Below are positions 1 to 64,000 of a stretch of DNA of 64,000 nt, piece by piece. Position 1 is the stretch's first letter. Each line of letters begins with the position of its first letter. The DNA is from Rhizobiales bacterium SYSU XM002 (GTDB lineage Bacteria; Pseudomonadota; Alphaproteobacteria; Rhizobiales; Beijerinckiaceae). Both the position numbers and the translations under genes were made by a program. The notes beneath the pieces were generated by a model that saw only the letters and a program-made list of their open reading frames with translations, searched no databases and had not been told where the DNA came from. The DNA is taken from contig VWVY01000001.1 of the NCBI GenBank assembly GCA_009846685.1, forward strand, positions 682,001 through 746,000, written 5' to 3'.

Positions 1-1
1 C

Positions 2-640
2 TTCACCGCGATCTTCCAGAGCGTGCTGCGCTGGAACGCCTTCGTCGCGCTCGGCATGGCGGCCAACCTCTACGGCAACGAGGGTGTGACGCTCGCCGCC
101 GTGGCGATGACGGCGATGATCCCGTTGCTCAACGTCATCAGCGTGCTGGTCCTGCGCAAATACGCCCACGGCAATTCCGGGTCGCTGTTTGCCGGGCTCG
201 CGAAGAACCCGTTCATCGTCGGCACCGCGATGGGATTGTTCCTCAATCTCACCGGCCTGCCGATCCCGCGGTCGATCGGCATGGCGATGGACATCGTCGG
301 TCGCTGCGCGCTCGGTGCCACGCTGTTGCTGGTCGGCGCAGGTCTGCGGATCCAGGATCTGCGCCGACCCAGTCCTGCTCTGCTGACCGGCATTTTCGTC
401 CGGGTACTGGCGGTGCCGCTGGCAGGCTATCTTATCGGCATGGCGCTGGGCCTTTCGGGCAACAGCCTCGCCATCGTGCTGATCTGCCTTGGCGTACCCA
501 CCGCGGGCGGCGCTTATGTGCTCGCCAAGCAGATGAACGGCGATGCTCCGCTCGTCGCTGCCATCACCACCGGCCAGACGCTCGTGGCAATGTTCACCCT
601 ACCGCTGTTGCTGGCGCTGTTCACGATCGGAGGCAGCTAG
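2..640 (+). CDS. AEC family transporter, C-terminal part (cut by window start)
   Basis: Membrane carrier of the auxin efflux carrier (AEC) family, which exports organic anions such as malonate or auxin-like compounds; the substrate here cannot be told. The open frame runs to base 2 without a stop, so the GTG at 23 is probably internal and the true start lies upstream of the window. About 212 residues are visible, with at least five hydrophobic segments and the family's typical C-terminal half (a Gly/Pro-rich helix followed by a stretch near residue 160 rich in Pro-Thr-Ala-Gly-Gly). The stop overlaps the stop of the convergent dprA by 2-4 bases. Family assignment rests on overall pattern, not on a single catalytic motif. 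Confidence 0.85.
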   Translation, partial: FTAIFQSVLRWNAFVALGMAANLYGNEGVTLAAVAMTAMIPLLNVISVLVLRKYAHGNSGSLFAGLAKNPFIVGTAMGLFLNLTGLPIPRSIGMAMDIVGRCALGATLLLVGAGLRIQDLRRPSPALLTGIFVRVLAVPLAGYLIGMALGLSGNSLAIVLICLGVPTAGGAYVLAKQMNGDAPLVAAITTGQTLVAMFTLPLLLALFTIGGS

Positions 641-1815
641 ACCTTCCGCGCGACACGATTACCGGACAACCGGATCAGCAGACCCCCGAGTTCGATCTCC
701 ATCAGCGCCGCCTGGACCTCGCGCGGGTTGGCCCCGGTCTGCCGGACGATGAGATCGATCTCCACCGGATCGACCGACAGCAAGGCAAGGACGCGCGACA
801 CAAGATCGCCGGATGCAGGCGTCTCCTCTTCGTCCGGACCGACGTCGGGCACCGCAGCATCGCCATCCAACTCATCGAAAAAGGCGTCGGACTGGGTATG
901 TTCGGGCTCGCGGAACAGCATCGGCAACCGTCCCGCGCCGCCGGCAAGTGGCGCCAGAACGTTGAGAATGTCCTCGGCAGAAGTGATTATCATCGCCCCT
1001 TCGCGCAGAAGATCGTTGCTCCCCTCGCAACGCGGATCGAGAGGTGAGCCGGGCACGGCGAACACCTCCCGCCCCTGCTCGTTCGCCAGTCGCGCGGTGA
1101 TCAGCGATCCGGAGCGCCGCGCCGCCTCGACGACGACAATGCCGAGCGAGAGGCCGGAAATAAGCCGATTCCGGCGCGGAAAATCACGCCCACGCGGCGA
1201 CAGGCCGAACGGCATCTCCGAAACCGCGATCCCCTTCTCGACGATCTCGTCGTAGAGCGCCCGGTTTTCTGGCGGATACGGCTTGTCGAGCCCGCCCGCG
1301 AGCACGGCGATCGTGCCGCTTGCAAGGCTGGCACGATGGGCCTCGGCGTCAATCCCGCGCGCCAGACCGGAGACGACAGCATAGCCCGCTCGACCAAGCC
1401 CGTCAGCCAGTCGTCCGGCCATCTTCCGACCTGACGCGGAAGCATTACGCGCACCCACGAGGCCGACGGAGTCCGCCTCCAGCAAGTCAACCCGTCCGAG
1501 CACCGAGAGAATGGGCGGCGGGCCGGGAATTTCGAGGAGCCGCGCCGGATAATCTTCCTCCCCGCTCGCGAGCAGGTGCGCGCCAAGCCGGTGCGCCTGC
1601 TCGAACTCACGCTCGGCATCTTGCAGAGGACAGAGCGTGACGCGCCGTCCCCTGGCGGCTGCGAGTTCCGGCAGGGCTTCGAGCGCGGCACGGGCCCCGC
1701 CAAACCGATTGATCAGTCCATGGAAAGTGCGCGGGCCAATACCGTCAGATCGGGCAAGTCGCAGCCAGTCGAGCCGTTGTGCCTCGCTCAGCCGGATGCC
1801 CGCACGGGGCTTCAT
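637..1815 (-). CDS. dprA: DNA-processing protein DprA
   Basis: Binds incoming single-stranded DNA and loads RecA during natural transformation. The 392-residue protein has an N-terminal helical (SAM-like) segment, a central Rossmann fold with the family signatures [12 protein letters not shown] and the later [11 protein letters not shown] and GSLITA stretches, an acidic linker near residues 315-340, and a C-terminal winged-helix (DprA_WH). The ATG at 1815 was chosen because it overlaps the plsY stop as ATGA, the usual coupling; a longer in-frame extension up to 2181 lies inside plsY and is not protein-like. Last gene of the leftward pyrB-plsY-dprA cluster. The plsY-dprA order is common in alphaproteobacteria. 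Confidence 0.95.
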
Positions 1816-2423
1816 CCCTTCTGCCCGATCTTGCCCTCGGTGCCGGCAAGCAGACGCTCGATATTCGCCCGATGCCTGATCCAGAGCAAAACCGCCATGC
1901 CGGAGAGTGCGAGCGGGAGCAACATCCCGCCCTTTACGAGAAAGAAGCTCGATACGGGCACCACCACCGAGGCAGCCAACGCCGAGGCCGAGGAATAGCG
2001 CGTGACGAACGCAACCGTCAGCCAGACCACGGCGAAAATCAGGAGGCCCGGCCACCAGAGCCCGAGCAGCACGCCGATATAGGTCGCGACACCCTTGCCG
2101 CCGGCGAACTTCAACCAGACCGGATAAAGGTGGCCGATAAAGGCGCCGACACCGGCAAGAACCGCCGGACCAATTCCCCATTTCATCGCAATCAGCACCG
2201 GAATCGTGCCCTTGAGCGCATCAAGCAGCACGGTCGCGGCGGCAAGGTCCCTGCGTCCCGTGCGCAGCACGTTGGTGGCGCCGATGCTCTTCGAACCGAT
2301 CTCGCGGATATCGACGGTTCCGGCGAGCCGCGTCAGGATCAGGCCGAAGGGGATCGACCCACTGAGGTAACCGAGAACCAGAGCCAGCAGGCCCGCCATG
2401 CCGCCCGGCAAGAACTCACCCAT
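1812..2423 (-). CDS. plsY: Acyl-phosphate glycerol-3-phosphate acyltransferase PlsY
   Basis: Integral membrane enzyme that moves the acyl group from acyl-phosphate to glycerol-3-phosphate, the first acylation in phospholipid synthesis. The 203 residues form about five to six membrane segments. The family's cytoplasmic motifs are visible: GSIPFG near residue 22, a glycine/asparagine motif at about 43-52 reading GSKSIGATN (the usual form is GSGNIGATN, so two positions differ), and GGKGVAT near residue 108. Its start is 18 bases after the pyrC-like stop and its stop overlaps the dprA start, so it is translated within the same operon. Confidence 0.95.
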
Positions 2424-2441
2424 TCACCCCTCCCCGTTTTC

Positions 2442-3743
2442 TCAACGATAGGTGTGGATGAGGCGCCCCGCAACAATTGTCATCGTCACCTTGCCGGACA
2501 TGCGCGCATCCTCGAACGGCGTGTTCTTGCACAGTGAGTGCAGACCCGCCGCCTCCACGACCCACGGCATTTCGGGGTCGAAGGCGATGAGGTCGGCGCG
2601 CGCGCCCTTCGCCATCCGCCCGGCATCGAGGCCGATCAGCTTCGCTGGCGCGTCGGCCATCGCTTCGAGCAGGCGCGAAAGCCGGAGCTGCCCGGCCTCG
2701 ACAAGCCTCATTCCGGCAGAAAGCATGGTTTCGAGACCGATCGCGCCCGGCTCGCATTCGGCAAAGGTGAGGCGCTTGGTCTCGACATCCTGCGGGTTAT
2801 GATCGGAGACGATGACGTCGATCACCCCTTCCGCCACCGCCTCGACCATCGCGAGGCGATCCTCCTCGCTCCGCAGCGGCGGGTTGAGCTTCAGGAACGT
2901 GCGGTATTCGCCGATATCGAATTCGTTGAGGGTGAGATGGTTGATCGAGACGCCGCAGGTCACCGGCAGGCCGGCCTGCTTGGCGCGGCGGATCACGTCG
3001 AGGCTGTCACGACAGGTGACCATCGCCGCATGGTAGCGCCCGCCGGTCAATTGCACGAGGCGGATATCGCGTTCGAGCATGATGGTTTCGGCGGCGGTCG
3101 GGATCCCCGGCAGGCCGAGGCGGGTCGCGAATTCGCCCTCGTTCATCACCCCCTGCCCGACAAGATCGGGATCTTCGAGGTGGTGGATCACCGGCATGTC
3201 GAAGACGCGGGCATAACTGAGCGCGCGGCGCATCACCTGCGCGTTGGTGACAGGCTTGTCGCCATCCGTCACCGCCACGGCGCCGGCTTCCTTGAGAAGG
3301 CCGATCTCGCTCATCTCCTGGCCGCGACACCCCTTGGTGAGCGCCGCGGCAACCGCGATATTCACGAGGCTGGTGTCACGCGCGCGGCGCAACACGAAAT
3401 CCACCACCGCCGGATCATCGACCACCGGCGTCGTGTTCGGCTGGGCGACGACCGTCGTCACCCCGCCGGCCGCCGCCGCGAGCGAGGCGGAGCGGAAGGT
3501 TTCGCGATATTCCTCGCCCGGCTCGCCGATGAAGGCGCGCAGATCGACGAGCCCCGGCACGATGAGCGCGCCGCCGCAATCGAGCACCGCCGCATCCGCG
3601 ACCGGGCCGCGCGCGAGTTCGGCACCGAAGCCTTCGATCAGCCCGTCGCGCACCACAACCCCGCCCGGCGAGACCAGCGCCGTCACCGGGTCCATCAGCC
3701 GGGCGTTCTTGAGGTGAAGGCGGGAAGCGCTACTCAGGGACAC
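2442..3743 (-). CDS. pyrC: Dihydroorotase homologue lacking metal ligands (PyrC-prime-like)
   Basis: 433-residue amidohydrolase-fold protein of the type I dihydroorotase family, in the same operon as pyrB. The site where active enzymes carry the metal-binding HxH reads GLVDLRAFIGEPG, so both histidines are replaced. The later catalytic DHAPH-like site is SDHNPQD. Family knowledge: in Pseudomonas an inactive dihydroorotase (PyrC-prime) is a structural partner needed by PyrB. I infer the same role here, with the working dihydroorotase encoded elsewhere. The GTG at 3743 was chosen because it overlaps the upstream gene by only 14 bases; the longer frame to 3785 has a poor N-terminus. Automatic annotation would probably call it active pyrC. 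Confidence 0.85.
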   Translation of the reverse strand: MSLSSASRLHLKNARLMDPVTALVSPGGVVVRDGLIEGFGAELARGPVADAAVLDCGGALIVPGLVDLRAFIGEPGEEYRETFRSASLAAAAGGVTTVVAQPNTTPVVDDPAVVDFVLRRARDTSLVNIAVAAALTKGCRGQEMSEIGLLKEAGAVAVTDGDKPVTNAQVMRRALSYARVFDMPVIHHLEDPDLVGQGVMNEGEFATRLGLPGIPTAAETIMLERDIRLVQLTGGRYHAAMVTCRDSLDVIRRAKQAGLPVTCGVSINHLTLNEFDIGEYRTFLKLNPPLRSEEDRLAMVEAVAEGVIDVIVSDHNPQDVETKRLTFAECEPGAIGLETMLSAGMRLVEAGQLRLSRLLEAMADAPAKLIGLDAGRMAKGARADLIAFDPEMPWVVEAAGLHSLCKNTPFEDARMSGKVTMTIVAGRLIHTYR

Positions 3744-4257
3744 GATGGTTCTCCCGGAACCGGCGGAAACTCGCGCCGATCCCATATGATGTCAGCATGA
3801 CGAGAAGGATCGTCGGCAATAGCAGCAGCATCTGCGACAACCCACCGAAGGAGAGGACGCGCTGGCCCTCCTTCGCGACGATCCCATCGACGAAATAGGC
3901 CGCGAGCAGAACCGCGACGCCGATCGCGAAGCCGATGCCGCGCATGTAGCCGAGGATCGCCGCCAGCAGAACGGCGCCAAGCCCGATCGGGCTCGCGATC
4001 TTGCGCGCGGCCTCCTGGACGACAAGAAGCTGGGAGATCTTGCCGCCGGCCATCGGCCCGGCTTCGAGCAGGTTCCAGACCTCGATCAGTCCCGCGACCG
4101 CGAACGGCGCCAGCAGGTAGAACCGGCGCCCCCGCGCATATTCATCGCCGATCAGCCACACCCAGAGCGAAGCCGCGAGCGCAAGGCCCCAGCGCAGCAG
4201 TTGCTGCTGCATGACCATCTGCTGGAGATCACCCAGAAAGGTTTCGAGGATGCCCAT
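3730..4257 (-). CDS. Membrane protein of unknown function in pyrB operon
   Basis: 175-residue protein with about five hydrophobic segments, around residues 22-37, 47-60, 92-110, 112-125 and 138-160, and a basic C-terminal tail. I recognise no family. It sits between pyrB and the pyrC-like gene, overlapping the first by one base at its start (TAATG) through the small protein gene at 4257-4466, and overlapping the pyrC-like start by 14 bases. This tight packing argues that it is real and co-translated. There is no obvious link to pyrimidine synthesis; it may simply be an insertion into the operon. Confidence 0.7.
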   Translation of the reverse strand: MGILETFLGDLQQMVMQQQLLRWGLALAASLWVWLIGDEYARGRRFYLLAPFAVAGLIEVWNLLEAGPMAGGKISQLLVVQEAARKIASPIGLGAVLLAAILGYMRGIGFAIGVAVLLAAYFVDGIVAKEGQRVLSFGGLSQMLLLLPTILLVMLTSYGIGASFRRFRENHRVPE

Positions 4258-4466
4258 TATGCCCTCTCCCGCTTCCTCAGGAAGAAGAAGTCCACCATCT
4301 CGAACAACAGCGCGAGGCCGCCGACGATACCGACCAGAATCCAGGAATCCGGATTGCGGATGCCCGCATACCAGAACGCCAGGCCCGCGATGAGCGCCAC
4401 CAGAATCCAGCGCCCGATTCGGTGGTAGATCAGCATCTCGAAGATGATGTCGAAGATCATCCCCAT
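4257..4466 (-). CDS. Small two-helix membrane protein in pyrB operon
   Basis: 69-residue protein with two hydrophobic segments (about residues 18-35 and 42-60) and a basic end (FFFLRKRERA). The start at 4466 follows a GAGGTGG ribosome-binding site; a second ATG at 4460 is also possible. It begins 8 bases after pyrB stops and its stop shares one base with the next start. No family recognised. The upstream in-frame extension lies inside pyrB and is discarded. Confidence 0.6.
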   Translation of the reverse strand: MGMIFDIIFEMLIYHRIGRWILVALIAGLAFWYAGIRNPDSWILVGIVGGLALLFEMVDFFFLRKRERA

Positions 4467-4473
4467 CGCCACC

Positions 4474-5421
4474 TCACCCGTTCGGCAGGCGGCGCGCCAG
4501 CGCCTCCAGCACCGCCATGCGGATCGCAACACCCATCTCGACCTGTTCGCGGATGAGACTCTGCGCGCCGTCCGCGACATCGGACGCGATCTCGACGCCA
4601 CGATTCATCGGCCCCGGATGCATCACCAGCGCGTCGGGCTTCGCATAGGACAGCTTCTCGCGGTCGAGCCCGTAATAGTGGAAATATTCCGGCACCGAGG
4701 GCACGAAGGAGCCGTTCATGCGCTCGCGCTGAAGGCGGAGCATCATCACGATATCCGCCCCGTCGAGCGCGCGGCGCATATCGGTAAACACCTCGACGCC
4801 GTAGCGCTCGACGCCCGTAGGAATAAGCGTAGGCGGGCCACAGAGGCGCACTCGCGCGCCGAGCGCCTGCAGGCAGATGATGTTCGACCGTGCAACGCGG
4901 CTATGCGCGATATCGCCGCAGATCGCGACCGTCAGCCCCTCGATCCGGCCCTTGTTCCGGCGGATTGTCAGTGCGTCGAGCAGCGCCTGTGTCGGGTGTT
5001 CGTGCGCGCCGTCGCCCGCGTTGACGACGGAGCAATCGACCTTTCGCGCAAGCAAATGAACCGCGCCGGCGGCATGGTGGCGCACGATGATGATATCCGG
5101 CCGCATCGCGTTGAGCGTCATCGCCGTGTCAATCAGCGTTTCGCCCTTCTTCACGGATGAATTGGCGACCGACATGTTCATCACGTCTGCACCGAGACGC
5201 TTGCCGGCCAGTTCGAACGACGACTGCGTGCGCGTCGAGGCTTCGAAGAAGAGGTTGATCTGCGTCCGCCCGCGAAGTGAGGACTTCTTCTTCTCGATCT
5301 GACGAGAAATCTCGACCTCTTCCTCGGCGAGATCGAGCAGCCCCTCGATGTCGGGACGCGAAAGTCCCTCGATCCCGAGGAGATGCCGGTGCGGGAAAAC
5401 AAAGGTCGATGCAGCGCTCAT
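4474..5421 (-). CDS. pyrB: Aspartate carbamoyltransferase catalytic subunit
   Basis: Condenses carbamoyl phosphate and aspartate to N-carbamoyl-aspartate, the committed step of pyrimidine synthesis. The 315-residue length is normal. Signatures seen: the carbamoyl-phosphate loop [11 protein letters not shown] near residue 60, HEHPTQ near residue 140, and the C-terminal [11 protein letters not shown]. No pyrI regulatory gene is next to it. Instead the operon contains a metal-ligand-lacking dihydroorotase homologue, the arrangement of non-PyrI aspartate transcarbamoylases. First gene of the leftward operon. Confidence 0.96.
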
Positions 5422-5507
5422 GGTAAGAAGCAGGGTTTAGGCCAGCCCCGCTCCGCCCGCAAGCGCTACGCCACCCTTATCCTCAGATCGCTGCGGATAC
5501 CCTCACG

Positions 5508-6980
5508 CTAAGCCGCCCGCCGGGCGGCATCCGAGATCTGGCGCACCCCGTCGTTGGCCTCGCCGGTCAGTTGCGCGACCTCTTCCATGCTCTGGGTGAT
5601 CATCTCGACGCCCTTGGCCGCTTCCTGCATGTTGCGGGACATGTCGGAGGTGACCGCCGCCTGCTCCTCGACAGCCGCCGAGATACTGACCGAAATGCCG
5701 TTGATGTTCTCGATGGTCGAGGAAATCGCCTCGATCGCCGTCTGCGCCATCTGGCTGGAAGCCTGCACGGTCATGATATGCGCGCTGATCTCGCCTGTGG
5801 CCTTGGCCGTCTGCGCCGCCAGACCCTTGACCTCGCCGGCGACGACCGCGAACCCGCGTCCTGCCTCCCCGGCCCGGGCGGCCTCGATGGTTGCATTGAG
5901 CGCGAGTAGGTTGGTCTGGCTTGCGATGGACGAGATGAGATCGATGACCGAACTGATCTTCTTCGCATCCTCGACGAGGCTCGCGATGGTCGTGGATGCC
6001 TGGTTGGCCTGCGCCACGGCTTCGTTGGAAATCGTCGGCGCCTTGGTCACCTGGGCATTGATCTCCGTCACCGAACTCGAGAGCTGGGACGAACCGGCCG
6101 CGACCGCATTGACGTTTGTCGAGGCCTCGACGGCGGCGGCCGCCGCAGCCGTTGCCTGCTCGCTGGTGCTGCTGATCGCGGTGGCGACGCCGCTCAAGCC
6201 GGTGTTGACCTCCGCCTGCGCCTCGGCCCTGTTCAGTCGGTTGAGTTTCTCGGCGGTGATGTCGGTGGCGAATTTGATGACGCCCACGACCCGCCCGCCG
6301 GCATCGAACAGCGGGTTGTAGGAGGCCTGAATCCAGACCGTCCGCCCGCCCTTGCCAATACGCTTGTATTCGGCCACCTGAAATTCGCCCGCGCGGAGCC
6401 TGTCCCAGAACTGTCTATATTCCGCGCCCGAGGCTTCGGCCGGATCGACAAAGATCCGGTGGTGCTGGCCCTTGATCTCGTTGAGCGTGTAGCCGAGCAC
6501 CTGAAGAAAGTTGTCGTTCGCGCTAACGACATGACCGTCAAGCGTGAACTCGATCACGGCCTGCGACCGGTTGATCGCCTGCAGCTGGCTTTCCATCCGC
6601 GCCCATTTCACCTTCATTTCGGTGATGTCGGTCGCGACCTTCACGACCTTGTAGGGCTTGCCGCCTCTGAGGACCGGGTTGTAGCTCCCGTTGATCCACA
6701 CCTCCCGACCACCCTTGGCGAAGCGCCGGAACTCGGCAACCATCGGCGTCCCGGACCGGAGATTTCGCCAGAAGTCAGCATAGTCGCTGCTGCTGCGCTC
6801 CTTTTCGGCAACGAACATCGAATGGTGCTTCCCGACGACCTCTTCGACGGAATACCCCATCAGCGACAGGAAGATGGTGTTTGCACCCAGAATCTTGCCG
6901 TCGAGGTCGAACTCGATGACGGCGTTCGAGCGCTTGAGCGAGTCGAGAATATTCTTGGAATCGGAATCGAGTCCGAGCAT
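5508..6980 (-). CDS. Soluble double-PAS methyl-accepting chemotaxis protein
   Basis: 490-residue cytoplasmic chemoreceptor. Two PAS domains follow each other (about residues 10-130 and 135-255), each with the pattern VIEFxLDG...N..FL...GY and a PAC end ([21 protein letters not shown]). A methyl-accepting signalling domain follows, with the conserved hairpin tip [32 protein letters not shown]. There are no membrane segments, so it senses an internal signal, perhaps redox or oxygen through PAS cofactors, as in BdlA/Aer2-like proteins. The ATG at 6980 was chosen because it starts directly before PAS1; the upstream frame to 7160 reads as non-protein and lies in the divergent promoter region with topA. 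No che genes are nearby. Confidence 0.9.
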
Positions 6981-7190
6981 GGCAGCATCCTTGCATTGAA
7001 GCTGGAGAAGATCAGGCACTCGGTTCTGGAGCGAAACGAAAATACAATTGATTCCGTTAACGAAACGTTCTCCGAATATTGTATGCAACCCAGAGCATGC
7101 GCTGCCGACCAATGCAATCGCGGATAGGAGGGATTTGACAAATCGGCGCCTGCTCGCCACTTATCCGCCCCTGTCTGAATTGGGGCATCC

Positions 7191-9827
7191 ATGGAAAACC
7201 GGGTCGTCATCGTCGAGTCGCCGTCGAAGGCCAAGACGATCAACAAGTATCTCGGCCGCGGCTACGAGGTGATCGCCTCGTACGGTCATGTGCGTGACCT
7301 TCCTTCCAAGGATGGCTCGGTCGACCCTGACAACGACTTCGCAATGATCTGGGAACTGGACGGACGCGGCTCAAAGCAGGTGTCCGCCATCGCGCAGGCG
7401 GTCAAGACCGCCGACCGCGTCATCCTCGCCACCGACCCGGATCGCGAGGGTGAGGCGATTTCCTGGCACCTCCTGGAAGCGCTCAACGCGCGCAAGGTGC
7501 TCAAGGGCAAGCCGGTCGAACGCGTGACGTTCAACGCCATCACGAAGGACGCGGTGAGCGAGGCGATGGCCCATCCGCGCCAGATCGATCAGGCGCTGGT
7601 CGATGCCTATCTCGCCCGCCGCGCGCTGGATTATCTCGTTGGTTTCCAGCTGTCGCCGGTGCTCTGGCGCAAGCTGCCGGGCGCCCGTTCGGCTGGCCGC
7701 GTGCAATCGGTAGCACTGCGCCTCGTCTGCGACCGCGAGTCGGAAATCGAGAAGTTCGTCGCAAAGGAATACTGGAGCCTTATCGCGACGCTCGCGACTC
7801 CGCGCGGCGATGCCTTCGCCGCCCGGCTCGTCGGTGCTGACGGCAAGAAGATCACGCGTCTGGATATCGGCTCCGGCCCCGAAGCCGAAGCCTTCAAGAA
7901 GGCGCTGCTCGCCGCGACGTTCAAGGTCGCGAATGTCGAAGCAAAACCCGCCAAACGCCACCCTTACCCGCCCTTCACCACCTCGACCCTGCAGCAGGAA
8001 GCCTCGCGCAAGCTCGGCTTCGCGCCCGCGATCACGATGCGTCTCGCGCAGAAACTCTACGAGGGTGTCGATATCGGCGGCGAAACGACCGGGCTCATCA
8101 CCTATATGCGAACCGACGGCGTCGACATCGCGCCGGAAGCCCGGGCGCAGGTGCGCGCCTATATCGGCAAGAGCTACGACAAGAAATATCTGCCGGATGT
8201 TCCGCGCGCCTATACTACCAAGGCCAAGAATGCGCAGGAGGCGCACGAGTGCATCCGCCCGACCGACGCTTTCCGTATTCCCGCGGCGGTGAAATCGCAT
8301 CTCAATGTCGACGAGTATCGCCTTTACGAACTCATCTGGAAGCGCACCATCGCCTCCCAGATGGAATCGGCCCAGCTTGAGCGAACCAGTGTCGATATTC
8401 TCGGCGAGGCGGCGAGCCGCAAGCTCGATCTCCGCGCGACCGGGCAGGTCGTGACCTTCGACGGCTTTCTCGCCCTCTATACCGAGAGCGTTGACGACGA
8501 GGAGGACGAGGACAACAAGCGCCTGCCCGCGATGAGCGCCGGCGAAATGCTCGAACGCAAGGCGATCGAGGCAAGCCAGCATTTCACCGAGCCGCCACCG
8601 CGCTATTCCGAGGCAAGCCTGATCAAGCGCATGGAAGAACTCGGCATCGGCCGCCCCTCGACCTATGCCGCCACGCTTGCCGTGCTGCGCGACCGCGAAT
8701 ATGTCCGCATCGACAAGAAGCGCCTCGTGCCCGAGGACAAGGGTCGCATCGTCACCGCGTTTCTGGAGAGCTTCTTCCAGAAATACGTCGAGTATGATTT
8801 CACCGCCGACCTCGAAAACGATCTCGATCGCATCTCGAACGCCGAGGTAGATTGGCGCACGATCCTGCGCGATTTCTGGAACGACTTCCGGGCCGCGATC
8901 GACAGCGCCAAGGAACGCCGCACCGCCGAGGTGCTGGACGGGTTGAACGAGCATCTCGCGCCGATGATCTTCAAAGACAAGGGCGACGGGGTCGATCCGC
9001 GCGCCTGCCCGAAATGCGGCTCCGGCCAGCTTTCGCTCAAGCTCGGCAAGCTCGGCCCCTTCGTCGGCTGCTCGAACTATCCCGAGTGCCGCTTCACGCG
9101 GCCCCTCTCGCTTCCGAACGGCGACACCGGCGAGGCGGAAGGCGGTTCCGGCCATCTCGCGCTCGGCACGGACCCGGAAACCGGGCTTGAGGTTACCTTG
9201 CGTGACGGCCGTTTCGGCCCTTACGTCCAGCTCGGCGAGGGCGAAAAGCCGAAGCGTGCCTCGCTCGCCAAGGGCCAGAACGCCCGGAACATGGATCTCG
9301 AAAAAGCGCTAGCGCTGCTTTCGCTGCCGCGCGAGGTTGGTCGCCATCCCGAGAGCGGCGAGCCCATTCTCGCCGGCATCGGCCGCTACGGGCCCTATGT
9401 CCAGCACGGCAAGACCTACGCCAATCTCGATGCCTCGGATGATGTCTTCACCATCGGCATGAACCGCGCCGTCGATCTGATCGCGACCAAGGAAGCGGGC
9501 GGAAAGCGCCGTTTCGCCCGGGATGGCGGCGCCCCGGCGGGTCGTGTCGTCGGCCAGCACCCGGATGGCGGCGAGATCACGCTGCTCGACGGGCGCTTCG
9601 GGCCTTACGTCAAATGGGGCAAGGTCAACGCCACCATCCCCAAGGGCGCGAACAAGGACGAGCTTTCGCTCGAAGCCGCGCTCGGCCTCCTTGCCGCACG
9701 GATGGAGGCCACCGGCACGAAGGGTGGGCGCAAGGGGGCGGCGAAACCGAAAGCGGCCACCAAGCCCGAATCCAAGCCCAAAGCCGCAGCGAAACCGAAA
9801 GCCGCACCGAAGAAGTCCGCGAAATAA
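7191..9827 (+). CDS. topA: DNA topoisomerase I
   Basis: Type IA topoisomerase that relaxes negative supercoils by single-strand passage. The 878 residues contain a TOPRIM domain (ESPSKAKT at 9-16, DPDREGE at 82-88), the catalytic tyrosine Y305 in ITYMRTDG, one four-cysteine zinc finger near residue 605 (CPKCG then CSNYPEC), and three C-terminal repeats ending in GRFGPYVQ, GRYGPYVQ and GRFGPYVK. The tail from about 840 is Lys/Ala/Pro-rich and probably binds DNA. Start ATG 7191 puts the TOPRIM core at the normal distance. Divergent from the chemoreceptor gene. Confidence 0.97.
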   Translation: MENRVVIVESPSKAKTINKYLGRGYEVIASYGHVRDLPSKDGSVDPDNDFAMIWELDGRGSKQVSAIAQAVKTADRVILATDPDREGEAISWHLLEALNARKVLKGKPVERVTFNAITKDAVSEAMAHPRQIDQALVDAYLARRALDYLVGFQLSPVLWRKLPGARSAGRVQSVALRLVCDRESEIEKFVAKEYWSLIATLATPRGDAFAARLVGADGKKITRLDIGSGPEAEAFKKALLAATFKVANVEAKPAKRHPYPPFTTSTLQQEASRKLGFAPAITMRLAQKLYEGVDIGGETTGLITYMRTDGVDIAPEARAQVRAYIGKSYDKKYLPDVPRAYTTKAKNAQEAHECIRPTDAFRIPAAVKSHLNVDEYRLYELIWKRTIASQMESAQLERTSVDILGEAASRKLDLRATGQVVTFDGFLALYTESVDDEEDEDNKRLPAMSAGEMLERKAIEASQHFTEPPPRYSEASLIKRMEELGIGRPSTYAATLAVLRDREYVRIDKKRLVPEDKGRIVTAFLESFFQKYVEYDFTADLENDLDRISNAEVDWRTILRDFWNDFRAAIDSAKERRTAEVLDGLNEHLAPMIFKDKGDGVDPRACPKCGSGQLSLKLGKLGPFVGCSNYPECRFTRPLSLPNGDTGEAEGGSGHLALGTDPETGLEVTLRDGRFGPYVQLGEGEKPKRASLAKGQNARNMDLEKALALLSLPREVGRHPESGEPILAGIGRYGPYVQHGKTYANLDASDDVFTIGMNRAVDLIATKEAGGKRRFARDGGAPAGRVVGQHPDGGEITLLDGRFGPYVKWGKVNATIPKGANKDELSLEAALGLLAARMEATGTKGGRKGAAKPKAATKPESKPKAAAKPKAAPKKSAK

Positions 9828-9878
9828 CCCCTCGCGCCTTCGCGAATCCGCCTATGCTCCCGCCGAGGGGGGCTCGCG

Positions 9879-10229
9879 ATGCTCGAAGGTCTGACGATCC
9901 TGATCGTTCTCCAGTTCATCGGCGAGATCATCGCCGGGGTTACGCGCGCGCCGATTCCCGGCCCGGTGATCGGCCTCGGTCTGCTCGCCGGCTATGCCCT
10001 CTGGCGCGGCGCGATCCCGCAGCAGATCGAGATCGCGGGCGACGCGATCCTCAAGCATCTTTCGCTACTGTTCGTGCCCGCCGGCGTAGGGCTGATCGCC
10101 TTCGGCGATCGGCTCCTCAACGAAGGCACGCGGCTCCTCGTGGTGCTGATCGCCTCTACCGCCGTCACGATGGCGGTGACGGCCCTCGCCTTCCGCTTCC
10201 TCACCCGCCGGATGAAGGAGGATGCGTGA
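9879..10229 (+). CDS. lrgA: CidA/LrgA family holin-like protein
   Basis: 116-residue membrane protein with four hydrophobic segments and the family signature PIPGPVIGL near residue 26. LrgA/CidA proteins act as holin-like partners of LrgB; in several bacteria the pair is linked to control of murein hydrolases or to pyruvate or glycolate transport. A strong ribosome-binding site (GAGGGGGG) lies before the start. The stop overlaps the lrgB start as TGATG, so the two are coupled. Confidence 0.88.
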   Translation: MLEGLTILIVLQFIGEIIAGVTRAPIPGPVIGLGLLAGYALWRGAIPQQIEIAGDAILKHLSLLFVPAGVGLIAFGDRLLNEGTRLLVVLIASTAVTMAVTALAFRFLTRRMKEDA

Positions 10230-10957
10230 TGAGCCTTCGCTCGCTCGACCCCGGCCAGTTCTGGATCTACCTTGCGGAACAGCCGCTCTTCTTCCTCGCG
10301 CTGACGCTCGGCGCCTATCTCGTCGGCGACCGTATCGCCGCGGCGACCGGCCGCAGCCCGCTCGCGAACCCGGTGCTGATCGCGATTATCCTCGTCGGCG
10401 CCGTGCTGCTGCTTTCCGGCACGCCGCACCAGCGCTATTTCGAGGGCGCGCGCTTCATCCATGTGCTGCTCGGCCCGGCAACGGTGGCGCTCGCGCTGCC
10501 GATCTTCCGAAACCGCGCGCTGATCGCGAAGCAATGGCGCACCATCGCCCTCGCGCTGCTGATCGGCGCCGTGACCGGCATCGCCTCGACACTTCTCTTC
10601 GCGAAAGTGCTCGGCCTCTCCTCCTCGACGCTTGCGTCGCTCGCGCCGAAATCCGTGACGGCGGCGATCGCGATGGGCATTTCCGAGCAGGTCGGCGGCA
10701 ATCCGCCGCTCACGGCCGTCATCGTCATCGCGACGGGGGTCTTGGGCGCAATCATCGTCACGCCGCTGATGAACCTCCTCAACATCACCGACTATGCCGC
10801 GCGCGGCTTCGCGGTCGGCATTTCCGCGCATGGCATTGGCACGGCGCGCGCGCTTCAGGTCAACGAGCGTGCGGGCGCCTATGCAGCCCTCGGCATGGCG
10901 CTCAACGGGTTGATGACGGCGATCCTCGTGCCCCTGCTACTCTACCTGTTCCTGTAA
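10229..10957 (+). CDS. lrgB: LrgB family membrane protein
   Basis: 242-residue partner of the LrgA-like protein. About seven to eight membrane segments with LrgB signatures: ALPIFRNRALI near residue 90, LAPKSVTAAIAMGISEQ near 140 and the C-terminal SAHGIGTARA near 190. Start ATG at 10229 overlaps the lrgA stop by one base. Short intergenic gap then rnr. Transported substrate is not evident from sequence. Confidence 0.9.
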   Translation: MSLRSLDPGQFWIYLAEQPLFFLALTLGAYLVGDRIAAATGRSPLANPVLIAIILVGAVLLLSGTPHQRYFEGARFIHVLLGPATVALALPIFRNRALIAKQWRTIALALLIGAVTGIASTLLFAKVLGLSSSTLASLAPKSVTAAIAMGISEQVGGNPPLTAVIVIATGVLGAIIVTPLMNLLNITDYAARGFAVGISAHGIGTARALQVNERAGAYAALGMALNGLMTAILVPLLLYLFL

Positions 10958-10994
10958 GCTCCCTGTCCTTGTAACCCCGCTTGGCCGCCCCATC

Positions 10995-11011
10995 TCCTTG
11001 TGCAACAAGGA
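10995..11011 (+). promoter_or_regulatory. Hairpin covering the rnr ribosome-binding site
   Basis: TCCTTGT (10995-11001), a three-base loop GCA, and ACAAGGA (11005-11011) form a perfect 7-bp stem. The right arm contains the AAGGA ribosome-binding site of rnr, five bases before its ATG. A second copy of TCCTTGT at 10966-10972 could pair with the same arm. Such pairing would hide the site and could make rnr translation temperature- or structure-dependent; this is an inference. Confidence 0.5.
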
Positions 11012-11016
11012 TATCC

Positions 11017-13389
11017 ATGTCTCGACATTCCCGTTCGGCCAAGGCCGCCCAACACCCCCGCCGGACGCCGAAATCGCCCGAAGCCCGCCTTGCGCCGACG
11101 AAGGACGAGATTCTCGCCTTCATCGCCTCGGCCAAGGGCAAGATAGGCAAGCGCGAGATCGCGCGGCATTTCGGGCTGAATGCGTCGAGCAAGATCATGC
11201 TCAAGCGCCTCCTCAGGGAGATGCAGGAGGAAGGCGCGCTTGAGCGCAAGCGCGGCGCGCTCCTCAACACCAGCACCCTGCCCCCGGTAATCGTGGCCGA
11301 TGTACTCCGGCGCGATACGCACGGCGACCTCATCGCGGTTCCCGCCGAATGGGACGAGATGCGTGGGGCTGCCCCGCTTGTCGTGCTCGATACGCCCCGC
11401 CGCGCGCGCGAGGGCATGCCGATGCCGGGGCTCAATGATCGGGTGCTGGTCCGCGTTGAGGCGATCGACGACGCGGAAGAGGGCGAACCCGCCTATTCCG
11501 GCAAGGTCATCAAGGTGCTCTCGCATCAGGCGAAGCGCGCCGTCGGCGTTTTCCGGGTCGGCAAGGATGGCGGCGGGCGCATCCTCCCCATCGACAAGAA
11601 GGCGAAGGGGCAGGAAATCGCCGTGCCGGAGGGTGCGACGGGCGAAGCCAAGGACGGCGATCTCGTCTCGGTTGAACTCACGCGCGACCATCGCTTCGGG
11701 CTGAAGACCGGCCGCGTCCGCGAGCGGCTCGGCTCGACCACCTCCGAACGGGCGATCTCGCTGATCGCGATCCACACTCACGAAATCCCGAACGTCTTCC
11801 CCGCAGCAGCACTCAAGGAAGCGGAAGCGGCCGAGGAAGCGACTCTCAAAGGCCGGGAAGACTGGCGGAATATCCCCCTCATCACCATCGACCCCGCGGA
11901 CGCGAAGGACCACGACGACGCGGTGCAGGCCGAATATGACCCCGACCCTGACAACCCCGGCGGGTTCATCCTGCATGTCGCCATCGCCGATGTCGCCGCC
12001 TATGTGCGCCCGAATTCGGCGCTCGATGGCGAAGCGCTGGAGCGGGGCAATTCGGTCTATTTTCCGGATCGCGTTGTCCCGATGCTGCCCGAACGTATCT
12101 CGAACGATCTCTGCTCGCTCAAGCCCGGCGTCAACCGCGCCGCCATCGGCCTCCGGATGGTGATCTCGGCGCGCGGCGAGAAACAGGGACATTCCTTCCA
12201 CCGCGTGCTGATCCGCTCAGCGGCAAAGCTGGCCTATCAGCAGGCCCAGGCGGCGATCGACGGCAAGACCGACGAGGTGACCCAGCCCCTGCTCCAGCCG
12301 ATCCTGCGCCCGCTCTGGGATGCTTATGCGGCGCTGAAGAAGGCACGCGAGAAACGTGAACCGCTTGATCTCGACCTGCCGGAACGCAAGCTCATCCTCG
12401 ACAAGCAGGGGCATGTGGAGGATGTGATCGTGCCGGAGCGGCTCGATGCGCACCGTCTCATCGAGGAGTTCATGGTGCTCTCCAATGTCGCTGCCGCCGA
12501 GACGCTGGAGAAGGCGCGCATCCCCCTGCTCTACCGCATCCACGACAACCCGAGCCTCGAGAAGATGCAGGGGCTGCGCGATTTCCTCGACACCATCGGC
12601 ATCACCTTGCCGAAGCAGGGCTCGGTGCGGCCGGAACTCTTCAACCGCATCCTCGCCCGCGTGAAGGACACGCCGAATTCGACGCTCTGCAACGAAGTTA
12701 TCCTGCGGTCCCAGGCCCAAGCCGAATATTCGCCGGACAATATCGGCCATTTCGGCCTCAATCTCCGGCGTTACGCGCATTTCACCTCGCCGATCCGCCG
12801 TTATTCGGATCTGATTGTCCATCGCGGGCTGATCCGCGCGCTCGGCCTCGGGGCGGATGGCCTGCCGGATACGACACCCGACCAGATGCGCGAGATCGGC
12901 GCGCGCATTTCCGCCGCCGAACGCCGCGCGATGGCCGCCGAGCGCGAGACGACGGATCGTCTCATCGCGATCTTCCTCGCCGACCGGATCGGCGCGAGTT
13001 TCCGCGCCCGCATTTCCGGCGTCACGCGTGCCGGGTTGTTCGTGAAACTCGATACGACCGGCGCGGATGGGTTTATCCCGGCCTCCACGCTCGGGGACGA
13101 TTATTTCCGGCACGACGAGGCCGGCCATGCGCTGACCGGATCGCGCACCGGCGAAAGCTATCGCCTCGGTGACGGCGTCAATGTCCGCCTTGTCGAAGCC
13201 TTGCCGATGGCCGGCGCCCTTCGGTTCGAGATGTTGAGCGAGGGGCGCTATGTGAAGGTCAAACCGTCGCGGGGGGGCAGAACGCGCTTGCCTTCCCAGC
13301 CCGGCGGTGGTTCAAGGCAGAACACATTCAAGAAAAGCGAAATGTCGCAGCGTGGCCGACGTGGCGCCCGCCGGTTTGACGAGGAATGA
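11017..13389 (+). CDS. rnr: Ribonuclease R
   Basis: 790-residue 3'-to-5' exoribonuclease of the RNB family, degrading structured RNA and acting in rRNA and tmRNA quality control. Order seen: basic N-terminus, winged-helix HTH (about 27-85), cold-shock-like OB domains, RNB catalytic core with TIDPADAKDHDDA near 305 (the Asp cluster that binds Mg), HFTSPIRRYSDLIVHR near 590, an S1 domain (about 660-740) and a basic Arg/Lys/Gly tail. The ATG at 11017 is preceded by AAGGA; the 12-codon upstream extension is not used. DUF983 starts one base after its stop. Confidence 0.96.
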   Translation: MSRHSRSAKAAQHPRRTPKSPEARLAPTKDEILAFIASAKGKIGKREIARHFGLNASSKIMLKRLLREMQEEGALERKRGALLNTSTLPPVIVADVLRRDTHGDLIAVPAEWDEMRGAAPLVVLDTPRRAREGMPMPGLNDRVLVRVEAIDDAEEGEPAYSGKVIKVLSHQAKRAVGVFRVGKDGGGRILPIDKKAKGQEIAVPEGATGEAKDGDLVSVELTRDHRFGLKTGRVRERLGSTTSERAISLIAIHTHEIPNVFPAAALKEAEAAEEATLKGREDWRNIPLITIDPADAKDHDDAVQAEYDPDPDNPGGFILHVAIADVAAYVRPNSALDGEALERGNSVYFPDRVVPMLPERISNDLCSLKPGVNRAAIGLRMVISARGEKQGHSFHRVLIRSAAKLAYQQAQAAIDGKTDEVTQPLLQPILRPLWDAYAALKKAREKREPLDLDLPERKLILDKQGHVEDVIVPERLDAHRLIEEFMVLSNVAAAETLEKARIPLLYRIHDNPSLEKMQGLRDFLDTIGITLPKQGSVRPELFNRILARVKDTPNSTLCNEVILRSQAQAEYSPDNIGHFGLNLRRYAHFTSPIRRYSDLIVHRGLIRALGLGADGLPDTTPDQMREIGARISAAERRAMAAERETTDRLIAIFLADRIGASFRARISGVTRAGLFVKLDTTGADGFIPASTLGDDYFRHDEAGHALTGSRTGESYRLGDGVNVRLVEALPMAGALRFEMLSEGRYVKVKPSRGGRTRLPSQPGGGSRQNTFKKSEMSQRGRRGARRFDEE

Positions 13390-13390
13390 A

Positions 13391-13837
13391 ATGCAGGAAT
13401 GGTCCAACGCCCCCAAAGCGCCCGCAGAACCGGCACGCGACTGGAAGCAGGCAATGAAGCGCGGCTTCCGCTGCCGCTGCCCGAATTGCGGCGAGGGTCG
13501 CATGTTCTCGAGCTTCCTCAAGGTCAGTCCCGCCTGCGAGACCTGCGGCGAACGGCTCGACGGCCACCGCGCCGACGACATGCCGCCCTACATCACCATC
13601 ATGATCGTCGGGCACATCATCGTGGCACTGAATCTTGCCTTCGAGCGAGCGGCGGAATGGCCGATGTGGTGGCATATGGCGCTCTGGCCGACGCTGACGG
13701 TCATCATGACGCTGGCGATCATGCAGCCGGTGAAGGGCGCGCTGATCGCCTATCAATGGGCGCTCAGGATGCATGGGTTCGACCCTGCGGGTGATATTCA
13801 CGACATCCGCGTCAACGAGGGAAGCGCGGCCCGATGA
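13391..13837 (+). CDS. DUF983 family membrane protein
   Basis: 148-residue protein. A zinc-ribbon-like pair of CxxC motifs (CRCPNCGEGRMF near residue 29 and CETCGERL near 47) precedes two membrane helices (about 68-86 and 92-112). DUF983 proteins are frequent in alphaproteobacteria and function is unknown. Starts one base after rnr and overlaps the Nudix gene start by four bases (ATGA), so the three genes form an operon. Confidence 0.88.
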   Translation: MQEWSNAPKAPAEPARDWKQAMKRGFRCRCPNCGEGRMFSSFLKVSPACETCGERLDGHRADDMPPYITIMIVGHIIVALNLAFERAAEWPMWWHMALWPTLTVIMTLAIMQPVKGALIAYQWALRMHGFDPAGDIHDIRVNEGSAAR

Positions 13838-14598
13838 GTGATTTTCCGTTGCGCGCGGCACTGACGGCCGAAGCGAACAAGGTGCACCGCGCCGCGGACG
13901 GCAAGACCCGCCTGCCCTATCTCCGCCCGCGCGACGCCGCGACACTGATCGTCGTCGATCGTTCCGCTGCCACGCCGCGTGTGCTGATGGGCAAGCGGCA
14001 CGAGGGCCACAAGTTCATGCCGGGCATGTTCGTTTTTCCCGGCGGCAGGGCCGAGCGGAGCGATGCGGCCATTCCCGTCGCTTCCGAACTGCTTCCCGGC
14101 GTCGAAACGGCGCTGATGGCCCGTTGCCAGCGCGGCACTGCCGCGCGCGCGCGGCGGCTGGCGCTCGCCGCGATCCGCGAGACCTTCGAGGAAACGGGAC
14201 TCGTCATCGGCCTGCCGGGCTCCGTGACGGCAAGCGGCGCGGGTCCGTGGAGCGAATTCCTCTCGACAGGCTACCTGCCGGATCTCGCCTCGATCCGCTT
14301 TCTGGCCCGCGCGATCACGCCGCCGGGCCGCACCAAGCGCTTCGACACCCGCTTCTTCGTCGTCGAGGCGGAAGCGATCCGCCACAAGACGGGCGATGTC
14401 GTCGGCCCTGATTCGGAACTGACAGAACTCGCCTGGCTCTCCTTCGCCGAAACGGAGAAGCTGCCCCTGCCGGTGATCACCCGGATCATCCTCGGCGAAC
14501 TGCACACCGCGCTCGACGCGGGTTGGCCGAACAAGGCTCTGCCGGTGCCATTCTATTACCGCCGCCGCGAGATCTTCCAACGCGAGTTAATCGACTAG
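13834..14598 (+). CDS. Nudix hydrolase
   Basis: 254-residue Nudix protein. The Nudix box is recognisable but stretched: GG at about residue 70, followed by an insertion, then AIRETFEETGLVIG near 112-125 with the REUXEEXGU core. The insertion between the glycine and the RE helix resembles NUDT19-type coenzyme A or nucleotide-conjugate hydrolases. Substrate cannot be named. Translationally coupled to DUF983 and convergent with the next gene, overlapping it by four bases at the stop. Confidence 0.88.
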   Translation: MSDFPLRAALTAEANKVHRAADGKTRLPYLRPRDAATLIVVDRSAATPRVLMGKRHEGHKFMPGMFVFPGGRAERSDAAIPVASELLPGVETALMARCQRGTAARARRLALAAIRETFEETGLVIGLPGSVTASGAGPWSEFLSTGYLPDLASIRFLARAITPPGRTKRFDTRFFVVEAEAIRHKTGDVVGPDSELTELAWLSFAETEKLPLPVITRIILGELHTALDAGWPNKALPVPFYYRRREIFQRELID

Positions 14599-15191
14599 AA
14601 CGGAACCCCCGGCAGCGCACCGGAATTGGCGCCGGGGATCGGTTTCAGCGTCACATCCTTCGGCACATCGAATAGCGCCGGATGCTGCGCCTTGCGCATC
14701 AACCGCGTTGCGACCAACTTGCCTTCGCCGAGATCGACCTCAACCGGGATGCCGTCATTGGTGACGCACAGTTTCCGGCCCTCGAACCCGAATTCACGGC
14801 ATTCCTGCCCTGCGACGGAGCGGATCTCGCCGATCGTTTCAGGCCGGAACGCGGCAAGGGGTTTGGCCGTCGTTCCATAAGCGCCGCGTTTGCCGTTTGC
14901 GACCAGCACCGCGACCTTGCCGGTCGCGAGATCGCGGATCATCACCTGATCCGAACCGTCCAGCGCCTCGATCCTGAGCCGTTGACGTGCCGCCTCATAG
15001 AGCACACGCAGCGTGTTGTTTTGCGGAAACAGCCGCCATTCCATCTCGAAATCGGCCTTGCCGAACAGCTTCGGCGCGCCATCTTGCGCAGTGAGCAGCA
15101 AGGTGGACGCCAACAGCGCCAGCCCGGCCAGACCCATTCGGCATCCTCGCAAAACTCGGATCATCAGCGGCGGCTTTCCGGCTTTCGACAT
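14595..15191 (-). CDS. Secreted protein of unknown function (DUF4412-like)
   Basis: 198-residue protein with a hydrophobic leader (about 12-35) and likely cleavage near an AQDG stretch; no lipobox cysteine. The mature part looks like a beta-rich periplasmic protein and has two cysteines 11 apart near residue 135 (one in QECREF and one in KLCV) that could form a disulfide. The alternate ATG at residue 10 or 19 would shorten the leader. Weak resemblance to DUF4412 proteins; function unknown. Divergent from the MFS gene. Confidence 0.75.
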   Translation of the reverse strand: MSKAGKPPLMIRVLRGCRMGLAGLALLASTLLLTAQDGAPKLFGKADFEMEWRLFPQNNTLRVLYEAARQRLRIEALDGSDQVMIRDLATGKVAVLVANGKRGAYGTTAKPLAAFRPETIGEIRSVAGQECREFGFEGRKLCVTNDGIPVEVDLGEGKLVATRLMRKAQHPALFDVPKDVTLKPIPGANSGALPGVPF

Positions 15192-15255
15192 TGATTCGTG
15201 CTAGGGAGCCTACCACGGACGCACCGAGACGGTCGTTCCAAAGAACCCAGAACGC

Positions 15256-16437
15256 ATGACGACCAACCCGTTCCGCATCCTCGCCGCCGCCATCGCCCTC
15301 GTCACGCTTGTTGGCGTCTCTCTCTCGGTGTCAGCCCCGCTGCTGGCGCTCGAGATGGAGCGCTGGGGCATTTCCGCGACGATTTCCGGGATGACGATCA
15401 CAGCCGCCGGCATCGGCACGGTGCTGGCCGCACCGCTGGTGCCCCGGCTTGCGCTGCGCCTCGGCGTGCCGGTGCTGCTCGGCGCGGCGCTCGCGATCTC
15501 GGCGCTGGCGATGATCGCCTTCTACCTTCTTCCCGGCGTCCTGTGGCTGACCCTTTTCCGATTCACACTCGGCGCGACAATCGGCGTCATTTTCTCGCTC
15601 TCCGAATACTGGATCGCGGCGGCAGCCCCGCCCGCGCGGCGCGGGCTTGTCATGGCGATCTACGCCACCGCGCTCTATGCCGGCTTTGCTGCGGGACCGC
15701 TGATGCTCTCGACGCTGGGGACGACCGGCGCCCTGCCCTATCTTGCCACGGTCGCGATCATCCTCGTCGGTTTTGTGCCACTGCGGCTTGCTGGGCGCGA
15801 CGCACCACGCATCGACGCACAACCTTCCGCGCCCGTACTCCGCTTCGTGCTCGCCGCCCCGAGCGCGACCTTCGCAGCGCTGATGTTCGGCGCGATAGAA
15901 ACCGCTGTGGTGACGCTGCTGCCGGTCCACAACGTTCGTCTTGGCTTTGCGGAGAAGGACGCGGCACTGCTGCTCTCCGCCTTCGCGCTCGGCAATGTGC
16001 TGTTCCAGATCCCGATCGGCTACCTTTCGGACCTGATGGACCGGCGGCGCCTGTTGGCCGTGCTGGCGACGATCTCGGCCCTGCTCTCGGGCGCGATCCT
16101 TCATGTACAGGTCATCGGATTCTGGCCGTTCGCGGCGGTGGTGTTTGTGCTCGGCGGCGTCTCCGGCGCGATTTACAACATCGGGCTCGCGCACCTCGGC
16201 AGCCGTTTCGTAGGGGCCGATCTCGCCTCCGCCAATGCCGCCTTTGTCATGCTCTACTCCGTCGGGCTGATGATCGGCCCCCCGCTGGTCGGATTGGGAA
16301 TGGAAGCGGGCGACAAATTCGGACTACCGTTCGCGTTGATCGCCGGCTTCGGGGCCTATGCCGGGCTGGTGCTGACCCGCATTGCCAGGGCAGCGGGGGA
16401 AGGTAAAAAACCAGTCTCAGGCCAATTCCCGCCTTGA
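15256..16437 (+). CDS. MFS transporter
   Basis: 393-residue major facilitator with 12 predicted helices, two six-helix halves joined near residue 195. The motif near residue 70 and the DLMDRRRLL loop near residue 260 fit loop 2-3 and 8-9 of the superfamily. It most resembles the YcaD-like MFS group; substrate unknown. A stand-alone gene between the secreted protein and rpmG. Confidence 0.88.
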   Translation: MTTNPFRILAAAIALVTLVGVSLSVSAPLLALEMERWGISATISGMTITAAGIGTVLAAPLVPRLALRLGVPVLLGAALAISALAMIAFYLLPGVLWLTLFRFTLGATIGVIFSLSEYWIAAAAPPARRGLVMAIYATALYAGFAAGPLMLSTLGTTGALPYLATVAIILVGFVPLRLAGRDAPRIDAQPSAPVLRFVLAAPSATFAALMFGAIETAVVTLLPVHNVRLGFAEKDAALLLSAFALGNVLFQIPIGYLSDLMDRRRLLAVLATISALLSGAILHVQVIGFWPFAAVVFVLGGVSGAIYNIGLAHLGSRFVGADLASANAAFVMLYSVGLMIGPPLVGLGMEAGDKFGLPFALIAGFGAYAGLVLTRIARAAGEGKKPVSGQFPP

Positions 16438-16462
16438 CTTGGCGCGCGCTTTTGCGCATTAG
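16434..16462 (+). promoter_or_regulatory. Candidate rpmG promoter
   Basis: TTGACT at 16434-16439, a 17-base spacer, then CATTAG at 16457-16462. The -35 matches five of six consensus bases, the -10 only about three of six. It overlaps the MFS stop and lies about 95 bases before rpmG. Confidence 0.35.
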
Positions 16463-16555
16463 GAGCGCCTCACGCCGGGCGGCACTCGCTCGGCTATTTG
16501 TTTTACGCGAAAACGGCGCTTCTGTTCAGCCGCGGATTTCGCCGGAGGATTGACT

Positions 16556-16723
16556 ATGGCCAAGGCCACGACGATCAAGATCAAGCTGCTCTCGACGGCG
16601 GATACCGGGTATTTCTACGTCACCAAGAAGAACGCCCGCACCGCGACCGAAAAGCTGTCGTTCAAGAAGTACGACCCGGTCGCGAAGAAGCATGTCGAGT
16701 TCAAGGAAACCAAGATCAAGTAA
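16556..16723 (+). CDS. rpmG: 50S ribosomal protein L33
   Basis: 55-residue protein of the large ribosomal subunit. The sequence begins [18 protein letters not shown] and ends in [11 protein letters not shown], the typical alphaproteobacterial zinc-free L33 without the CxxC pairs. A GGAGGA ribosome-binding site sits at 16543-16548. It is monocistronic and followed by a rho-independent terminator. Confidence 0.97.
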
Positions 16724-16748
16724 GATCGGGTTTTCCGGACAGCATTCG

Positions 16749-16774
16749 AAAGCGCCCCCAAGGGCGCTTTTTTA
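16749..16774 (+). terminator. Rho-independent terminator after rpmG
   Basis: AGCGCCC at 16751-16757 pairs with GGGCGCT at 16762-16768 around a CCAA loop, followed by a T-rich run TTTTTATTTT. Flanking A/T bases extend the stem. Confidence 0.9.
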
Positions 16775-16824
16775 TTTTCTGGCGCTTTATTGTTTTCCCG
16801 TTTTCGGGCTTGGGAAGAAGGGGT

Positions 16825-16946
16825 GGCCGGCCCGGCGCGCGAGGGAGGAGGCAACCTCCACGGCGCCAGACCGGCCGAACCTCGTGGGCTTCAGGAGATG
16901 CGGCGGACCTGAACATCCCTCGAGGCATTCATGGGCAGGAAAGCCC
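16825..16946. other. Gene-free stretch with nested inverted repeats (possible structured RNA)
   Basis: The 300 bases between rpmG and pleD contain no convincing gene but several inverted repeats. Three nested pairs: GGCCGG 16825-16830 with CCGGCC 16871-16876; GGCGC 16834-16838 with GCGCC 16863-16867; GGAGG 16847-16851 with CCTCC 16855-16859 around a CAA loop. A second stem pairs TTCAGG 16890-16895 with CCTGAA 16908-16913, and a third pairs GGGC 16933-16936 with GCCC 16943-16946. Series of stems like this suggests a structured RNA, strand unknown. No known RNA family was recognised. Confidence 0.35.
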
Positions 16947-17029
16947 GCCGAAACCTGTCAGATGTTCAACGCTAAGCAAAAGACGGCGATTCGCAAGTGC
17001 CGTTCTTCGGAAGGTCCGGCGTAAGGCTG

Positions 17030-18400
17030 TCAGGCAGCCGCGCGCACGCAATTGCGTCCGCCGCGCTTCGCCTCATACAGCGCGGAATCGGCCTGCTTGA
17101 ACAGCACATCAGGCGAAATGCCCTTACCGTAGGCCGTCGCGACTCCCACCGAAATCGTAACACGGATGCTGCGCCCGCCGCGTTCAATCGCAAACGGTTT
17201 GCGTTCGAACGAAGCGCGGATGCGCTCGGCGACGCGCTGGGCGGCGAAGGGTTCCGTATCCGGCATTGCAATCACGAATTCCTCACCGCCAAAACGGGCA
17301 ACGATATCGATCGAGCGGACAGCATCGCGCAGCCGGTCGGCACTCTCGCGCAGGACCTCGTCACCACAATCGTGGCCGTATTGGTCGTTGATCTGCTTGA
17401 AATGGTCGATATCGAGCACCATCAGCGAGAGCGCGGCTCCCCGGACGCCGTCGTCGTTGACCAGCGTCGCAAGGTGCGTCTGCAGGAAGCGGCGGTTGTG
17501 CAGGCGCGTCAGCGGATCAACGATGGCGAGTTCCATCGACGCCTTGACGTTGTCGCGCAGGCGATCCTGATAGCGCTTCTTGCGCACCTGCGTCTGGGAG
17601 CGGGCAAGCAGCTCGTTGCGATCGACCGGCCGCGCCAGGTAATCGTTCACGCCCATATCGAGCGCGCGCATTACGCGCGGGTCGTCCAGTGTCTCGGTCA
17701 AGACGAGAATCGGCAGATCGCGTAATTCGCGCTTGGCCCGGATCTCCGAGAGAAGACGCAGCGCATCGACCCCCTGGAGGCTGAGGCTGAGAATGAGAAG
17801 GTCGTAGCCGCCGGTGGTGATCCGCTCGCCAACATGGTCGGACTGGGCCTCGACCTCGACAACGTGATGCTGCTGGAGCCCCGCCACCATGCGCTCGGCA
17901 GCATTGGCGCGGTCCTCGACCAGCAGGATACGACCGTTAAGCCCGTCTTCCGCCGCGGCGAGCGAGAGCGGGTCCGGCAGGCCGATTTCCTGCGTCGAGG
18001 CAGCCCGGGCGCGCAACTCGTCCGAAAGGTGCTTGAGCCGGACCAGCGAGCGCACACGCGTCAGCAGCGCCAGCTCGTTGATCGGCTTGGTGAGAAAGTC
18101 GTCGGCGCCGGCCTGAAGTCCGGCAAGCCGGTCTGCAGGGCTGTCGAGTGCGGTGACCATCACCACCGGCAGATGCGCGGTTGTCGGTGCGTTCTTCAGG
18201 CGGCGGCAGACCTCATAGCCGTCCATACCCGGCATCATCACGTCGAGAAGGACAAGATCGCATTCGCCCCGCTCGCAGATCTCGAGCGCCTGCGGGCCGC
18301 TCATGGCCGTCACCACCGTGAAATACTCGGCCGTCAGCCGCGCTTCGAGCAGTTTCACATTGGCGAACACGTCGTCCACGACGAGAATGCGGGCGGTCAT
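17030..18400 (-). CDS. pleD: Response regulator / diguanylate cyclase PleD
   Basis: 456-residue protein with order REC1-REC2-GGDEF. REC1 has the phosphoacceptor D53 in LLDVMMPG. REC2 (about 155-270) lacks it (LLILSLSLQ), the usual degenerate adaptor in PleD. The cyclase active site is GGEEF at 371-375, with an intact product-inhibition site RSID at 362-365. It makes cyclic di-GMP when phosphorylated; in Caulobacter it acts at the stalked pole in cell-cycle-linked development. Lies directly downstream of divK on the same strand with a 42-base gap. Confidence 0.97.
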   Translation of the reverse strand: MTARILVVDDVFANVKLLEARLTAEYFTVVTAMSGPQALEICERGECDLVLLDVMMPGMDGYEVCRRLKNAPTTAHLPVVMVTALDSPADRLAGLQAGADDFLTKPINELALLTRVRSLVRLKHLSDELRARAASTQEIGLPDPLSLAAAEDGLNGRILLVEDRANAAERMVAGLQQHHVVEVEAQSDHVGERITTGGYDLLILSLSLQGVDALRLLSEIRAKRELRDLPILVLTETLDDPRVMRALDMGVNDYLARPVDRNELLARSQTQVRKKRYQDRLRDNVKASMELAIVDPLTRLHNRRFLQTHLATLVNDDGVRGAALSLMVLDIDHFKQINDQYGHDCGDEVLRESADRLRDAVRSIDIVARFGGEEFVIAMPDTEPFAAQRVAERIRASFERKPFAIERGGRSIRVTISVGVATAYGKGISPDVLFKQADSALYEAKRGGRNCVRAAA

Positions 18401-18442
18401 CTGCCTCGGGCTCCCTGCCGGATCAAGCCGGCACCTTTGGTC

Positions 18443-18808
18443 TCAGCCGATGAAGCTGCGAACCGTTTCTACAAATTTCGCAACCGAAATCGGTTTGGAG
18501 AGGTAGCCCTCGCACCCCGATTCCCGGATCCGCTCCTCGTCGCCCTTCATCGCAAACGCAGTGATGGCGATGACAGGAATGGATCGAAGCTCCTCGTCTT
18601 CCTTCAAGAGCTTGATGATATCGATACCGGAAACTTCCGGCAGCTGGATGTCCATCAGCACAAGATCGGGCCGGTGCTTGCGCGCAAGCTCGAATCCTTC
18701 GAGACCGGACCGTGATTTGAGCGTGGAATAGCCGTGAGCCTCCAACAGATCGTTGAAGAGCTTCATGTTGAGGTCGTTGTCCTCAACGATCAGAACCTGC
18801 TTAGCCAT
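18443..18808 (-). CDS. divK: Cell-cycle response regulator DivK
   Basis: 121-residue single-domain receiver with phosphoacceptor D53 (LMDIQLP), acidic pair E9-D10, and LSKPIS near residue 103. In alphaproteobacteria DivK is phosphorylated by PleC/DivJ kinases and controls DivL-CckA-CtrA signalling. The start at 18808 removes an 18-codon upstream extension that is not receiver-like. Paired with pleD as in Caulobacter and rhizobia. Confidence 0.97.
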
Positions 18809-18994
18809 CCCGCCAGCCCACACCCCGAAAAGCCGTCCAGACACTCCCTGATCAGGGACCATCTCGAGGCGCGAGACTAACCGGCAACCCTGAATGAAAC
18901 GGTAAATCCGCGGGGGCGCAACCTTCGGGGATGCCCCGATCGGCGAAAATGGTTTAGAGACAATTGAAACACTTGGAGGCCAGGACGAAAAACC

Positions 18995-19285
18995 ATGCTG
19001 CGTGAACGAGGCCCTTCCAATCGGGACGCGACCGATCCGGAAGCGCTCGCCATCGCCGCCCTCGGCTTTCTGGCAGAGGACGGCGAGCGGTTGAACCGCT
19101 TCCTTGCGCTCACCGGAATTGAGCCCGCCGGCATCCGCGCGGCGGCCCAGGAGGATGGTTTTCTCGTCTCGGTTCTCGACTATTTGCTCGCCGATGAACC
19201 GTTGTTGCTCGCGTTCACGGCCAACGCGCGGTTGCGCCCCGAAGCCGTTGCCGCGGCACGGGCCAGGCTCGGCCGGCGCGGCTGA
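18995..19285 (+). CDS. DUF3572 family protein
   Basis: 96-residue helical protein with the DUF3572 pattern ([20 protein letters not shown] and later [18 protein letters not shown]). The family is confined largely to alphaproteobacteria and is often found divergent from divK, as here. Function unknown. Its stop is five bases from the convergent eipB stop. Confidence 0.85.
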
Positions 19286-19290
19286 AGGGA

Positions 19291-20163
19291 TTATTTCGCA
19301 CAGGCCTCGACCTTGAGCGGCTCATAGCGCACAGCCTTGGCGACAAGACTGAAATCCGGAAACTCGAACACAAGATCGCTCAGCACGCCGTTGGCGAAGG
19401 TGACACTGCGCAGCGTGTAGACCGGCAGCTTGTCGCCAGGCGTATTCTCGAAATAGGCGATACTCGTGACCCAGCGCGGCACGGAATCGAGATCGGCGCC
19501 TCGCATCACCGGTTCAAGCCGCTTGTTGCGGTCCCCTTCGAGCTTCTCGCCAATCGTCCCGATCGTCTGGTAGACCTTCTCCCCGCCTTCCGAGCCGTCG
19601 AAAACCTTGGCATCGAACCGCTTCCGGCCGCTGCGCGCTGCCTCCACAAGGTCGATCATCATGGCTGAGGGAAACGAGATCGACCCATCAAAATCGCCAC
19701 GGCTTCCGCGCGGCCGCTTCAGCGCCACCGAGATCGACCCATCCGCGACTCGCTTGGCCTCGCCTTCCGCATTGCGGGTCGTCTGCCCGTTCACCTGATT
19801 GAAGATATTGAAACGGAAGGACTTCCCGCCCCCGTCTTCCCAGAGCTTCACCCGGAAGTCGAGCTGACGGTTACCCCCGTCAGTATCGGCGAGCAGGGTC
19901 GCTTGCCGGAAATTGGTCTCGTAGCCCTTGCAGGCATTGCCAGTAAATTCGAGTGCGATCAGCCCGCTCGCCGCGCTGAACGACGAATTGCCCGATTTCG
20001 GGCCGAGGCTGACCTCGTAGGCGATCCGGTGCGGCTGGAGCAGGACCGCCTCACCAGGGGAATTGGCAAGGGCCGGCACACCAATCGTCCCTGCGGCGAG
20101 AATGCCGAGCAGCTGCGCCATGCGGCGCCTCGTCGGTCGAATACGTGTGTCGGTCATCGCCAT
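19291..20163 (-). CDS. eipB: Periplasmic cell-envelope integrity protein EipB (DUF1849)
   Basis: 290-residue exported protein with a signal peptide (about 15-33, ending VPALA). The mature part is beta-rich and matches the DUF1849/EipB family: a cysteine in NACKGYE near residue 78 and a cysteine near the C-terminus (VEACAK) that in Brucella EipB form a conserved disulfide. In Brucella it supports envelope integrity and chronic infection, interacting genetically with TtpA. ATG at 20163 or 20157 both possible. Confidence 0.88.
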
Positions 20164-20304
20164 CCCTTGTCTCGTCGGCCAGCCTTGCGACGGGCATCAC
20201 ATCTTGCAAACAGGCGTATCATCATCGACCCGGAAATGGCAAAATTCCGGCGAATCGACACTCACTGCCCTCGGAAGTGGGGCAAAACCTTCGCGAGAGA
20301 GTCC

Positions 20305-20775
20305 ATGTCCGCCATCGAATCCCGCCTCGCCGCACTCGGCATCACCCTTCCGCAGCCGGTCGCGCCGGTCGCGAACTACGTGCCCTACCGGACGAGCAGT
20401 AACCTGCTGATCCTCGCGGGACAGGTCTGCGTCGGGCCTGATGGCAAGCTCGCCGACCGGCACAAAGGCAAACTCGGCGGCGCGGTCTCCATGGAGGCCG
20501 GGCTCGAAGCAGCCCGCTTCTGCGCGATCAATCTCTTCGCCCAGGCGAAGGCCGCACTCGGCGATCTCGACCGGATCACCGCCTGCCTGCGCCTCGGCGG
20601 TTTCATCGCCGCGACACCGGAATTCACCGCCTTGCCGCAGGTGATGAACGGCGCCTCGAACCTGATGGTCGAAGTGCTTGGCGAGGCGGGCAAGCACGCA
20701 CGCTCTACCGTTGGTGTGCCCGTCCTGCCGCTCGACTGCGCTGTCGAGGTCGAGGGGATGTTCGAGTTCCGCTGA
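20305..20775 (+). CDS. RidA family protein
   Basis: 156-residue RidA/YjgF-fold protein. RidA enzymes hydrolyse reactive enamine/imine intermediates from amino-acid metabolism. Seen: the N-terminal VAPVANYVPYRTSSNLLILAGQ start and the C-terminal LPLDCAVEVEG. It belongs to a longer subgroup (YjgH-like, TdcF-distinct) and lacks a clear IADxxxR-type arginine, so its activity is uncertain. Start ATG at 20305. Upstream of the glycerophosphodiesterase by 22 bases; a second RidA-like gene is at 37558-37908. Confidence 0.85.
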   Translation: MSAIESRLAALGITLPQPVAPVANYVPYRTSSNLLILAGQVCVGPDGKLADRHKGKLGGAVSMEAGLEAARFCAINLFAQAKAALGDLDRITACLRLGGFIAATPEFTALPQVMNGASNLMVEVLGEAGKHARSTVGVPVLPLDCAVEVEGMFEFR

Positions 20776-20797
20776 CAGGTTGAAGTCCTTAGCCGCC

Positions 20798-21574
20798 ATG
20801 ATCCGCTCGCATACCCTGCCCCCTCCCCAACCGCTGCCGGCTGGCTTTCTTGCCCGGCCCATCGCTCACCGCGGCCTGCACAACGGGCACACGATCATCG
20901 AGAATACGCGATCCGCATTCGAAGCGGCGATCGCGGGTAATTTCGGCATCGAATGCGACATCCAGGCAAGCGCGGACGGCGAGGCGATGGTTTTCCATGA
21001 CTTCGACCTCGGACGCCTGACCGTTGCCACGGGACGCACCGACGCACAGACCGCCGCGCAGCTGCGTGCACTCGCCTTCAAGGCCGGACACGATCGGATG
21101 GATACGCTCCCGGCGCTGTTCGATCAGGTGAAGGGGCGCGTCCCGCTCGTCGTCGAGATCAAGAGCCGGTTCGACGGCGACGGGCGCATCGCCACCCGCC
21201 TCGCGGCGCTCGCTGCCAGCTACACCGGCCCGCTCGTCTTCAAGTCGTTTGATCCCGAAAAGCTCGTCGCCATGCGTGAGGCGGGCATCGCCCAGCCGCT
21301 CGGCATCGTCGGCGAGGAAAGCTATGCCCACCACGAATACGACCACCTCTCCGATGCGGAGAAGCATTCGCTCGCGAACCTCCTGCACATCGAGCGTTCG
21401 CAGCCGGACTTCGTCTCGTGGAACCACAAGAACCTGCCCTCTGCCGCGCCGCATCTCTGCCGTGTCGGTCTCGGCCTTCCGGTGATGAGCTGGACCGTGC
21501 GTTCCCACAAGGCGGCGACCGAAATTGCACCTTACGTCGACCAGATCGTCTTCGAGGGGTTTCACCCGGAATAA
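20798..21574 (+). CDS. Glycerophosphodiester phosphodiesterase family protein
   Basis: 258-residue TIM-barrel hydrolase that splits glycerophosphodiesters into glycerol-3-phosphate and an alcohol. Catalytic motifs seen: AHRGLHNGHTIIENT near residue 24 (HRG..ENT), IECDIQAS near 50, and the HD in VFHDFDLGRLT near 68. No signal peptide is evident, so it is probably cytoplasmic. Translation start ATG at 20798, about 22 bases after the RidA gene. Confidence 0.9.
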   Translation: MIRSHTLPPPQPLPAGFLARPIAHRGLHNGHTIIENTRSAFEAAIAGNFGIECDIQASADGEAMVFHDFDLGRLTVATGRTDAQTAAQLRALAFKAGHDRMDTLPALFDQVKGRVPLVVEIKSRFDGDGRIATRLAALAASYTGPLVFKSFDPEKLVAMREAGIAQPLGIVGEESYAHHEYDHLSDAEKHSLANLLHIERSQPDFVSWNHKNLPSAAPHLCRVGLGLPVMSWTVRSHKAATEIAPYVDQIVFEGFHPE

Positions 21575-21614
21575 GCCCTTGGAGAGGACAGGGCATGCGC
21601 TAGGTTAGGGTCGC

Positions 21615-22925
21615 ATGCCCGATCGCCCCGCGCCTCTTGCCATCGAAATCCTGACATCGATCGACACGATCGAAGCCTCCGAGTGGGACCGCCTCGCGCA
21701 TGGCGTTCGGCCGGGTGAAAAGGAATCCTCGGCCAATACCTTGGTCGGCGTTGGAGACTCATCGGACGAACAACCGGAATTGAAGGGCGATGACGATGAT
21801 TCAATGCTTGAAGCCGCGGAATCAACAGGCGAAGCTGACCCCATCAACCCCTTCATATCGCACGCTTTTCTGAATGCACTGGAGCGGTCCGGCTCCGTCA
21901 GCGGTCGGACGGGCTGGACGCCCCTGCATCTCCTCGCGCGCGACGCAACGGGGAGAGCCGTCGGCGCGGTTCCCGTCTATGGCAAGAGCCATTCGCGCGG
22001 CGAATATGTTTTCGATCACGCCTTCGCGGACGCCTACACGCGCAACGGGCTCGACTATTACCCCAAGCTTCAGGTTTCGGTTCCCTTCACACCGGCAACC
22101 GCGCGCAAGCTGCTTGTCGCGCCGGAGGCCGACGCGGATCGGGTTGCGCCCGCGCTGATCGCCGGGGTCGACGCCCTGCGCGTCCGGATCGAGGCGTCGT
22201 CGATCCATGCGACTTTCCTTCCACCCGCCGATCGGCAGCATTTTCTCGATGCCGGCTATCTGCTCCGGCACGACCAGCAATTCCATTTCTCGAACGAAGG
22301 CTACGCCAGCTTCGACGATTTCCTCGCCGCCCTCGCCTCGCGCAAACGCAAGATGCTCAAGCGCGAACGACGTGAAGCCCTGGCGGCCGGGCTCTCGATC
22401 GAATGGGTCACAGGCAAGGCGATCACGGAGGCACACTGGGATGCTTTCTTCACCTTCTACATGGAGACCGGCAGCCGCAAATGGGGCTCGCCCTACCTCA
22501 CTCGCACCTTCTTCAGTCTCATCGGCGAGGCAATGGCAGGCCGCATCCTCCTGGTGATGGCGAAGAGGGATGGGCGATTCATCGCCGGAGCACTCAACTT
22601 CATCGGCGGCAACACGCTCTACGGCCGCAACTGGGGTGCGACGGAGTACCACCCCTTCCTCCACTTCGAGCTTTGCTACTATCAGGCTATCGATTTCGCG
22701 ATCGCAAACGGGCTTGCCCGCGTCGAAGCCGGCGCGCAGGGCGAGCACAAGCTCGCGCGTGGCTATCGCCCGGTCAGGACGAGTTCGGTGCATACCTTTG
22801 CAGACCCGCGCTTTCACCGGGCAATCGGGGATTATCTCGCGCGAGAACGCGACCAAATCGCCGAATTCCAGCTTGAACTCGACGGTATGACACCGTTCCG
22901 CAACCCGGTTGGCAATTCACGATAG
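21615..22925 (+). CDS. FemAB/GNAT-like acyltransferase (DUF482) with acidic insert
   Basis: 436-residue protein of the DUF482 family (peptidogalycan biosynthesis/recognition), a double-GNAT fold related to FemAB transferases. Typical segments are seen: NPFISHAFLNALERSGS near residue 78, RKRKMLKRERREALAAG near 245, and GRNWGATEYHPFLHFELCYYQ near 340, ending in the EAGAQGEHKLARGY core. Odd: an acidic low-complexity insert of about 40 residues (33-75) splits the N-terminal EWDRLA from NPFISHAF. Role unknown; may use aminoacyl-tRNA. Confidence 0.85.
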   Translation: MPDRPAPLAIEILTSIDTIEASEWDRLAHGVRPGEKESSANTLVGVGDSSDEQPELKGDDDDSMLEAAESTGEADPINPFISHAFLNALERSGSVSGRTGWTPLHLLARDATGRAVGAVPVYGKSHSRGEYVFDHAFADAYTRNGLDYYPKLQVSVPFTPATARKLLVAPEADADRVAPALIAGVDALRVRIEASSIHATFLPPADRQHFLDAGYLLRHDQQFHFSNEGYASFDDFLAALASRKRKMLKRERREALAAGLSIEWVTGKAITEAHWDAFFTFYMETGSRKWGSPYLTRTFFSLIGEAMAGRILLVMAKRDGRFIAGALNFIGGNTLYGRNWGATEYHPFLHFELCYYQAIDFAIANGLARVEAGAQGEHKLARGYRPVRTSSVHTFADPRFHRAIGDYLARERDQIAEFQLELDGMTPFRNPVGNSR

Positions 22926-23066
22926 TTCTTAAGTGTGCGATGAAGCACATCTGTGAAAATTGATTTCTCCCATTGTCTTCCGCGTCGCCACAGCGCAGAC
23001 TTCACAAGCAACGCGAGTTCAATGACAGAGCGGCGTGCTGATGCCCCCGAACCAGGAGGACTTCTG

Positions 23067-23396
23067 ATGGATAAGGACTTCACCCAGACCGAAGACAAGA
23101 TTCTTGACCGCCGCTCGGCCTTGAAGGCCCTGTTCGGGCTCGCCGCCGTTGCGGCCGGCGCTTCGGTCCTCATGGCGCCAGGCGCCGCCGAGGCCGCTCC
23201 GCTGGCGCCAGCACCGGCCCCGGCCACGCCGAAGCAGCCGGAAATGGCAAAAGACGCCGATCTGCCGCCATCCGATCCGACCCAGTATTACTACTATCGT
23301 CGCCGCCGGCCGCGTTATGTCGTGCGTCGCCGTTACTATGTCCGCCCGCGCCGTGTCTATCGCCGTCGGGTCTATGTCCGCCGCATCTACTGGTAA
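23067..23396 (+). CDS. Exported protein with Tyr/Arg-rich C-terminus
   Basis: 109-residue protein. It has a twin-arginine-like signal (DRRSALKALFG then a hydrophobic segment to APGAAEA, about residues 15-45), a Pro/Ala linker and a C-terminal part (about 74-109) made almost only of Tyr, Arg, Val and Pro in near-repeats such as RRRRPRYVVRRRYY. The mature protein is very basic. No known domain recognised. Start ATG at 23067 follows AGGAGGA. Followed by a strong terminator, so it is expressed as its own unit. It may bind negatively charged envelope polymers. Confidence 0.7.
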   Translation: MDKDFTQTEDKILDRRSALKALFGLAAVAAGASVLMAPGAAEAAPLAPAPAPATPKQPEMAKDADLPPSDPTQYYYYRRRRPRYVVRRRYYVRPRRVYRRRVYVRRIYW

Positions 23397-23420
23397 GATC
23401 GGCTGGAAACCGGGTTATGG

Positions 23421-23444
23421 AAGGGCGGCTCCGGCCGCCCTTTT
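23421..23444 (+). terminator. Rho-independent terminator after Tyr/Arg-rich gene
   Basis: GGGCGGC at 23423-23429 pairs with GCCGCCC at 23434-23440 around a TCCG loop, followed by TTTT. A/T bases extend the stem. Confidence 0.88.
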
Positions 23445-23507
23445 CTGTTGCACGGAAAGGCAGGACCCGGTTTGATCCTGTAAACAAACTTCGTGGAAGA
23501 ATCGCTG

Positions 23508-23930
23508 ATGAGCTACGATCCCCAGAACATCTTCGCCAAGATTCTGCGCGGCGAAATTCCCTGTCACAAAGTCTTCGAGGACGAGCGCGTGCTCTCGTTC
23601 ATGGACATCATGCCACGCTCGAAGGGCCATCTGCTTGTGATCCCCAAGGCCGAAGCGCGCAACCTGCTGGACATCGCGCCGGATGATCTCGCCGCGCTGG
23701 TCCAGCGCGTCCAGCGCATCGCAATCGCGGTGAAGAACGCACTCGACGCGGATGGCATCACGCTCCAGCAGTTCTCGGAAAGTGCGGGCGGTCAGGAGGT
23801 CTTCCACCTCCATTTCCATGTGCTGCCACGCTGGGACGGCGTGCGGATCACCCCGCACCCGGCGCCGAAGGGCGATATGGCGGAACTCGCCGATACCGCA
23901 GCCCGCATCCGCGCCGAACTGGGCGCCTAA
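23508..23930 (+). CDS. HIT family protein (HinT-like)
   Basis: 140-residue histidine-triad hydrolase. The active-site triad is HLHFHVLP near residue 94. The HIT fold region starts FAKILRGEIPCHKVFEDE. HinT-type proteins remove the AMP from nucleoside phosphoramidates. Start ATG at 23508 was chosen over an upstream GTG at 23493. Convergent with azlD, overlapping by four bases. Confidence 0.93.
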   Translation: MSYDPQNIFAKILRGEIPCHKVFEDERVLSFMDIMPRSKGHLLVIPKAEARNLLDIAPDDLAALVQRVQRIAIAVKNALDADGITLQQFSESAGGQEVFHLHFHVLPRWDGVRITPHPAPKGDMAELADTAARIRAELGA

Positions 23931-24292
23931 CGCGCGAGAAATCCCGCGCCGATCAGGATCGTCTCGCCGACGACGATCCCCGCCATCACCGAGCGACGGA
24001 ACAGGAAGAACGCGAGGAACCCGGCACCCAGCGCGCCCCAGCGCCAATAGGCGGGAATGACCGCCAGCGCGCCGCTCGGCGTCATCAGCAGCTTAGCGAC
24101 AACGCCGGCCAGCAGGGCGGTTGCAACCGCGCGCACCCAGACGAGAATTTCCGAATCCTCGTCGAGCCCCTTCACTAGGAAAACCGAGGCCCAACGCCAG
24201 ATCTCACTCGGCAGGAAGCCGAACAGGATCACGACAAGATAGGGCCAGAGCCCGCCTGTCGCCTCGCTCAGGCTGGTGAGGAAATCGCTCAT
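23927..24292 (-). CDS. azlD: AzlD-type branched-chain amino acid exporter subunit
   Basis: 121-residue membrane protein with about four hydrophobic segments, the size of AzlD, the small partner of AzlC. Its start overlaps the azlC stop by four bases (ATGA), so translation is coupled. The AzlCD pair exports branched-chain amino acids. Residue motifs are weak; the call rests on size, topology and the azlC neighbour. Confidence 0.82.
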   Translation of the reverse strand: MSDFLTSLSEATGGLWPYLVVILFGFLPSEIWRWASVFLVKGLDEDSEILVWVRAVATALLAGVVAKLLMTPSGALAVIPAYWRWGALGAGFLAFFLFRRSVMAGIVVGETILIGAGFLAR

Positions 24293-25029
24293 GCCATCCT
24301 CCGGCGGATGCGATGGATGACGTAGGCGAGCGTGCCCATGCCGACACCGCCGATCAGCAGATCCATGCCCGGCGGCGCATAGAGTGCGACGACCGGCGCG
24401 CTCGCAAAGCCGAGGCCGAGCGCAAGCCAATCGATCAGCTGCCGCGCGCCCGCCGCGAGCGCGACCGTGAAATAGACCGGCGTCGTGAACAGGAGACCTG
24501 CCGCGAGTGGAGGCGGCAATTGCGCGATCAGGAAATAGCCCGCGCCGGTCGCGACGGCAGCGGCGAACATCACCATGTTCGCGAAACCTAGGAAATACGG
24601 GATACGTTCCTCACGCGGCAGCGGTGGCAGGCGCCGCATCCCCTCCACCCAGGCCGTGACGGCGACATAGTGGGCGAGGATCAGCATCATCCAGGTTGGT
24701 GTATTCGGTCGCCGCATCATCGGCAGGATCGAGACGCACATCGGCACGAACCGCACGGACGAGAGCGAAATCGCGATGGCGATTGCCGGTAAGGCGACGC
24801 CGGCTGCGAGCGAGCCGAACAGCACCACCTGCGCCGGTCCGGCCCAGATCAGGAAGGTCGAGAGGATTGCCGCGCCAACCGGGTAGCCGATATCGCGGCA
24901 CAACCCGCCGACACCGATCAGCGAGCACATCAGCATGAAGGCCGGCACGCCGGCAGCCGCACGGAGCCCTGCCCTGAAAGGCGGCCACGGCGACGATTGG
25001 GATGGCGGAAAAACGGAATCGGACGGCAT
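24289..25029 (-). CDS. azlC: AzlC family branched-chain amino acid exporter subunit
   Basis: 246-residue membrane protein with about seven helices, matching AzlC. Typical parts: a start FRAGLRAAAGVPAFMLMCS, followed by ILSTFLIWAGPAQVVL and the SLSSVRFVPMCVSILPMM region near residue 95. Start ATG at 25029 excludes a basic leader that overlaps the neighbour. Forms an operon with azlD. Confidence 0.85.
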   Translation of the reverse strand: MPSDSVFPPSQSSPWPPFRAGLRAAAGVPAFMLMCSLIGVGGLCRDIGYPVGAAILSTFLIWAGPAQVVLFGSLAAGVALPAIAIAISLSSVRFVPMCVSILPMMRRPNTPTWMMLILAHYVAVTAWVEGMRRLPPLPREERIPYFLGFANMVMFAAAVATGAGYFLIAQLPPPLAAGLLFTTPVYFTVALAAGARQLIDWLALGLGFASAPVVALYAPPGMDLLIGGVGMGTLAYVIHRIRRRMA

Positions 25030-25108
25030 AGCGTATACAGCCACCCTTACTCCCGCCCTCACCCGGCGTCGAGGCCCGATGACCCCGACGCCATGCGCAG
25101 GGCTCGAT

Positions 25109-26287
25109 TTATTTCGCGACGAACGCGCTGATCGCACCCTCGGCCTGCTTGATGGTCAACACGCCATCAAGGTGGCCGCGATCACCCTTGAGCTGGATCT
25201 GCTCAACCGCCACGCCCGCGGCCTTGAGCTTCGCCGCAGTATCGTCGACGCCGCCCGGCGGGAAGACGAGGTCCTTCGGCGAATGGATGAGCAATACCGG
25301 TGCCTTGATCTTTTTCACGCCCTCGTCGAGCGTGCCGCCGCCTGCGACAAAAAGCTGGTTCGCCTTGACGAGATAGAGGAAGTGGTTCGCGTCGGAGATC
25401 TTGGCGCGTGCGGCGCCGGCACCGTCAAGCACCGCCTCGATCGAGAAGCGCTTGTCGAAGCCACTCGCCGGGTTCTCGTCCGCCTTGGCCCATTTGCGGC
25501 CGAAGGTCTTGTTGGCCCAGTCCCAGTGGTTGGCGTGCAAGGTCACGATCTTGAGCGCCTGGGCAAGCCCGGCGTTCGGCGGGGTCTTGCCGTAGTAGTC
25601 GCCCTTGTTCCAGTTCGGATCGAGGCGGATAGGCGACGCCCAGATGTCGAGCCAGGCGATAAGGTTGGCATCCGCTTCGCCGAAAGCAATGACGGGCATC
25701 GCGCGTCCGACCATGTCGGGATACGTCGCAGCCCACTCGAAGGTCTGGAGCGCGCCCATCGAGGCACCTGCCACCATGTGCAGTTTCTTGATCCCGAGGC
25801 TTTCAACGAGGCTCTTCTGGACTTCGATGAAATCGCGGATCGTGACGATCGGGAAATCCATGCCGTAGGGCTTGCCCGTGTCCGGATTGGTGGACGCCGG
25901 GCCGGTCGTCACGACCGTCGGGTCGTTCGCCCCGAGGTTGACGAGCGTGTCGGAGGAAATGACGAAGTACTTGTTGGTGTCGATCGCCTTGCCCGGCCCG
26001 ATGATCGAATCCCAATATCCTGCCGCCGCATCGGTTTCCTTGTATTTGCCGGCGGCGTGGCTGGTGCCGGAGAAGAAATGGCAGATCAGGATGGCGTTCG
26101 ACTTGTCCGCGTTGAGCGTGCCGTAGGTCTCCCAGCCAACCTTGACGTTCTTGAGCGCCTTGCCCGACTGTGTCGTGAAGCTCGGCAGTTCGAAGGTTTT
26201 CTTCTCGGTCAGCAGCGTCTGAGCCCAAACGGCGGACGACGTGAGAAGCGTCGCCGCCAAGAGCGCCGCCATACGAAGCGATTTCAT
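25109..26287 (-). CDS. Secreted alpha/beta hydrolase resembling homoserine O-acetyltransferase
   Basis: 392-residue protein with a signal peptide (first 22 residues, to SSAVWA) followed by a MetX-like fold: KNVKVGWETYGTLN near residue 48, the nucleophile elbow GASMGALQ near residue 172, an Asp in HSPKDLVFPP near 335 and a His in DRGHLDGV near 370. MetX enzymes are cytoplasmic; an exported version with an altered C-terminal His region is more likely a hydrolase of unknown substrate. GGAGGAAATC ribosome-binding site before ATG 26287. Downstream of the cytochrome gene on the same strand. Confidence 0.8.
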   Translation of the reverse strand: MKSLRMAALLAATLLTSSAVWAQTLLTEKKTFELPSFTTQSGKALKNVKVGWETYGTLNADKSNAILICHFFSGTSHAAGKYKETDAAAGYWDSIIGPGKAIDTNKYFVISSDTLVNLGANDPTVVTTGPASTNPDTGKPYGMDFPIVTIRDFIEVQKSLVESLGIKKLHMVAGASMGALQTFEWAATYPDMVGRAMPVIAFGEADANLIAWLDIWASPIRLDPNWNKGDYYGKTPPNAGLAQALKIVTLHANHWDWANKTFGRKWAKADENPASGFDKRFSIEAVLDGAGAARAKISDANHFLYLVKANQLFVAGGGTLDEGVKKIKAPVLLIHSPKDLVFPPGGVDDTAAKLKAAGVAVEQIQLKGDRGHLDGVLTIKQAEGAISAFVAK

Positions 26288-26379
26288 GATTTCCTCCCTG
26301 GCGCATGGGTCAAACCATGCACGGAGGACATAGCAGCGCCGCGCCGGGATTCTGTCAACGCCGGAAATCGGCACAATGC

Positions 26380-26847
26380 TCAGCGCGTGCGATAACCGGC
26401 GTGGCAACCGTTACAGGCCTGAAGCACGTCGGCAAGCGCCGCTGTGACGCCCGGCCAATCCGGCGTCACTCCGGCATCGCGCGCCTTGAGTGCGAAGCGG
26501 CTCGCGGCGCGATGCATCGACGTCCCGGCAGCCTGCATCCCTTCCGGCATGAATCCGGCGATATGCGATGCACCGTGGGAATCGAGAGACGACATGCCGA
26601 GGCGTTTTTCGGCAATCTCTGCCGCCTCATCCCATTTCCCCTCCGCCATTGCTGCCTGGATCTGTTGAACCGCGAGCAGATGATCGCGCATGTTGGCGAG
26701 CATGTGCGAATTCATCATATCAGGCAGTTTGACGAACAATCGCGTCTCGGACGGTCCCGCGCTGCCAGATCCGTGCCCGTGCTGTTGCGCAGCAACAATC
26801 CCCGCGCTTGCCAGCAAGCATCCAAGAGCGAACACCGTCGCGCGCAT
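26380..26847 (-). CDS. Class II c-type cytochrome (c'/c556-like)
   Basis: 155-residue periplasmic haem protein. A signal peptide (about 1-21) is followed by a His/Gly-rich stretch and a four-helix region; the haem-binding CNGCH is near the C-terminus, as in class II cytochromes c. Such proteins carry electrons or bind nitric oxide; the axial residue here is not obvious. Ahead of the hydrolase gene by 92 bases on the same strand. Confidence 0.85.
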   Translation of the reverse strand: MRATVFALGCLLASAGIVAAQQHGHGSGSAGPSETRLFVKLPDMMNSHMLANMRDHLLAVQQIQAAMAEGKWDEAAEIAEKRLGMSSLDSHGASHIAGFMPEGMQAAGTSMHRAASRFALKARDAGVTPDWPGVTAALADVLQACNGCHAGYRTR

Positions 26848-26944
26848 CGGCCCTCACATTCAAATCAATGAATGAAAGACGGATACCCGACAATCAACGA
26901 CGTTGCAAACGAAGCCCCGCCGTCAGCTGATCGGCCGCTGTTGG

Positions 26945-29482
26945 TCATGTCTTCTTGAGCGGCATCTTTGGCACGAGCGAGCGACGCGGCTTGTCGCCAT
27001 CCGGCGGTTTCGGCCCGTCGTCAGGCGCCTTTGGCGGCGGTGGGAGAGATGGCGCAGGCGGCGGCTTCGGCAAGGCGGCTTTCGCCGGAGCCTTCACGAC
27101 CTTCGGTCTCGCCTTCTTCGGTTTTGCCTTGGGCTTGGGCTTCTCGGGCAGTTTCTCGGCCTTGGGCTTCACCGGGCCTTCGGGGAATTCGAAGCCAAGC
27201 TTCTTTTTCCCGTCCTCCTCGATGACGACGACCCGCACCGCGCCACCACCCTTGAGGCGACCGAACAGCACTTCTTCGGCCAACGGCGTCTTGATCGCAC
27301 TCTGGATCAGCCGCCCCATCGGGCGGGCCCCCATCGCATCGTCGTAACCATTGGCGACGAGCCAATCGCGCGCCTCGTCCGCAAGTTCGATCGTGACGTG
27401 CCGGTCGGCGAGTTGCGCCTCAAGCTGAGCGATGAACTTGTCCACCACCTGCGCGATGACCTCCTTCGGCAGGTTGCCGAACGGGATGATCGCATCGAGA
27501 CGATTGCGGAACTCCGGCGTGAACAGCCGGTTGATCGCTTCCGCGTCATCCCCTTCGCGCTTGGCGCGGGTAAAGCCGAACGCGCTCTTAGCCATGTCGG
27601 CCGCACCGGCGTTGGTCGTCATGATCAGGATCGTGTTCCGGAACTGGACTTCCTTGCCATTGTGGTCGGTGAGCTTGCCGTGATCCATCACCTGCAACAG
27701 GATGTTGAACAGATCCGGATGCGCCTTCTCGATTTCATCAAGGAGGAGCACGCAATAGGGGTTCTGGTCGACGCCGTCCGTGAGCAGCCCACCCTGATCG
27801 AATCCGACATACCCTGGAGGCGCGCCGATGAGGCGCGAGACCGTGTGCCTCTCCATGTATTCGGACATGTCGAAGCGCAGGAGCTTCACCCCGAGCACGC
27901 TGGCGAGCTGCTTTGCCACCTCGGTCTTGCCAACGCCTGTCGGGCCCGAAAAGAGATACGAGCCGATCGGCTTCTCAGCATCGCGAAGGCCAGCACGGGC
28001 GAGCTTGATCGCGGACGAAAGCTGCTTGATCGCCTCATCCTGCCCATACACGACGCGGCGCAGCGTCGTCTCGATGTTCTTGAGCACTTCCGCATCGTCC
28101 TTCGAGACGGTTTTCGGCGGAATGCGTGCCATGGTCGCAATGGTGGCCTCGATTTCCTTGAGGCCGATCGATTTCTTGCGCTTAGTCGGCGCAAGCAGCA
28201 TCTGTGACGCGCCGGTCTCGTCGATCACGTCGATGGCCTTGTCCGGCAGCTTTCGGTCATGGATGTAGCGCGCCGACAGCTCGACCGCCCCCTTCACCGC
28301 CTCGTTCGTGTACTTGAGGCCGTGGAACTCCTCGAAATAGGGCTTGAGCCCCTTCAGAATTTCGATGGTGTCGGGAATCGTCGGTTCGTTGACGTCGATC
28401 TTCTGGAACCGGCGCACCAGCGCGCGATCCTTCTCGAAATACTGGCGGTATTCCTTGTAGGTGGTCGAGCCGATGCAGCGCAGCGTGCCCGCGGCGAGCG
28501 CAGGCTTGAGCAGGTTCGAGGCATCCATCGAGCCGCCGGAGGTCGCCCCCGCGCCGATCACAGTATGGATCTCGTCAATGAACAGGATCGCCTTCGGGTG
28601 CTGTTCGATTTCCTTCATCACTTGCTTGAGGCGTTCCTCGAAATCGCCGCGGTAGCGCGTGCCGGCGAGCAGCGTTCCCATGTCGAGCGCGAAGACTGTC
28701 GCATCGGCGAGCACCTCCGGCACCTGTTTGTCGACGATTTTCTTGGCAAGCCCCTCCGCGATCGCGGTCTTGCCGACACCGGGATCGCCGACCAGCAGCG
28801 GATTGTTCTTCTGCCGGCGACACAGCACCTGAATCGTGCGCGCGACCTCGGACTCGCGACCGATCAGGGGGTCGATCTTGCCCTTGGCCGCCTTCTTGTT
28901 GAGGTTGGTGGCATAGGTCGCGAGCGCGCTTTCCTTGCGCGGCTTGCCCGAGGCGTCGCGTTCGCCGCCCTGCGCCTGCTCCTCGCTCCCCTCCTCGCTT
29001 TCCTCCTCAACGCCGTTCGGCAAGCGGGATTCGGAGGCGCCGGGACGCTTGGCGATGCCGTGCGAGATATAATTGACCGCATCGTAGCGGGTCATCTCCT
29101 GCTCCTGCAGGAAGAAGGCGGCATGGCTCTCGCGCTCGGCGAAGATCGCAACCAGCACATTGGCGCCTGTCACTTCTTCCCGGCCGGAAGACTGGACATG
29201 GATCACGGCGCGCTGGATCACCCGCTGGAAGCCGGCCGTCGGTTTGGTCTCGGACCGATCGCGGACAACGAGCGCCTCAAGCTCCGTGTCAATATAGGTG
29301 ATGATGGTCTGGCGCAGCGACTCCAGATCGACGTTGCAGGCGCGCATGACCGCGCTTGCGTCCTCGTCGTCGATCAGTGCGAGCAGGAGATGCTCGAGCG
29401 TCGCAAATTCGTGCCGGCGCGAGGTCGCGTGGCCGAGCGCCTGATGCAATGCGTTTTCGAGGCTCTTCGAAAAACTGGGCAA
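26945..29482 (-). CDS. clpA: ATP-dependent Clp protease ATP-binding subunit ClpA
   Basis: 845-residue AAA+ unfoldase of ClpAP. N-domain repeats occupy about 1-145, followed by a charged linker (about 150-185), Walker [14 protein letters not shown] and Walker [11 protein letters not shown] in the first module, and [12 protein letters not shown] with [13 protein letters not shown] in the second. Odd: after GFEFPE near residue 768 there is a tail of about 77 residues rich in Lys, Pro and Ala, absent from E. coli ClpA (758 residues). Downstream of clpS on the same strand, 75 bases away. Confidence 0.96.
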
Positions 29483-29557
29483 GGTTTCGCTCGCTTTCTT
29501 CGGTCGGCGACCCGCAGTGGCCGGGCCGCAAATTCTGTTTCATCGACCCGGTCGGGT

Positions 29558-29908
29558 CTACTTCTTCTCCATGACGCATTGCAGCGGGTGCTGGTGCTCG
29601 CGGGAGAAATCCATCACCTGCGTCACCTTGGTCTCGGCGATCTCGAACGTATAGGTGCCGCATTCTCCCACCCCGTGGTGGTGGACATGCAGCATGATCT
29701 GCGTCGCCTCCTCCTCGCTCTTGTTGAAGAAGTGCATAAGGACGTGCACGACGAATTCCATCGGCGTGTAGTCGTCGTTGAGCAGAAGCACCCGGTAGAG
29801 ATCCGGACGCTTGCGCATCGTCCGGGTCCGGGTTGCCAGCACCGTGCCATTGGCGGGTTTCCCCCCCATGTTGCCGCCCGGTCCACCGGATGGACCCTTT
29901 CCGCTCAT
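29558..29908 (-). CDS. clpS: ATP-dependent Clp protease adaptor ClpS
   Basis: 116-residue N-degron adaptor that brings proteins with destabilising N-termini to ClpA. Core motif [21 protein letters not shown] near residue 37 and the metal-like [11 protein letters not shown] near 74. The glycine-rich N-terminus is the flexible ClpA-contact region. Directly upstream of clpA. Confidence 0.96.
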
Positions 29909-30047
29909 CGATCAATCCCGCAAATCAGCATCTGTTCCATCTAAAAGGTTATGCCGGATCGCCCGTGAATCAAGACGCTGCGGCGCGGCAAATTCGGGAA
30001 AATCCTTACGTCTTTTTCGAGGCGGGGGAAAAAGCCCGCCAACAACG

Positions 30048-30074
30048 CAAAAAGCCCGGTCTTGCGACCGGGCT
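30048..30074 (-). terminator. Rho-independent terminator after phasin gene
   Basis: On the minus strand AGCCCGGTC (30074-30066), loop GCAA (30065-30062) and GACCGGGCT (30061-30053) form a 9-bp stem followed by TTTTT. It lies about 80 bases after the phasin stop. Other short hairpins (30021-30040 and 30120-30137) lie nearby without a T run. Confidence 0.85.
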
Positions 30075-30156
30075 GAAGGTGGGGGAAACGATAAACCCCG
30101 AAACGCTTACGCTACAGACGGCCCGGCGAACCGGGCCCGACAGGGCATTTCAGAAC

Positions 30157-30492
30157 TTACTTGCCCTGAACCTTGGCAATCACGCCCTCGAGCGGCTTGT
30201 ACGATTCCTTGGCCAGTTCGGTGACGAGCTCGCCGACCTTCGTGGCGTGGGCAACGAAGCCCTCGTAGGCGGTCTTGGCATAATCGGTCTGGATTTCGAT
30301 GGCCTTGTCGAGCGTCTTGACGCCGACGAGCTTCTCGAAGGTCGAGGAGCCGGCCTCGATGGCCTTCTTCGAATAATCGGCGAACTCGGTCGCGATCGCC
30401 TGAACGCCCTTCTGCTGGGCGCCGAACGCCTTCACGGCGGCGTCGAGGTTGTCCTTGCCGTACTTCTGGATGTCTTCGAAAGCCTGGATCAT
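30157..30492 (-). CDS. Phasin family protein
   Basis: 111-residue amphipathic helical protein of the phasin family, which coats polyhydroxyalkanoate granules. The sequence fits the phasin_2 pattern (IQAFEDIQKYGKDNLDAAVK near the start, then KKAIEAGSSTFEKLVG). Start ATG 30492 after AGGGGAATAC. Monocistronic: strong promoter upstream, terminator downstream. Likely controlled by a PhaR-type repressor. No PHA synthase is in the window. Confidence 0.85.
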   Translation of the reverse strand: MIQAFEDIQKYGKDNLDAAVKAFGAQQKGVQAIATEFADYSKKAIEAGSSTFEKLVGVKTLDKAIEIQTDYAKTAYEGFVAHATKVGELVTELAKESYKPLEGVIAKVQGK

Positions 30493-30534
30493 TGTATTCC
30501 CCTTGTGGATCTGGTTCGGGAACTCGTTTTCCCG

Positions 30535-30593
30535 TTGCAAACCCTATCTATGTTGCGGTGCACAAAATGTCAAGCAACCATTTTGCGTTGCAA
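30535..30593 (-). promoter_or_regulatory. Phasin promoter with PhaR-like sites
   Basis: On the minus strand, TTGACA (30573-30568), a 17-base spacer and TAGATA (30550-30545) form a near-consensus promoter. The spacer contains TGC-N3-GCA (30554-30562); another TGC-N3-GCA lies 30 bases upstream (30584-30592) and TTGCAA (30535-30540) just downstream of the -10. PhaR repressors are reported to bind TGC-N3-GCA type sites at phasin genes, so binding here would block RNA polymerase. Assignment to PhaR is inference. Confidence 0.7.
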
Positions 30594-30773
30594 CATAAAC
30601 TTTGGGCGCAGGCTATCCTCGCATCGCGCCGTGACAGCCCCGTGACCGCCCCGCTCAGCAACAATCAGACATACTCTTAACCCTCGGGTAACCGAACCGG
30701 GCGCATTTTGGAGGCGTCTTCGGACGGGATTTTCCGAATGTTATCGCCCCGAACGGGCGAGGGGTAACCGAGT

Positions 30774-32612
30774 ATGCGTTTTCTTGGCGTTGGCTCCACG
30801 CGCTGGATTCATCTGGCGCAGGCCAGTCTTTCCCTGCTCCTGCTGACCGTCGTCGTTCTCGCGCTGACGATCCCCGATGCCGAAGCACGCCGCCGCCGTC
30901 ACGCGGCCGGAGGGGGCTACAACCCGCCCTATGCCTCCATCGTCTATGATGTGAATTCCGGCAAGACCTTGCAGGCCACGAACGCCGACGCGCAGCGACA
31001 TCCTGCCTCCGTCACCAAGGTGATGACCCTCTACATGCTGTTCGAGCAGCTTGAAACTGGACGCCTCAAGCTCACCAGCGAACTGCCGGTCTCCCGCGAA
31101 GCGGCAAGCCAGGCCCCGTCGAAACTTGGTCTCCGTCCCGGCGAGACCATCCAGGTCGAGGATGCGATCAAAGCGCTCGTGACGAAATCGGCAAACGACG
31201 TCGCCGTCGTCGTCGCCGAGGCAATCGGCGGCGATGAGGAACGCTTCGGCCGGATGATGACCCGCAAGGCGCACCAGCTCGGTATGCGCCGCTCGAACTT
31301 CGAGAATGCCTCGGGCCTGCCCAACCCGCGTCAGGTGACGACCGCGCGCGATCTCGTCATCCTCGGCAAGGCGATCCACGACCGCTTCCCGACCTATTAC
31401 CGGTATTTCTCGACGCGAGTCTTCACATATGATGGCCGTGCGCATCGCAATCACAACCGGCTTCTCGGCAAGGTCGAGGGCGTCGACGGCATCAAGACCG
31501 GCTACACCCGCGCCTCCGGCTTCAATCTGCTGACCTCCGTGAAGGCGGACGGACGCCACCTGTTGACGGTCGTTCTCGGCGGCAAGTCGGCCCGTGCCCG
31601 CGATATCCAGGTCGCGAGCCTCGTCGAGGATAACATGGACCGCGCCTATGCCGGCCGTCGCCGCACGGCAAAGACCGTCGACGTCGCGATGAATGACGAG
31701 ACGGATGAGGAAGAGGAAGGCGCAGAAACGCCGAAGACCACACGTGACCTGCCGGTCCGCGATCTCCCCGCGCCGCGCGTTGCCCGTGCCCCGGATGTCG
31801 CCGTGGAACAGCCCACGCCGTCCGCCCTGCCGGCTCCGCCGGCTCGCCCCCGCCCAGCCGTGATTGCCGAAACCGGCACCCGACCGGCCAACGGCGGAGA
31901 GGAAAACCTGACCCGCGCCCGTCCACTCGCGCTCGCTGCCAGCGGCTCGACCAACATCGTTCGCAGCGCGACAACCCCGCTCGCGCTCGTCGGCACCACA
32001 CCGCGCTCGCCCGCGATGCGTTGGGTGACAGGGCCGCAGCCCGTCGATGTGCCGCCAGCGCCAATCGCGCGCAACGACGGCAACCGCCTCGTTCCGCCGG
32101 GCAACGTCCGTTACACCAACGCGATCCCTGCCGAAGCCCCCAAGACCGACGAAAAGCAGCCCCTGCCCGCGGCCAAGGCCGAAGAGCGTCTCCCTTCGAT
32201 GGCCGAGCGCGCGAAGGTCGCCGCCGCGACACCGGCACCGACGCCCGAAGTGAAAACGCCCTTGAAGGTTGTCGAGCCGGAAGCACCGAAGGCGACTCCG
32301 GCCCGCACGGCCCGCACAGAGATCAAGGCTGAGGAGCCGGCCAAATCCGCGCCGAAAACTGCCGCCCGCACCGGCTGGGTCATCCAGCTTGCAGCGACGG
32401 ACAGCGAAGGCAAGGCCCGCGAAATTCTCGACAGCGCCAAAAGCAAGACAGGCGCGCTCAAGGACGCCGACCCCTTTACTGAAACCGTGACCAAGGGTGG
32501 CTCGACCTTCTATCGCGCGCGGTTTGGCGGGTTCGACGATTCCAACGAGGCCAATGCCGCCTGCAAGGCTGTGAAGCGCTCCGGCTTCAACTGCATTGCC
32601 CAGAAAGTATGA
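30774..32612 (+). CDS. D-alanyl-D-alanine carboxypeptidase with SPOR domain
   Basis: 612-residue exported penicillin-binding protein of peptidase family S11. Signal peptide about 1-38; catalytic SVTK at 79-82, SAN motif in TKSANDV near 139, KTG in GIKTGYTR near 240. Then about 230 residues of Pro/Ala/Thr-rich disordered linker (about 300-530), and a C-terminal SPOR fold (about 535-612; WVIQLAATDSEGKAREIL) that binds denuded septal glycan. It trims the terminal D-Ala of peptidoglycan. Large S11 proteins with SPOR tails are common in Hyphomicrobiales. Start ATG 30774 lies after a GAGGGG site. Confidence 0.93.
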   Translation: MRFLGVGSTRWIHLAQASLSLLLLTVVVLALTIPDAEARRRRHAAGGGYNPPYASIVYDVNSGKTLQATNADAQRHPASVTKVMTLYMLFEQLETGRLKLTSELPVSREAASQAPSKLGLRPGETIQVEDAIKALVTKSANDVAVVVAEAIGGDEERFGRMMTRKAHQLGMRRSNFENASGLPNPRQVTTARDLVILGKAIHDRFPTYYRYFSTRVFTYDGRAHRNHNRLLGKVEGVDGIKTGYTRASGFNLLTSVKADGRHLLTVVLGGKSARARDIQVASLVEDNMDRAYAGRRRTAKTVDVAMNDETDEEEEGAETPKTTRDLPVRDLPAPRVARAPDVAVEQPTPSALPAPPARPRPAVIAETGTRPANGGEENLTRARPLALAASGSTNIVRSATTPLALVGTTPRSPAMRWVTGPQPVDVPPAPIARNDGNRLVPPGNVRYTNAIPAEAPKTDEKQPLPAAKAEERLPSMAERAKVAAATPAPTPEVKTPLKVVEPEAPKATPARTARTEIKAEEPAKSAPKTAARTGWVIQLAATDSEGKAREILDSAKSKTGALKDADPFTETVTKGGSTFYRARFGGFDDSNEANAACKAVKRSGFNCIAQKV

Positions 32613-32753
32613 GTTCCAGAAAACCGTTGAGTTCACGGAGTATTGCGTATGGCCGACGCTCAGGAAATCCCGTTTGGCGTGCAGTCCGCACCGGGCCGCG
32701 AAGCCTCGCTGGACGAGATCGTCGCGGAACTGTCGCGACCGTTGACGCGCGGC

Positions 32754-33458
32754 CTAACCCCGTCTGGCAGCCGCCAGCGCGACGTCCTTCGCCCGGTTGA
32801 CGAGCGCCGCCAGGTAGGTCGAACCACCCCGGTCGGGGTGAAACCGCGCGATGAGCGTGCGATGCGCCGCACGAATGGCCTCCTCGGAAGCTCCCGTCTC
32901 AAGGCCAAGGATCTCATAGGCTTCCTTTTCACGCATTTCGCCCATCCCCGCCGCAGCACCCTGCCCCGCTGCCGGGTCGAACTTCACGTGCTCACGCCAT
33001 CCGGGCGCCCGGCGGTCGAAATCCTGAGCGAGAAGGTTTAGGCCCTGCGGATCGTTCACAGCGAGTTCGCTCGCAAGCACGATGATATCGCGGTGATTGA
33101 GCTGGCTGACCTTCCGGCCCTTGTGCGTCCCGAACAGGATATCCGCATCCATCTCGCCTGATGCCATATCCATTGAGACCACAAGGCCGAGCGTGCGGAT
33201 CTCCGAGCGCCGCGCCCGTCCGATCGGGTCGAACATCGCCGGCAGCTTGAACCCGAGCAGCCATGCCGAAAGCGAGACCAGCACGATGGCGATATCCCAG
33301 CGACCACGCAACGCGAGCAGGATGCCTGCGCCGCCCGCGACCGCCCCGACCAGCTTGCGTGTCAGCGGCGACATCGCGTCGCCCGCCTTGCGGCCCGGTC
33401 CGAGCGCGAACCACCAGACGATCGCCCCGAAAACCAGCGTGGAAACGATGTAGTTCAT
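32754..33458 (-). CDS. J-domain (DnaJ-like) membrane protein
   Basis: 234-residue protein with an N-terminal membrane part (about residues 4-20 and 35-70), a middle domain and a C-terminal J-domain: KEAYEILGLETGASEEAIRAAHRTLIARFHPDRGG, near 175-213, with the HPD motif needed to stimulate Hsp70. The position at the C-terminus of a membrane protein is like TIM14/DjlA-type co-chaperones. Last gene of the mccA-DUF1489-dnaJ run with a 21-base gap. Confidence 0.88.
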   Translation of the reverse strand: MNYIVSTLVFGAIVWWFALGPGRKAGDAMSPLTRKLVGAVAGGAGILLALRGRWDIAIVLVSLSAWLLGFKLPAMFDPIGRARRSEIRTLGLVVSMDMASGEMDADILFGTHKGRKVSQLNHRDIIVLASELAVNDPQGLNLLAQDFDRRAPGWREHVKFDPAAGQGAAAGMGEMREKEAYEILGLETGASEEAIRAAHRTLIARFHPDRGGSTYLAALVNRAKDVALAAARRG

Positions 33459-33479
33459 CCGGCCCCCTTCGGCGGGCCG

Positions 33480-33914
33480 TCACAGAAGCCCGAGCGCGCG
33501 CAATTCCTCGCGCATATCGTCCGGCATGTCTACCGGCGCGTCACTGGCCTTGATATCGGCCGGCGCGTCCTTTGCAGCAAGATAGCGCCAGCCCTGAAAC
33601 GGCCGGCAGGGCCGGAGCTGCACCGGCACCACCACCGGTTCGAGTACGAGATGGCAGCGCTGGATGCCATCCTCGCCGGTGAATGGCTCGATCGCCTCGA
33701 TCCGCTGGCGGCATGCGATCCGCCCTTTGATGACCCAGTAAAGCGAGCCTTCGCCCGCGATCTCACCCATGCGCTTGGGCACCATGCGCGTCGTGTGCGT
33801 CTGCCGGAACGGCCGCCCCAGCCGGTGATGCTGGAGGCGCGTTTCCTCGATCCAGGATTCGATATCCTCGATCGATTCAACCCCAACACAGAGCTTGAGA
33901 AGGTTGAGCGCCAT
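33480..33914 (-). CDS. DUF1489 family protein
   Basis: 144-residue conserved alphaproteobacterial protein with the DUF1489 pattern (LNLLKLCVGVESIEDIESWI near the start, and HRLGRPFRQTHTTRMVPKR near 30-48). Function unknown. Starts 6 bases after mccA stops; likely in the same operon. Confidence 0.9.
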   Translation of the reverse strand: MALNLLKLCVGVESIEDIESWIEETRLQHHRLGRPFRQTHTTRMVPKRMGEIAGEGSLYWVIKGRIACRQRIEAIEPFTGEDGIQRCHLVLEPVVVPVQLRPCRPFQGWRYLAAKDAPADIKASDAPVDMPDDMREELRALGLL

Positions 33915-33920
33915 TTCTGC

Positions 33921-35879
33921 TCATTCCGCCTCGGCGATCACCATGATGCGCGCGCCCTCGCCAAGCTGGGCGCCGGCCTCGAAGGCGATACCCTCGACCG
34001 TGCCGGTGCGCGGCGCCAGTACGGGGTGCTCCATCTTCATCGCCTCGACGATGGCGACGCGCTGCCCCTTTTCAACGGCCTCACCGTCCTTCACGAACAG
34101 CGCGACGAGCTTGCCGTGCATCGGCGACTTCACAAGCCCGCCGGCATCGCCGCCATGATCGTCGAAGGAAACATCGAGCGGATCGGGAATCGACACCGCG
34201 ACCTGCCGGCCACGATCGAGCACGAAAATGCCCTCCCCGCCGGCAACCAGCGTGAAATCGCGGTCGGCACCGGGCAATGCCTCGCCGATCTCCGAAGCCG
34301 AGGCATCGAGCGGCAGCACGATTTCCTCCTGCTCCGCCTTGACGCGCAAGCTGCCCTTGCGGCCGGGTGCAAGCGCGAAACCGTCGTTCTCGCTCCATGG
34401 GTCGCTGGCCCATCCCGACCGCGCGAGCCCCGCATCGGCCAGGCGCATCTGCTCCTCGCCGAGCAACGCCAGCGCCCCGGCCGCCACCGCCGCCCGGTCG
34501 AGTTCCGGCGGCACCGCGCCAAGGGCTTCGAGGTTGCGGTCAATGAGCCCGGTATCGAGCCTGCCGGCACGGAAATCCGGATGGTCTATGAGCGCGCAGA
34601 GGAAACGCGTGTTGGTTTTCGGTCCTGCAACCACGGAGTCGAGTAGCGCATCGCGGAGGCGGTCGAGAGCCTCGTCGCGGTTGGCGCCGTGGGCGATCAC
34701 CTTGGCGATCATCGGATCGTAGAACGGCGTCACCTCGCCGCCTTCCAACACGCCGCTGTCAATGCGGATGCCCTCGCCACCCGCGAGCTGGAGCGCATGC
34801 AGCGTGCCGGTGGACGGCAGGAAGCCGCGCTCCGGTTCCTCGGCATAGAGCCGCGCCTCGACCGCGTGGCCATGGATGGTCAGATCGCCCTGCGCAACCG
34901 GCATCTTCTCGCCCGCCGCGACGCGAAACTGAAGCTCGACGAGATCGAACCCCGTGATCTCCTCGGTCACCGGATGTTCGACCTGAAGGCGCGTGTTCAT
35001 CTCCATGAAGTAGAAGCCGTCCGGCCTGAGGCCTCGCGAGCCATCGGCGATGAATTCGATCGTGCCCGCGCCATAATAGCCGACGGCTTTGGCCGCATCG
35101 ACAGCGGCCTTGCCGAAGGCCGCGCGCGTCGCCGCGTCCATGCCCGGCGCCGGCGCTTCCTCGATCACCTTTTGATGGCGGCGCTGCATCGAGCAATCGC
35201 GCTCGAAAAAATGGATCACGTTGCCGTGCTTGTCGCCGAAGACCTGCACCTCGACATGGCGCGGGGCGAGAACGTATTTCTCAATCAACACATGCGCGTT
35301 CCCGAAGGAATTTTGAGCCTCACGCTGGCAGGAGGCGAGCGCCTCCTCGAAATCGGCATGCTTATCGACCCGACGCATGCCCTTGCCGCCGCCGCCCGCG
35401 ACCGCCTTGATCAGCACGGGATAGCCGATCTGGTAGGCCTTCTCCTTGAGGAAGGCCGGTTCCTGGATATCTCCGTGATAGCCGGGCACGACCGGAACGC
35501 CTGCCTTCTCGACCAGCGCCTTCGCCGCATCTTTCAGGCCCATCGCCCGGACGGCGGAAGGCGGCGGTCCGACGAAGGTGACCCCCGCCGCCGCGCAGGC
35601 CTCGGCGAACTCCGCGTTCTCCGAAAGGAAGCCATAGCCGGGGTGGAGGCATTCCGCGCCGGTCTTCTTCGCCACATCGAGGATGCGTTCGGTGACGAGG
35701 TAGCTCTCGCGCGCCGGTGCCGGGCCGATGCAATGGGCCTCGTCCGCGAAAGCAACGAAGGGCGCCTCGGCATCCGCCTCCGAATGGACGGCGATGACCC
35801 GCATCCCGAGCCGCCGGGCCGTCCGCGCGATGCGCAAGGCGATTTCACCACGGTTCGCGATCAAGACGCTGGAAAACAT
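33921..35879 (-). CDS. mccA: Methylcrotonoyl-CoA carboxylase biotin-containing subunit (alpha)
   Basis: 652-residue biotin-dependent carboxylase alpha chain. N-terminal biotin carboxylase (IANRGEIALRIARTARRLGM near residue 8, ATP-grasp GGGGKGMRRV near 165, and the active-site KVIEEAPAPG and EMNTRLQVEHPVTE segments) and C-terminal biotinyl domain with the biotin lysine in EAMKMEHP. The partner mccB lies 3.3 kb away on the same strand, and an isovaleryl-CoA dehydrogenase is nearby, so the leucine route (methylcrotonoyl-CoA) is preferred over acetyl- or propionyl-CoA. Upstream neighbour is the CDF-like gene. Confidence 0.88.
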   Translation of the reverse strand: MFSSVLIANRGEIALRIARTARRLGMRVIAVHSEADAEAPFVAFADEAHCIGPAPARESYLVTERILDVAKKTGAECLHPGYGFLSENAEFAEACAAAGVTFVGPPPSAVRAMGLKDAAKALVEKAGVPVVPGYHGDIQEPAFLKEKAYQIGYPVLIKAVAGGGGKGMRRVDKHADFEEALASCQREAQNSFGNAHVLIEKYVLAPRHVEVQVFGDKHGNVIHFFERDCSMQRRHQKVIEEAPAPGMDAATRAAFGKAAVDAAKAVGYYGAGTIEFIADGSRGLRPDGFYFMEMNTRLQVEHPVTEEITGFDLVELQFRVAAGEKMPVAQGDLTIHGHAVEARLYAEEPERGFLPSTGTLHALQLAGGEGIRIDSGVLEGGEVTPFYDPMIAKVIAHGANRDEALDRLRDALLDSVVAGPKTNTRFLCALIDHPDFRAGRLDTGLIDRNLEALGAVPPELDRAAVAAGALALLGEEQMRLADAGLARSGWASDPWSENDGFALAPGRKGSLRVKAEQEEIVLPLDASASEIGEALPGADRDFTLVAGGEGIFVLDRGRQVAVSIPDPLDVSFDDHGGDAGGLVKSPMHGKLVALFVKDGEAVEKGQRVAIVEAMKMEHPVLAPRTGTVEGIAFEAGAQLGEGARIMVIAEAE

Positions 35880-35939
35880 CGATTCATCCCACCCCTATCC
35901 AGATTTTGTCCCGAGGAAGCATAGGAAGGCACCGCCTGT

Positions 35940-36572
35940 CTATCTTTCGGGCGACATTCGCACGGTTTCCCCGCGCCAATCACGCCTCACCTTGACGAGG
36001 ATCGCACCCACCGCCTGAAAGTTCAGCCCGATGACGAAAAGATCGAGCAGAATCTCCGGGGTCTGGCTCGTCGAAGTGCGCGCGGCAAAACCGACGATGG
36101 CGAAGGCAGTGGTAGAGATCGCATCGTTCCGGCTCGACAGCCAGGTCGCCGCAATGAGCGGGTTTTCAGCCGCCCGGAACCGCAGCATCAGGCAGAGAAC
36201 GAACAGCGCGAGCCCGATCGCGGTGAAGGCCGACCACCCCGCGACCCAGACTTCGGCCCTCCGCCCGGTGACGATCTTGTCCCAGAGATCGTAGCCGGTG
36301 TGCAGCCCCGCGACCAGCATCACGCCCGCAACGCCGATCGCCGCGAGATCCTCGAAGCGCCGCCCGCGCCCGAAGATCGCCAGCGCCACCGCCCAGAGAA
36401 CGACGTCGTAGATCCAGTCGATGCCGTCTTTCAGGAGGAATCGGTTGCCGAGCGAAAGCGCGTAGAGCGTCTGGACCATCGCCAGTGTGGCAATCACGGC
36501 GACGATGAGCATCACCCGCCGGCGGTAGCGGCGATCTTCCTCGGTGAAGGGCGATCTTTCGAAAAGGTCCAA
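35940..36572 (-). CDS. Cation diffusion facilitator-like membrane protein (start uncertain)
   Basis: About 210 residues with five or six membrane helices and CDF-like patterns: RFLLKDGIDWIYDVVLW (DxxxD site, TM2) and SSRNDAISTTAFAIVGF (TM5, where the usual HxxxD reads SxxxD). Substrate metal unknown; the altered site leaves function in doubt, and it is shorter than full CDF proteins (no cytoplasmic domain seen). TTG at 36572 (before DLFERSPFTEEDRRYRRRV) is preferred. ATG at 36671 would overlap a divergent start, and ATG at 36512 would cut a protein-like segment. Confidence 0.65.
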   Translation of the reverse strand: MDLFERSPFTEEDRRYRRRVMLIVAVIATLAMVQTLYALSLGNRFLLKDGIDWIYDVVLWAVALAIFGRGRRFEDLAAIGVAGVMLVAGLHTGYDLWDKIVTGRRAEVWVAGWSAFTAIGLALFVLCLMLRFRAAENPLIAATWLSSRNDAISTTAFAIVGFAARTSTSQTPEILLDLFVIGLNFQAVGAILVKVRRDWRGETVRMSPER

Positions 36573-36669
36573 GTGCGGATTCCGGATTGTGCGGAACCAT
36601 ACATTCCCGAGTGCGTTCCCGATGGCAAGAAGGTGACACGACGACGCCGACCACAAAAGGAACCACGCC

Positions 36670-36918
36670 ATGTCCGCCGCCACCACCGCCAAGTTTCAGA
36701 CCGCCGCCATCCTCTTCCTGGCCGTTCTGGCCGCCATGCTGGGCCTCGGCGCTGTTGTGGTGTTTGCCACGCCGCTTCAGGCGCAGGCCGCCAGCCTGAT
36801 GACGGGCATCGTTGCCGTGAGCCTGATCGTTGCCGCCCCCGTTTCCTGGCTTCTGGCCGGTCTGGTCGATGGCCACCTTTCCACCTATCGCCCCGCCTCT
36901 CCCTATCGCTGGGCGTAA
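36670..36918 (+). CDS. Small two-helix membrane protein
   Basis: 82-residue protein with two hydrophobic helices (about residues 9-33 and 43-65) and a C-terminal STYRPASPYRWA tail. Ribosome-binding site AAAGGAA precedes ATG 36670. No family recognised. Followed by a rho-independent terminator, so it is an independent unit. Its ATG lies in a CATG palindrome also usable as a start on the other strand. Confidence 0.65.
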   Translation: MSAATTAKFQTAAILFLAVLAAMLGLGAVVVFATPLQAQAASLMTGIVAVSLIVAAPVSWLLAGLVDGHLSTYRPASPYRWA

Positions 36919-36972
36919 TTTCTAGACCTCCGACCTCCCTCCCCACTATTCGCGACGCAACGAGTAGTGCTA

Positions 36973-37008
36973 GGGCTGCAACCGACCCCCGGCTGCAGCC
37001 CTTTCTTT
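36973..37008 (+). terminator. Rho-independent terminator after the small membrane protein
   Basis: GGGCTGCA at 36973-36980 pairs with TGCAGCCC at 36994-37001, followed by TTTCTTT. It lies just before the acetyltransferase start. Confidence 0.85.
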
Positions 37009-37020
37009 ATGGAGTTGAGG

Positions 37021-37548
37021 ATGGCTGTCCTCGTTCGTGCATCACGTGATGCTGACCTGCCAGCGATTCAGGCGATTTACACCCCCGCTGTTCTGGACGG
37101 CACCGCCTCCTTCGAACTCGAGCCACCCGATCTCGCCGAGATGACACGCCGCCGCGCAGCGCTGTTGGCGGACGGCTTTCCGTATCTCGTCGCGGAAATT
37201 GGTGGCGAAATCGTTGGCTATGCCTATGCCGGGCAATATCGCCCGCGCCCGGCCTATCGCCATGCGGTTGAAGATTCGATCTACATCGCGCCAAACCAGC
37301 AGGGCAAAGGCGTCGGCAAGGCGCTGCTCGCAGCGCTAATCGCGGAATGCGAGAGGCTCGGCAAAAGGCAGATGGTGGCGGTGATAGGCGACAGCCTGTC
37401 GCATGGCTCGATCAACCTGCACCGGGCGATGGGCTTTGCCCACGCCGGAACAGTCAGGAACGTCGGCTACAAGCACGGCCGCTGGCTCGATCAGGTGATC
37501 TACCAGCGGGCGCTGGGCTCCGGCGCGGAAACAGCGCCGGAAGCCTGA
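37021..37548 (+). CDS. GNAT acetyltransferase, phosphinothricin acetyltransferase type
   Basis: 175-residue N-acetyltransferase of the Pat/Bar-like GNAT group. Seen: ASRDADLPAIQAIYTPAVLDGTASFE at the N-terminus, the acetyl-CoA loop QQGKGVGKALL near residue 94, and YRPRPAYRHAVEDSIYI near 75 and the ending VGYKHGRWLDQVIYQR, all typical of this group. Such proteins often acetylate methionine sulfone or related amino acids. Start 37021 chosen (GAGG before it); an upstream ATG at 37009 lacks a site. Confidence 0.87.
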   Translation: MAVLVRASRDADLPAIQAIYTPAVLDGTASFELEPPDLAEMTRRRAALLADGFPYLVAEIGGEIVGYAYAGQYRPRPAYRHAVEDSIYIAPNQQGKGVGKALLAALIAECERLGKRQMVAVIGDSLSHGSINLHRAMGFAHAGTVRNVGYKHGRWLDQVIYQRALGSGAETAPEA

Positions 37549-37557
37549 TCAAACACC

Positions 37558-37908
37558 TTACTTGGCCGCGACGACCATGATCTCGACGAGATAATCCGGC
37601 GTCGCCAGCCCCGCTTCGACCGTCGCGCGCGCCGGGGTGTTGCCCTGGCTCACCCAACCATCCCAGACGGCGTTCATCGCCGCGAAGTTCTTCATGTCGG
37701 TGATCCAGATGTTGGTGCGCAGGAGTTTGCTCTTGTCCGTCCCGGCCTTGGCGAGCAGGTCGTCAATCTGCGCAAGCACATCCTTGGTCTGGCCGGTGAT
37801 GTCGAGCTTGGTGTCGCTCGCGACGATCCCCGCGAGATAAACCGTGTCGCCGTGGACGACGGCCTTCGACATGCGCGCGCCGCACTCGATCCGGGTGATG
37901 GAAGCCAT
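37558..37908 (-). CDS. RidA family protein
   Basis: 116-residue RidA-fold protein, second copy in the window. Pattern MASITRIECGARMSKAVVHGDTVYLAG at the start and ATVEAGLATPDYLVEIMVVA at the end. The conserved arginine of RidA deaminases appears as PARATVEAG (R near 100), so activity is plausible. 108 bases after the SDR gene on the same strand. Confidence 0.88.
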   Translation of the reverse strand: MASITRIECGARMSKAVVHGDTVYLAGIVASDTKLDITGQTKDVLAQIDDLLAKAGTDKSKLLRTNIWITDMKNFAAMNAVWDGWVSQGNTPARATVEAGLATPDYLVEIMVVAAK

Positions 37909-38016
37909 GATGTTCTCCTGCAGGGGTTGGAAATCGGGAAGGCCCTGCGTATCCCGCCCCTTGCCCGATTTCAATGCGCGAAAACCGCCGATCTCCGGCG
38001 GATTCCACCGAAGGGG

Positions 38017-38772
38017 TCAGCCGCGGCCGACGAACGGCATCTTGGTCGCCATGACGTTCATGGTCAGCACGTTCGCTTCCGGGGGAAGGCTCGCCATATG
38101 GGCGACGGCGTTCGCGACATGCTCGACATCCATCACCGGTTCGATTGCCATCGAGCCATTGGCCTGAAGCACCCCGGTCGTCATGCGCCGGGCCATATCG
38201 GTCAGCGCATTGCCGATATCGACCTGCCCGACGGCGATGTCGTGCTCGCGCCCGTCAAGCGCACCGGTCTTGGTCAGGCCGAGCACGGCGTGCTTGGTCG
38301 CGGTATAGGCCGCCGAGAACGGGCGCGGCGCATAGGCCGAAACCGAGCCGTTGTTGATGATGCGCCCGCCCTTCGGCGTCTGGCGCTTCATGATGCGGAA
38401 CGCGGCCTGCATGCAGTAGAACACGCCGTTGAGGTTGGTCTCGACCACCGCGCGCCATTGCTCGGGCGAGAGTTCGTCCCACTGCACCGGCGGCGCGCCG
38501 ATGCCGGCGTTGTTGAACACGACATCGAGCCGCCCGAAGGTCGCGACCAGCTTGTCGAAAGCGGCGTTGACGGCGGCATGGTCGGTCACATCAGCCGCCA
38601 GCGCGACCGCATTCGCGGCGCCCGCGCCAGCGAGCGAAATCGTCTCGGCAAGCGCGTCGGCGCGGCGGCCCATCAACCCGACCTTGTATCCGTCCTTCAG
38701 GAACCGGATCGCCACCGCCCGGCCCACGCCGGAACCCGCGCCCGTGATCATCGCAACCTTGCCGCCCGCCAT
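38017..38772 (-). CDS. Short-chain dehydrogenase/reductase
   Basis: 251-residue SDR enzyme: TGAGSGVG cofactor motif near residue 10, NNAGIG near 85, catalytic Ser region NNGSVSAY near 139 and YTATK near 155. Substrate is unknown; SDR in the same run as mccB suggests possible acyl or branched-chain oxidation. GGGAGGTAGAT ribosome-binding site before ATG 38772; an ATG 30 bases upstream lacks one. Confidence 0.9.
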
Positions 38773-38904
38773 ATCTACCTCCCGATGGATTTGTTGGCCC
38801 AAGGATTAGCGGGCGGAAGCGGGTTTGTCAGCCGGGGAATGGAAATTTGTATGCAGTATTCCGATTGATTGCGATTTCCCGCCGACACGCCCGTTAGGGA
38901 CATG

Positions 38905-39180
38905 TCATTCAGAGAAATTCAATGCCAATTCGGGCTCCGACCCAAGGACACCCGGACCTTCGCGCCCCTTGGCCTTCCGAAGCCGGGAGTGGCTCAAATG
39001 GCGAACGACGTGGAATTGGCGCTCTGAAAGCCATTCATCGATCGCAGCGTAGGCATCGTAAAGCGACCCCGCGTACTGGATTTTCACCAGCTGAATATCC
39101 CGTTCGCTTTTGGGCATGTGCTGCTGGTGTTCCGGGCATATCTCAGCCGCAATTTCAAAGATCGTTCGCGGGGCTGTCAT
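38905..39180 (-). CDS. Hypothetical protein downstream of mccB
   Basis: 91-residue protein with no recognised domain; the first half is mostly helical and acidic, the last 30 residues are basic/Gly-rich. It begins six bases after the mccB stop, so it is likely translated from the same message. Possibly a real small protein, but only weak sequence support beyond position and codon use. Confidence 0.45.
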   Translation of the reverse strand: MTAPRTIFEIAAEICPEHQQHMPKSERDIQLVKIQYAGSLYDAYAAIDEWLSERQFHVVRHLSHSRLRKAKGREGPGVLGSEPELALNFSE

Positions 39181-39186
39181 AACGCC

Positions 39187-40794
39187 TCACATCCGGAACA
39201 CACCAAACCTTGTCTCGGGGATTGGGGCGTTGAGGCAGGCCGAGAACGCGAGGCCCAGCACCCGGCGCGTTTCGGAGGGCAGGATAATGCCATCGTCCCA
39301 CAGCCGCGCGGTGGCGTGGTAGGGCGAGCCCTCCTCCTCGTATTTCGCGCGGACGGGAGACTTGAAGGCCTCCTCCTCCTCGGCGGACCACGATTTACCC
39401 TCGGCCTCAAGGTTGTCGCGCCGAACGGTCGCGAGCACCGAGGCCGCCTGCTCGCCGCCCATTACCGAAATGCGGCTGTTCGGCCAGGTGAACAGGAACC
39501 GCGGCGAGTAAGCGCGCCCGCACATGCCGTAATTGCCCGCGCCGAACGAACCGCCGACGAGCAGCGTGATCTTCGGCACCTCGGCGGAGGCGACCGCCGT
39601 GACGAGCTTGGCGCCATCCTTGGCGATGCCGCCCGCCTCGTACTGGCTGCCGACCATGAAGCCGGAGATATTCTGGAGGAACAGCAGGGGAATGCGCCGC
39701 TGGCAGCACAGCTCGATGAAATGCGCGCCCTTCATCGCGCTTTCCGAGAACAGGATGCCGTTGTTGGCGATGATGCCAACCGGAATGCCGTAGATCGAGG
39801 CGAAGCCGGTGACGAGCGTCGTGCCGTAAAGCGCCTTGAACTCGTCGAAACGCGAGCCATCGACGATGCGGCCGATCACCTCGCGGATGTCGTATTGCCG
39901 CTTGAGATCGGTCGGCACGAGCGCTTCGAGATCCGCAGGGTCGAGCACGGGATCTTCCGGCTCGCCCAACGCGATGTCGATGTTCTTGCGGGAATTGAGG
40001 TTGGCGACGATGCGCCGCGCGAGCGCGAGCGCGTGCCCGTCATTGGCGGCATAGTGGTCCGCCACGCCCGAGCGGCGGGCATGGACATCCGCGCCGCCGA
40101 GATCTTCCGCCGAGACGACCTCGCCGGTCGCCGCCTTGACCAGCGGCGGGCCGCCCAGAAAAATCGTGCCCTGCTGACGCACGATGATCGTCTCATCCGA
40201 CATCGCCGGCACATAGGCGCCGCCGGCGGTGCAGGAGCCCATCACCACCGCGATCTGCGGGATGCCCTGCCCGGACATCCGCGCCTGATTGTAGAAGATG
40301 CGCCCGAAATGCTCGCGATCCGGAAACACTTCGGTCTGGTGCGGCAGGTTCGCGCCGCCCGAGTCGACGAGGTAGACGCACGGCAGCCGGTTCTGCATCG
40401 CGATTTCCTGCGCGCGCAGATGCTTTTTCACGGTCATCGGATAATAGGTGCCGCCCTTGATCGTCGCATCGTTGCACACGATCATCACGTCGCGCCCCTC
40501 GACGCGGCCGATACCAGCGATCATGCCTGCGCCGTGGATGTCGCCGCCGTACATGTCGTAGGCCGCGAGCCCACCGATTTCGAGAAAGGGCGAGCCTGGA
40601 TCGACGAGGTTCAGCACACGATCTCGCGGAAGGAGCTTGCCACGCGCGGCATGGCGTTCACGGGCTTTCTCGTTGCCGCCGAGCGCAGCGGTCTGCCGCC
40701 TGTCGAGTAGTTCCTGACGGATCGCGGCCCAAGCCTCGCGATTGCCGCGAGCTTCCTCGGCCTTGGTATCAAAACCGGAACGGAGAACGGCCAT
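39187..40794 (-). CDS. mccB: Methylcrotonoyl-CoA carboxylase beta subunit
   Basis: 535-residue carboxyltransferase subunit with the MCC-type pattern: [38 protein letters not shown] at the start, [36 protein letters not shown] near 130, [20 protein letters not shown] near 175, [20 protein letters not shown] near 415. Transfers carboxyl from biotin to 3-methylcrotonoyl-CoA in leucine degradation. Start ATG 40794. Part of the leftward run rhodanese-GST-mccB. Confidence 0.93.
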
Positions 40795-40869
40795 TTTTCC
40801 TCACCACGCCAAAAGAGCGCCCCACCAGCCGGCGGTGCGCCTTGATTTTCCTTGTTATGGCGACGGGTT

Positions 40870-41583
40870 TCAACGCCCGGCAGGACGGAGTTTGTCGATA
40901 TTGTCCGTCGACGCAATGCGCCAAGGTTCCGCGATCGCCGCCTGATACCATTTCTGGAAGGCCGGCAGACTATAGATCGCGTCGATGTAGTCGTTTGTCG
41001 TCCGGTCGACAGGAATCTCATAAGAACGGATGCGGGTCGCGAGCGGCGCGAACATCGCATCCACCGCGCCGAATTCGCCGAACAAGAACGGGCCCTGGTC
41101 ACCCATTTCCATGCGGAAGCGCTTCCAGTAGTTGGCGAGGCGCATGACATCCGCTTCGACCGCCGGTGTGAGACGCCGCGATGCGCGACGACGCAGGTTC
41201 ATCGGGCAATGCTGGCGGATCGCCTGAAAGCCCGAATGGACTTCCGCCGCCATCGCCCGCGCGATCGCGCGATATTCCTGCTCCTCGGGCCAGAGCTTGG
41301 CCTCGGGGTGCTTCTCGTTGACATATTCGATGATCGCCAGCGTCTCCCAGACGATCAGATTGCCGTATTTCAGCGCCGGCACGAGCCCGCTCGGCGAATA
41401 CTGCAGCACCTGCTGGCGGGTATTGGGATGATCGAGTGGGATCAGGATTTCCGCGAAGGGAACGTTCTTCGCCGCCATCGCCAGCCACGGACGCAGCGAC
41501 CACGAGGAATAGTTCTTGTTGCCAATCACCAACGTCAGTTTGGGCGGAAACTTCGGTTGCGCGCCGATATTTGTTCCGATCAT
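40870..41583 (-). CDS. Glutathione S-transferase family protein
   Basis: 237-residue GST. N-terminal thioredoxin-like domain with LVIGNKNYSSWSLRPWLAM near residue 18 and the GSH-contact GLVPALKYGNLIVWETLAIIEYV near 66, followed by the all-helical C-domain. Substrate unknown; the NYSSWSLRPW start is shared by a group of bacterial GSTs of unclear role. Overlaps the rhodanese gene by four bases (ATGA), indicating a coupled pair. Confidence 0.88.
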   Translation of the reverse strand: MIGTNIGAQPKFPPKLTLVIGNKNYSSWSLRPWLAMAAKNVPFAEILIPLDHPNTRQQVLQYSPSGLVPALKYGNLIVWETLAIIEYVNEKHPEAKLWPEEQEYRAIARAMAAEVHSGFQAIRQHCPMNLRRRASRRLTPAVEADVMRLANYWKRFRMEMGDQGPFLFGEFGAVDAMFAPLATRIRSYEIPVDRTTNDYIDAIYSLPAFQKWYQAAIAEPWRIASTDNIDKLRPAGR

Positions 41584-42002
41584 GACCGCTTTTCCCCCAC
41601 CGCGATATCAGGCCCCTCGACGGCGCCGCCTGCCTTCTTCCATGCTCCGAAGCCGCCCTCGATATGAGCAACGGGCTTCAACCCCATATCCTGCGCCGTT
41701 CTGGCCGCCAATGCCGAACGCCATCCGCCGGCGCAGAAGAAAACGAAGGTCTTGTCTTCCTGAAAAACCGGCTTGGCGTAGGGGCTCTCCGGGTCGATCC
41801 AGAATTCGAGCATCCCGCGCGGACAATGAAAGGCGCCGGGCATCCGCCCTTCCCGTTCGAGTTCGCGCGGATCCCTCAGATCGACGAACACCACCCCGCC
41901 GTTGCCAGCCAGTCCAAGCGCCTCGTCAATCGTCAGGGTCCGAACCGCCGCGTTCGCTTCCTCAAGGAGCGTTTTGTATCCGCGGCTGATCGTCTGCGCC
42001 AT
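41580..42002 (-). CDS. Rhodanese-like domain protein
   Basis: 140-residue single-domain sulfurtransferase. The active-site cysteine is in FFCAGGWRSALAA near residue 89, and VVFVDLRDPRELEREGRMPGAFHCPRG near residue 40 is the usual start of the fold. The loop FCAGGWRS is of the thiosulfate sulfurtransferase size. Overlaps the GST gene; same run as mccB. Confidence 0.9.
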   Translation of the reverse strand: MAQTISRGYKTLLEEANAAVRTLTIDEALGLAGNGGVVFVDLRDPRELEREGRMPGAFHCPRGMLEFWIDPESPYAKPVFQEDKTFVFFCAGGWRSALAARTAQDMGLKPVAHIEGGFGAWKKAGGAVEGPDIAVGEKRS

Positions 42003-42164
42003 TCTGCCCCCCCGAATCGCGTGTCGATGGAAACGATTTGTAACGTTCGGGCTGTGTTCCGCAAATATGTCCCGCCGCTATCGGCGCGATATTTCGGCGC
42101 TGCAACGCTCTTTCCACGGGAAAGGACGGTTGACGGCGGCCAGTCTGGAGCGCAACTGGCCTGC

Positions 42165-42440
42165 ATGACATCGAATCGGACAGACGAGGCCGCCATCACG
42201 GCGGCCATTCTCGATATGGCGGCTGCGCGGGGCCCGAGCGTGAGCTTCTGCCCGTCCGAAGTCGCCCGGGAGCTTGCCGGCCCGGCACCGGAGCAATGGT
42301 CGCGCCTGATGCAACCCGTCCGCCGCGCTGCGGTCGAGCTTGCGCAGGCTGGTCGCCTTGTCATCCTGCGCAAGGGCAAACCGGTCGATCCGCTCGATTT
42401 CAAGGGCGTCTATCGCCTCTCGCAGCCCCGGTTCGATTAG
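42165..42440 (+). CDS. DUF3253 family protein
   Basis: 91-residue winged-helix-like protein of the DUF3253 family (ILDMAAARGPSVSFCPSEVARELAGP and a C-terminal GKPVDPLDFKGVYRL). Members are often near S-adenosyl or cryptochrome-like genes; function unknown. Start ATG at 42165 after a GGCC-rich region; not extended upstream, since that reads as non-coding. Confidence 0.87.
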   Translation: MTSNRTDEAAITAAILDMAAARGPSVSFCPSEVARELAGPAPEQWSRLMQPVRRAAVELAQAGRLVILRKGKPVDPLDFKGVYRLSQPRFD

Positions 42441-42629
42441 ACGAAAAACGGGCCTAGTACTTCAACGCTTCGTTGAGGCTGTTGTAAAACCGCCGAAATT
42501 CGCGAAGGATTTTAGGTATTTTTCAAGGGCTGTGGCGGGAAAACAGGCACCGACGCACTCAGGGTTTAGAGATTATACAACCTTTGGGTGCATTGTAGGG
42601 TTCACACTATGTGCCGAGGAGCCTGTCCG

Positions 42630-43781
42630 ATGTTGGCGACATTCTGGAATGACAAGAGAGGCGCGACCGCGATGGTGATGTCGCTCGCCCTTGTCCCGAT
42701 TGTGGCGACCTTCACCGTGGCGGTGAACTATTCCGATGCGGCCCAGAAGCGCTCCAATTACCAGGTGATCGCCGATGCGGCGGCCCTTTCCGGTGCAACC
42801 GCCTCGACGACCGACGACGACGACGCCCGCAAGGCACGCGCGAAGACCTGGTTCGAAACCCAGGTCGAGGCCCAGCATCTTCAGCCCGCCTCGATCAGCG
42901 TCGAGGTCAAGAGCGGCATCGTCACCGTCTCGGCGACGGCCAAGGTCAAGCCGATGGTCGCGATGGTCGACTTCGGCGCGCATGACATCTTCGTCACCGC
43001 AAGCGCCGCGATCTCGCAGGAAACCATCCGCCGCGTGCTCGATGTCGCGATGTGCATCGACGCCACCGGCTCGATGCAGAACACGATCAACAGCGTGAAG
43101 GCGCGCGCGAAGAGCTTCTCGGACGACCTCAACAACGCGCTCTCCGCGCGCGGGCTCGAAAAATTCGACTACACCCGCATCCGCGCGGTCTACTACCGCG
43201 ACTTCGCGGTCGACAAGGGGCCGGTCTACTATCCGGGCTGGGGGTGGTACGGAGGCAAGGCCATGGTCAAGTCCGACTTCATGGAAATGCCGTCGAAGAA
43301 GGACGAACTCTACACCTTCATCGCCTCCGAAAGCGCGACGGGCGGTGGCGATTTGCCTGAATCCGGCTACGAATGCATCCACGAGGGCATGACTTCAAAA
43401 TGGTTCTCGAAAGGCGCTGAAATTCCCGGCACCAGCTATAAGGCTGACGAAGTCTATCCCGTGATCGTGCTGTGGACAGATGCCGCAGCCCTGCCTGTGC
43501 CGCATGCCAATTCGGTCAACTCCGGGCAATACCCGCCCGAGATGCCGCAATCGGAAACCGCGTTCAAGAACAAGTGGAATTCGCCCGGCATCATTGACCA
43601 GAAGAACCGTCTCCTGGTGCAGTTCGGCCCGTGCAACGACAGTTCATGGACGATGGCGCGCGGTCTCTCCGGCTACATGTGCGGCGGTTCGCTCAATGAT
43701 GGCAACACCAATATGATCAACAAGATCGCCGACGTCATGAAAGTGCGCTACCAGAACCGCCTGACGCGCCTGACGAAGTAA
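42630..43781 (+). CDS. TadE/G-like pilus protein with von Willebrand factor A domain
   Basis: 383-residue protein. N-terminus NDKRGATAMVMSLALVPIVATFTVAVNYSDAAQKRSNYQVIADAAALSGA is the TadE/TadG leader with a single membrane helix. A vWA domain follows, with the metal-adhesion site DATGSM near residue 148 and several aromatic-rich inserts. Such proteins are pseudopilin-like and extracellular, linked to Flp/tight adherence. No tad cluster is present here, so it is an isolated member. Start chosen at 42630 after GAGGAG; an upstream ATG was rejected. Confidence 0.85.
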   Translation: MLATFWNDKRGATAMVMSLALVPIVATFTVAVNYSDAAQKRSNYQVIADAAALSGATASTTDDDDARKARAKTWFETQVEAQHLQPASISVEVKSGIVTVSATAKVKPMVAMVDFGAHDIFVTASAAISQETIRRVLDVAMCIDATGSMQNTINSVKARAKSFSDDLNNALSARGLEKFDYTRIRAVYYRDFAVDKGPVYYPGWGWYGGKAMVKSDFMEMPSKKDELYTFIASESATGGGDLPESGYECIHEGMTSKWFSKGAEIPGTSYKADEVYPVIVLWTDAAALPVPHANSVNSGQYPPEMPQSETAFKNKWNSPGIIDQKNRLLVQFGPCNDSSWTMARGLSGYMCGGSLNDGNTNMINKIADVMKVRYQNRLTRLTK

Positions 43782-43825
43782 GATCTGTCGCTCTCCAGCG
43801 AAACCGAAAGCGGCTGGCCGGAAGG

Positions 43826-44131
43826 TCAGCCGCATTCGTTTGAGAGGAGCGAGGCGCGCATCCAGCCGACTGTATTCCCGGTCCGGTCCGCCCCCCGCCA
43901 GATCACCGGTTGCCAGCCCTTTGTGACTTTGCGTGTATCGTCAAGCTGCACATCGTCGCCACTCCTGACCTTGAGGAGCAGCTTCGCGCCTGCATCGGGC
44001 ATTGCCCGCAGCGCGACGAAACCATCTTTGGTTGGCTTGACCTCGCAGAACGCGGTCGCGGAGGCTGGCAGGGTGCCCGCAAGCAGCAGCCCGGTCAGGG
44101 CCAGAAATCCTGTTCGAACCGTCAAACCCAT
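43826..44131 (-). CDS. Secreted SH3-domain protein
   Basis: 101-residue protein with a signal peptide (about 1-26, ALTGLLLAGTLPASA) and a bacterial SH3-like domain (GFVALRAMPDAGAKLLLKVRSGDDV near 42-66). Ligand is probably peptidoglycan peptide or metal; unproven. Start 44131 after AGGAGG. Lies 18 bases downstream of ivd; a strong hairpin at 43810-43833 spans its end. Confidence 0.82.
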   Translation of the reverse strand: MGLTVRTGFLALTGLLLAGTLPASATAFCEVKPTKDGFVALRAMPDAGAKLLLKVRSGDDVQLDDTRKVTKGWQPVIWRGADRTGNTVGWMRASLLSNECG

Positions 44132-44149
44132 TCCGGCCTCCTGGCGCAA

Positions 44150-45322
44150 TCACTTTCCTTTCGAGAACAGCTCCCGCCCGATCAGCATCCGGCGGATCTC
44201 GCTCGTTCCCGCACCGATTTCATAGAGTTTCGCGTCGCGAAGCAAGCGTCCCGTCGGGTATTCGTTGATGTAGCCATTGCCACCGAGAAGCTGGATCGCG
44301 TCAAGCGCCAGCTGGGTCGCCTTCTCGCCGGCGTACAGGATCGCACCGGCGGCATCCTCGCGCGTCGTCTCGGCGCGATCGCAGGCCTTGGCGACTGCAT
44401 ACACATAGGCCTTGCAGGCATTCATGCCGACATACATGTCCGCGACCTTGCCCTGCACGAGCTGGAATTCGCCGATCGAGCGACCGAACTGCTTGCGCTC
44501 ATGGATATAGGGCATGACGATATCCATGCAGGCCTGCATGATGCCGAGCGGCCCTGCCGCAAGCACGGCGCGCTCGTAATCGAGGCCGGACATCAGGATA
44601 TTGACGCCCTTGCCTTCATCCGAGAGGCGGTTTTCCTCTGGCACCTCACAATCCTGAAACACGAGTTCGCCGGTTTCCGAGCCGCGCATGCCCATCTTGT
44701 CGAGCTTTTGCGCCACCGAGAAACCCTTGAAATCCTTCTCGATCAGGAAGGCTGAAATTCCCTTCGGCCCGGCATTCGGATCGGTCTTCGCATAAACGAT
44801 CAGCGTCTCCGCGCTCGGACCGTTGGTGATCCACATCTTCGAACCGTTGAGGATGTACCGGTCGCCCTTCTTCTCGGCCCGGAGCTTCATCGAGACGACA
44901 TCGGAACCGGCGCCGGGTTCGCTCATCGCCAGCGCACCGAGATGCTCGCCGGAGATCAGCTTCGGCAGATACCGCGCCTTCTGCTCGGCATTACCCCAGC
45001 GACGGAGCTGGTTGATGCAGAGGTTGGAATGCGCGCCGTAGGAAAGGCCTACCGAGGCGGAGGCGCGGCTGATTTCCTCCATCGCCACGACGTGATCGAG
45101 ATAGCCGAGGCCCGTGCCGCCGTCCTCCTCCGGCACGGTGATGCCGTGGAGCCCCAGCGCGCCCATTTCCGGCCAGATCTCGCGCGGGAACCAGTCTTCA
45201 CGGTCGATCTTATCGGCAAGCGGAGCGATCTTGTCCTGCGCGAAGGAGGCAACCGTCTCGCGGATGGCATCGGCAGTCTCGCCGAGATCGAAATTGAACG
45301 GCTTGGCGGAATTCGGAATCAC
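44150..45322 (-). CDS. ivd: Isovaleryl-CoA dehydrogenase
   Basis: 390-residue flavin-dependent acyl-CoA dehydrogenase of leucine breakdown. The catalytic base E250 lies in [14 protein letters not shown], the position typical of isovaleryl-CoA dehydrogenase and not of short-chain dehydrogenases. [17 protein letters not shown] near residue 165 and [12 protein letters not shown] near 134 bind substrate and FAD. The start codon is GTG. No liuC/liuE partners seen here; mccA and mccB are on the same strand downstream. A promoter lies just upstream. Confidence 0.93.
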
Positions 45323-45353
45323 GGTCTCGCTCCCTCATTTGCTTTTGCGCCGG

Positions 45354-45381
45354 ATCATAGGCCGCGCGCGACGCTTGTCAC
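45354..45381 (-). promoter_or_regulatory. Candidate ivd promoter
   Basis: On the minus strand GTGACA (45381-45376), a 16-base spacer and TATGAT (45359-45354). Both elements match five of six consensus bases. It lies 32 bases before the ivd start. Confidence 0.5.
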
Positions 45382-45512
45382 GTCGCCGGGATGACAGAAA
45401 CCCGACATTCAGCGCCTGCTAACCTTGCCGGCGGTTCGGGCGCAAGCCTTAACGGCCTGATGACGCCCCCGCCCTAATTTGCATCAATTCCCGGCGCGAG
45501 ACAGGAACTCCT

Positions 45513-46889
45513 TTGGCCCGCACGCCTGAAGCCGAGATTATCGAGGCCTCGTCCCGCGCCCGGCGGTTGACGGGCGCCTTGTCGCGTCTTCTCGCGCAAT
45601 ACGGTTCAGCCGTCGGCGCTCTTGGGGTTCGCCTCGGTGCGGCGGGGCTCGCCTATCTTCTCCAGATCGTGCTGGCACGGGCGCTCGGCGCCTCCGATTA
45701 CGGCACCTTCAGCTTTGCCTGGAGCCTCGTGACCATCGGCGGCTTTCTCGCAACGCTCGGTTTCGGGCAGATCGCGGTGCGATTCCTCGCCCAATACCAG
45801 CAAGCTGGCCAGCACGGCCTCGCGCGCGGGTTCCTGCGGGCCGGGCTGATGGCGACCTTTCTCGGTTCGCTAACGATGGCGGGCATGGCGATCATCTTCT
45901 CGCCAGTCATCGAGGCAGGTTACGGCCACCTCTGCCGCACCGTGCTCGGCATCGGGCTGATCGCTCTCCCCTTCTTCGCGCTGACGGATTTCATGGAAGG
46001 CGTCGCGCGGTCGCAGGGCTGGACGATCCGCGCGCTCGTGCCGCCCTATCTCGTCCGGCAAGGCGCGATCATCGTGCTGGTGGTGCTGGCAGCCATCGCT
46101 GGCGGCGGATCGATGAACGCCGAGACAGCGATGTTCGCCGCCCTGTCCGCCACGATCACGGCCATGCTCGTGCAGGCCGGGCTGCTGGTGAACGATATCG
46201 ACCGCATCTTCCCGCCTGCCGATCCGGTATCGGATATCCCCGGATGGCGGGCAGCCGCGATCCCGACGCTTCTTTCGGATCTTGCACTGCTTGCCCGGCA
46301 GAACATCGACCTTATCGTTCTCGGTTTGCTGGCACCGGCGGCCTCCGTGGGGCTTTATTTCGCCGCGACGCGGCTCGCCTCCCTGCTCGGGCTCATCGAT
46401 TTCGCGGTCGGCGCGGCCTTTGGCCATCGCTTTGCCCGCGTGCACGACGCGAATAGCGATCCTCGCGCGCTCGCGCCGGTTTATGCCGAAGCGCGGCGGC
46501 TTACCTTGCTGCCCGGCCTTGCCGCAGCCCTCCTGCTGATCGCGCTCGCCCCGTTCATCCTCAAGCTGTTCGGGCCCGATTTCAGTGTTGCCGTCCTGCC
46601 GGCGCGGATTCTGTTGCTTGCAGGCGCACTGAAACTCGCCCTCGGTCCGGCAGAAGACATGCTCAACATGGCCGGCCAGCCCGAGAGCGTCTGGCGCGCG
46701 AACGCCGTCGGCGCGCTGGTCATGGCGATCCTGTGCCTGCTGCTCGCGCGCGACCTCGGCCCGGCCGGGGCCGCCATCGCCGCCATGGCCGGCACTGCGG
46801 CCACCCTCGTCATGCTCGTGATCGCCTTCCGGCGCCATCTCGGCTTCTGGCCATTCGTGTCCGGCAAGACAGCGGACGCGCCCCGATGA
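45513..46889 (+). CDS. Polysaccharide/lipid flippase (MATE/MVF-type, Wzx-like)
   Basis: 458-residue membrane protein with about 12-14 helices, of the polysaccharide biosynthesis/Wzx (MVF/MATE) type. YLLQIVLARALGASDYGTFSFAWSLVTI near residue 50 and GQIAVRFLAQY near 88 fit the family. Start is TTG (weak GGA-type site upstream). Coupled to the following GNAT gene by an ATGA overlap, pointing to a role in building a cell-surface polymer or lipid-linked glycan. Exact substrate unknown. Confidence 0.87.
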   Translation: MARTPEAEIIEASSRARRLTGALSRLLAQYGSAVGALGVRLGAAGLAYLLQIVLARALGASDYGTFSFAWSLVTIGGFLATLGFGQIAVRFLAQYQQAGQHGLARGFLRAGLMATFLGSLTMAGMAIIFSPVIEAGYGHLCRTVLGIGLIALPFFALTDFMEGVARSQGWTIRALVPPYLVRQGAIIVLVVLAAIAGGGSMNAETAMFAALSATITAMLVQAGLLVNDIDRIFPPADPVSDIPGWRAAAIPTLLSDLALLARQNIDLIVLGLLAPAASVGLYFAATRLASLLGLIDFAVGAAFGHRFARVHDANSDPRALAPVYAEARRLTLLPGLAAALLLIALAPFILKLFGPDFSVAVLPARILLLAGALKLALGPAEDMLNMAGQPESVWRANAVGALVMAILCLLLARDLGPAGAAIAAMAGTAATLVMLVIAFRRHLGFWPFVSGKTADAPR

Positions 46890-48016
46890 CCGCGCGCTAC
46901 GAAGCCCGGTTCGTCGCCCTGCCGGACTTGCTGCCGCGCGAAGTCGAATGGGCGAAACTCGTCGATGCCGCGCTCGAACCGAATCCGTTCTATGCGCCGA
47001 GCTTTCTTGCGGCAGCCGAGCGCCATCTGCACCCGCATCGTCCGATCCTTTATCTCATCGTCGAGGATAAGGCAGCGAGTGACGCTCTCTGCGCCCTTTT
47101 CCCGCTTGAGCGCCCACATTTGCGCGATGGTGTGCTCTGGGGCGCGCTCGCGCTCTACCGCAACCCTTATCTCTGCCTGACCGTGCCGCCGGTGCGGATC
47201 GAGGATGCGGAAGACATTCTGGCGACAGCCCTCGCTGCCCTCGCCCGCCGCGCAGCGCGCCTGATCCTGCCGCTGACCTCGGAGGGCCGCGCTTTCGATC
47301 GCCTCCTCCGGAGCGCGAGCGACCGGCTAAGGCTGCCTCTTGGCCGTATCGATGGCCGATCCCGCGCCGCCGTCGAGACGGATCTCGGTGTAGAGGATTA
47401 CCGCAATACCTACTGGAAGAAGGCGATCCGCTCGCAGGAGCGGCGGCGGCTGCGCCAACTCGGCGAGGTGGGATCCGTGATCCACCGGACATTCCTCGCG
47501 ACCGATCCGGGCGGTCAGGACGCGCTGGATGCCTTCCTGCGACTTGAAAAAGCCGGCTGGAAGGGACAGCACGGAACGGCACTGCTGCAATCGCCGAAGA
47601 CGGCCGCTTTCGCGCAACACGCGTTTCTCGCCGCGCACGAGCCAGGCCGGGTGCTGTTCGAAACACTCTCGGTCGATGACCGGATCATCGCCGTCAATAT
47701 CAATCTCGTCGCCGGGCAGGTCGGCTTTGCGATCAAGAGCGCCTATGACGAGACTTTCGCCCGCTTCGGCGCGGGCAACCTGCTCGACGGGTTTTCGCTG
47801 GCGCTGGCGAGTGCGGGAGGTCCCTTGCGGCGGCTCGATTCCTGCGCGCCGCTCGACCATCCGATCCGGCATCGCTGGCGGCAGGAGGAACGGATCGAGC
47901 GGCAGCTTCTCGGCCTCAGACCGGGCGTTTCGCTCGATGTCCTCTCGCGCTGGATGGCCCGCCTCGGCCCATACGGCCTCTGGCGCGGCTTCGACCAGCG
48001 CTACGAGGCGGAGTGA
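46886..48016 (+). CDS. GNAT/FemAB-like N-acyltransferase
   Basis: 376-residue protein with a double-GNAT fold like FemAB/BioF2-type transferases. NPFYAPSFLAAAERHLHPHRP near residue 33 and YRNTYWKKAIRSQERRRLRQLGEVG near 175 are recognisable. Start ATG 46886 overlaps the flippase stop (ATGA). Likely modifies a polymer or glycan intermediate moved by the flippase; substrate unknown. Second FemAB-like protein in the window besides 21615-22925, and similar in pattern. Confidence 0.8.
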   Translation: MTARYEARFVALPDLLPREVEWAKLVDAALEPNPFYAPSFLAAAERHLHPHRPILYLIVEDKAASDALCALFPLERPHLRDGVLWGALALYRNPYLCLTVPPVRIEDAEDILATALAALARRAARLILPLTSEGRAFDRLLRSASDRLRLPLGRIDGRSRAAVETDLGVEDYRNTYWKKAIRSQERRRLRQLGEVGSVIHRTFLATDPGGQDALDAFLRLEKAGWKGQHGTALLQSPKTAAFAQHAFLAAHEPGRVLFETLSVDDRIIAVNINLVAGQVGFAIKSAYDETFARFGAGNLLDGFSLALASAGGPLRRLDSCAPLDHPIRHRWRQEERIERQLLGLRPGVSLDVLSRWMARLGPYGLWRGFDQRYEAE

Positions 48017-48850
48017 CTATTCTTCCTCGTCGTTCGAGGCGGTTCGGCGTGGCGTCACCCCGTTCGAAGCGAGAAAGCGGTTCCATTCCTGCCGGTTGCC
48101 CGCATAAACGTTGCGATCGACCGCGCCCTTGATGCCCGGCACCCGCCCGGTGGTGGTGAATTGCCAGATCTTCCAGTTCCGCCCCTCATAGCGCTCGTGC
48201 GGCTCGGCAGCGACCGACCGCAGCCAGAAATCGTGGTCCTTGTGATGCCCTTCAAGGACATCCGCGTGGAACGGAATATCCGTGTAGATGATCGGCCGCT
48301 TGCCTGTGTGCTCACGCATCGCTTTGAGCATGATGGCGATCTTCTGGCGGGCGAGTTCGGCGTCGATCCGCTTCGGGCACGTTTTCGAATGGCTGTTCCA
48401 CTCGACATCGAGCACCGGCGGCAGCGAATCGGCATCCGCCGGCACGTTCTTCTTGAACCACGCGGCCTGCTCCTCGGCCGAGCGGCACCAGAACATGAAA
48501 TGATAGGCGCCGCGCGGTACGCCGGCCCGCCGCGCGCCGTCCCAGTTCTGGGCGAACCGTTCGTCGAGATGGTCCGCGCCTTCGGTCGCCTTCATGTAGA
48601 CGAAAGCGGTCTTCGCGCGCTTGACCTCGAACCAGTCGATATCGCCCTGCCAGCGCGAAATATCGATGCCGTGGATCGGATACTTGTGCGCCTTCGCAAC
48701 GCCGGGATGTGGCTTGGCATCGCTCTTGAGCGGATAATGCGCGGCTTCGAAGCTTCCCGCGGCGGAGCAGGCAGCGAGCGCGAGCCCAGCGGAAACCGCA
48801 AGGGCGACAGACCGGATTTTCCGTGCGAGCGGCGGGCGGAAGGAGATCAT
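48017..48850 (-). CDS. GH25 lysozyme-like lipoprotein
   Basis: 277-residue lipoprotein with signal and lipobox ending LALAACSAAG near residue 28 and a glycoside hydrolase family 25 (muramidase) domain from residue 55: GIDISRWQGDIDWFEV, FVYMKATEG, PPVLDVEWN and the IIYTD motif. It cleaves peptidoglycan between MurNAc and GlcNAc. Downstream of the sensor-like gene with a one-base gap; convergent with the FemAB-like gene, whose stop abuts its stop. Confidence 0.92.
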   Translation of the reverse strand: MISFRPPLARKIRSVALAVSAGLALAACSAAGSFEAAHYPLKSDAKPHPGVAKAHKYPIHGIDISRWQGDIDWFEVKRAKTAFVYMKATEGADHLDERFAQNWDGARRAGVPRGAYHFMFWCRSAEEQAAWFKKNVPADADSLPPVLDVEWNSHSKTCPKRIDAELARQKIAIMLKAMREHTGKRPIIYTDIPFHADVLEGHHKDHDFWLRSVAAEPHERYEGRNWKIWQFTTTGRVPGIKGAVDRNVYAGNRQEWNRFLASNGVTPRRTASNDEEE

Positions 48851-48851
48851 G

Positions 48852-49718
48852 TCAGGGTACCTGCATCAATGAAGCGACTTTAGCGGGGTTCCGGGCAGCA
48901 GCAAGGCGCATTTCGTCTGTCGAATGCGGCAAGACGAAGGGCGCAGCGTCCGACGAGGACATCCGGGTGGCAAAGAAGCGGGCCCGATCGAGAAGAAGAA
49001 CGAGAGCAGCCGCCATCAGCGCGAAAATGAGAGCAAATGCCGGCAGGACAAGTGAGCGCAGCAAATCCGAAGCCCTGGCCGATTTCCAGGCGAGCACCGC
49101 GACCGTATCGCCGAAAATACCGGTGAGGTGCAACTCGCCATGCGAATCACCGGGCGCATGCAGCGGCATCAGGTGGAGCGAATGCCGTTCGAGACGCTGC
49201 GCCAACTCGGAGAAATCGACGAGCATGACTGCAAGTGAGGGTTTTCCGCCTTCCGGGTTCCGGATCGGCGCGATCAGCGCCAGTTCCTCGCCGCCCCGGG
49301 TGCCCAGAAGCGCGAAGTCGATCGGCGCCTTGCCAGCCTCACCGCGTGCGTAGCCATCCCGCAAGCGATCAAGGCGCTGGCGTGTCGCACCGACGGCGAC
49401 GAGCTGCGCAACCCTCCCCTCCCGCTCTCCCGCAACGATCCGCGAGGGATAGAAAGCCTGCCGTTGCCGGTCGAGCTCGATCCAGCCCTGCGGGTCGGCA
49501 ACCGCCTGCGCGAGCCCGTGCCGGAATTCGGCGATCTCAGGTTCGAGCATCTGGCGGACGATCTCAGCTTCGCTCGCGCTCGCGCGCCGATCTAGTTGAT
49601 GCGCCGACCAGACAAGCAGGCCCAGAAGCCCGGCGGCGGCCAGAACGGCACCTGCCAGTCCCCATTCGACAGCCCGGATCAATGATCGTCCCTGCACACT
49701 GAACTCCTTGCGAGGCAA
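48852..49718 (-). CDS. Orphan membrane sensor-like protein (CHASE-like)
   Basis: 288-residue protein with two membrane helices (about residues 22-42 and 222-243) enclosing a periplasmic domain of about 180 residues similar in shape to CHASE4-type sensing domains, then a short cytoplasmic tail of about 40 residues without HAMP, kinase or GGDEF output. Either a truncated sensor or a subunit that signals to another protein. Starts ATG 49718; upstream of the lysozyme gene by one base, so the two are likely co-expressed. Confidence 0.7.
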   Translation of the reverse strand: MPRKEFSVQGRSLIRAVEWGLAGAVLAAAGLLGLLVWSAHQLDRRASASEAEIVRQMLEPEIAEFRHGLAQAVADPQGWIELDRQRQAFYPSRIVAGEREGRVAQLVAVGATRQRLDRLRDGYARGEAGKAPIDFALLGTRGGEELALIAPIRNPEGGKPSLAVMLVDFSELAQRLERHSLHLMPLHAPGDSHGELHLTGIFGDTVAVLAWKSARASDLLRSLVLPAFALIFALMAAALVLLLDRARFFATRMSSSDAAPFVLPHSTDEMRLAAARNPAKVASLMQVP

Positions 49719-49803
49719 GGATTCGATTAGCCTTCCAAACCGTTAAGGTCGGGTGGAAAATTTTATTTAACGAAAGCCAAAGAAGAGGAGGCCGGTGCCG
49801 GTC

Positions 49804-51228
49804 TTAGCCAAGCCCGAACCACAGGGTTGCAACGCCGAGAAAGGCGAAAAACCCGACGATATCCGTCACCGTCGTCACAAACGTGCCGGATGAAACGGCG
49901 GGATCGACGCCGTAGTGATCGAGCGCCAGCGGAATCGCTACCCCCGCGAGCCCCGCCGCCACGAGATTGACGATGATCGCAATGCCGATGACGAACCCGA
50001 GTTGCAGGTTCTGGAACCAGATCGCCGCAACGCATCCCATCAGGATCGCGAAGGCGAGGCCGTTGAGCACGCCGACAAGCAATTCGCGCGTCATGAAACG
50101 CGGCGCGTTGCCCTGCCCCAGATCGCGCGTGGCCAGCGCCCGCACTGCGATGGTCATGGTCTGCGTCGCGGCATTACCACCCTGACTCGCGACGATCGGC
50201 ATCAGCACCGCGAGCGCGACCATCTTTTCGAGCGAGCCCTTGAACAGCCCGATCACCAGCGAGGCGAGAATTGCCGTCAGCAGGTTTAGGAACAACCACG
50301 AAAAACGCGCCCGCGCCGTCTCCAGCACGGAGTCGGAGAGTTCTTCGTCGGACTTGACGCCGCCTAGCGCGCGGATCTCGGCATCGGCTTCCTCATCGAT
50401 CACATCGACGATGTCGTCGAAGGTCATAACGCCCACGAGGCGTTCCGCCTCATCGACAACCGGAATAGAGACGAGATTGTAGCGCTTGAAGAGATCGGCG
50501 ACATCGGCCTGATCGTCCGTCGCCTTCACCACATGGTCGGCCTCGTCCATGAGCGTTTCAAGCTTTTCCGGCCGGCGCGAGCGCAGGAGCTTGTTGAGCG
50601 GCACATGGCCGACGATCTTGCCGGATGGATCAATCACGTAGAGTTCGTAGAACTCGTCCGGCAGATCGGTCGTCTCGCGCAGATGGTCGATCATCTGCCC
50701 CACCGTCCAGAACGGCGGCGCTGCGATGAAATCCGTCTGCATCAGGCGGCCGGCGGAATCCTCGGGATAGTCGAGGCTCCGCTCGAGGGCCACGCGCTCG
50801 GGCGCCGGGAGCTTGGCGAGAACCTCTTCCTTGTCCTCCGGTTCGAGGTCTTCGAGGATGTAGACGGCATCATCCGAATCGAGGTCGCGCACGCCCTCGG
50901 CGATCTGCTCGTTCGGGATTTCCTCGAGGATGTCCTCGCGGACCGAATCCTCGACCTCAGTGAGAACTGTATAATCGAAGTCCTCGCCCATGATGGCGAT
51001 GAGCTTGGGTCGGTCCTCAGGATCGAGCGCCTCGATAAGATCGGCGAGATCGGCCTCGTAGAGGTCTCCCGCGAGCGCCATCAGCCCGTCGCGGTCGTTC
51101 TCCTCAATGGCGCGCGTGACGGTCGCCAGGATTTCGGGACGGATATCGCCGTCCTCGGTGCGGATATCAGCGTGCTGCTCGGCCTCGGCCGGCACCGCAT
51201 GGCTTTCGGGGGTATGAACCTGAACCAT
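49804..51228 (-). CDS. mgtE: Magnesium transporter MgtE
   Basis: 474-residue Mg2+ channel. Acidic N domain with repeats (DPEDRPKLIAIMG, EEIPNEQIAEG, DLDSDDAVYILEDLE), a CBS pair near residues 165-290, and five C-terminal helices including SQGGNAATQTMTIAVRALA and YGVDPAVSSGTFVTTVTDIVGF. Start ATG 51228 after the region that forms the leader. No Mg2+ riboswitch is recognisable upstream. Confidence 0.95.
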   Translation of the reverse strand: MVQVHTPESHAVPAEAEQHADIRTEDGDIRPEILATVTRAIEENDRDGLMALAGDLYEADLADLIEALDPEDRPKLIAIMGEDFDYTVLTEVEDSVREDILEEIPNEQIAEGVRDLDSDDAVYILEDLEPEDKEEVLAKLPAPERVALERSLDYPEDSAGRLMQTDFIAAPPFWTVGQMIDHLRETTDLPDEFYELYVIDPSGKIVGHVPLNKLLRSRRPEKLETLMDEADHVVKATDDQADVADLFKRYNLVSIPVVDEAERLVGVMTFDDIVDVIDEEADAEIRALGGVKSDEELSDSVLETARARFSWLFLNLLTAILASLVIGLFKGSLEKMVALAVLMPIVASQGGNAATQTMTIAVRALATRDLGQGNAPRFMTRELLVGVLNGLAFAILMGCVAAIWFQNLQLGFVIGIAIIVNLVAAGLAGVAIPLALDHYGVDPAVSSGTFVTTVTDIVGFFAFLGVATLWFGLG

Positions 51229-51320
51229 CGGACGCTTCCGGAAAATCAGAACGAGGCACGCGCATCCTTCATAGAAAGGCGGCCAGCTTTTGCAAGGCGC
51301 ATGAGCGCAAGCCCAAGACG

Positions 51321-51346
51321 AAAAAGCCATGCCGGGAGGGCATGGC
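51321..51346 (-). terminator. Rho-independent terminator after tRNA-Leu
   Basis: On the minus strand GCCATGCC (51346-51339), a five-base loop and GGCATGGC (51333-51326) form an 8-bp stem, followed by TTTTT (51325-51321). Lies 28 bases downstream of the tRNA. Confidence 0.9.
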
Positions 51347-51373
51347 GCGTTCCGAATATTCTCGAGGAAAATT

Positions 51374-51458
51374 TGGTGCGGACGAGAGGACTCGAACCTC
51401 CACGGTGTTACCCACTAGCACCTCAAGCTAGCGCGTCTACCAATTCCGCCACGACCGC
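51374..51458 (-). tRNA. tRNA-Leu(GAG)
   Basis: Cloverleaf of 85 bases on the minus strand, CCA encoded at 51374-51376. Anticodon loop TTGAGGT between stem arms CTAGC and GCTAG gives anticodon GAG (codon CUC). The D-arm (TGGCGGAATTGGTAGAC) and T-loop (TTCGAGT) are standard, with an extra-long variable arm. Base 5 and base 68 of the acceptor stem are both T, an unpaired U-U in the stem. A promoter lies upstream and a terminator downstream, so it is monocistronic. Confidence 0.95.
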
Positions 51459-51496
51459 ACACCGGTTGACCCCGAGGGGCCGCTACCGAGGCGCGC

Positions 51497-51525
51497 TGTC
51501 TAACAAAGCCGGATCGGGATGGCAA
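51497..51525 (-). promoter_or_regulatory. Promoter of tRNA-Leu
   Basis: On the minus strand TTGCCA (51525-51520), a 17-base spacer and TAGACA (51502-51497), 38 bases before the tRNA 5' end. The pattern matches alphaproteobacterial housekeeping promoters. Confidence 0.6.
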
Positions 51526-51574
51526 GCCTGATATGACCCCGCCGGAAAAGAATTCGCGCGGGGTCACAACGGCC

Positions 51575-52015
51575 TTATTCGTCGTCCGTTTGCGCGGGTT
51601 TCGGGAAGCGTGCCTCGACTTCCGGGCGACGGATGAGGCTCGTGACTTCCACCTGAATACGCTTGCCTTGCACGATCACCTGACCGCGCGCGACGGGAAA
51701 GTCGTTGGCGAGAATCTCGACCTCGTCGTTCTCGTTCGCGTCGAGTTCGATCACCGCGCCGCGCCCCATACGCAGCAGGTGATGGATCGGCATCCGCGAA
51801 CGTCCGATCACCACCGCGATCTCGACTTCAACGCGATCGACCGTGTTGGTCCTTTCCTCGCCCGACATGCGTGGCCTTTCCTTAGGTTTGCCAGAAGCGT
51901 CCTGTTTTGGCCCCTCGACGATCGGCGCCGGCGGGGTCGGGTTGAACACTTCGACTGTCTCTGCCACGGCACACCCCGATTCATCGGATTGCTTGACCAG
52001 GCATTTTCTGCCCAT
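51575..52015 (-). CDS. FliN/SpoA-domain protein
   Basis: 146-residue protein whose C-terminal half (about 60-140) is a FliN/FliM SpoA domain ([31 protein letters not shown], then [12 protein letters not shown]). The N-terminal part is an unstructured, Pro-rich leader. It resembles flagellar motor switch protein FliN, but no flagellar gene is in the window, so it may have another role. ATG 52015 follows GGGAGATAG. Divergent from lipB, nine bases between starts. Confidence 0.8.
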
Positions 52016-52024
52016 CTATCTCCC

Positions 52025-52735
52025 ATGATTATGGTCAACAGCCCGTTAACGCCACACCCTTTCACACGAAAACCGGGGATTGCCGGCCCACCGGTCGAAT
52101 GGCTCGTCTCCGAAGAGCCGGCGCTCTATCCGGAAGCGGTCGCCTTCATGGAAGCGCGTGTCACCGCGATCGCCGCCGGCGAGGCCCGCGAATGCGTCTG
52201 GCTGGTCGAGCATCCGCCGCTCTACACGGCTGGAACTTCGTCGCGCCGGGAAGATCTTCTCGACGATCGTTTTCCCGTTTTCGAAACCGGGCGCGGCGGC
52301 CAGTTCACCTATCACGGGCCGGGGCAGCGCGTGGCCTATGTCATGCTCGACCTGAAAACCCGCCGGCAGGATATCCGCGCCTTCGTCTCCGCGCTCGAGA
52401 CCTGGATCATCGAGACCCTCGCGCACTACAATCTCGCCGGCTTCACCGATCCGGACCGCGTCGGCGTCTGGGTCAAGCGGCCGGAAAAAGGGGCGGGTTA
52501 CGAAGACAAGATCGCCGCCATCGGCATCCGCCTGCGCAAATGGGTATCGTTCCACGGCATCTCGCTCAACGTGGAGCCCGATCTCTCCCATTTCAGCGGC
52601 ATCGTGCCCTGTGGCATCGCCGAACAGAAGTTCGGCGTCACCAGTCTCGTCGATCTCGGCATCCCCGTAACAATGCCGGAGGTCGATTCGGTGTTGCGTT
52701 CGACATTCGAGGCTGTTTTCGGCGAAACCGGATGA
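52025..52735 (+). CDS. lipB: Octanoyltransferase LipB
   Basis: 236-residue lipoate biosynthesis enzyme that moves octanoate from acyl-carrier protein to lipoyl domains. Family signatures: [22 protein letters not shown] near residue 89, [21 protein letters not shown] near 163, and the catalytic cysteine in SGIVPCGI near 195. Start at 52025 (another ATG at 52031). Coupled to the next GNAT gene (ATGA overlap). Confidence 0.95.
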
Positions 52736-53235
52736 CCCGCTTGCTGCCGATCCTTCACGGCTGGGTGCCCGGTCTCCTTGGCGAGGTGATCGCGGAGCAC
52801 GGTCGCTATTACGAGCACGACTGGCAACTCGGCGCCGGGTTCGAGGCCAAGGTCGCCGAAGCGTTGGGCGAATGGATCGCGCGTTACGATCCAGGCCGCG
52901 ACATCATCCTGCACGCGCACGACGAGGCAGGCCTCGTCGGCTCGATCAGCCTCGACGGCACCGGCTATCCGACGGAGGGTGGTCGCATCCGGTTTTTCAT
53001 CCTCGCCGACCGAGCGCGCGGCACGGGGCTTGGCCGGCGGCTTCTTGCCGAACTGATGGATTTCGCCCTTGCCGCCGGGCATACGAAACTCTGGCTGACG
53101 ACCTTTCGCGGCCTTGACGCCGCACGTCACCTTTACGAACGGGCCGGGTTCCGACTTGCGGGCGAAGAGCAGGATGAAACCTGGGGCCGTCTGCTTCACG
53201 AACAGCGCTTTGAGTGGTCGGCAGAGGACGTTTGA
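52732..53235 (+). CDS. GNAT acetyltransferase, MarR-associated type
   Basis: 167-residue N-acetyltransferase of the GNAT superfamily. Acetyl-CoA binding loop [15 protein letters not shown] near residue 94; [15 protein letters not shown] near 83 and [41 protein letters not shown] at the end. The closing segment is typical of acetyltransferase domains found fused to MarR regulators. Target unknown. Starts inside the lipB stop (ATGA). Confidence 0.85.
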
Positions 53236-53238
53236 CGC

Positions 53239-53775
53239 CTAGCCCTTCCATTCCCAGTCCGGCTTGGCGCGTTCGCGCCGCTCCATTGGGCTCGCGCGTG
53301 TCGGCTGGACGCCAGCGACCGGTCCTGCCGGCTTGTCGGCAACCTTGAGGCTACCGCCCCGAAGCCAGCGGTCGAGTTCGCCGAGGTAGATAGCCGGGAA
53401 CCCGAGTTCACGTGCTGAGGCAATGATACCCTCGAGATATCCTGCCTTGGGGCGGCCGGGTTCCGCCGAATGACCGACATAGACCAGAGCCCGCTTCGCG
53501 CCGCCGTCCACGACGACCGGCTGGTCGATCTTTGAATAAAGACCGCGATCCACGCCTTCAAACTTGTCGAGCGGGCGGAGATCGGCGAGCGTGAGATCCC
53601 ACAACAGGCCGTAAACCGCATGGCGAGGGTCGCGCACGACAGAGGCGTAGCCTTCCTTCATGATGATAAAGCGGTGTCGCGGCAACCGCGCTGGCCCGAG
53701 CGGGCGCGAATTCGGCGCACGCTTCGCCATGTCGGCGATGTCCATATTGGCGCCATAGGCGAAATAAAGCGGCAT
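53239..53775 (-). CDS. Gamma-glutamylcyclotransferase family protein
   Basis: 178-residue protein. N-terminal YFAYGANM motif binds gamma-glutamyl; the catalytic glutamate is in DKFEGVDRGLYSK near residue 73. GGCT-fold enzymes turn gamma-glutamyl amino acids into 5-oxoproline, a glutathione turnover step. The basic, proline-rich C-terminus (about 140-178) is an extra tail. Convergent with the GNAT gene, with a three-base gap. Confidence 0.88.
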   Translation of the reverse strand: MPLYFAYGANMDIADMAKRAPNSRPLGPARLPRHRFIIMKEGYASVVRDPRHAVYGLLWDLTLADLRPLDKFEGVDRGLYSKIDQPVVVDGGAKRALVYVGHSAEPGRPKAGYLEGIIASARELGFPAIYLGELDRWLRGGSLKVADKPAGPVAGVQPTRASPMERRERAKPDWEWKG

Positions 53776-53824
53776 CGGGAAGCCTCGCGTTTCGCTCCTG
53801 TGAAACGCGGGAGCCGTAGGGTTG

Positions 53825-54235
53825 TCAATGCGTGCGGATGATCCGGTTCCGCGAAAAGCGCATCGCCAGCGCGACGAGCCGTTCCGGGGCCTCGTTCAGC
53901 TCGCGCACCAGAGCGAACAGCAGTGCCGGGACGGAAGGAGAAGGCGCGTCACCCACGATCCCGACCAGCCAATCAAGATCGGACTGGACCAAACGACCGG
54001 CCGGCGCGTTCTGCCAGACAAGGAATTCGACGAGGCATTCGACAAAATAGGCAGTCCATTCCGGATCGGCGCCGTCGAGGCAACGGTCCTGCACGAACAT
54101 CGCCTCGGCCTCCTCGCGGCAGGCGAGGATCGCGAAGGCGCGGGCATCGAAGCGTTCGGCGAGCGGGGGAAGCGCGCGGATGATCCCGGCCTGCTCCAAT
54201 GCCGGAAGGGTCGTCGCGTGAGCCAAGGCGGCCAT
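53825..54235 (-). CDS. Conserved hypothetical protein
   Basis: 136-residue, alpha-helical, mostly acidic protein. No recognised domain; the pattern AGIIRALPPLAERFDARAFAILACREEAEAMF and DPEWTAYFVECLVEFLVWQ suggests a TerB-like or similar helical fold, but this is not firm. Start ATG 54235 after GGGAGCAGACA; the longer upstream frame is low-complexity. Stands alone between GGCT and the dipeptidase. Confidence 0.55.
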   Translation of the reverse strand: MAALAHATTLPALEQAGIIRALPPLAERFDARAFAILACREEAEAMFVQDRCLDGADPEWTAYFVECLVEFLVWQNAPAGRLVQSDLDWLVGIVGDAPSPSVPALLFALVRELNEAPERLVALAMRFSRNRIIRTH

Positions 54236-54572
54236 TGTCTGCTCCCTGTTCGCCGGGCAATGCCCGCGGTTCCCGCGCCCCGGTTCCGGACTTTGTCCGT
54301 GAACTGCGGCGCTGCTAACGTTCCTGTTGGTCGGGCTCTGCCCGTTCTTTGGTCGCAAGGGCGCTTCTGGCCCTCGCGTTGACTTGCAGTCTGATCCCTA
54401 ACCCTTTCCGCTTCCTTGCATTGTGCGGCAAAACACAGGACGCGGTGAAAGCTTCACAAGCAAATGCCGTTAACGCGATGTTGTTCCCTCAAGGTCGCTT
54501 GGCCATTCCAGCGCCCCTATTCCCGTGCCATCATGCGGCTAAATCGTGATCGAATCAGGAAATCTCTGCGAA
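54236..54572. other. Gene-free region before the dipeptidase
   Basis: About 340 bases without a supported gene. It is divergent spacing between the hypothetical gene at 53825-54235 and the dipeptidase. Apart from short hairpins in the GC-rich part near 54330-54350 I saw no clear promoter or site. Confidence 0.4.
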
Positions 54573-55700
54573 ATGAACGCTCTGGACCCGCTGGCCGAAG
54601 CCCGCGCCCTGCTCTCCCGCGTGCCGTTGATCGACGGGCACAACGACATGCCTTACGTGATCTGGATGGACGCGAAGGCTCGCGGCGATGTCGCCATCTG
54701 GGACGCCGCCCGCCGCCACCCCGAGACGGACACCGATATCCCGCGCCTGCGTGAGGGACTTGTCTCCACGCAGGTTCTCACCGCCTTCATCCCGACAAGG
54801 GTGGCCGATCCCCTGCGCGCGCGGCTCGAAGTCATCGATGTGATGCTGCAACTTGAGCAGCTCTATCCCGGCGATTTCCACCCCGTCCTCACGCCGGACG
54901 ATATCGCCACCGCGCGGAAGACAGGCAGGATCGGGCTATTCAAAGCCGTTGAAGGCTTGGTCGGCGTCGACAAAGTGGGGCATCTGCGTTTGTTCCACGC
55001 GATGGGCATCCGCCTCGTCACGCTCTGCCACAACGAGACGCTGCCCTTCATCGACAGCGCGACCGACCTGCCGGGCACCGCGCCGCTCAGCGCGTTCGGC
55101 GCGGAAATCGTCGCCGAGATGGAGCGTCTCGGCCTCATCATTGATCTGGCGCATGTCTCGGTCGCCGCGCAGCACGCGGTGCTTGATGTCGCCAAAGGCC
55201 CGGTCATCATCAGCCATGCGAACGCCCGCACGCTGTGCGATCACCCGCGCAACGCGCCGGACGACGTCATCCGCCGCATCGCGGACGGTGGCGGCATCGT
55301 GATGCCGACGTTCGTGCCGATCTTTCTCCAGCAATCGGTCTACGATCGCATGAAGCCGATCATGGACAATCTCGGCAAGGCGAAGGAAGGGGTCGACAAG
55401 GCGGCGTATCAGGAGGCCAAGAAGGCCGCGTTCGCCCTGTTCGAGCGCGACGGCATCGAGCTTCTCTGCGACCACCTCGAACACATGCGGAACCTCGCCG
55501 GCGAGGATGCACTGGGCATCGGCTCGGATTTCTACGGCGGTCCCAACCCGCCCGGTCTCGAGGATGCAACCACCTTCCCCGCGCTCTTTGCCGCGCTCAT
55601 CCGGCGCGGGTGGAAGACCGGCGCGCTGGAAAAGCTCGCCGGGGGTAATTTCGAGCGGGTCTGGCGCGCGGTCTATCGCGTCGCACCGGTCATGGGTTGA
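54573..55700 (+). CDS. Dipeptidase, M19 family
   Basis: 375-residue membrane-dipeptidase-like enzyme. Metal ligands: DGHNDMP near residue 24, the E in LFKAVEG near 127, HVS in LIIDLAHVS near 192, and SHANARTLCDHPRN near 216; SDFYGG near 313. Cleaves dipeptides including D-amino-acid-containing ones; renal dipeptidase relatives. ATG 54573 follows AGGAAA; a GTG at 54546 is possible. No signal peptide, so likely cytoplasmic. Convergent with the YARHG gene. Confidence 0.92.
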   Translation: MNALDPLAEARALLSRVPLIDGHNDMPYVIWMDAKARGDVAIWDAARRHPETDTDIPRLREGLVSTQVLTAFIPTRVADPLRARLEVIDVMLQLEQLYPGDFHPVLTPDDIATARKTGRIGLFKAVEGLVGVDKVGHLRLFHAMGIRLVTLCHNETLPFIDSATDLPGTAPLSAFGAEIVAEMERLGLIIDLAHVSVAAQHAVLDVAKGPVIISHANARTLCDHPRNAPDDVIRRIADGGGIVMPTFVPIFLQQSVYDRMKPIMDNLGKAKEGVDKAAYQEAKKAAFALFERDGIELLCDHLEHMRNLAGEDALGIGSDFYGGPNPPGLEDATTFPALFAALIRRGWKTGALEKLAGGNFERVWRAVYRVAPVMG

Positions 55701-55706
55701 TCCGCC

Positions 55707-55988
55707 TCAGCGTGGGCAACCGCGCCGTCGCTCCCAGTACTGGATGTCAGCGACATCCCGGCGCGCATTGGCCGAAAGTGGCACCGCGCCCATGTCGTCG
55801 TAGAGGCAGCCGGCATTACCGAAGGCGCGGATAGCCCGTGCGGTCTTGAAGCAATAGCCAGCCTCCTTGTAGATCGCATTGCGCGAATACCAGAGATCCT
55901 CGCAGGGCATCGCGCCGTAATCCTGGGCGAGCGCGGGAACAGCCAGCGTGAACAATCCCGCCACGACGAAAATCGTGGTCCGTTTCAT
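55707..55988 (-). CDS. YARHG-domain exported protein
   Basis: 93-residue protein with a signal peptide (about 1-21, ending ALAQD) and four cysteines. The core LWYSRNAIYKEAGYCFKTARAIRAFGNAGC matches the YARHG type of small periplasmic proteins of alphaproteobacteria, whose function is unknown. Starts 10 bases after uspA stops on the same strand. Confidence 0.85.
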   Translation of the reverse strand: MKRTTIFVVAGLFTLAVPALAQDYGAMPCEDLWYSRNAIYKEAGYCFKTARAIRAFGNAGCLYDDMGAVPLSANARRDVADIQYWERRRGCPR

Positions 55989-55998
55989 GATTACCTCC

Positions 55999-56847
55999 TC
56001 AGTAGGCCATCAGGACCGGCGTCACCGCCTTTTCCGACAGCTCGACCGTCACACCGCCGAGCAGGAATTCCCGCAGGCGCGAATGGCCGAACGCGCCGGT
56101 GACGATCAGATCGGCCTTGGTCTCGATCGCGCGCCCATCAAGGATGTCCGCCACGGAACGCCCGTCGGCAGCGATATCCGTCAGCGTAACCTCGACGCCC
56201 TTGCGCGCAAGATGTTCCGCGTAATCAGCACCCGGCAGGATGCCCTTAAGGCTCTTCTCGCCGGAGATGGTAACGATCTCGACCTTGCCCAGCGTCGGGA
56301 AGGTCGCGAACGCATCGGCCACCGCACGGGCTGCATGCGACGAGCCGTCCCACCCGACGACGATCGAGCGCACCTCTTCAACCGGCACCCGGCGCGGGCT
56401 AGCGACCAGAACCGGCCGACCGGAACGGAAGAGTGCCTCCTCCAGCAGCATTTCCGCTGTATCAAGCGCGCCGTGCTGCTGGTCAACCACAACGAGATCG
56501 GACGAACGGGCGATGCGCGCTGCCCGCGATCCAAGTTCGGCGAAGACGCCGGCGACGACCTGAACGCTGGCCGTCACGCCCGCAGCCTTCGCCTCCGCTT
56601 CAGCGGTTTCCGCAAGGCTCGCGCCCTGCTTCTGCGCCTGCTCGTTGACCTCGGCGGCGATGGAGTTCGCCATACCGGACCAGAGCGGTGTGTAAGGCGC
56701 CACGAAAGTCTGGACTGCAATCAGGACCGAAAGCCGGGCCTCATAACGCGCGGCTAGCGCGATGCCCTGCCGGATGGCGGCCATCGGCGTGTCGTCCGAA
56801 ACGCGGACAAGGCAACCGATATCGACGAAGGGATTCTGGCGATGCAT
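55999..56847 (-). CDS. Tandem universal stress protein (UspA family)
   Basis: 282-residue protein with two Usp domains (about 1-145 and 150-282). The C-terminal one ends with GAFGHSRLREFLLGGVT, an ATP-binding G-2x-G-9x-G(S/T)-type loop. Start ATG 56847 after CAGGAGGAC; upstream sequence is not Usp-like. Follows the globin-small-membrane cluster on the same strand and precedes the YARHG gene. Confidence 0.9.
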   Translation of the reverse strand: MHRQNPFVDIGCLVRVSDDTPMAAIRQGIALAARYEARLSVLIAVQTFVAPYTPLWSGMANSIAAEVNEQAQKQGASLAETAEAEAKAAGVTASVQVVAGVFAELGSRAARIARSSDLVVVDQQHGALDTAEMLLEEALFRSGRPVLVASPRRVPVEEVRSIVVGWDGSSHAARAVADAFATFPTLGKVEIVTISGEKSLKGILPGADYAEHLARKGVEVTLTDIAADGRSVADILDGRAIETKADLIVTGAFGHSRLREFLLGGVTVELSEKAVTPVLMAY

Positions 56848-56905
56848 GATCGTCCTCCTGTTCACTTGCGAACAGCGTCCCTCAAATCGCGGCTTCGCGG
56901 GATGA

Positions 56906-56921
56906 GGCAGATCAATCTGCC
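56906..56921. repeat. Inverted repeat upstream of uspA
   Basis: GGCAGAT (56906-56912) and ATCTGCC (56915-56921) form a perfect 7-bp inverted repeat with a 2-base spacer. It lies about 60 bases before the uspA start in the gap after the 45-residue protein. Possible operator; regulator unknown. Confidence 0.5.
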
Positions 56922-56933
56922 GGTTGCATTCGC

Positions 56934-57071
56934 CTAACGACCGACCCCGATCACGAACGTCAGCACCAACGCGAGCCACAGTGGTGCCGGCGCAGCAACC
57001 CAGAGCAGCAGCCACGGCAGCAGAACCGCCCAGCGGGAAGGCGTTGTTCCCGCTTCTAGATTGTCGGCCAT
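56934..57071 (-). CDS. Small one-to-two-helix membrane protein
   Basis: 45-residue protein, mainly one long hydrophobic stretch with a short polar N-terminus (MADNLEAGTTPSRW). Start ATG 57071 overlaps the end of the 77-residue protein gene by 16 bases. No known family. Real because of the coupled position, but too short for firm proof. Between the globin and the stress protein, so possibly part of the NO-response unit. Confidence 0.55.
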   Translation of the reverse strand: MADNLEAGTTPSRWAVLLPWLLLWVAAPAPLWLALVLTFVIGVGR

Positions 57072-57289
57072 TGCAGCAAACCTCCGAAAAAGAACAGGGC
57101 GATCACCGCACCGACACCGGCGTAGAACGCAAGACGGGCCGCGACTGTCAGCGAGCGGCCGACAGGGTCCGGCTTCGCTTCCTCGGTGAGGAATTCGGCT
57201 TCCCGGTGCATACCCCTCAGGACGGCGACATAGACGAGCATCACCATCAACGCGGCCAACTCGGCCGCGAGCACAATACCTGCCAGCAT
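57056..57289 (-). CDS. Small two-helix membrane protein after globin
   Basis: 77-residue protein with two membrane helices (about residues 4-24 and 50-72) and an acidic loop (HREAEFLTEEAKPDP). No family recognised. It starts 15 bases after the globin stop on the same strand and overlaps the next small gene by 16 bases, so a shared message is likely. Adds to the apparent NsrR-controlled unit. Confidence 0.65.
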   Translation of the reverse strand: MLAGIVLAAELAALMVMLVYVAVLRGMHREAEFLTEEAKPDPVGRSLTVAARLAFYAGVGAVIALFFFGGLLQWPTI

Positions 57290-57303
57290 GGAATGGACTT
57301 TCT

Positions 57304-57762
57304 TTAGCGCGCGAGTCGCGCGGGGAAGACAGGTGTTCCGCCGACGGACTTCTGCGTCGCGATGGCAAAGCGGAGGCTGTCCGCGATCCGCTCCGCGCGA
57401 TCGACGAACAACGCCGCCGCCGCAGGCGAACAAACCGCTTCAGCAACCGACTGGAAGAGATTCAGCCAGCGGGCAAAATGATGGTCTTCGAGCGCCAGCG
57501 GCAAATGCGCCGGCACCGGCTTCCCCTTGTAGACCCCGGTCGTCAGCAGGACGGAGGACCAGAAATCCACCATGGTTTCGAGGTGCACGGGCCAACGCGC
57601 CTCAGCGATGCGGGCATCGAAGATCGGCCCGAGAACCTCGTCCTTCCGGATCTCGCCGTAAAACGTGTAGACGACCGTCGAAATCATCTCCCGGTCGATA
57701 CCGACAAGCGTGCCGGGCGAATCGTATCGCCCGACAACACGCACCGTGTGCTCCGGCTCCAT
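57304..57762 (-). CDS. Group III truncated haemoglobin
   Basis: 152-residue globin of the truncated group III (Ctb) type. Features: VYTFYGEIRKDEVLGPIFDARI near 31-52, VHLETMVDFWSSVLLTTGVYKG near 59-80 and HFARWLNLF near 95, holding the proximal haem histidine. Group III globins are linked to nitric oxide and oxygen handling. Start ATG 57762. First gene of the leftward unit, divergent from nsrR, with an NsrR-type palindrome between. Confidence 0.9.
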   Translation of the reverse strand: MEPEHTVRVVGRYDSPGTLVGIDREMISTVVYTFYGEIRKDEVLGPIFDARIAEARWPVHLETMVDFWSSVLLTTGVYKGKPVPAHLPLALEDHHFARWLNLFQSVAEAVCSPAAAALFVDRAERIADSLRFAIATQKSVGGTPVFPARLAR

Positions 57763-57776
57763 GATCTTCTCCGCAT

Positions 57777-57799
57777 AAGATGCATTTATAATGCATATT
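57777..57799. promoter_or_regulatory. NsrR-type operator between globin and nsrR
   Basis: Two 11-base halves, AAGATGCATTT (57777-57787) and TAATGCATATT (57789-57799), separated by one base, form a palindrome. It matches the published NsrR box (AAGATGCATTT-N-AAATGCATCTT in E. coli) at 20 of 22 arm positions. It contains TATAAT on the plus strand. A second half-site, GATGCATA, lies at 57831-57838, ten bases before nsrR. Confidence 0.85.
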
Positions 57800-57848
57800 T
57801 AAATCGAGCGCTGGAAAAAGCAAGCGCGGGGATGCATATATTTTGCCC

Positions 57849-58304
57849 ATGCACCTGACCGCCCATACCGATTACGCGCTCCGCATCCTGATGTTCGCCG
57901 CTGCCCGTGCGGCGGACAAGGCGAGCGATGGACGCTTTTCTGTCGAGGAAGTCGCGAACGCCTACAACATCTCGCGCAACCACGTGATGAAGATCGTGCA
58001 ACGGCTCGCAGCCACGGGCTATCTCAAGAGCTATCGCGGTCGGAACGGTGGCCTCGCGATGGGCAAGGACCCGGCGGAAGTCCGCATCGGCGCGCTGGCG
58101 CGCTTCCTGGAGGTCGATTGCGCACTGGTCACATGCTTCTCTGACGCCTCGACCTGCCGGATCTGCGGGCAATGCGTGCTGCAAACGGCCCTCTCCGACG
58201 CACTCGAGGCTTTTTTCGCCAAGCTTGATGCGCTGACACTTGCCGATCTCACGCTGTCCGATCGGGCGATGCAGCGCCTCATGCGTCTCGCCGCGCCGAC
58301 GTGA
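57849..58304 (+). CDS. nsrR: Rrf2 family nitric-oxide-sensing regulator NsrR
   Basis: 151-residue Rrf2 protein. Winged HTH at residues about 1-65 (MHLTAHTDYALRILMFAA, NAYNISRNHVMKIV). C-terminal cluster with Cys at 91, 96, 103, 106 and 109; C96-C103-C109 aligns with E. coli NsrR C91-C96-C102 as the likely iron-sulfur ligands. The ending LDALTLADL also matches NsrR. NO damages the cluster and releases DNA. It probably represses the globin unit and itself. A TTG six bases upstream was rejected in favour of ATG 57849. Confidence 0.9.
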   Translation: MHLTAHTDYALRILMFAAARAADKASDGRFSVEEVANAYNISRNHVMKIVQRLAATGYLKSYRGRNGGLAMGKDPAEVRIGALARFLEVDCALVTCFSDASTCRICGQCVLQTALSDALEAFFAKLDALTLADLTLSDRAMQRLMRLAAPT

Positions 58305-58314
58305 TTCCCCTGCG

Positions 58315-58803
58315 CTAGTTCTCGGGCAGGCAGGTTTTCAACGCCTCGATATGGGCCTGATAGCGTTCCGGCACCGTACCCGCCTTGGCGATCTCGTCGA
58401 AGCGGGCAACAGCCGCCATCGCTGCCTGACGCTTGACCTCGCGCTCACCGATCGGGTTCAGCGCATTGAAGTAGGCGCAGGAGACGGCGTGCAGCGGGTG
58501 CTGGTTCTTGGTCGAAAACGTACAGACCTGCCGGATCATTGCCACAGTCGGCGGCGCTTTCCGACCGCGCAGCGCTGCCGCGACGCCGATCATGGTCACG
58601 GTCGCCTCGGCATCGCCCTTGAGTGCGAGCTTGCGCGCCTTGTCGAGCGCGACCGGCGGATCATCTTTCTCGATAGCCTGTTCTCCCGCCACGTAATACT
58701 CGCCGATGAGAGTATCCATGTTGTCGAGCAGGACCCGGCAATCGGGCGCTGCCAATGCCGGAGCCGCGAGCAAAAGGCCCGCGAGGCTAGCCCACCAGCG
58801 CAC
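58315..58803 (-). CDS. Exported protein of unknown function
   Basis: About 162 residues with a signal peptide (VRWWASLAGLLLAAPALAAPDC) and four cysteines in the mature part, likely forming disulfides. Mature chain is helical with two repeats-like segments. No family recognised. The GTG at 58803 is taken as start, overlapping the end of atp12 by 17 bases; an ATG at 58872 is a possible longer start. Convergent with nsrR. Confidence 0.6.
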   Translation of the reverse strand: MRWWASLAGLLLAAPALAAPDCRVLLDNMDTLIGEYYVAGEQAIEKDDPPVALDKARKLALKGDAEATVTMIGVAAALRGRKAPPTVAMIRQVCTFSTKNQHPLHAVSCAYFNALNPIGEREVKRQAAMAAVARFDEIAKAGTVPERYQAHIEALKTCLPEN

Positions 58804-59605
58804 GCAGAATCCGCGTCGCGGCACTGAAATCCGCGAGCCGGAAGTGGCGGCGCTCGGTCGCTTCCTCGTCATCGCCCCAGATTTCGGCTTCGAAATCGGC
58901 ATCCAGCTCTCCGGCATCAAACCCGGCTTCCGCATCGAGAAGTCCGTCGTGAACCGCGAGCGCGATGAGAGCGGACCCGGACAAGGTGGTCAAGACATGA
59001 AGCGCCGCGAGCGCCGCTGGCGAGCCAATCCCATCGACCGCCTGCCGGATGCCGGCGATGGCCTCAGCCGGCTGCTCGACGAAGCGGATGCCCTCGGAGA
59101 GGATGAAGCGCCCGCCATACCGTGCTTCGACATGGCGCAGAACAGGGTCCCACAAGGCCGACTGCCGCTCGACCAGCCGTTCGGGCTCCGGCGCGCGATA
59201 GCAGACGAGATCGGAACCCGCGTATTTGACGATATCCGCCCGCACATCGCCCATCGCATCGGCTACATGGTCGATGGCCGCGTGGAGAACACGGGTCACC
59301 GGCATGGTCGCGGGCGCGATATGCTCACCCTGTGCGGACCATTCCTCGGCCAGCATCGCACCAAGCGCGGCGTTTTCACCGGCGAGCGGCCGCCGCAGCT
59401 TGGTCATCGCCGGGCGGCCGTCGAGCAGCAGGACATGCCCCTCGCCACGCGCCTCCGACTGCACCTCGCGGTAGAAGCGCTTGGGCAACTGCGGTTTGAG
59501 GGCCGCGCGGGCAGTGCTCACCGGATCAAGCCGCGCGCGATCCTCGCCATCGCCGAACCAGTCAGCCGTGAGGCTCTGCCGCAGAATGTCGTCCTTGTTG
59601 TTCAT
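58787..59605 (-). CDS. ATP12 family chaperone
   Basis: 272-residue protein of the ATP12 family, an assembly chaperone for the F1-ATPase alpha subunit. Key stretches: KRFYREVQSEARGEGHVLLLDGRPAMTKLRRPL near residue 42, EEWSAQGEHIAPATMPVTRVLHAAIDHV near 83-110, and GSDLVCYRAPEPERLVERQSALWDP near 125. ATG 59605 is preferred; GTG 59614 is possible. Between the HAD gene and the exported protein. Confidence 0.93.
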   Translation of the reverse strand: MNNKDDILRQSLTADWFGDGEDRARLDPVSTARAALKPQLPKRFYREVQSEARGEGHVLLLDGRPAMTKLRRPLAGENAALGAMLAEEWSAQGEHIAPATMPVTRVLHAAIDHVADAMGDVRADIVKYAGSDLVCYRAPEPERLVERQSALWDPVLRHVEARYGGRFILSEGIRFVEQPAEAIAGIRQAVDGIGSPAALAALHVLTTLSGSALIALAVHDGLLDAEAGFDAGELDADFEAEIWGDDEEATERRHFRLADFSAATRILRALVG

Positions 59606-59636
59606 GCCGCTCACATAGGCATTCGTGGCGACGCTG

Positions 59637-60299
59637 TCACGCCTCCAGCGCCTCGATCAGCACCCGGAGTTCGTCGAAGTCCTCGACGATCAGCTCCGCG
59701 CCCGCCTCGCGCAGCGCCTCGCGCGGCTGAAACCCCCAGCCGACACCGATCGCCCGCGCGCCGGCCGATCGCGCCATCATCATGTCGTAGCTCGAATCGC
59801 CGACCATGAGGATTCGCGCGGGCGCGATCCGGGTTTCGGCTGCCGCTTGATGGACCATTGCCGGATGTGGCTTGGACGGTGCGTCGTCGGCGGTCTGGAC
59901 CGTCTCGAAGCGCCCGTGCCAGCCATAGCGGCTGGAAAGCGCTTCAACGCCACGTCGGGATTTTCCGGTCGCGACGCCGAGCACGAGGTGCTCTTTCGTC
60001 GCGAGATGATCGAGCAACCCGGCTGCGCCCTCGAAAAGGCGTTCGGGCACTTGCTCGGCATGACGCAACTCGAAGAAGGCAGCCTTGTAGGCCTCGATGA
60101 GACCGTCGATCGGTCCGTCGACCCCCGCGAGCACCTCAAAAGCTTCTCGCAGCGAAAGCCCGACGATCGAGAGAGCGCGCGCACGGCCAGGCATCGGCAA
60201 GGAAACGGCGGCGAAGGCTTTCGCCTGCGCCGCCAGAATGATGTCAGCCGAATCGACGAGCGTGCCGTCGAGATCGAAGAGAACGAGATGGCGTGTCAC
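59637..60299 (-). CDS. HAD family hydrolase
   Basis: 220-residue HAD-IA phosphatase. Motif I LFDLDGTLVDS near residue 8, motif II VATGKSRRG near 109, motif III KPHP near 142 and motif IV MVGDSSYDMMMARSAG near 163. Phosphoglycolate phosphatase-like by size but substrate unknown. Start GTG 60299 overlaps the upstream gene stop (GTGA), so they are coupled. Confidence 0.9.
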   Translation of the reverse strand: MTRHLVLFDLDGTLVDSADIILAAQAKAFAAVSLPMPGRARALSIVGLSLREAFEVLAGVDGPIDGLIEAYKAAFFELRHAEQVPERLFEGAAGLLDHLATKEHLVLGVATGKSRRGVEALSSRYGWHGRFETVQTADDAPSKPHPAMVHQAAAETRIAPARILMVGDSSYDMMMARSAGARAIGVGWGFQPREALREAGAELIVEDFDELRVLIEALEA

Positions 60300-60847
60300 T
60301 GAGCCGTCATACACTGCCGCATGAACTGGCGAAATGCCGGCGTGCCGCGTTCCAGCTTCTTATTTTCAGCCTCCTGCCGGCAGGTCATCGGCTTGGCAAG
60401 CTCCGGCATCTTCTCGAGCATGCACTTCTGCATCTCGCCGCGCCGCTCATCCACGGTGAAGCGCTGATCCTTCAGCTTGTCGAAGCACTCCTTGCGGGCA
60501 GCCTGCATCTTCTCGCGCTGGGCACCGCGCATCATGCCCTGCCCATAACCTTGCCCTTGCCCGCCACCGCGCGCCTCGCGCATGCATTCGCGCATCTTCT
60601 CGCGACGCTGAACCCGGGTGAGATCACCGCCGATCTTGTCACGGCATTCCTGGCGCATCGCCCGGCGATCCTCGCGTGACCAGCGACCACCGGCACCGGG
60701 ATTGGCAGGAGCCTCCTTCGGCGCGGCTTGTGGCGCGGGTGCATTCGGCGCAGGAGCCGGTGCCGTCTGGGCCAGCGCAATGCCGGCAAGCAGGATGATG
60801 GCGCCGGCACCGAGGCTGGCGCTCTTGAGCAGCGATTTCAGTTTCAT
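60296..60847 (-). CDS. Secreted PsiF-like cysteine-repeat protein
   Basis: 183-residue exported protein with a signal peptide (about 1-26, ending GIALAQ), a Pro/Ala linker, and three or four PsiF-like units, each Cys-x(19-24)-Cys with helical Lys/Arg/Glu content (ECRDKIGG..., ECFDKLKDQRFTVDERRGEMQKCM, CRQEAENKKLERGTPAFRQFMRQCM). The repeated paired cysteines suggest disulfide-linked helical hairpins. Function unknown. Stop overlaps the HAD start by four bases. Confidence 0.7.
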   Translation of the reverse strand: MKLKSLLKSASLGAGAIILLAGIALAQTAPAPAPNAPAPQAAPKEAPANPGAGGRWSREDRRAMRQECRDKIGGDLTRVQRREKMRECMREARGGGQGQGYGQGMMRGAQREKMQAARKECFDKLKDQRFTVDERRGEMQKCMLEKMPELAKPMTCRQEAENKKLERGTPAFRQFMRQCMTAQ

Positions 60848-60910
60848 GGGAAGCCCCCTTGCTCGATTGGAAAAGCGATAGGACAAAACTAGGCTTCTCA
60901 ACATTCCCGA

Positions 60911-60943
60911 TACATGACCTAAATCTAAATTATCGGTCATGTA
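60911..60943. repeat. Inverted repeat between rluC and PsiF-like gene
   Basis: TACATGACC (60911-60919) and GGTCATGTA (60935-60943) form a perfect 9-bp inverted repeat with a 15-base AT-rich spacer. It lies just after the rluC-like stop and about 64 bases before the next gene on the same strand. No T run follows, so it may be an operator or a weak terminator. Confidence 0.55.
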
Positions 60944-60950
60944 GCCGAAC

Positions 60951-62048
60951 TCATTTCTCCGGCGCATCTTCAATCGGATCGTAATGGCTCGCATCGAAGC
61001 CGAGGAGATTCCAGCTCTGCTGCATGTGCGGTGGCAACGGCGCAGTGACATCGACGATCTGACCCGTCTTCGGATGCGGAAACTGGATGCGCCGTGCCAG
61101 AAGATGCAGGCGGTTCTGCACCCCACCGGGCAGATGCCAGTTCTCCTTGTCGAAGTATTTCGGATCGCCGACGATCGGGTGGCCGATTTCCGCCGTATGG
61201 ACGCGCAACTGGTGCATCCGCCCGGTGACCGGTTTCAGCGAGAGCCAGGAGAGCTTTTGCGCGGCGGTATCGACGACGGCATAATAGGTCAACGCGTGAT
61301 CGGCACCCTCATCGCCGTGCTTGGCGATTTTCATCTTCTGGTCGCCCTTCTCGTCCGTACCCTTGGCGAGCCAAGTCGAAACGCGCCCCTGCCGCACGCG
61401 CGGCACGCCCGGCACCAGCGCCCAGTAGATCTTGCGCGCCGCTCGCGATCGGAAGGTTTTCGCGAGTGTCGAAGCCGCAAGGCGCGATTTGGCAACAATG
61501 AGACAACCCGCCGTGTCCTTGTCGAGCCGGTGGACAAGGCGCGGCTTCACCCCGTCCTTGTCGCGCAGGGCTTCGAGCAAACCGTCGATGTGTCGCGTCA
61601 TGCCGGAGCCGCCCTGCACCGCGAGGCCATAGGGCTTGTTGAGGACCATCAGGTCCTTGTCCTCATAGAGCGTGATCGACTTGAGGAAGGCGGCATCATC
61701 CTTCGCGCCGCCCTTTCCGGGTTTGCCGCTGGTCGGACGGGCCACTCCTTGCGTTGAATCACCGCGTGAAGAACCCGAATCACGTTGTGAGCCCTTCGCC
61801 CCAACCGACTCATCCGCATAACGAATCCCGGCCGGTGCAGGTTTTTCCAGCGGCGGAATGCGGATCACCTGCCCCGGCTCGATACGGGTCTCGGCCTTGG
61901 CGCGCGCACCATCGACGCGGACCTGCCCCGTGCGCAGGATGCGTTGGAGATGGCCGAACGCCAGTTCGGGAAAATGGGTTTTGAACCAACGGTCGAGCCG
62001 CATCCCGGCTTCGTCCGCCTTCACCTCGCGCGTCGTGACGCCGCTCAT
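60951..62048 (-). CDS. rluC: RluA/RluC-type pseudouridine synthase
   Basis: 365-residue enzyme that changes uridine to pseudouridine in 23S rRNA. An S4 RNA-binding domain occupies about 14-70. A 40-residue, low-complexity Ser/Gly/Lys linker follows (about 78-117). The catalytic domain has the Asp in HRLDKDTAGCLIVAK near residue 173. RluC (sites 955/2504/2580) is preferred to RluD but not proven. Coupled region upstream: crcB at a 15-base gap. Confidence 0.88.
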   Translation of the reverse strand: MSGVTTREVKADEAGMRLDRWFKTHFPELAFGHLQRILRTGQVRVDGARAKAETRIEPGQVIRIPPLEKPAPAGIRYADESVGAKGSQRDSGSSRGDSTQGVARPTSGKPGKGGAKDDAAFLKSITLYEDKDLMVLNKPYGLAVQGGSGMTRHIDGLLEALRDKDGVKPRLVHRLDKDTAGCLIVAKSRLAASTLAKTFRSRAARKIYWALVPGVPRVRQGRVSTWLAKGTDEKGDQKMKIAKHGDEGADHALTYYAVVDTAAQKLSWLSLKPVTGRMHQLRVHTAEIGHPIVGDPKYFDKENWHLPGGVQNRLHLLARRIQFPHPKTGQIVDVTAPLPPHMQQSWNLLGFDASHYDPIEDAPEK

Positions 62049-62063
62049 TTCGTTTTCCGATCC

Positions 62064-62444
62064 TTATCGCGTCAGCATGCCGCCGAGCCAAAGTCCGGCG
62101 GCGATCCCCACCAGAGACCCGCCGACGGACAGCAGAATATATATGATCGCCGCGCCGCTTTCCTGCCGCATCCAAAGATTGGCTGCTTCCAGCGAAAACG
62201 CCGAGAAGGTCGTGAATCCGCCGAGAACACCAGTCATCAGGAAGATGCGGAGATCGTGCCCACCCTCCCCGGCCTGAAACAGCACGCGTGCCAGAACCCC
62301 CATCGTGAAACATCCGAGGAGGTTCACCGCCAGCGTGCCAAACGGAAAGCCAGTACCGAGCAGGCGCATTGCCGCGAGGCCAACCGCCCAACGGCCGACT
62401 GCACCGATACCCCCGCCAAGAAAAACCAGCAATGCCGTGTTCAT
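62064..62444 (-). CDS. crcB: Fluoride efflux transporter CrcB
   Basis: 126-residue Fluc/CrcB fluoride channel with four helices. Typical GGGIGAVGRWAVG near residue 10, NLLGCFTMG near 41 and the Phe-rich GVLGGFTTFSAFSLE near 74. Start 62444, six codons inside the longer frame. No fluoride riboswitch is recognisable upstream. Ahead of rluC on the same strand. Confidence 0.92.
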   Translation of the reverse strand: MNTALLVFLGGGIGAVGRWAVGLAAMRLLGTGFPFGTLAVNLLGCFTMGVLARVLFQAGEGGHDLRIFLMTGVLGGFTTFSAFSLEAANLWMRQESGAAIIYILLSVGGSLVGIAAGLWLGGMLTR

Positions 62445-62635
62445 GGAGGTCTTTTGACGCAAGCCCCGTGCTAGCGCAAGCTATGCGCGCCACGCGCCCT
62501 TGAGGTTCGTTGCACAAATCGCTCAGCGCTTATTCATGTTGTGAGTATAAGTTGGGCGAGCCGGTCGGGAATTCGAGTTTTTGACCATCTCCGGCCGGTA
62601 TTCGCCGTTCCTCCAACCAACCATGAGGAAATCCC

Positions 62636-63043
62636 ATGACCAAATCAACGCTCGTCTCCCGCCGCACGCTCGTGGCGGGCGCTGCCATTACCGGCGCCAC
62701 CCTGATCGCCGGCGCGCCGGCATTCGCGGCTGGAACCACCCCCATCGCCAAGCTCTGGGCCGATGCGGAAACCCTTCGGGGCCAGCTCGCCGTCCATCGT
62801 GACGCGATTGCCGCCGCAGCGGCAAACGGGGGCATTCCCGGCTGGATGCGCCTGGGTGGCGAGGCCAACAAGATCGCCGAAGCGCGCTACGGCAAGCTGA
62901 TCGCGATCCTGAAGGCAGAACCGAAGAACGCGCAGGACCTCGCGATCATCGCCAAGGTGACGCAGGACAACGATATCGCCGAAGGCGGCCGTGCCTGGGC
63001 CAGCGCCCGTCTCGCCGAAGCCGCCGCCTCGCTCGCCGCCTGA
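62636..63043 (+). CDS. Tat-signal exported protein of unknown function
   Basis: 135-residue protein with a twin-arginine-type leader (SRRTLVAGAAITGATLIAGAPAFAA, residues about 8-32). The mature part is helical, Ala-rich and soluble, with no cysteines. No known domain. ATG 62636 lies after GAGGAAATCC. Likely a periplasmic protein; function unknown. Confidence 0.75.
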   Translation: MTKSTLVSRRTLVAGAAITGATLIAGAPAFAAGTTPIAKLWADAETLRGQLAVHRDAIAAAAANGGIPGWMRLGGEANKIAEARYGKLIAILKAEPKNAQDLAIIAKVTQDNDIAEGGRAWASARLAEAAASLAA

Positions 63044-63091
63044 GGCGCTCGAGATATGCCCCGCACATGCCCGGAACCGCCGGGCATGGCA

Positions 63092-63733
63092 TCAGGCAGA
63101 GGGCCGCCCCCGCCAGCGCGCATAGCCAATAAGGATCGACGCGCCGAGGCCAACAGCGATCGCCAGCCCCACAACGTTGGCGAGAACGACCGGATATCCA
63201 AGCTTACCGACATCTAGAAACGGATAGGGATACCAGCCGTCGAGCGTGCCGCGCGCGAGCGCATAGGCGGCATAAAGACTCGGATAAAGCATCCAACGCC
63301 CAGCATCGGACCATCGCAGCCCGGACTTGGGCGAAAACATCAGCCAGTAAAGGCAGAACAGCAGCGGCACCGCCGTATGCAGGCCCTGATCTGACCACCA
63401 ATGCAGCCCGACCGGGTTCCACAGCTTCGCCAGCACGGCGTGATAGACTGCCCCTACCAAACCAATCGAGATCGCAAGCGTGCCAAGTGCATGACGCTCG
63501 TCCGGCCAGCCGCGCGGCCAGCGACCGGTGGCGCGCGCGGTCATCGTCAGCGCGATCAGGAGATTGGTCAGGATCGTAAAGAAGCCGAGAAGGCGCCAGA
63601 TCGCCATTCCGTGCGTGCCGCCGAGCAGATCGAGATTGTCGAACGCGACCATCACCTGCGTCGCCAGCGATACCCAGGCGACGAGCGCGATCAGACCGGC
63701 GGCGGCCCGGGCTTGCCAAGCTTCATTCGGCAT
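63092..63733 (-). CDS. Pr6Pr family membrane protein
   Basis: 213-residue protein with six membrane helices and the Pr6Pr (F420-independent, FAR-17a/AIG1-like) pattern: FFTILTNLLIALTMT near residue 58, VYHAVLAKLWNPVGLHWWSDQGLHTAVPLLFCLYWL near 103-140 and GWYPYPFLDV near 172. Function unknown. Start ATG 63733 preferred; overlaps the upstream gene's stop region by 11 bases. Confidence 0.85.
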   Translation of the reverse strand: MPNEAWQARAAAGLIALVAWVSLATQVMVAFDNLDLLGGTHGMAIWRLLGFFTILTNLLIALTMTARATGRWPRGWPDERHALGTLAISIGLVGAVYHAVLAKLWNPVGLHWWSDQGLHTAVPLLFCLYWLMFSPKSGLRWSDAGRWMLYPSLYAAYALARGTLDGWYPYPFLDVGKLGYPVVLANVVGLAIAVGLGASILIGYARWRGRPSA

Positions 63734-64000
63734 GGGCACCGGGTTCCGGCATCGCACGGCAAGGATAGCTGTTCGCGCGGCCGGGGTTATCGCACGCGCG
63801 GCAGCGGACATGGCGAAGGAATTGTCCATCCGGGCTTTGGATCAGAAGGTCGCGCCCGGCGCGCCTCATGCGGATCACGGCATTCTCCTCGTTGCCCTCT
63901 CCGCCGCACCGCGCTTCCAGAACAAAGGTTTGGCCCTCCCGACGTTCGGACAGAAAATCGCACCAGTATTCGTAACCGGTCCAGCCCTTGCGAGTGATAT
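63723..64000 (-). CDS. Cysteine-containing hypothetical protein (cut by window end)
   Basis: The last 91 codons of a minus-strand gene whose start lies beyond base 64000. The frame reads ITRKGWTGYEYW...C...LEARCGGEG...CRACDNPGRANSYPC, with five cysteines, two as CRAC, giving a possible metal-binding or disulfide motif. It stops at 63725-63723, inside the first codons of the Pr6Pr gene (11-base overlap), so they are likely coupled. No family recognised. Confidence 0.6.
   Translation of the reverse strand, partial: ITRKGWTGYEYWCDFLSERREGQTFVLEARCGGEGNEENAVIRMRRAGRDLLIQSPDGQFLRHVRCRACDNPGRANSYPCRAMPEPGAHAE

Follow-up and report, generated by a model that had tools for sequence, protein, structure and literature searches.

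m77 and m45 are two very small membrane proteins, of 77 and 45 residues, encoded together with a group III truncated globin (trHb3) and an NsrR-like regulator in an alphaproteobacterial genome. Because the pair recurs beside the same type of sensor in other bacteria, it is probably an unrecognised membrane part of nitric oxide (NO) defence. We put the probability of the full explanation set out below, an NsrR-controlled NO-defence unit in which the membrane pair works with the globin, at about 0.65, and it is quite likely that an NsrR/NO module containing the pair is real. In the window, by which we mean the whole 64,000-nucleotide stretch analysed, the regulator gene (57849..58304, + strand) is divergent from the globin gene (57304..57762, − strand), which is followed on the − strand by m77 (57056..57289), m45 (56934..57071), a tandem universal stress protein (Usp; 55999..56847) and a YARHG-domain protein (55707..55988; PF13308, 2.3e-15). 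The first 16 nt of m45 lie within the end of m77. Re-derivation confirmed the gene order and coordinates of the unit, which had been described in an earlier note on this DNA.

The regulator is predicted to be an NsrR-like Rrf2 protein with a [4Fe-4S] cluster (PF02082, 3.1e-28). Its best PDB match is Streptomyces NsrR (5n07, 1.5e-19), and in the alignment to 5n07 its D8, R12, C96, C103 and C109 line up with the NsrR cluster residues, the three cysteines also aligning with those replaced in 5n08. In Streptomyces NsrR, three Cys and Asp8 bind the [4Fe-4S] cluster. Among the models listed, the NCBIfam NsrR equivalog NF008240 gives the regulator its top score, 108.7 bits; since this lies below the 182-bit cut-off, we use the name NsrR-like.

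RirA, the rhizobial iron regulator, belongs to the same Rrf2 superfamily, and its NCBIfam model scores the window regulator nearly as high (104.8 bits, against a cut-off of 193). The regulator is also the sole PF02082 match in its genome and might thus have a broader job. That it senses iron or general redox in the manner of RirA, so that the operon would be an iron- or oxygen-economy unit, is nevertheless improbable. RirA has an Asn8 that is highly conserved among RirA homologues, whereas position 8 is Asp here and is accompanied by the NsrR-type Arg12. The box, too, is NsrR-type, and its near-uniqueness in the genome favours a local over a global regulon. With D8, R12, the three cysteines and an NsrR-type box, the regulator fits the NsrR type to which it had been assigned in the earlier note.

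The predicted operator (57779..57797, unstranded) lies 16 bases upstream of the globin start codon. It matches 13 of the 14 positions of gATGyAT-N5-ATrCATc, the beta/gamma-proteobacterial NsrR consensus, and 1 of 1000 dinucleotide-shuffled versions of the intergenic region scores as high, in agreement with the near-perfect NsrR box previously claimed between regulator and globin. A search with the longer palindrome RATGYATTTNAAATRCATY found this box alone in the window when up to three mismatches were allowed (0.02 expected), and alone in the genome when up to two were. Three other genome sites at three mismatches were set aside, two being intragenic and the third lying at a hypothetical ORF's 5' end. 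A box at 10/1000 shuffles or better is present in 15 of the 20 pair-bearing regions, and in one locus (L047) a 13/14-position box stands directly upstream of m77. The other five regions (L034, 12/1000; L008, 20/1000; L027, 46/1000; L032, 104/1000; L035, 264/1000) count against the NsrR-module explanation.

Conservation of the neighbourhood carries much of the argument. Because only m45 or m77 served as queries in the locus searches, presence of the regulator played no part in the choice of loci. Both small proteins were found in 20 distinct loci, and an NsrR-like regulator adjoins them in all 20 and a globin in 16; homologues missing from beside globin or nsrR in other genomes had been named as the outcome that would speak against the unit, and the counts point the opposite way. 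The suggestion that the pair may be a membrane part of nitrosative-stress defence thereby gains considerably in circumstantial support. One of the carriers is a culturable laboratory species, Roseibium aggregatum IAM 12614 (L040). For the four loci without an adjacent globin, three genomes were searched and all three have a globin elsewhere. In genome G005, the regulator and pair lie on a repABC-type contig with the globin about 8 kb away on that contig. Five gene arrangements occur around the pair: divergent with the globin first, divergent without a globin (L003, L032), divergent with the globin last (L034), co-directional regulator-globin-m77-m45 (L029-L031), and m77-m45-regulator (L035, L047). 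Several weaker candidates were discarded. With an early version of the m45 profile, 8 of 199 genomes matched at E 0.01, of which two were real (its own genome and G103); six m45 matches (L009-L014) were rejected for having neither regulator nor m77, and three of five m77 matches (L004-L006, E 0.08-0.09) for having no regulator.

The pair is an optional part of the locus. It is rare: in overlapping samples, 11 of 397 genomes from the order carry it, as do 2 of 385 from the class and 3 of 398 from the phylum. A syntenic locus in a genome of the same genus (G014) is without it. Among 20 chosen globin loci, the regulator is present in eight and an intact pair in none; a Stappiaceae relative has an m77 remnant only. 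This rarity, together with the existence of regulator-globin cores without the pair, counts against the NsrR-module explanation.

Such a patchy distribution, what looks by comparison with G014 like insertion of the pair between globin and Usp, its repABC-type contig in G005 and its decay in genome G374 are what would be expected of a hitchhiker or of a selfish cassette, for instance a small hydrophobic one resembling a toxin, that does no more than borrow an NsrR promoter. We consider this very improbable, given that the pair stays with regulator and globin across the five arrangements and that no antitoxin-like partner was seen. Every m77 tested (18 loci, E 3.8e-13 or better) and every m45 tested (17 loci, E 2.4e-8 or better) was recovered by profiles built without it. 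This leave-one-out design was used because E-values of loci inside their own profile are circular; it left out L008, where m77 is split into two frames, and L031, which has no alignment row and whose pair shares 98% identity with that of L030, and included L047 for m77 only. Furthermore, a 19-residue block of m45 is identical in the window and G005 even though 10 of its 19 codons differ.

m77 and m45 represent two protein families undescribed in the libraries tested (Pfam and NCBIfam), consistent with the earlier description of them as membrane proteins of no recognised family. No Pfam or NCBIfam family scored above cut-off for m77 (the window protein; 12 members of the alignment), no Pfam family did so among 13 members of m45, and no NCBIfam family did so for the window m45. 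The predicted structure of m77 has two helices, at residues 2-32 and 42-76 (pLDDT 81); Glu10 in the first and Gly58 in the second are invariant among the aligned sequences. m45 has the core W-[VIA]-x-x-P-[AM]-P-L, in which W24, P28, P30 and L31 are invariant. Against PDB sequences, the m45 profile had no match and the m77 profile a single non-significant one, to mitochondrial cytochrome c oxidase (COX) subunit 7A2 (E 0.71). A Foldseek search with the m77 model returned ten matches, none meaningful (best E 5.2), and a search of plasmids with the window m77 returned no match.

The globin has one PDB match at E 0.01, the group III truncated haemoglobin 2ig3, which aligns with residues 22-129 at 1.5e-14; the Pfam Bac_globin model reaches a sub-threshold 17 bits (cut-off 21). 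In an alignment with four homologues, it keeps F-W-S-V, G-x-Y-K-G and H86. trHb3 occurs in 14 of 14 pair-bearing genomes searched versus 232 of 394 genomes of the order, counts that ignore phylogeny. How group III truncated globins are re-reduced, and what their cellular role is, are long-standing questions. The homologous 2ig3 protein is Campylobacter jejuni Ctb, which belongs to the NssR regulon and, to our knowledge, is without such a membrane pair. NssR, which C. jejuni uses instead of NsrR, is a CRP/FNR-type regulator.

The closest precedents lie in the NsrR regulons of beta- and gammaproteobacteria, which share with the window unit an Rrf2-family regulator beside a globin gene and the box gATGyAT-N5-ATrCATc (Rodionov et al. 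2005, PMC1274295). In the available parts of that source, the predicted sole NsrR target in Legionella is glbN with a hypothetical ferredoxin reductase, the closest parallel in that a truncated-type globin has a second partner. The window unit differs in being alphaproteobacterial, a class in which the same parts report an NsrR orthologue only in R. capsulatus E1F1, and in its partners, which are m77, m45 and, probably, Usp; no such membrane pair is named in the parts lists given there. No description of the unit was found in the accessible portions of the literature on NsrR, truncated hemoglobins and small membrane proteins.

Around the observed gene content, co-occurrence, operator and cluster-ligand residues, we propose the following mechanism. 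In the absence of NO, the [4Fe-4S] regulator would sit on the box upstream of the globin and repress globin-m77-m45, perhaps also repressing itself from the shared intergenic region. NO would attack the cluster and lift repression, so that the cytosolic trHb3 and the small integral-membrane pair would be produced together, with m45 putatively translated by coupling to m77. The globin would bind NO and oxidise or hold it, while m77, a hairpin of two helices that bury a Glu, and m45, a single Pro-kinked helix, may assemble in the membrane. At the respiratory chain the pair would cooperate with the globin, most likely by providing a platform where the globin docks and electrons enter.

That docking or reduction of the globin in particular is the pair's job is possible at best. 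A fuller version of this idea is doubtful: m77 and m45 would be the two subunits of a new membrane partner of trHb3, recruiting the globin and supplying it with electrons drawn from the quinone pool or from a respiratory complex. A reductase-less one-domain globin would in this way become an NO dioxygenase or NO reductase coupled to the membrane. m77 Glu10 and the m45 W/P/P core would then form a contact or a proton or electron path. With the regulator beside it in all 20 loci and the globin in 16, the pair is a tangible candidate, accessible to gene deletion, for the partner that trHb3 is missing.

NorEF, NnrT and CydX-like proteins, which are small membrane accessories of respiration with NO or oxygen, share with the pair only the idea of very small membrane proteins serving respiratory enzymes; m77 and m45 have no Pfam or NCBIfam match, and no such enzyme gene was recognised beside them. 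It appears rather unlikely that the pair, instead of serving the globin, protects or reassembles NO-sensitive haem-copper oxidases, acting as a chaperone or small accessory subunit that NsrR control would induce together with the globin. The window genome has two COX1-family genes, by eye an aa3-type CtaD and a cbb3-type CcoN, with no further COX1-family match, which by this criterion leaves no NorB; cytochrome bd was not found either, so respiration would depend on haem-copper oxidases. Both proteins are membrane-embedded with conserved intramembrane residues, and the four loci without an adjoining globin would suit such a role. Yet the globin adjoins in the other 16, the loci with ORFs read showed no recognisable oxidase gene next to the pair, and the COX 7A2 match is non-significant.

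Beyond m45, the suggestion that the last two genes belong to the unit is supported for Usp but not for YARHG. The YARHG gene, whose membership is doubtful, was rejected as a conserved member, having no match in the syntenic G014 locus (one genome). Between the stop of m45 and the start of Usp lie 86 bases rather than the 62 first given; no terminator-like site was found in this gap, and its fold is not unusual (z −0.78), with no stable structure found. Inverted repeats are present there as described, one with two perfect 7-base arms. Usp (PF00582, 6.8e-13, 49.8 bits against a cut-off of 24, in two stretches) is probably a member judging from gene order: in G014, a Usp 62% identical to that of the window directly follows the globin.

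The NsrR-like Rrf2 regulator (57849-58304, plus strand) is divergent from five minus-strand genes. These encode a group III truncated globin (trHb3; 57304-57762), the 77-residue membrane protein m77 (57056-57289), the 45-residue membrane protein m45 (56934-57071), which starts within the end of m77, a tandem universal stress protein (Usp; 55999-56847) and a YARHG protein (55707-55988). These positions are as the earlier note had them. Pfam confirmed the regulator, Usp and YARHG protein; the globin scored below its Pfam cut-off and matched 2ig3, a group III truncated haemoglobin of known structure (1.5e-14). Neither m77 nor m45 (together, the pair) matched a family, in agreement with the earlier description of both as lacking one.

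As a single query, m77 found one clear relative among 60 other genomes, in the same-genus genome G005 (Rhizobiales bacterium PAR1), where a regulator 64% identical to that of the window is divergent from m77-m45 with no globin in between. Within the family, m45 profiles searched against 199 genomes produced 8 matches, of which 2 are real; they found m45 in 11 of 397 genomes of the order, 2 of 385 of the class and 3 of 398 of the phylum. The samples overlap, and the window's own genome is counted in them; with one genome of the same order (G246) and one of the same class (G604) it makes up the phylum matches. A scan of a contig collection reduced 67 pattern matches to 12 loci, in PAR1 (unclassified Hyphomicrobiales), Stappia, Pannonibacter, Hongsoonwoonella, Roseibium, Labrenzia and others. 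Six duplicate genomes already counted, leaving 20 distinct loci that all differ over the pair, L029-L031 being 96-98% alike. Leave-one-out profiles recovered their own-locus row for m77 in 18/18 cases (E 3.8e-13 or better) and for m45 in 17/17 (E 2.4e-8 or better).

The earlier note proposed looking for homologues of the pair beside regulator and globin elsewhere; among the distinct loci the regulator adjoins the pair in 20 of 20 and the globin in 16. Five arrangements occur. The regulator is divergent from globin-m77-m45 in the window, G103 and most Stappiaceae-type loci, from m77-m45 without globin in L003 and L032, and from m77-m45-globin in L034; regulator-globin-m77-m45 run in one direction in L029-L031, and the order is m77-m45-regulator in L035 and L047. 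That these genes stay together through rearrangement is difficult to account for unless they share a function. In G103 (86% complete), m77 is split over two frames, and the globin and m45 each have an upstream part in a different frame from the remainder. The L047 record is titled Oceanobacillus sp. HTM 045, yet it carries this unit, which is alphaproteobacterial in the other loci, and it may be mislabelled.

A trHb3 is encoded in each of the 14 pair-bearing genomes covered by the search (L047's lay outside it); in G005, G543 and G604 it does not adjoin the pair. Because trHb3 occurs in 232 of 394 genomes of the order, this co-occurrence, a statistic that ignores kinship, is suggestive only. 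In G005, pair and globin share a 40.6-kb contig, about 8 kb from each other, that also carries RepA-, RepB- and RepC-type genes. G543 carries two different globins (137 and 149 residues; L079:6581-8734) on either side of a thioesterase-like gene and behind a Crp/Fnr-like regulator (both named by eye), the latter similar to one beside the unit of Roseibium aggregatum IAM 12614.

Judged from gene content, the core is the NsrR-like regulator plus trHb3, with m77-m45, Usp and DUF2249 as alternative additions, since several loci have the core without an intact pair. The same-genus genome G014 has the window's neighbourhood (M19 peptidase, Usp, globin, regulator, the 58315-58803 gene, ATP12, HAD), and m77, m45 and YARHG had no match in that locus. 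In G009 (L018:636-893), NsrR-like regulator and globin are followed by a DUF2249 protein (PF10006, 1.4e-30) where m77-m45 would stand. Twenty globin loci picked from an order-wide trHb3 listing had a regulator nearby in eight cases and an intact pair in none. G374 keeps an m77 stump after its globin. At L081:7856-9667, G009 also has a 200-residue ORF, matching the trHb3 profile (2.2e-9) and no Pfam family, that is convergent with a neighbouring NnrS gene (PF05940, 6.2e-74). In G242, a 148-residue membrane-like protein without a Pfam match (L090:2458-2904) lies between NsrR-like regulator and trHb3, and is possibly a different membrane partner.

The regulator is the sole PF02082 match in the 3.46-Mb window genome, which by that test has no separate IscR- or RirA-type Rrf2 regulator. 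In the PDB it matches Streptomyces NsrR best (5n07, 1.5e-19), followed by 5n08, a structure with three cysteines replaced; those three align with C96, C103 and C109 here. It has both NsrR-type residues, D8 and R12, whereas position 8 is an asparagine conserved among RirA homologues in the account of PMC10510648. We call it NsrR-like because its NCBIfam score of 108.7 is below the NsrR equivalog cut-off of 182 and near its RirA score (104.8; cut-off 193).

The near-perfect NsrR box claimed between regulator and globin is supported at the level of sequence: GATGCAT-TTATA-ATGCATA (57779-57797) fits 13 of 14 positions of the published consensus gATGyAT-N5-ATrCATc (PMC1274295); when the intergenic region was dinucleotide-shuffled 1000 times, one shuffle did equally well. 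Allowing up to 3 mismatches, a longer palindrome matched once in the window against 0.02 expected, and the box is the only place in the genome with 2 or fewer. Three more places have 3 mismatches and look like chance; the reversed control pattern also gives one. The regulon in this genome is therefore probably this locus alone. Box-like sites at 10/1000 or better occur in 15 of the 20 pair-bearing regions, the other five having sites at 12, 20, 46, 104 and 264 of 1000; in L047 a 13/14 box lies immediately upstream of m77. A weaker second box-like element over the regulator's own start region (57828-57848, and in several loci, e.g. AATATCTTTGATGCATATT in L017) makes autoregulation possible.

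The m77 model has two long helices (2-32 and 42-76; mean pLDDT 81, pTM 0.49), with Glu10 in the first and Gly58 in the second invariant over 18 sequences. The inter-helix loop, with Pro and Asp, is basic by eye and hence probably cytosolic. The m45 helix is interrupted at conserved prolines (pLDDT 76, pTM 0.32), and W24, P28, P30 and L31 are invariant in 17 sequences. Foldseek gave no significant match. Window and G005 share a 19-residue block of m45 without a single residue change, even though 10 of its 19 codons are different, which points to protein-level selection.

Haem-copper oxidases are NO-sensitive. Two COX1-family genes, which by eye look like CtaD and CcoN, occur in the window genome with no further COX1-family match, hence no NorB by that test, and cytochrome bd was not found; the oxidases of this genome would therefore belong to the sensitive haem-copper type. 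With such oxidases, and with a single-domain globin that lacks its own reductase, two roles for the pair are attractive: docking the globin at the membrane, or protecting the oxidases. Protection is the main rival because some loci hold regulator and pair without an adjoining globin; against it, globin and pair travel together, and for that reason docking is the favoured role.

The gap between m45 and Usp (56848-56933) measures 86 bases rather than the 62 first given, and does contain an inverted repeat. Its palindrome, GGCAGAT-TG-ATCTGCC, has two perfect 7-base arms and could be an operator. A second inverted repeat in the gap lies next to the ribosome site.
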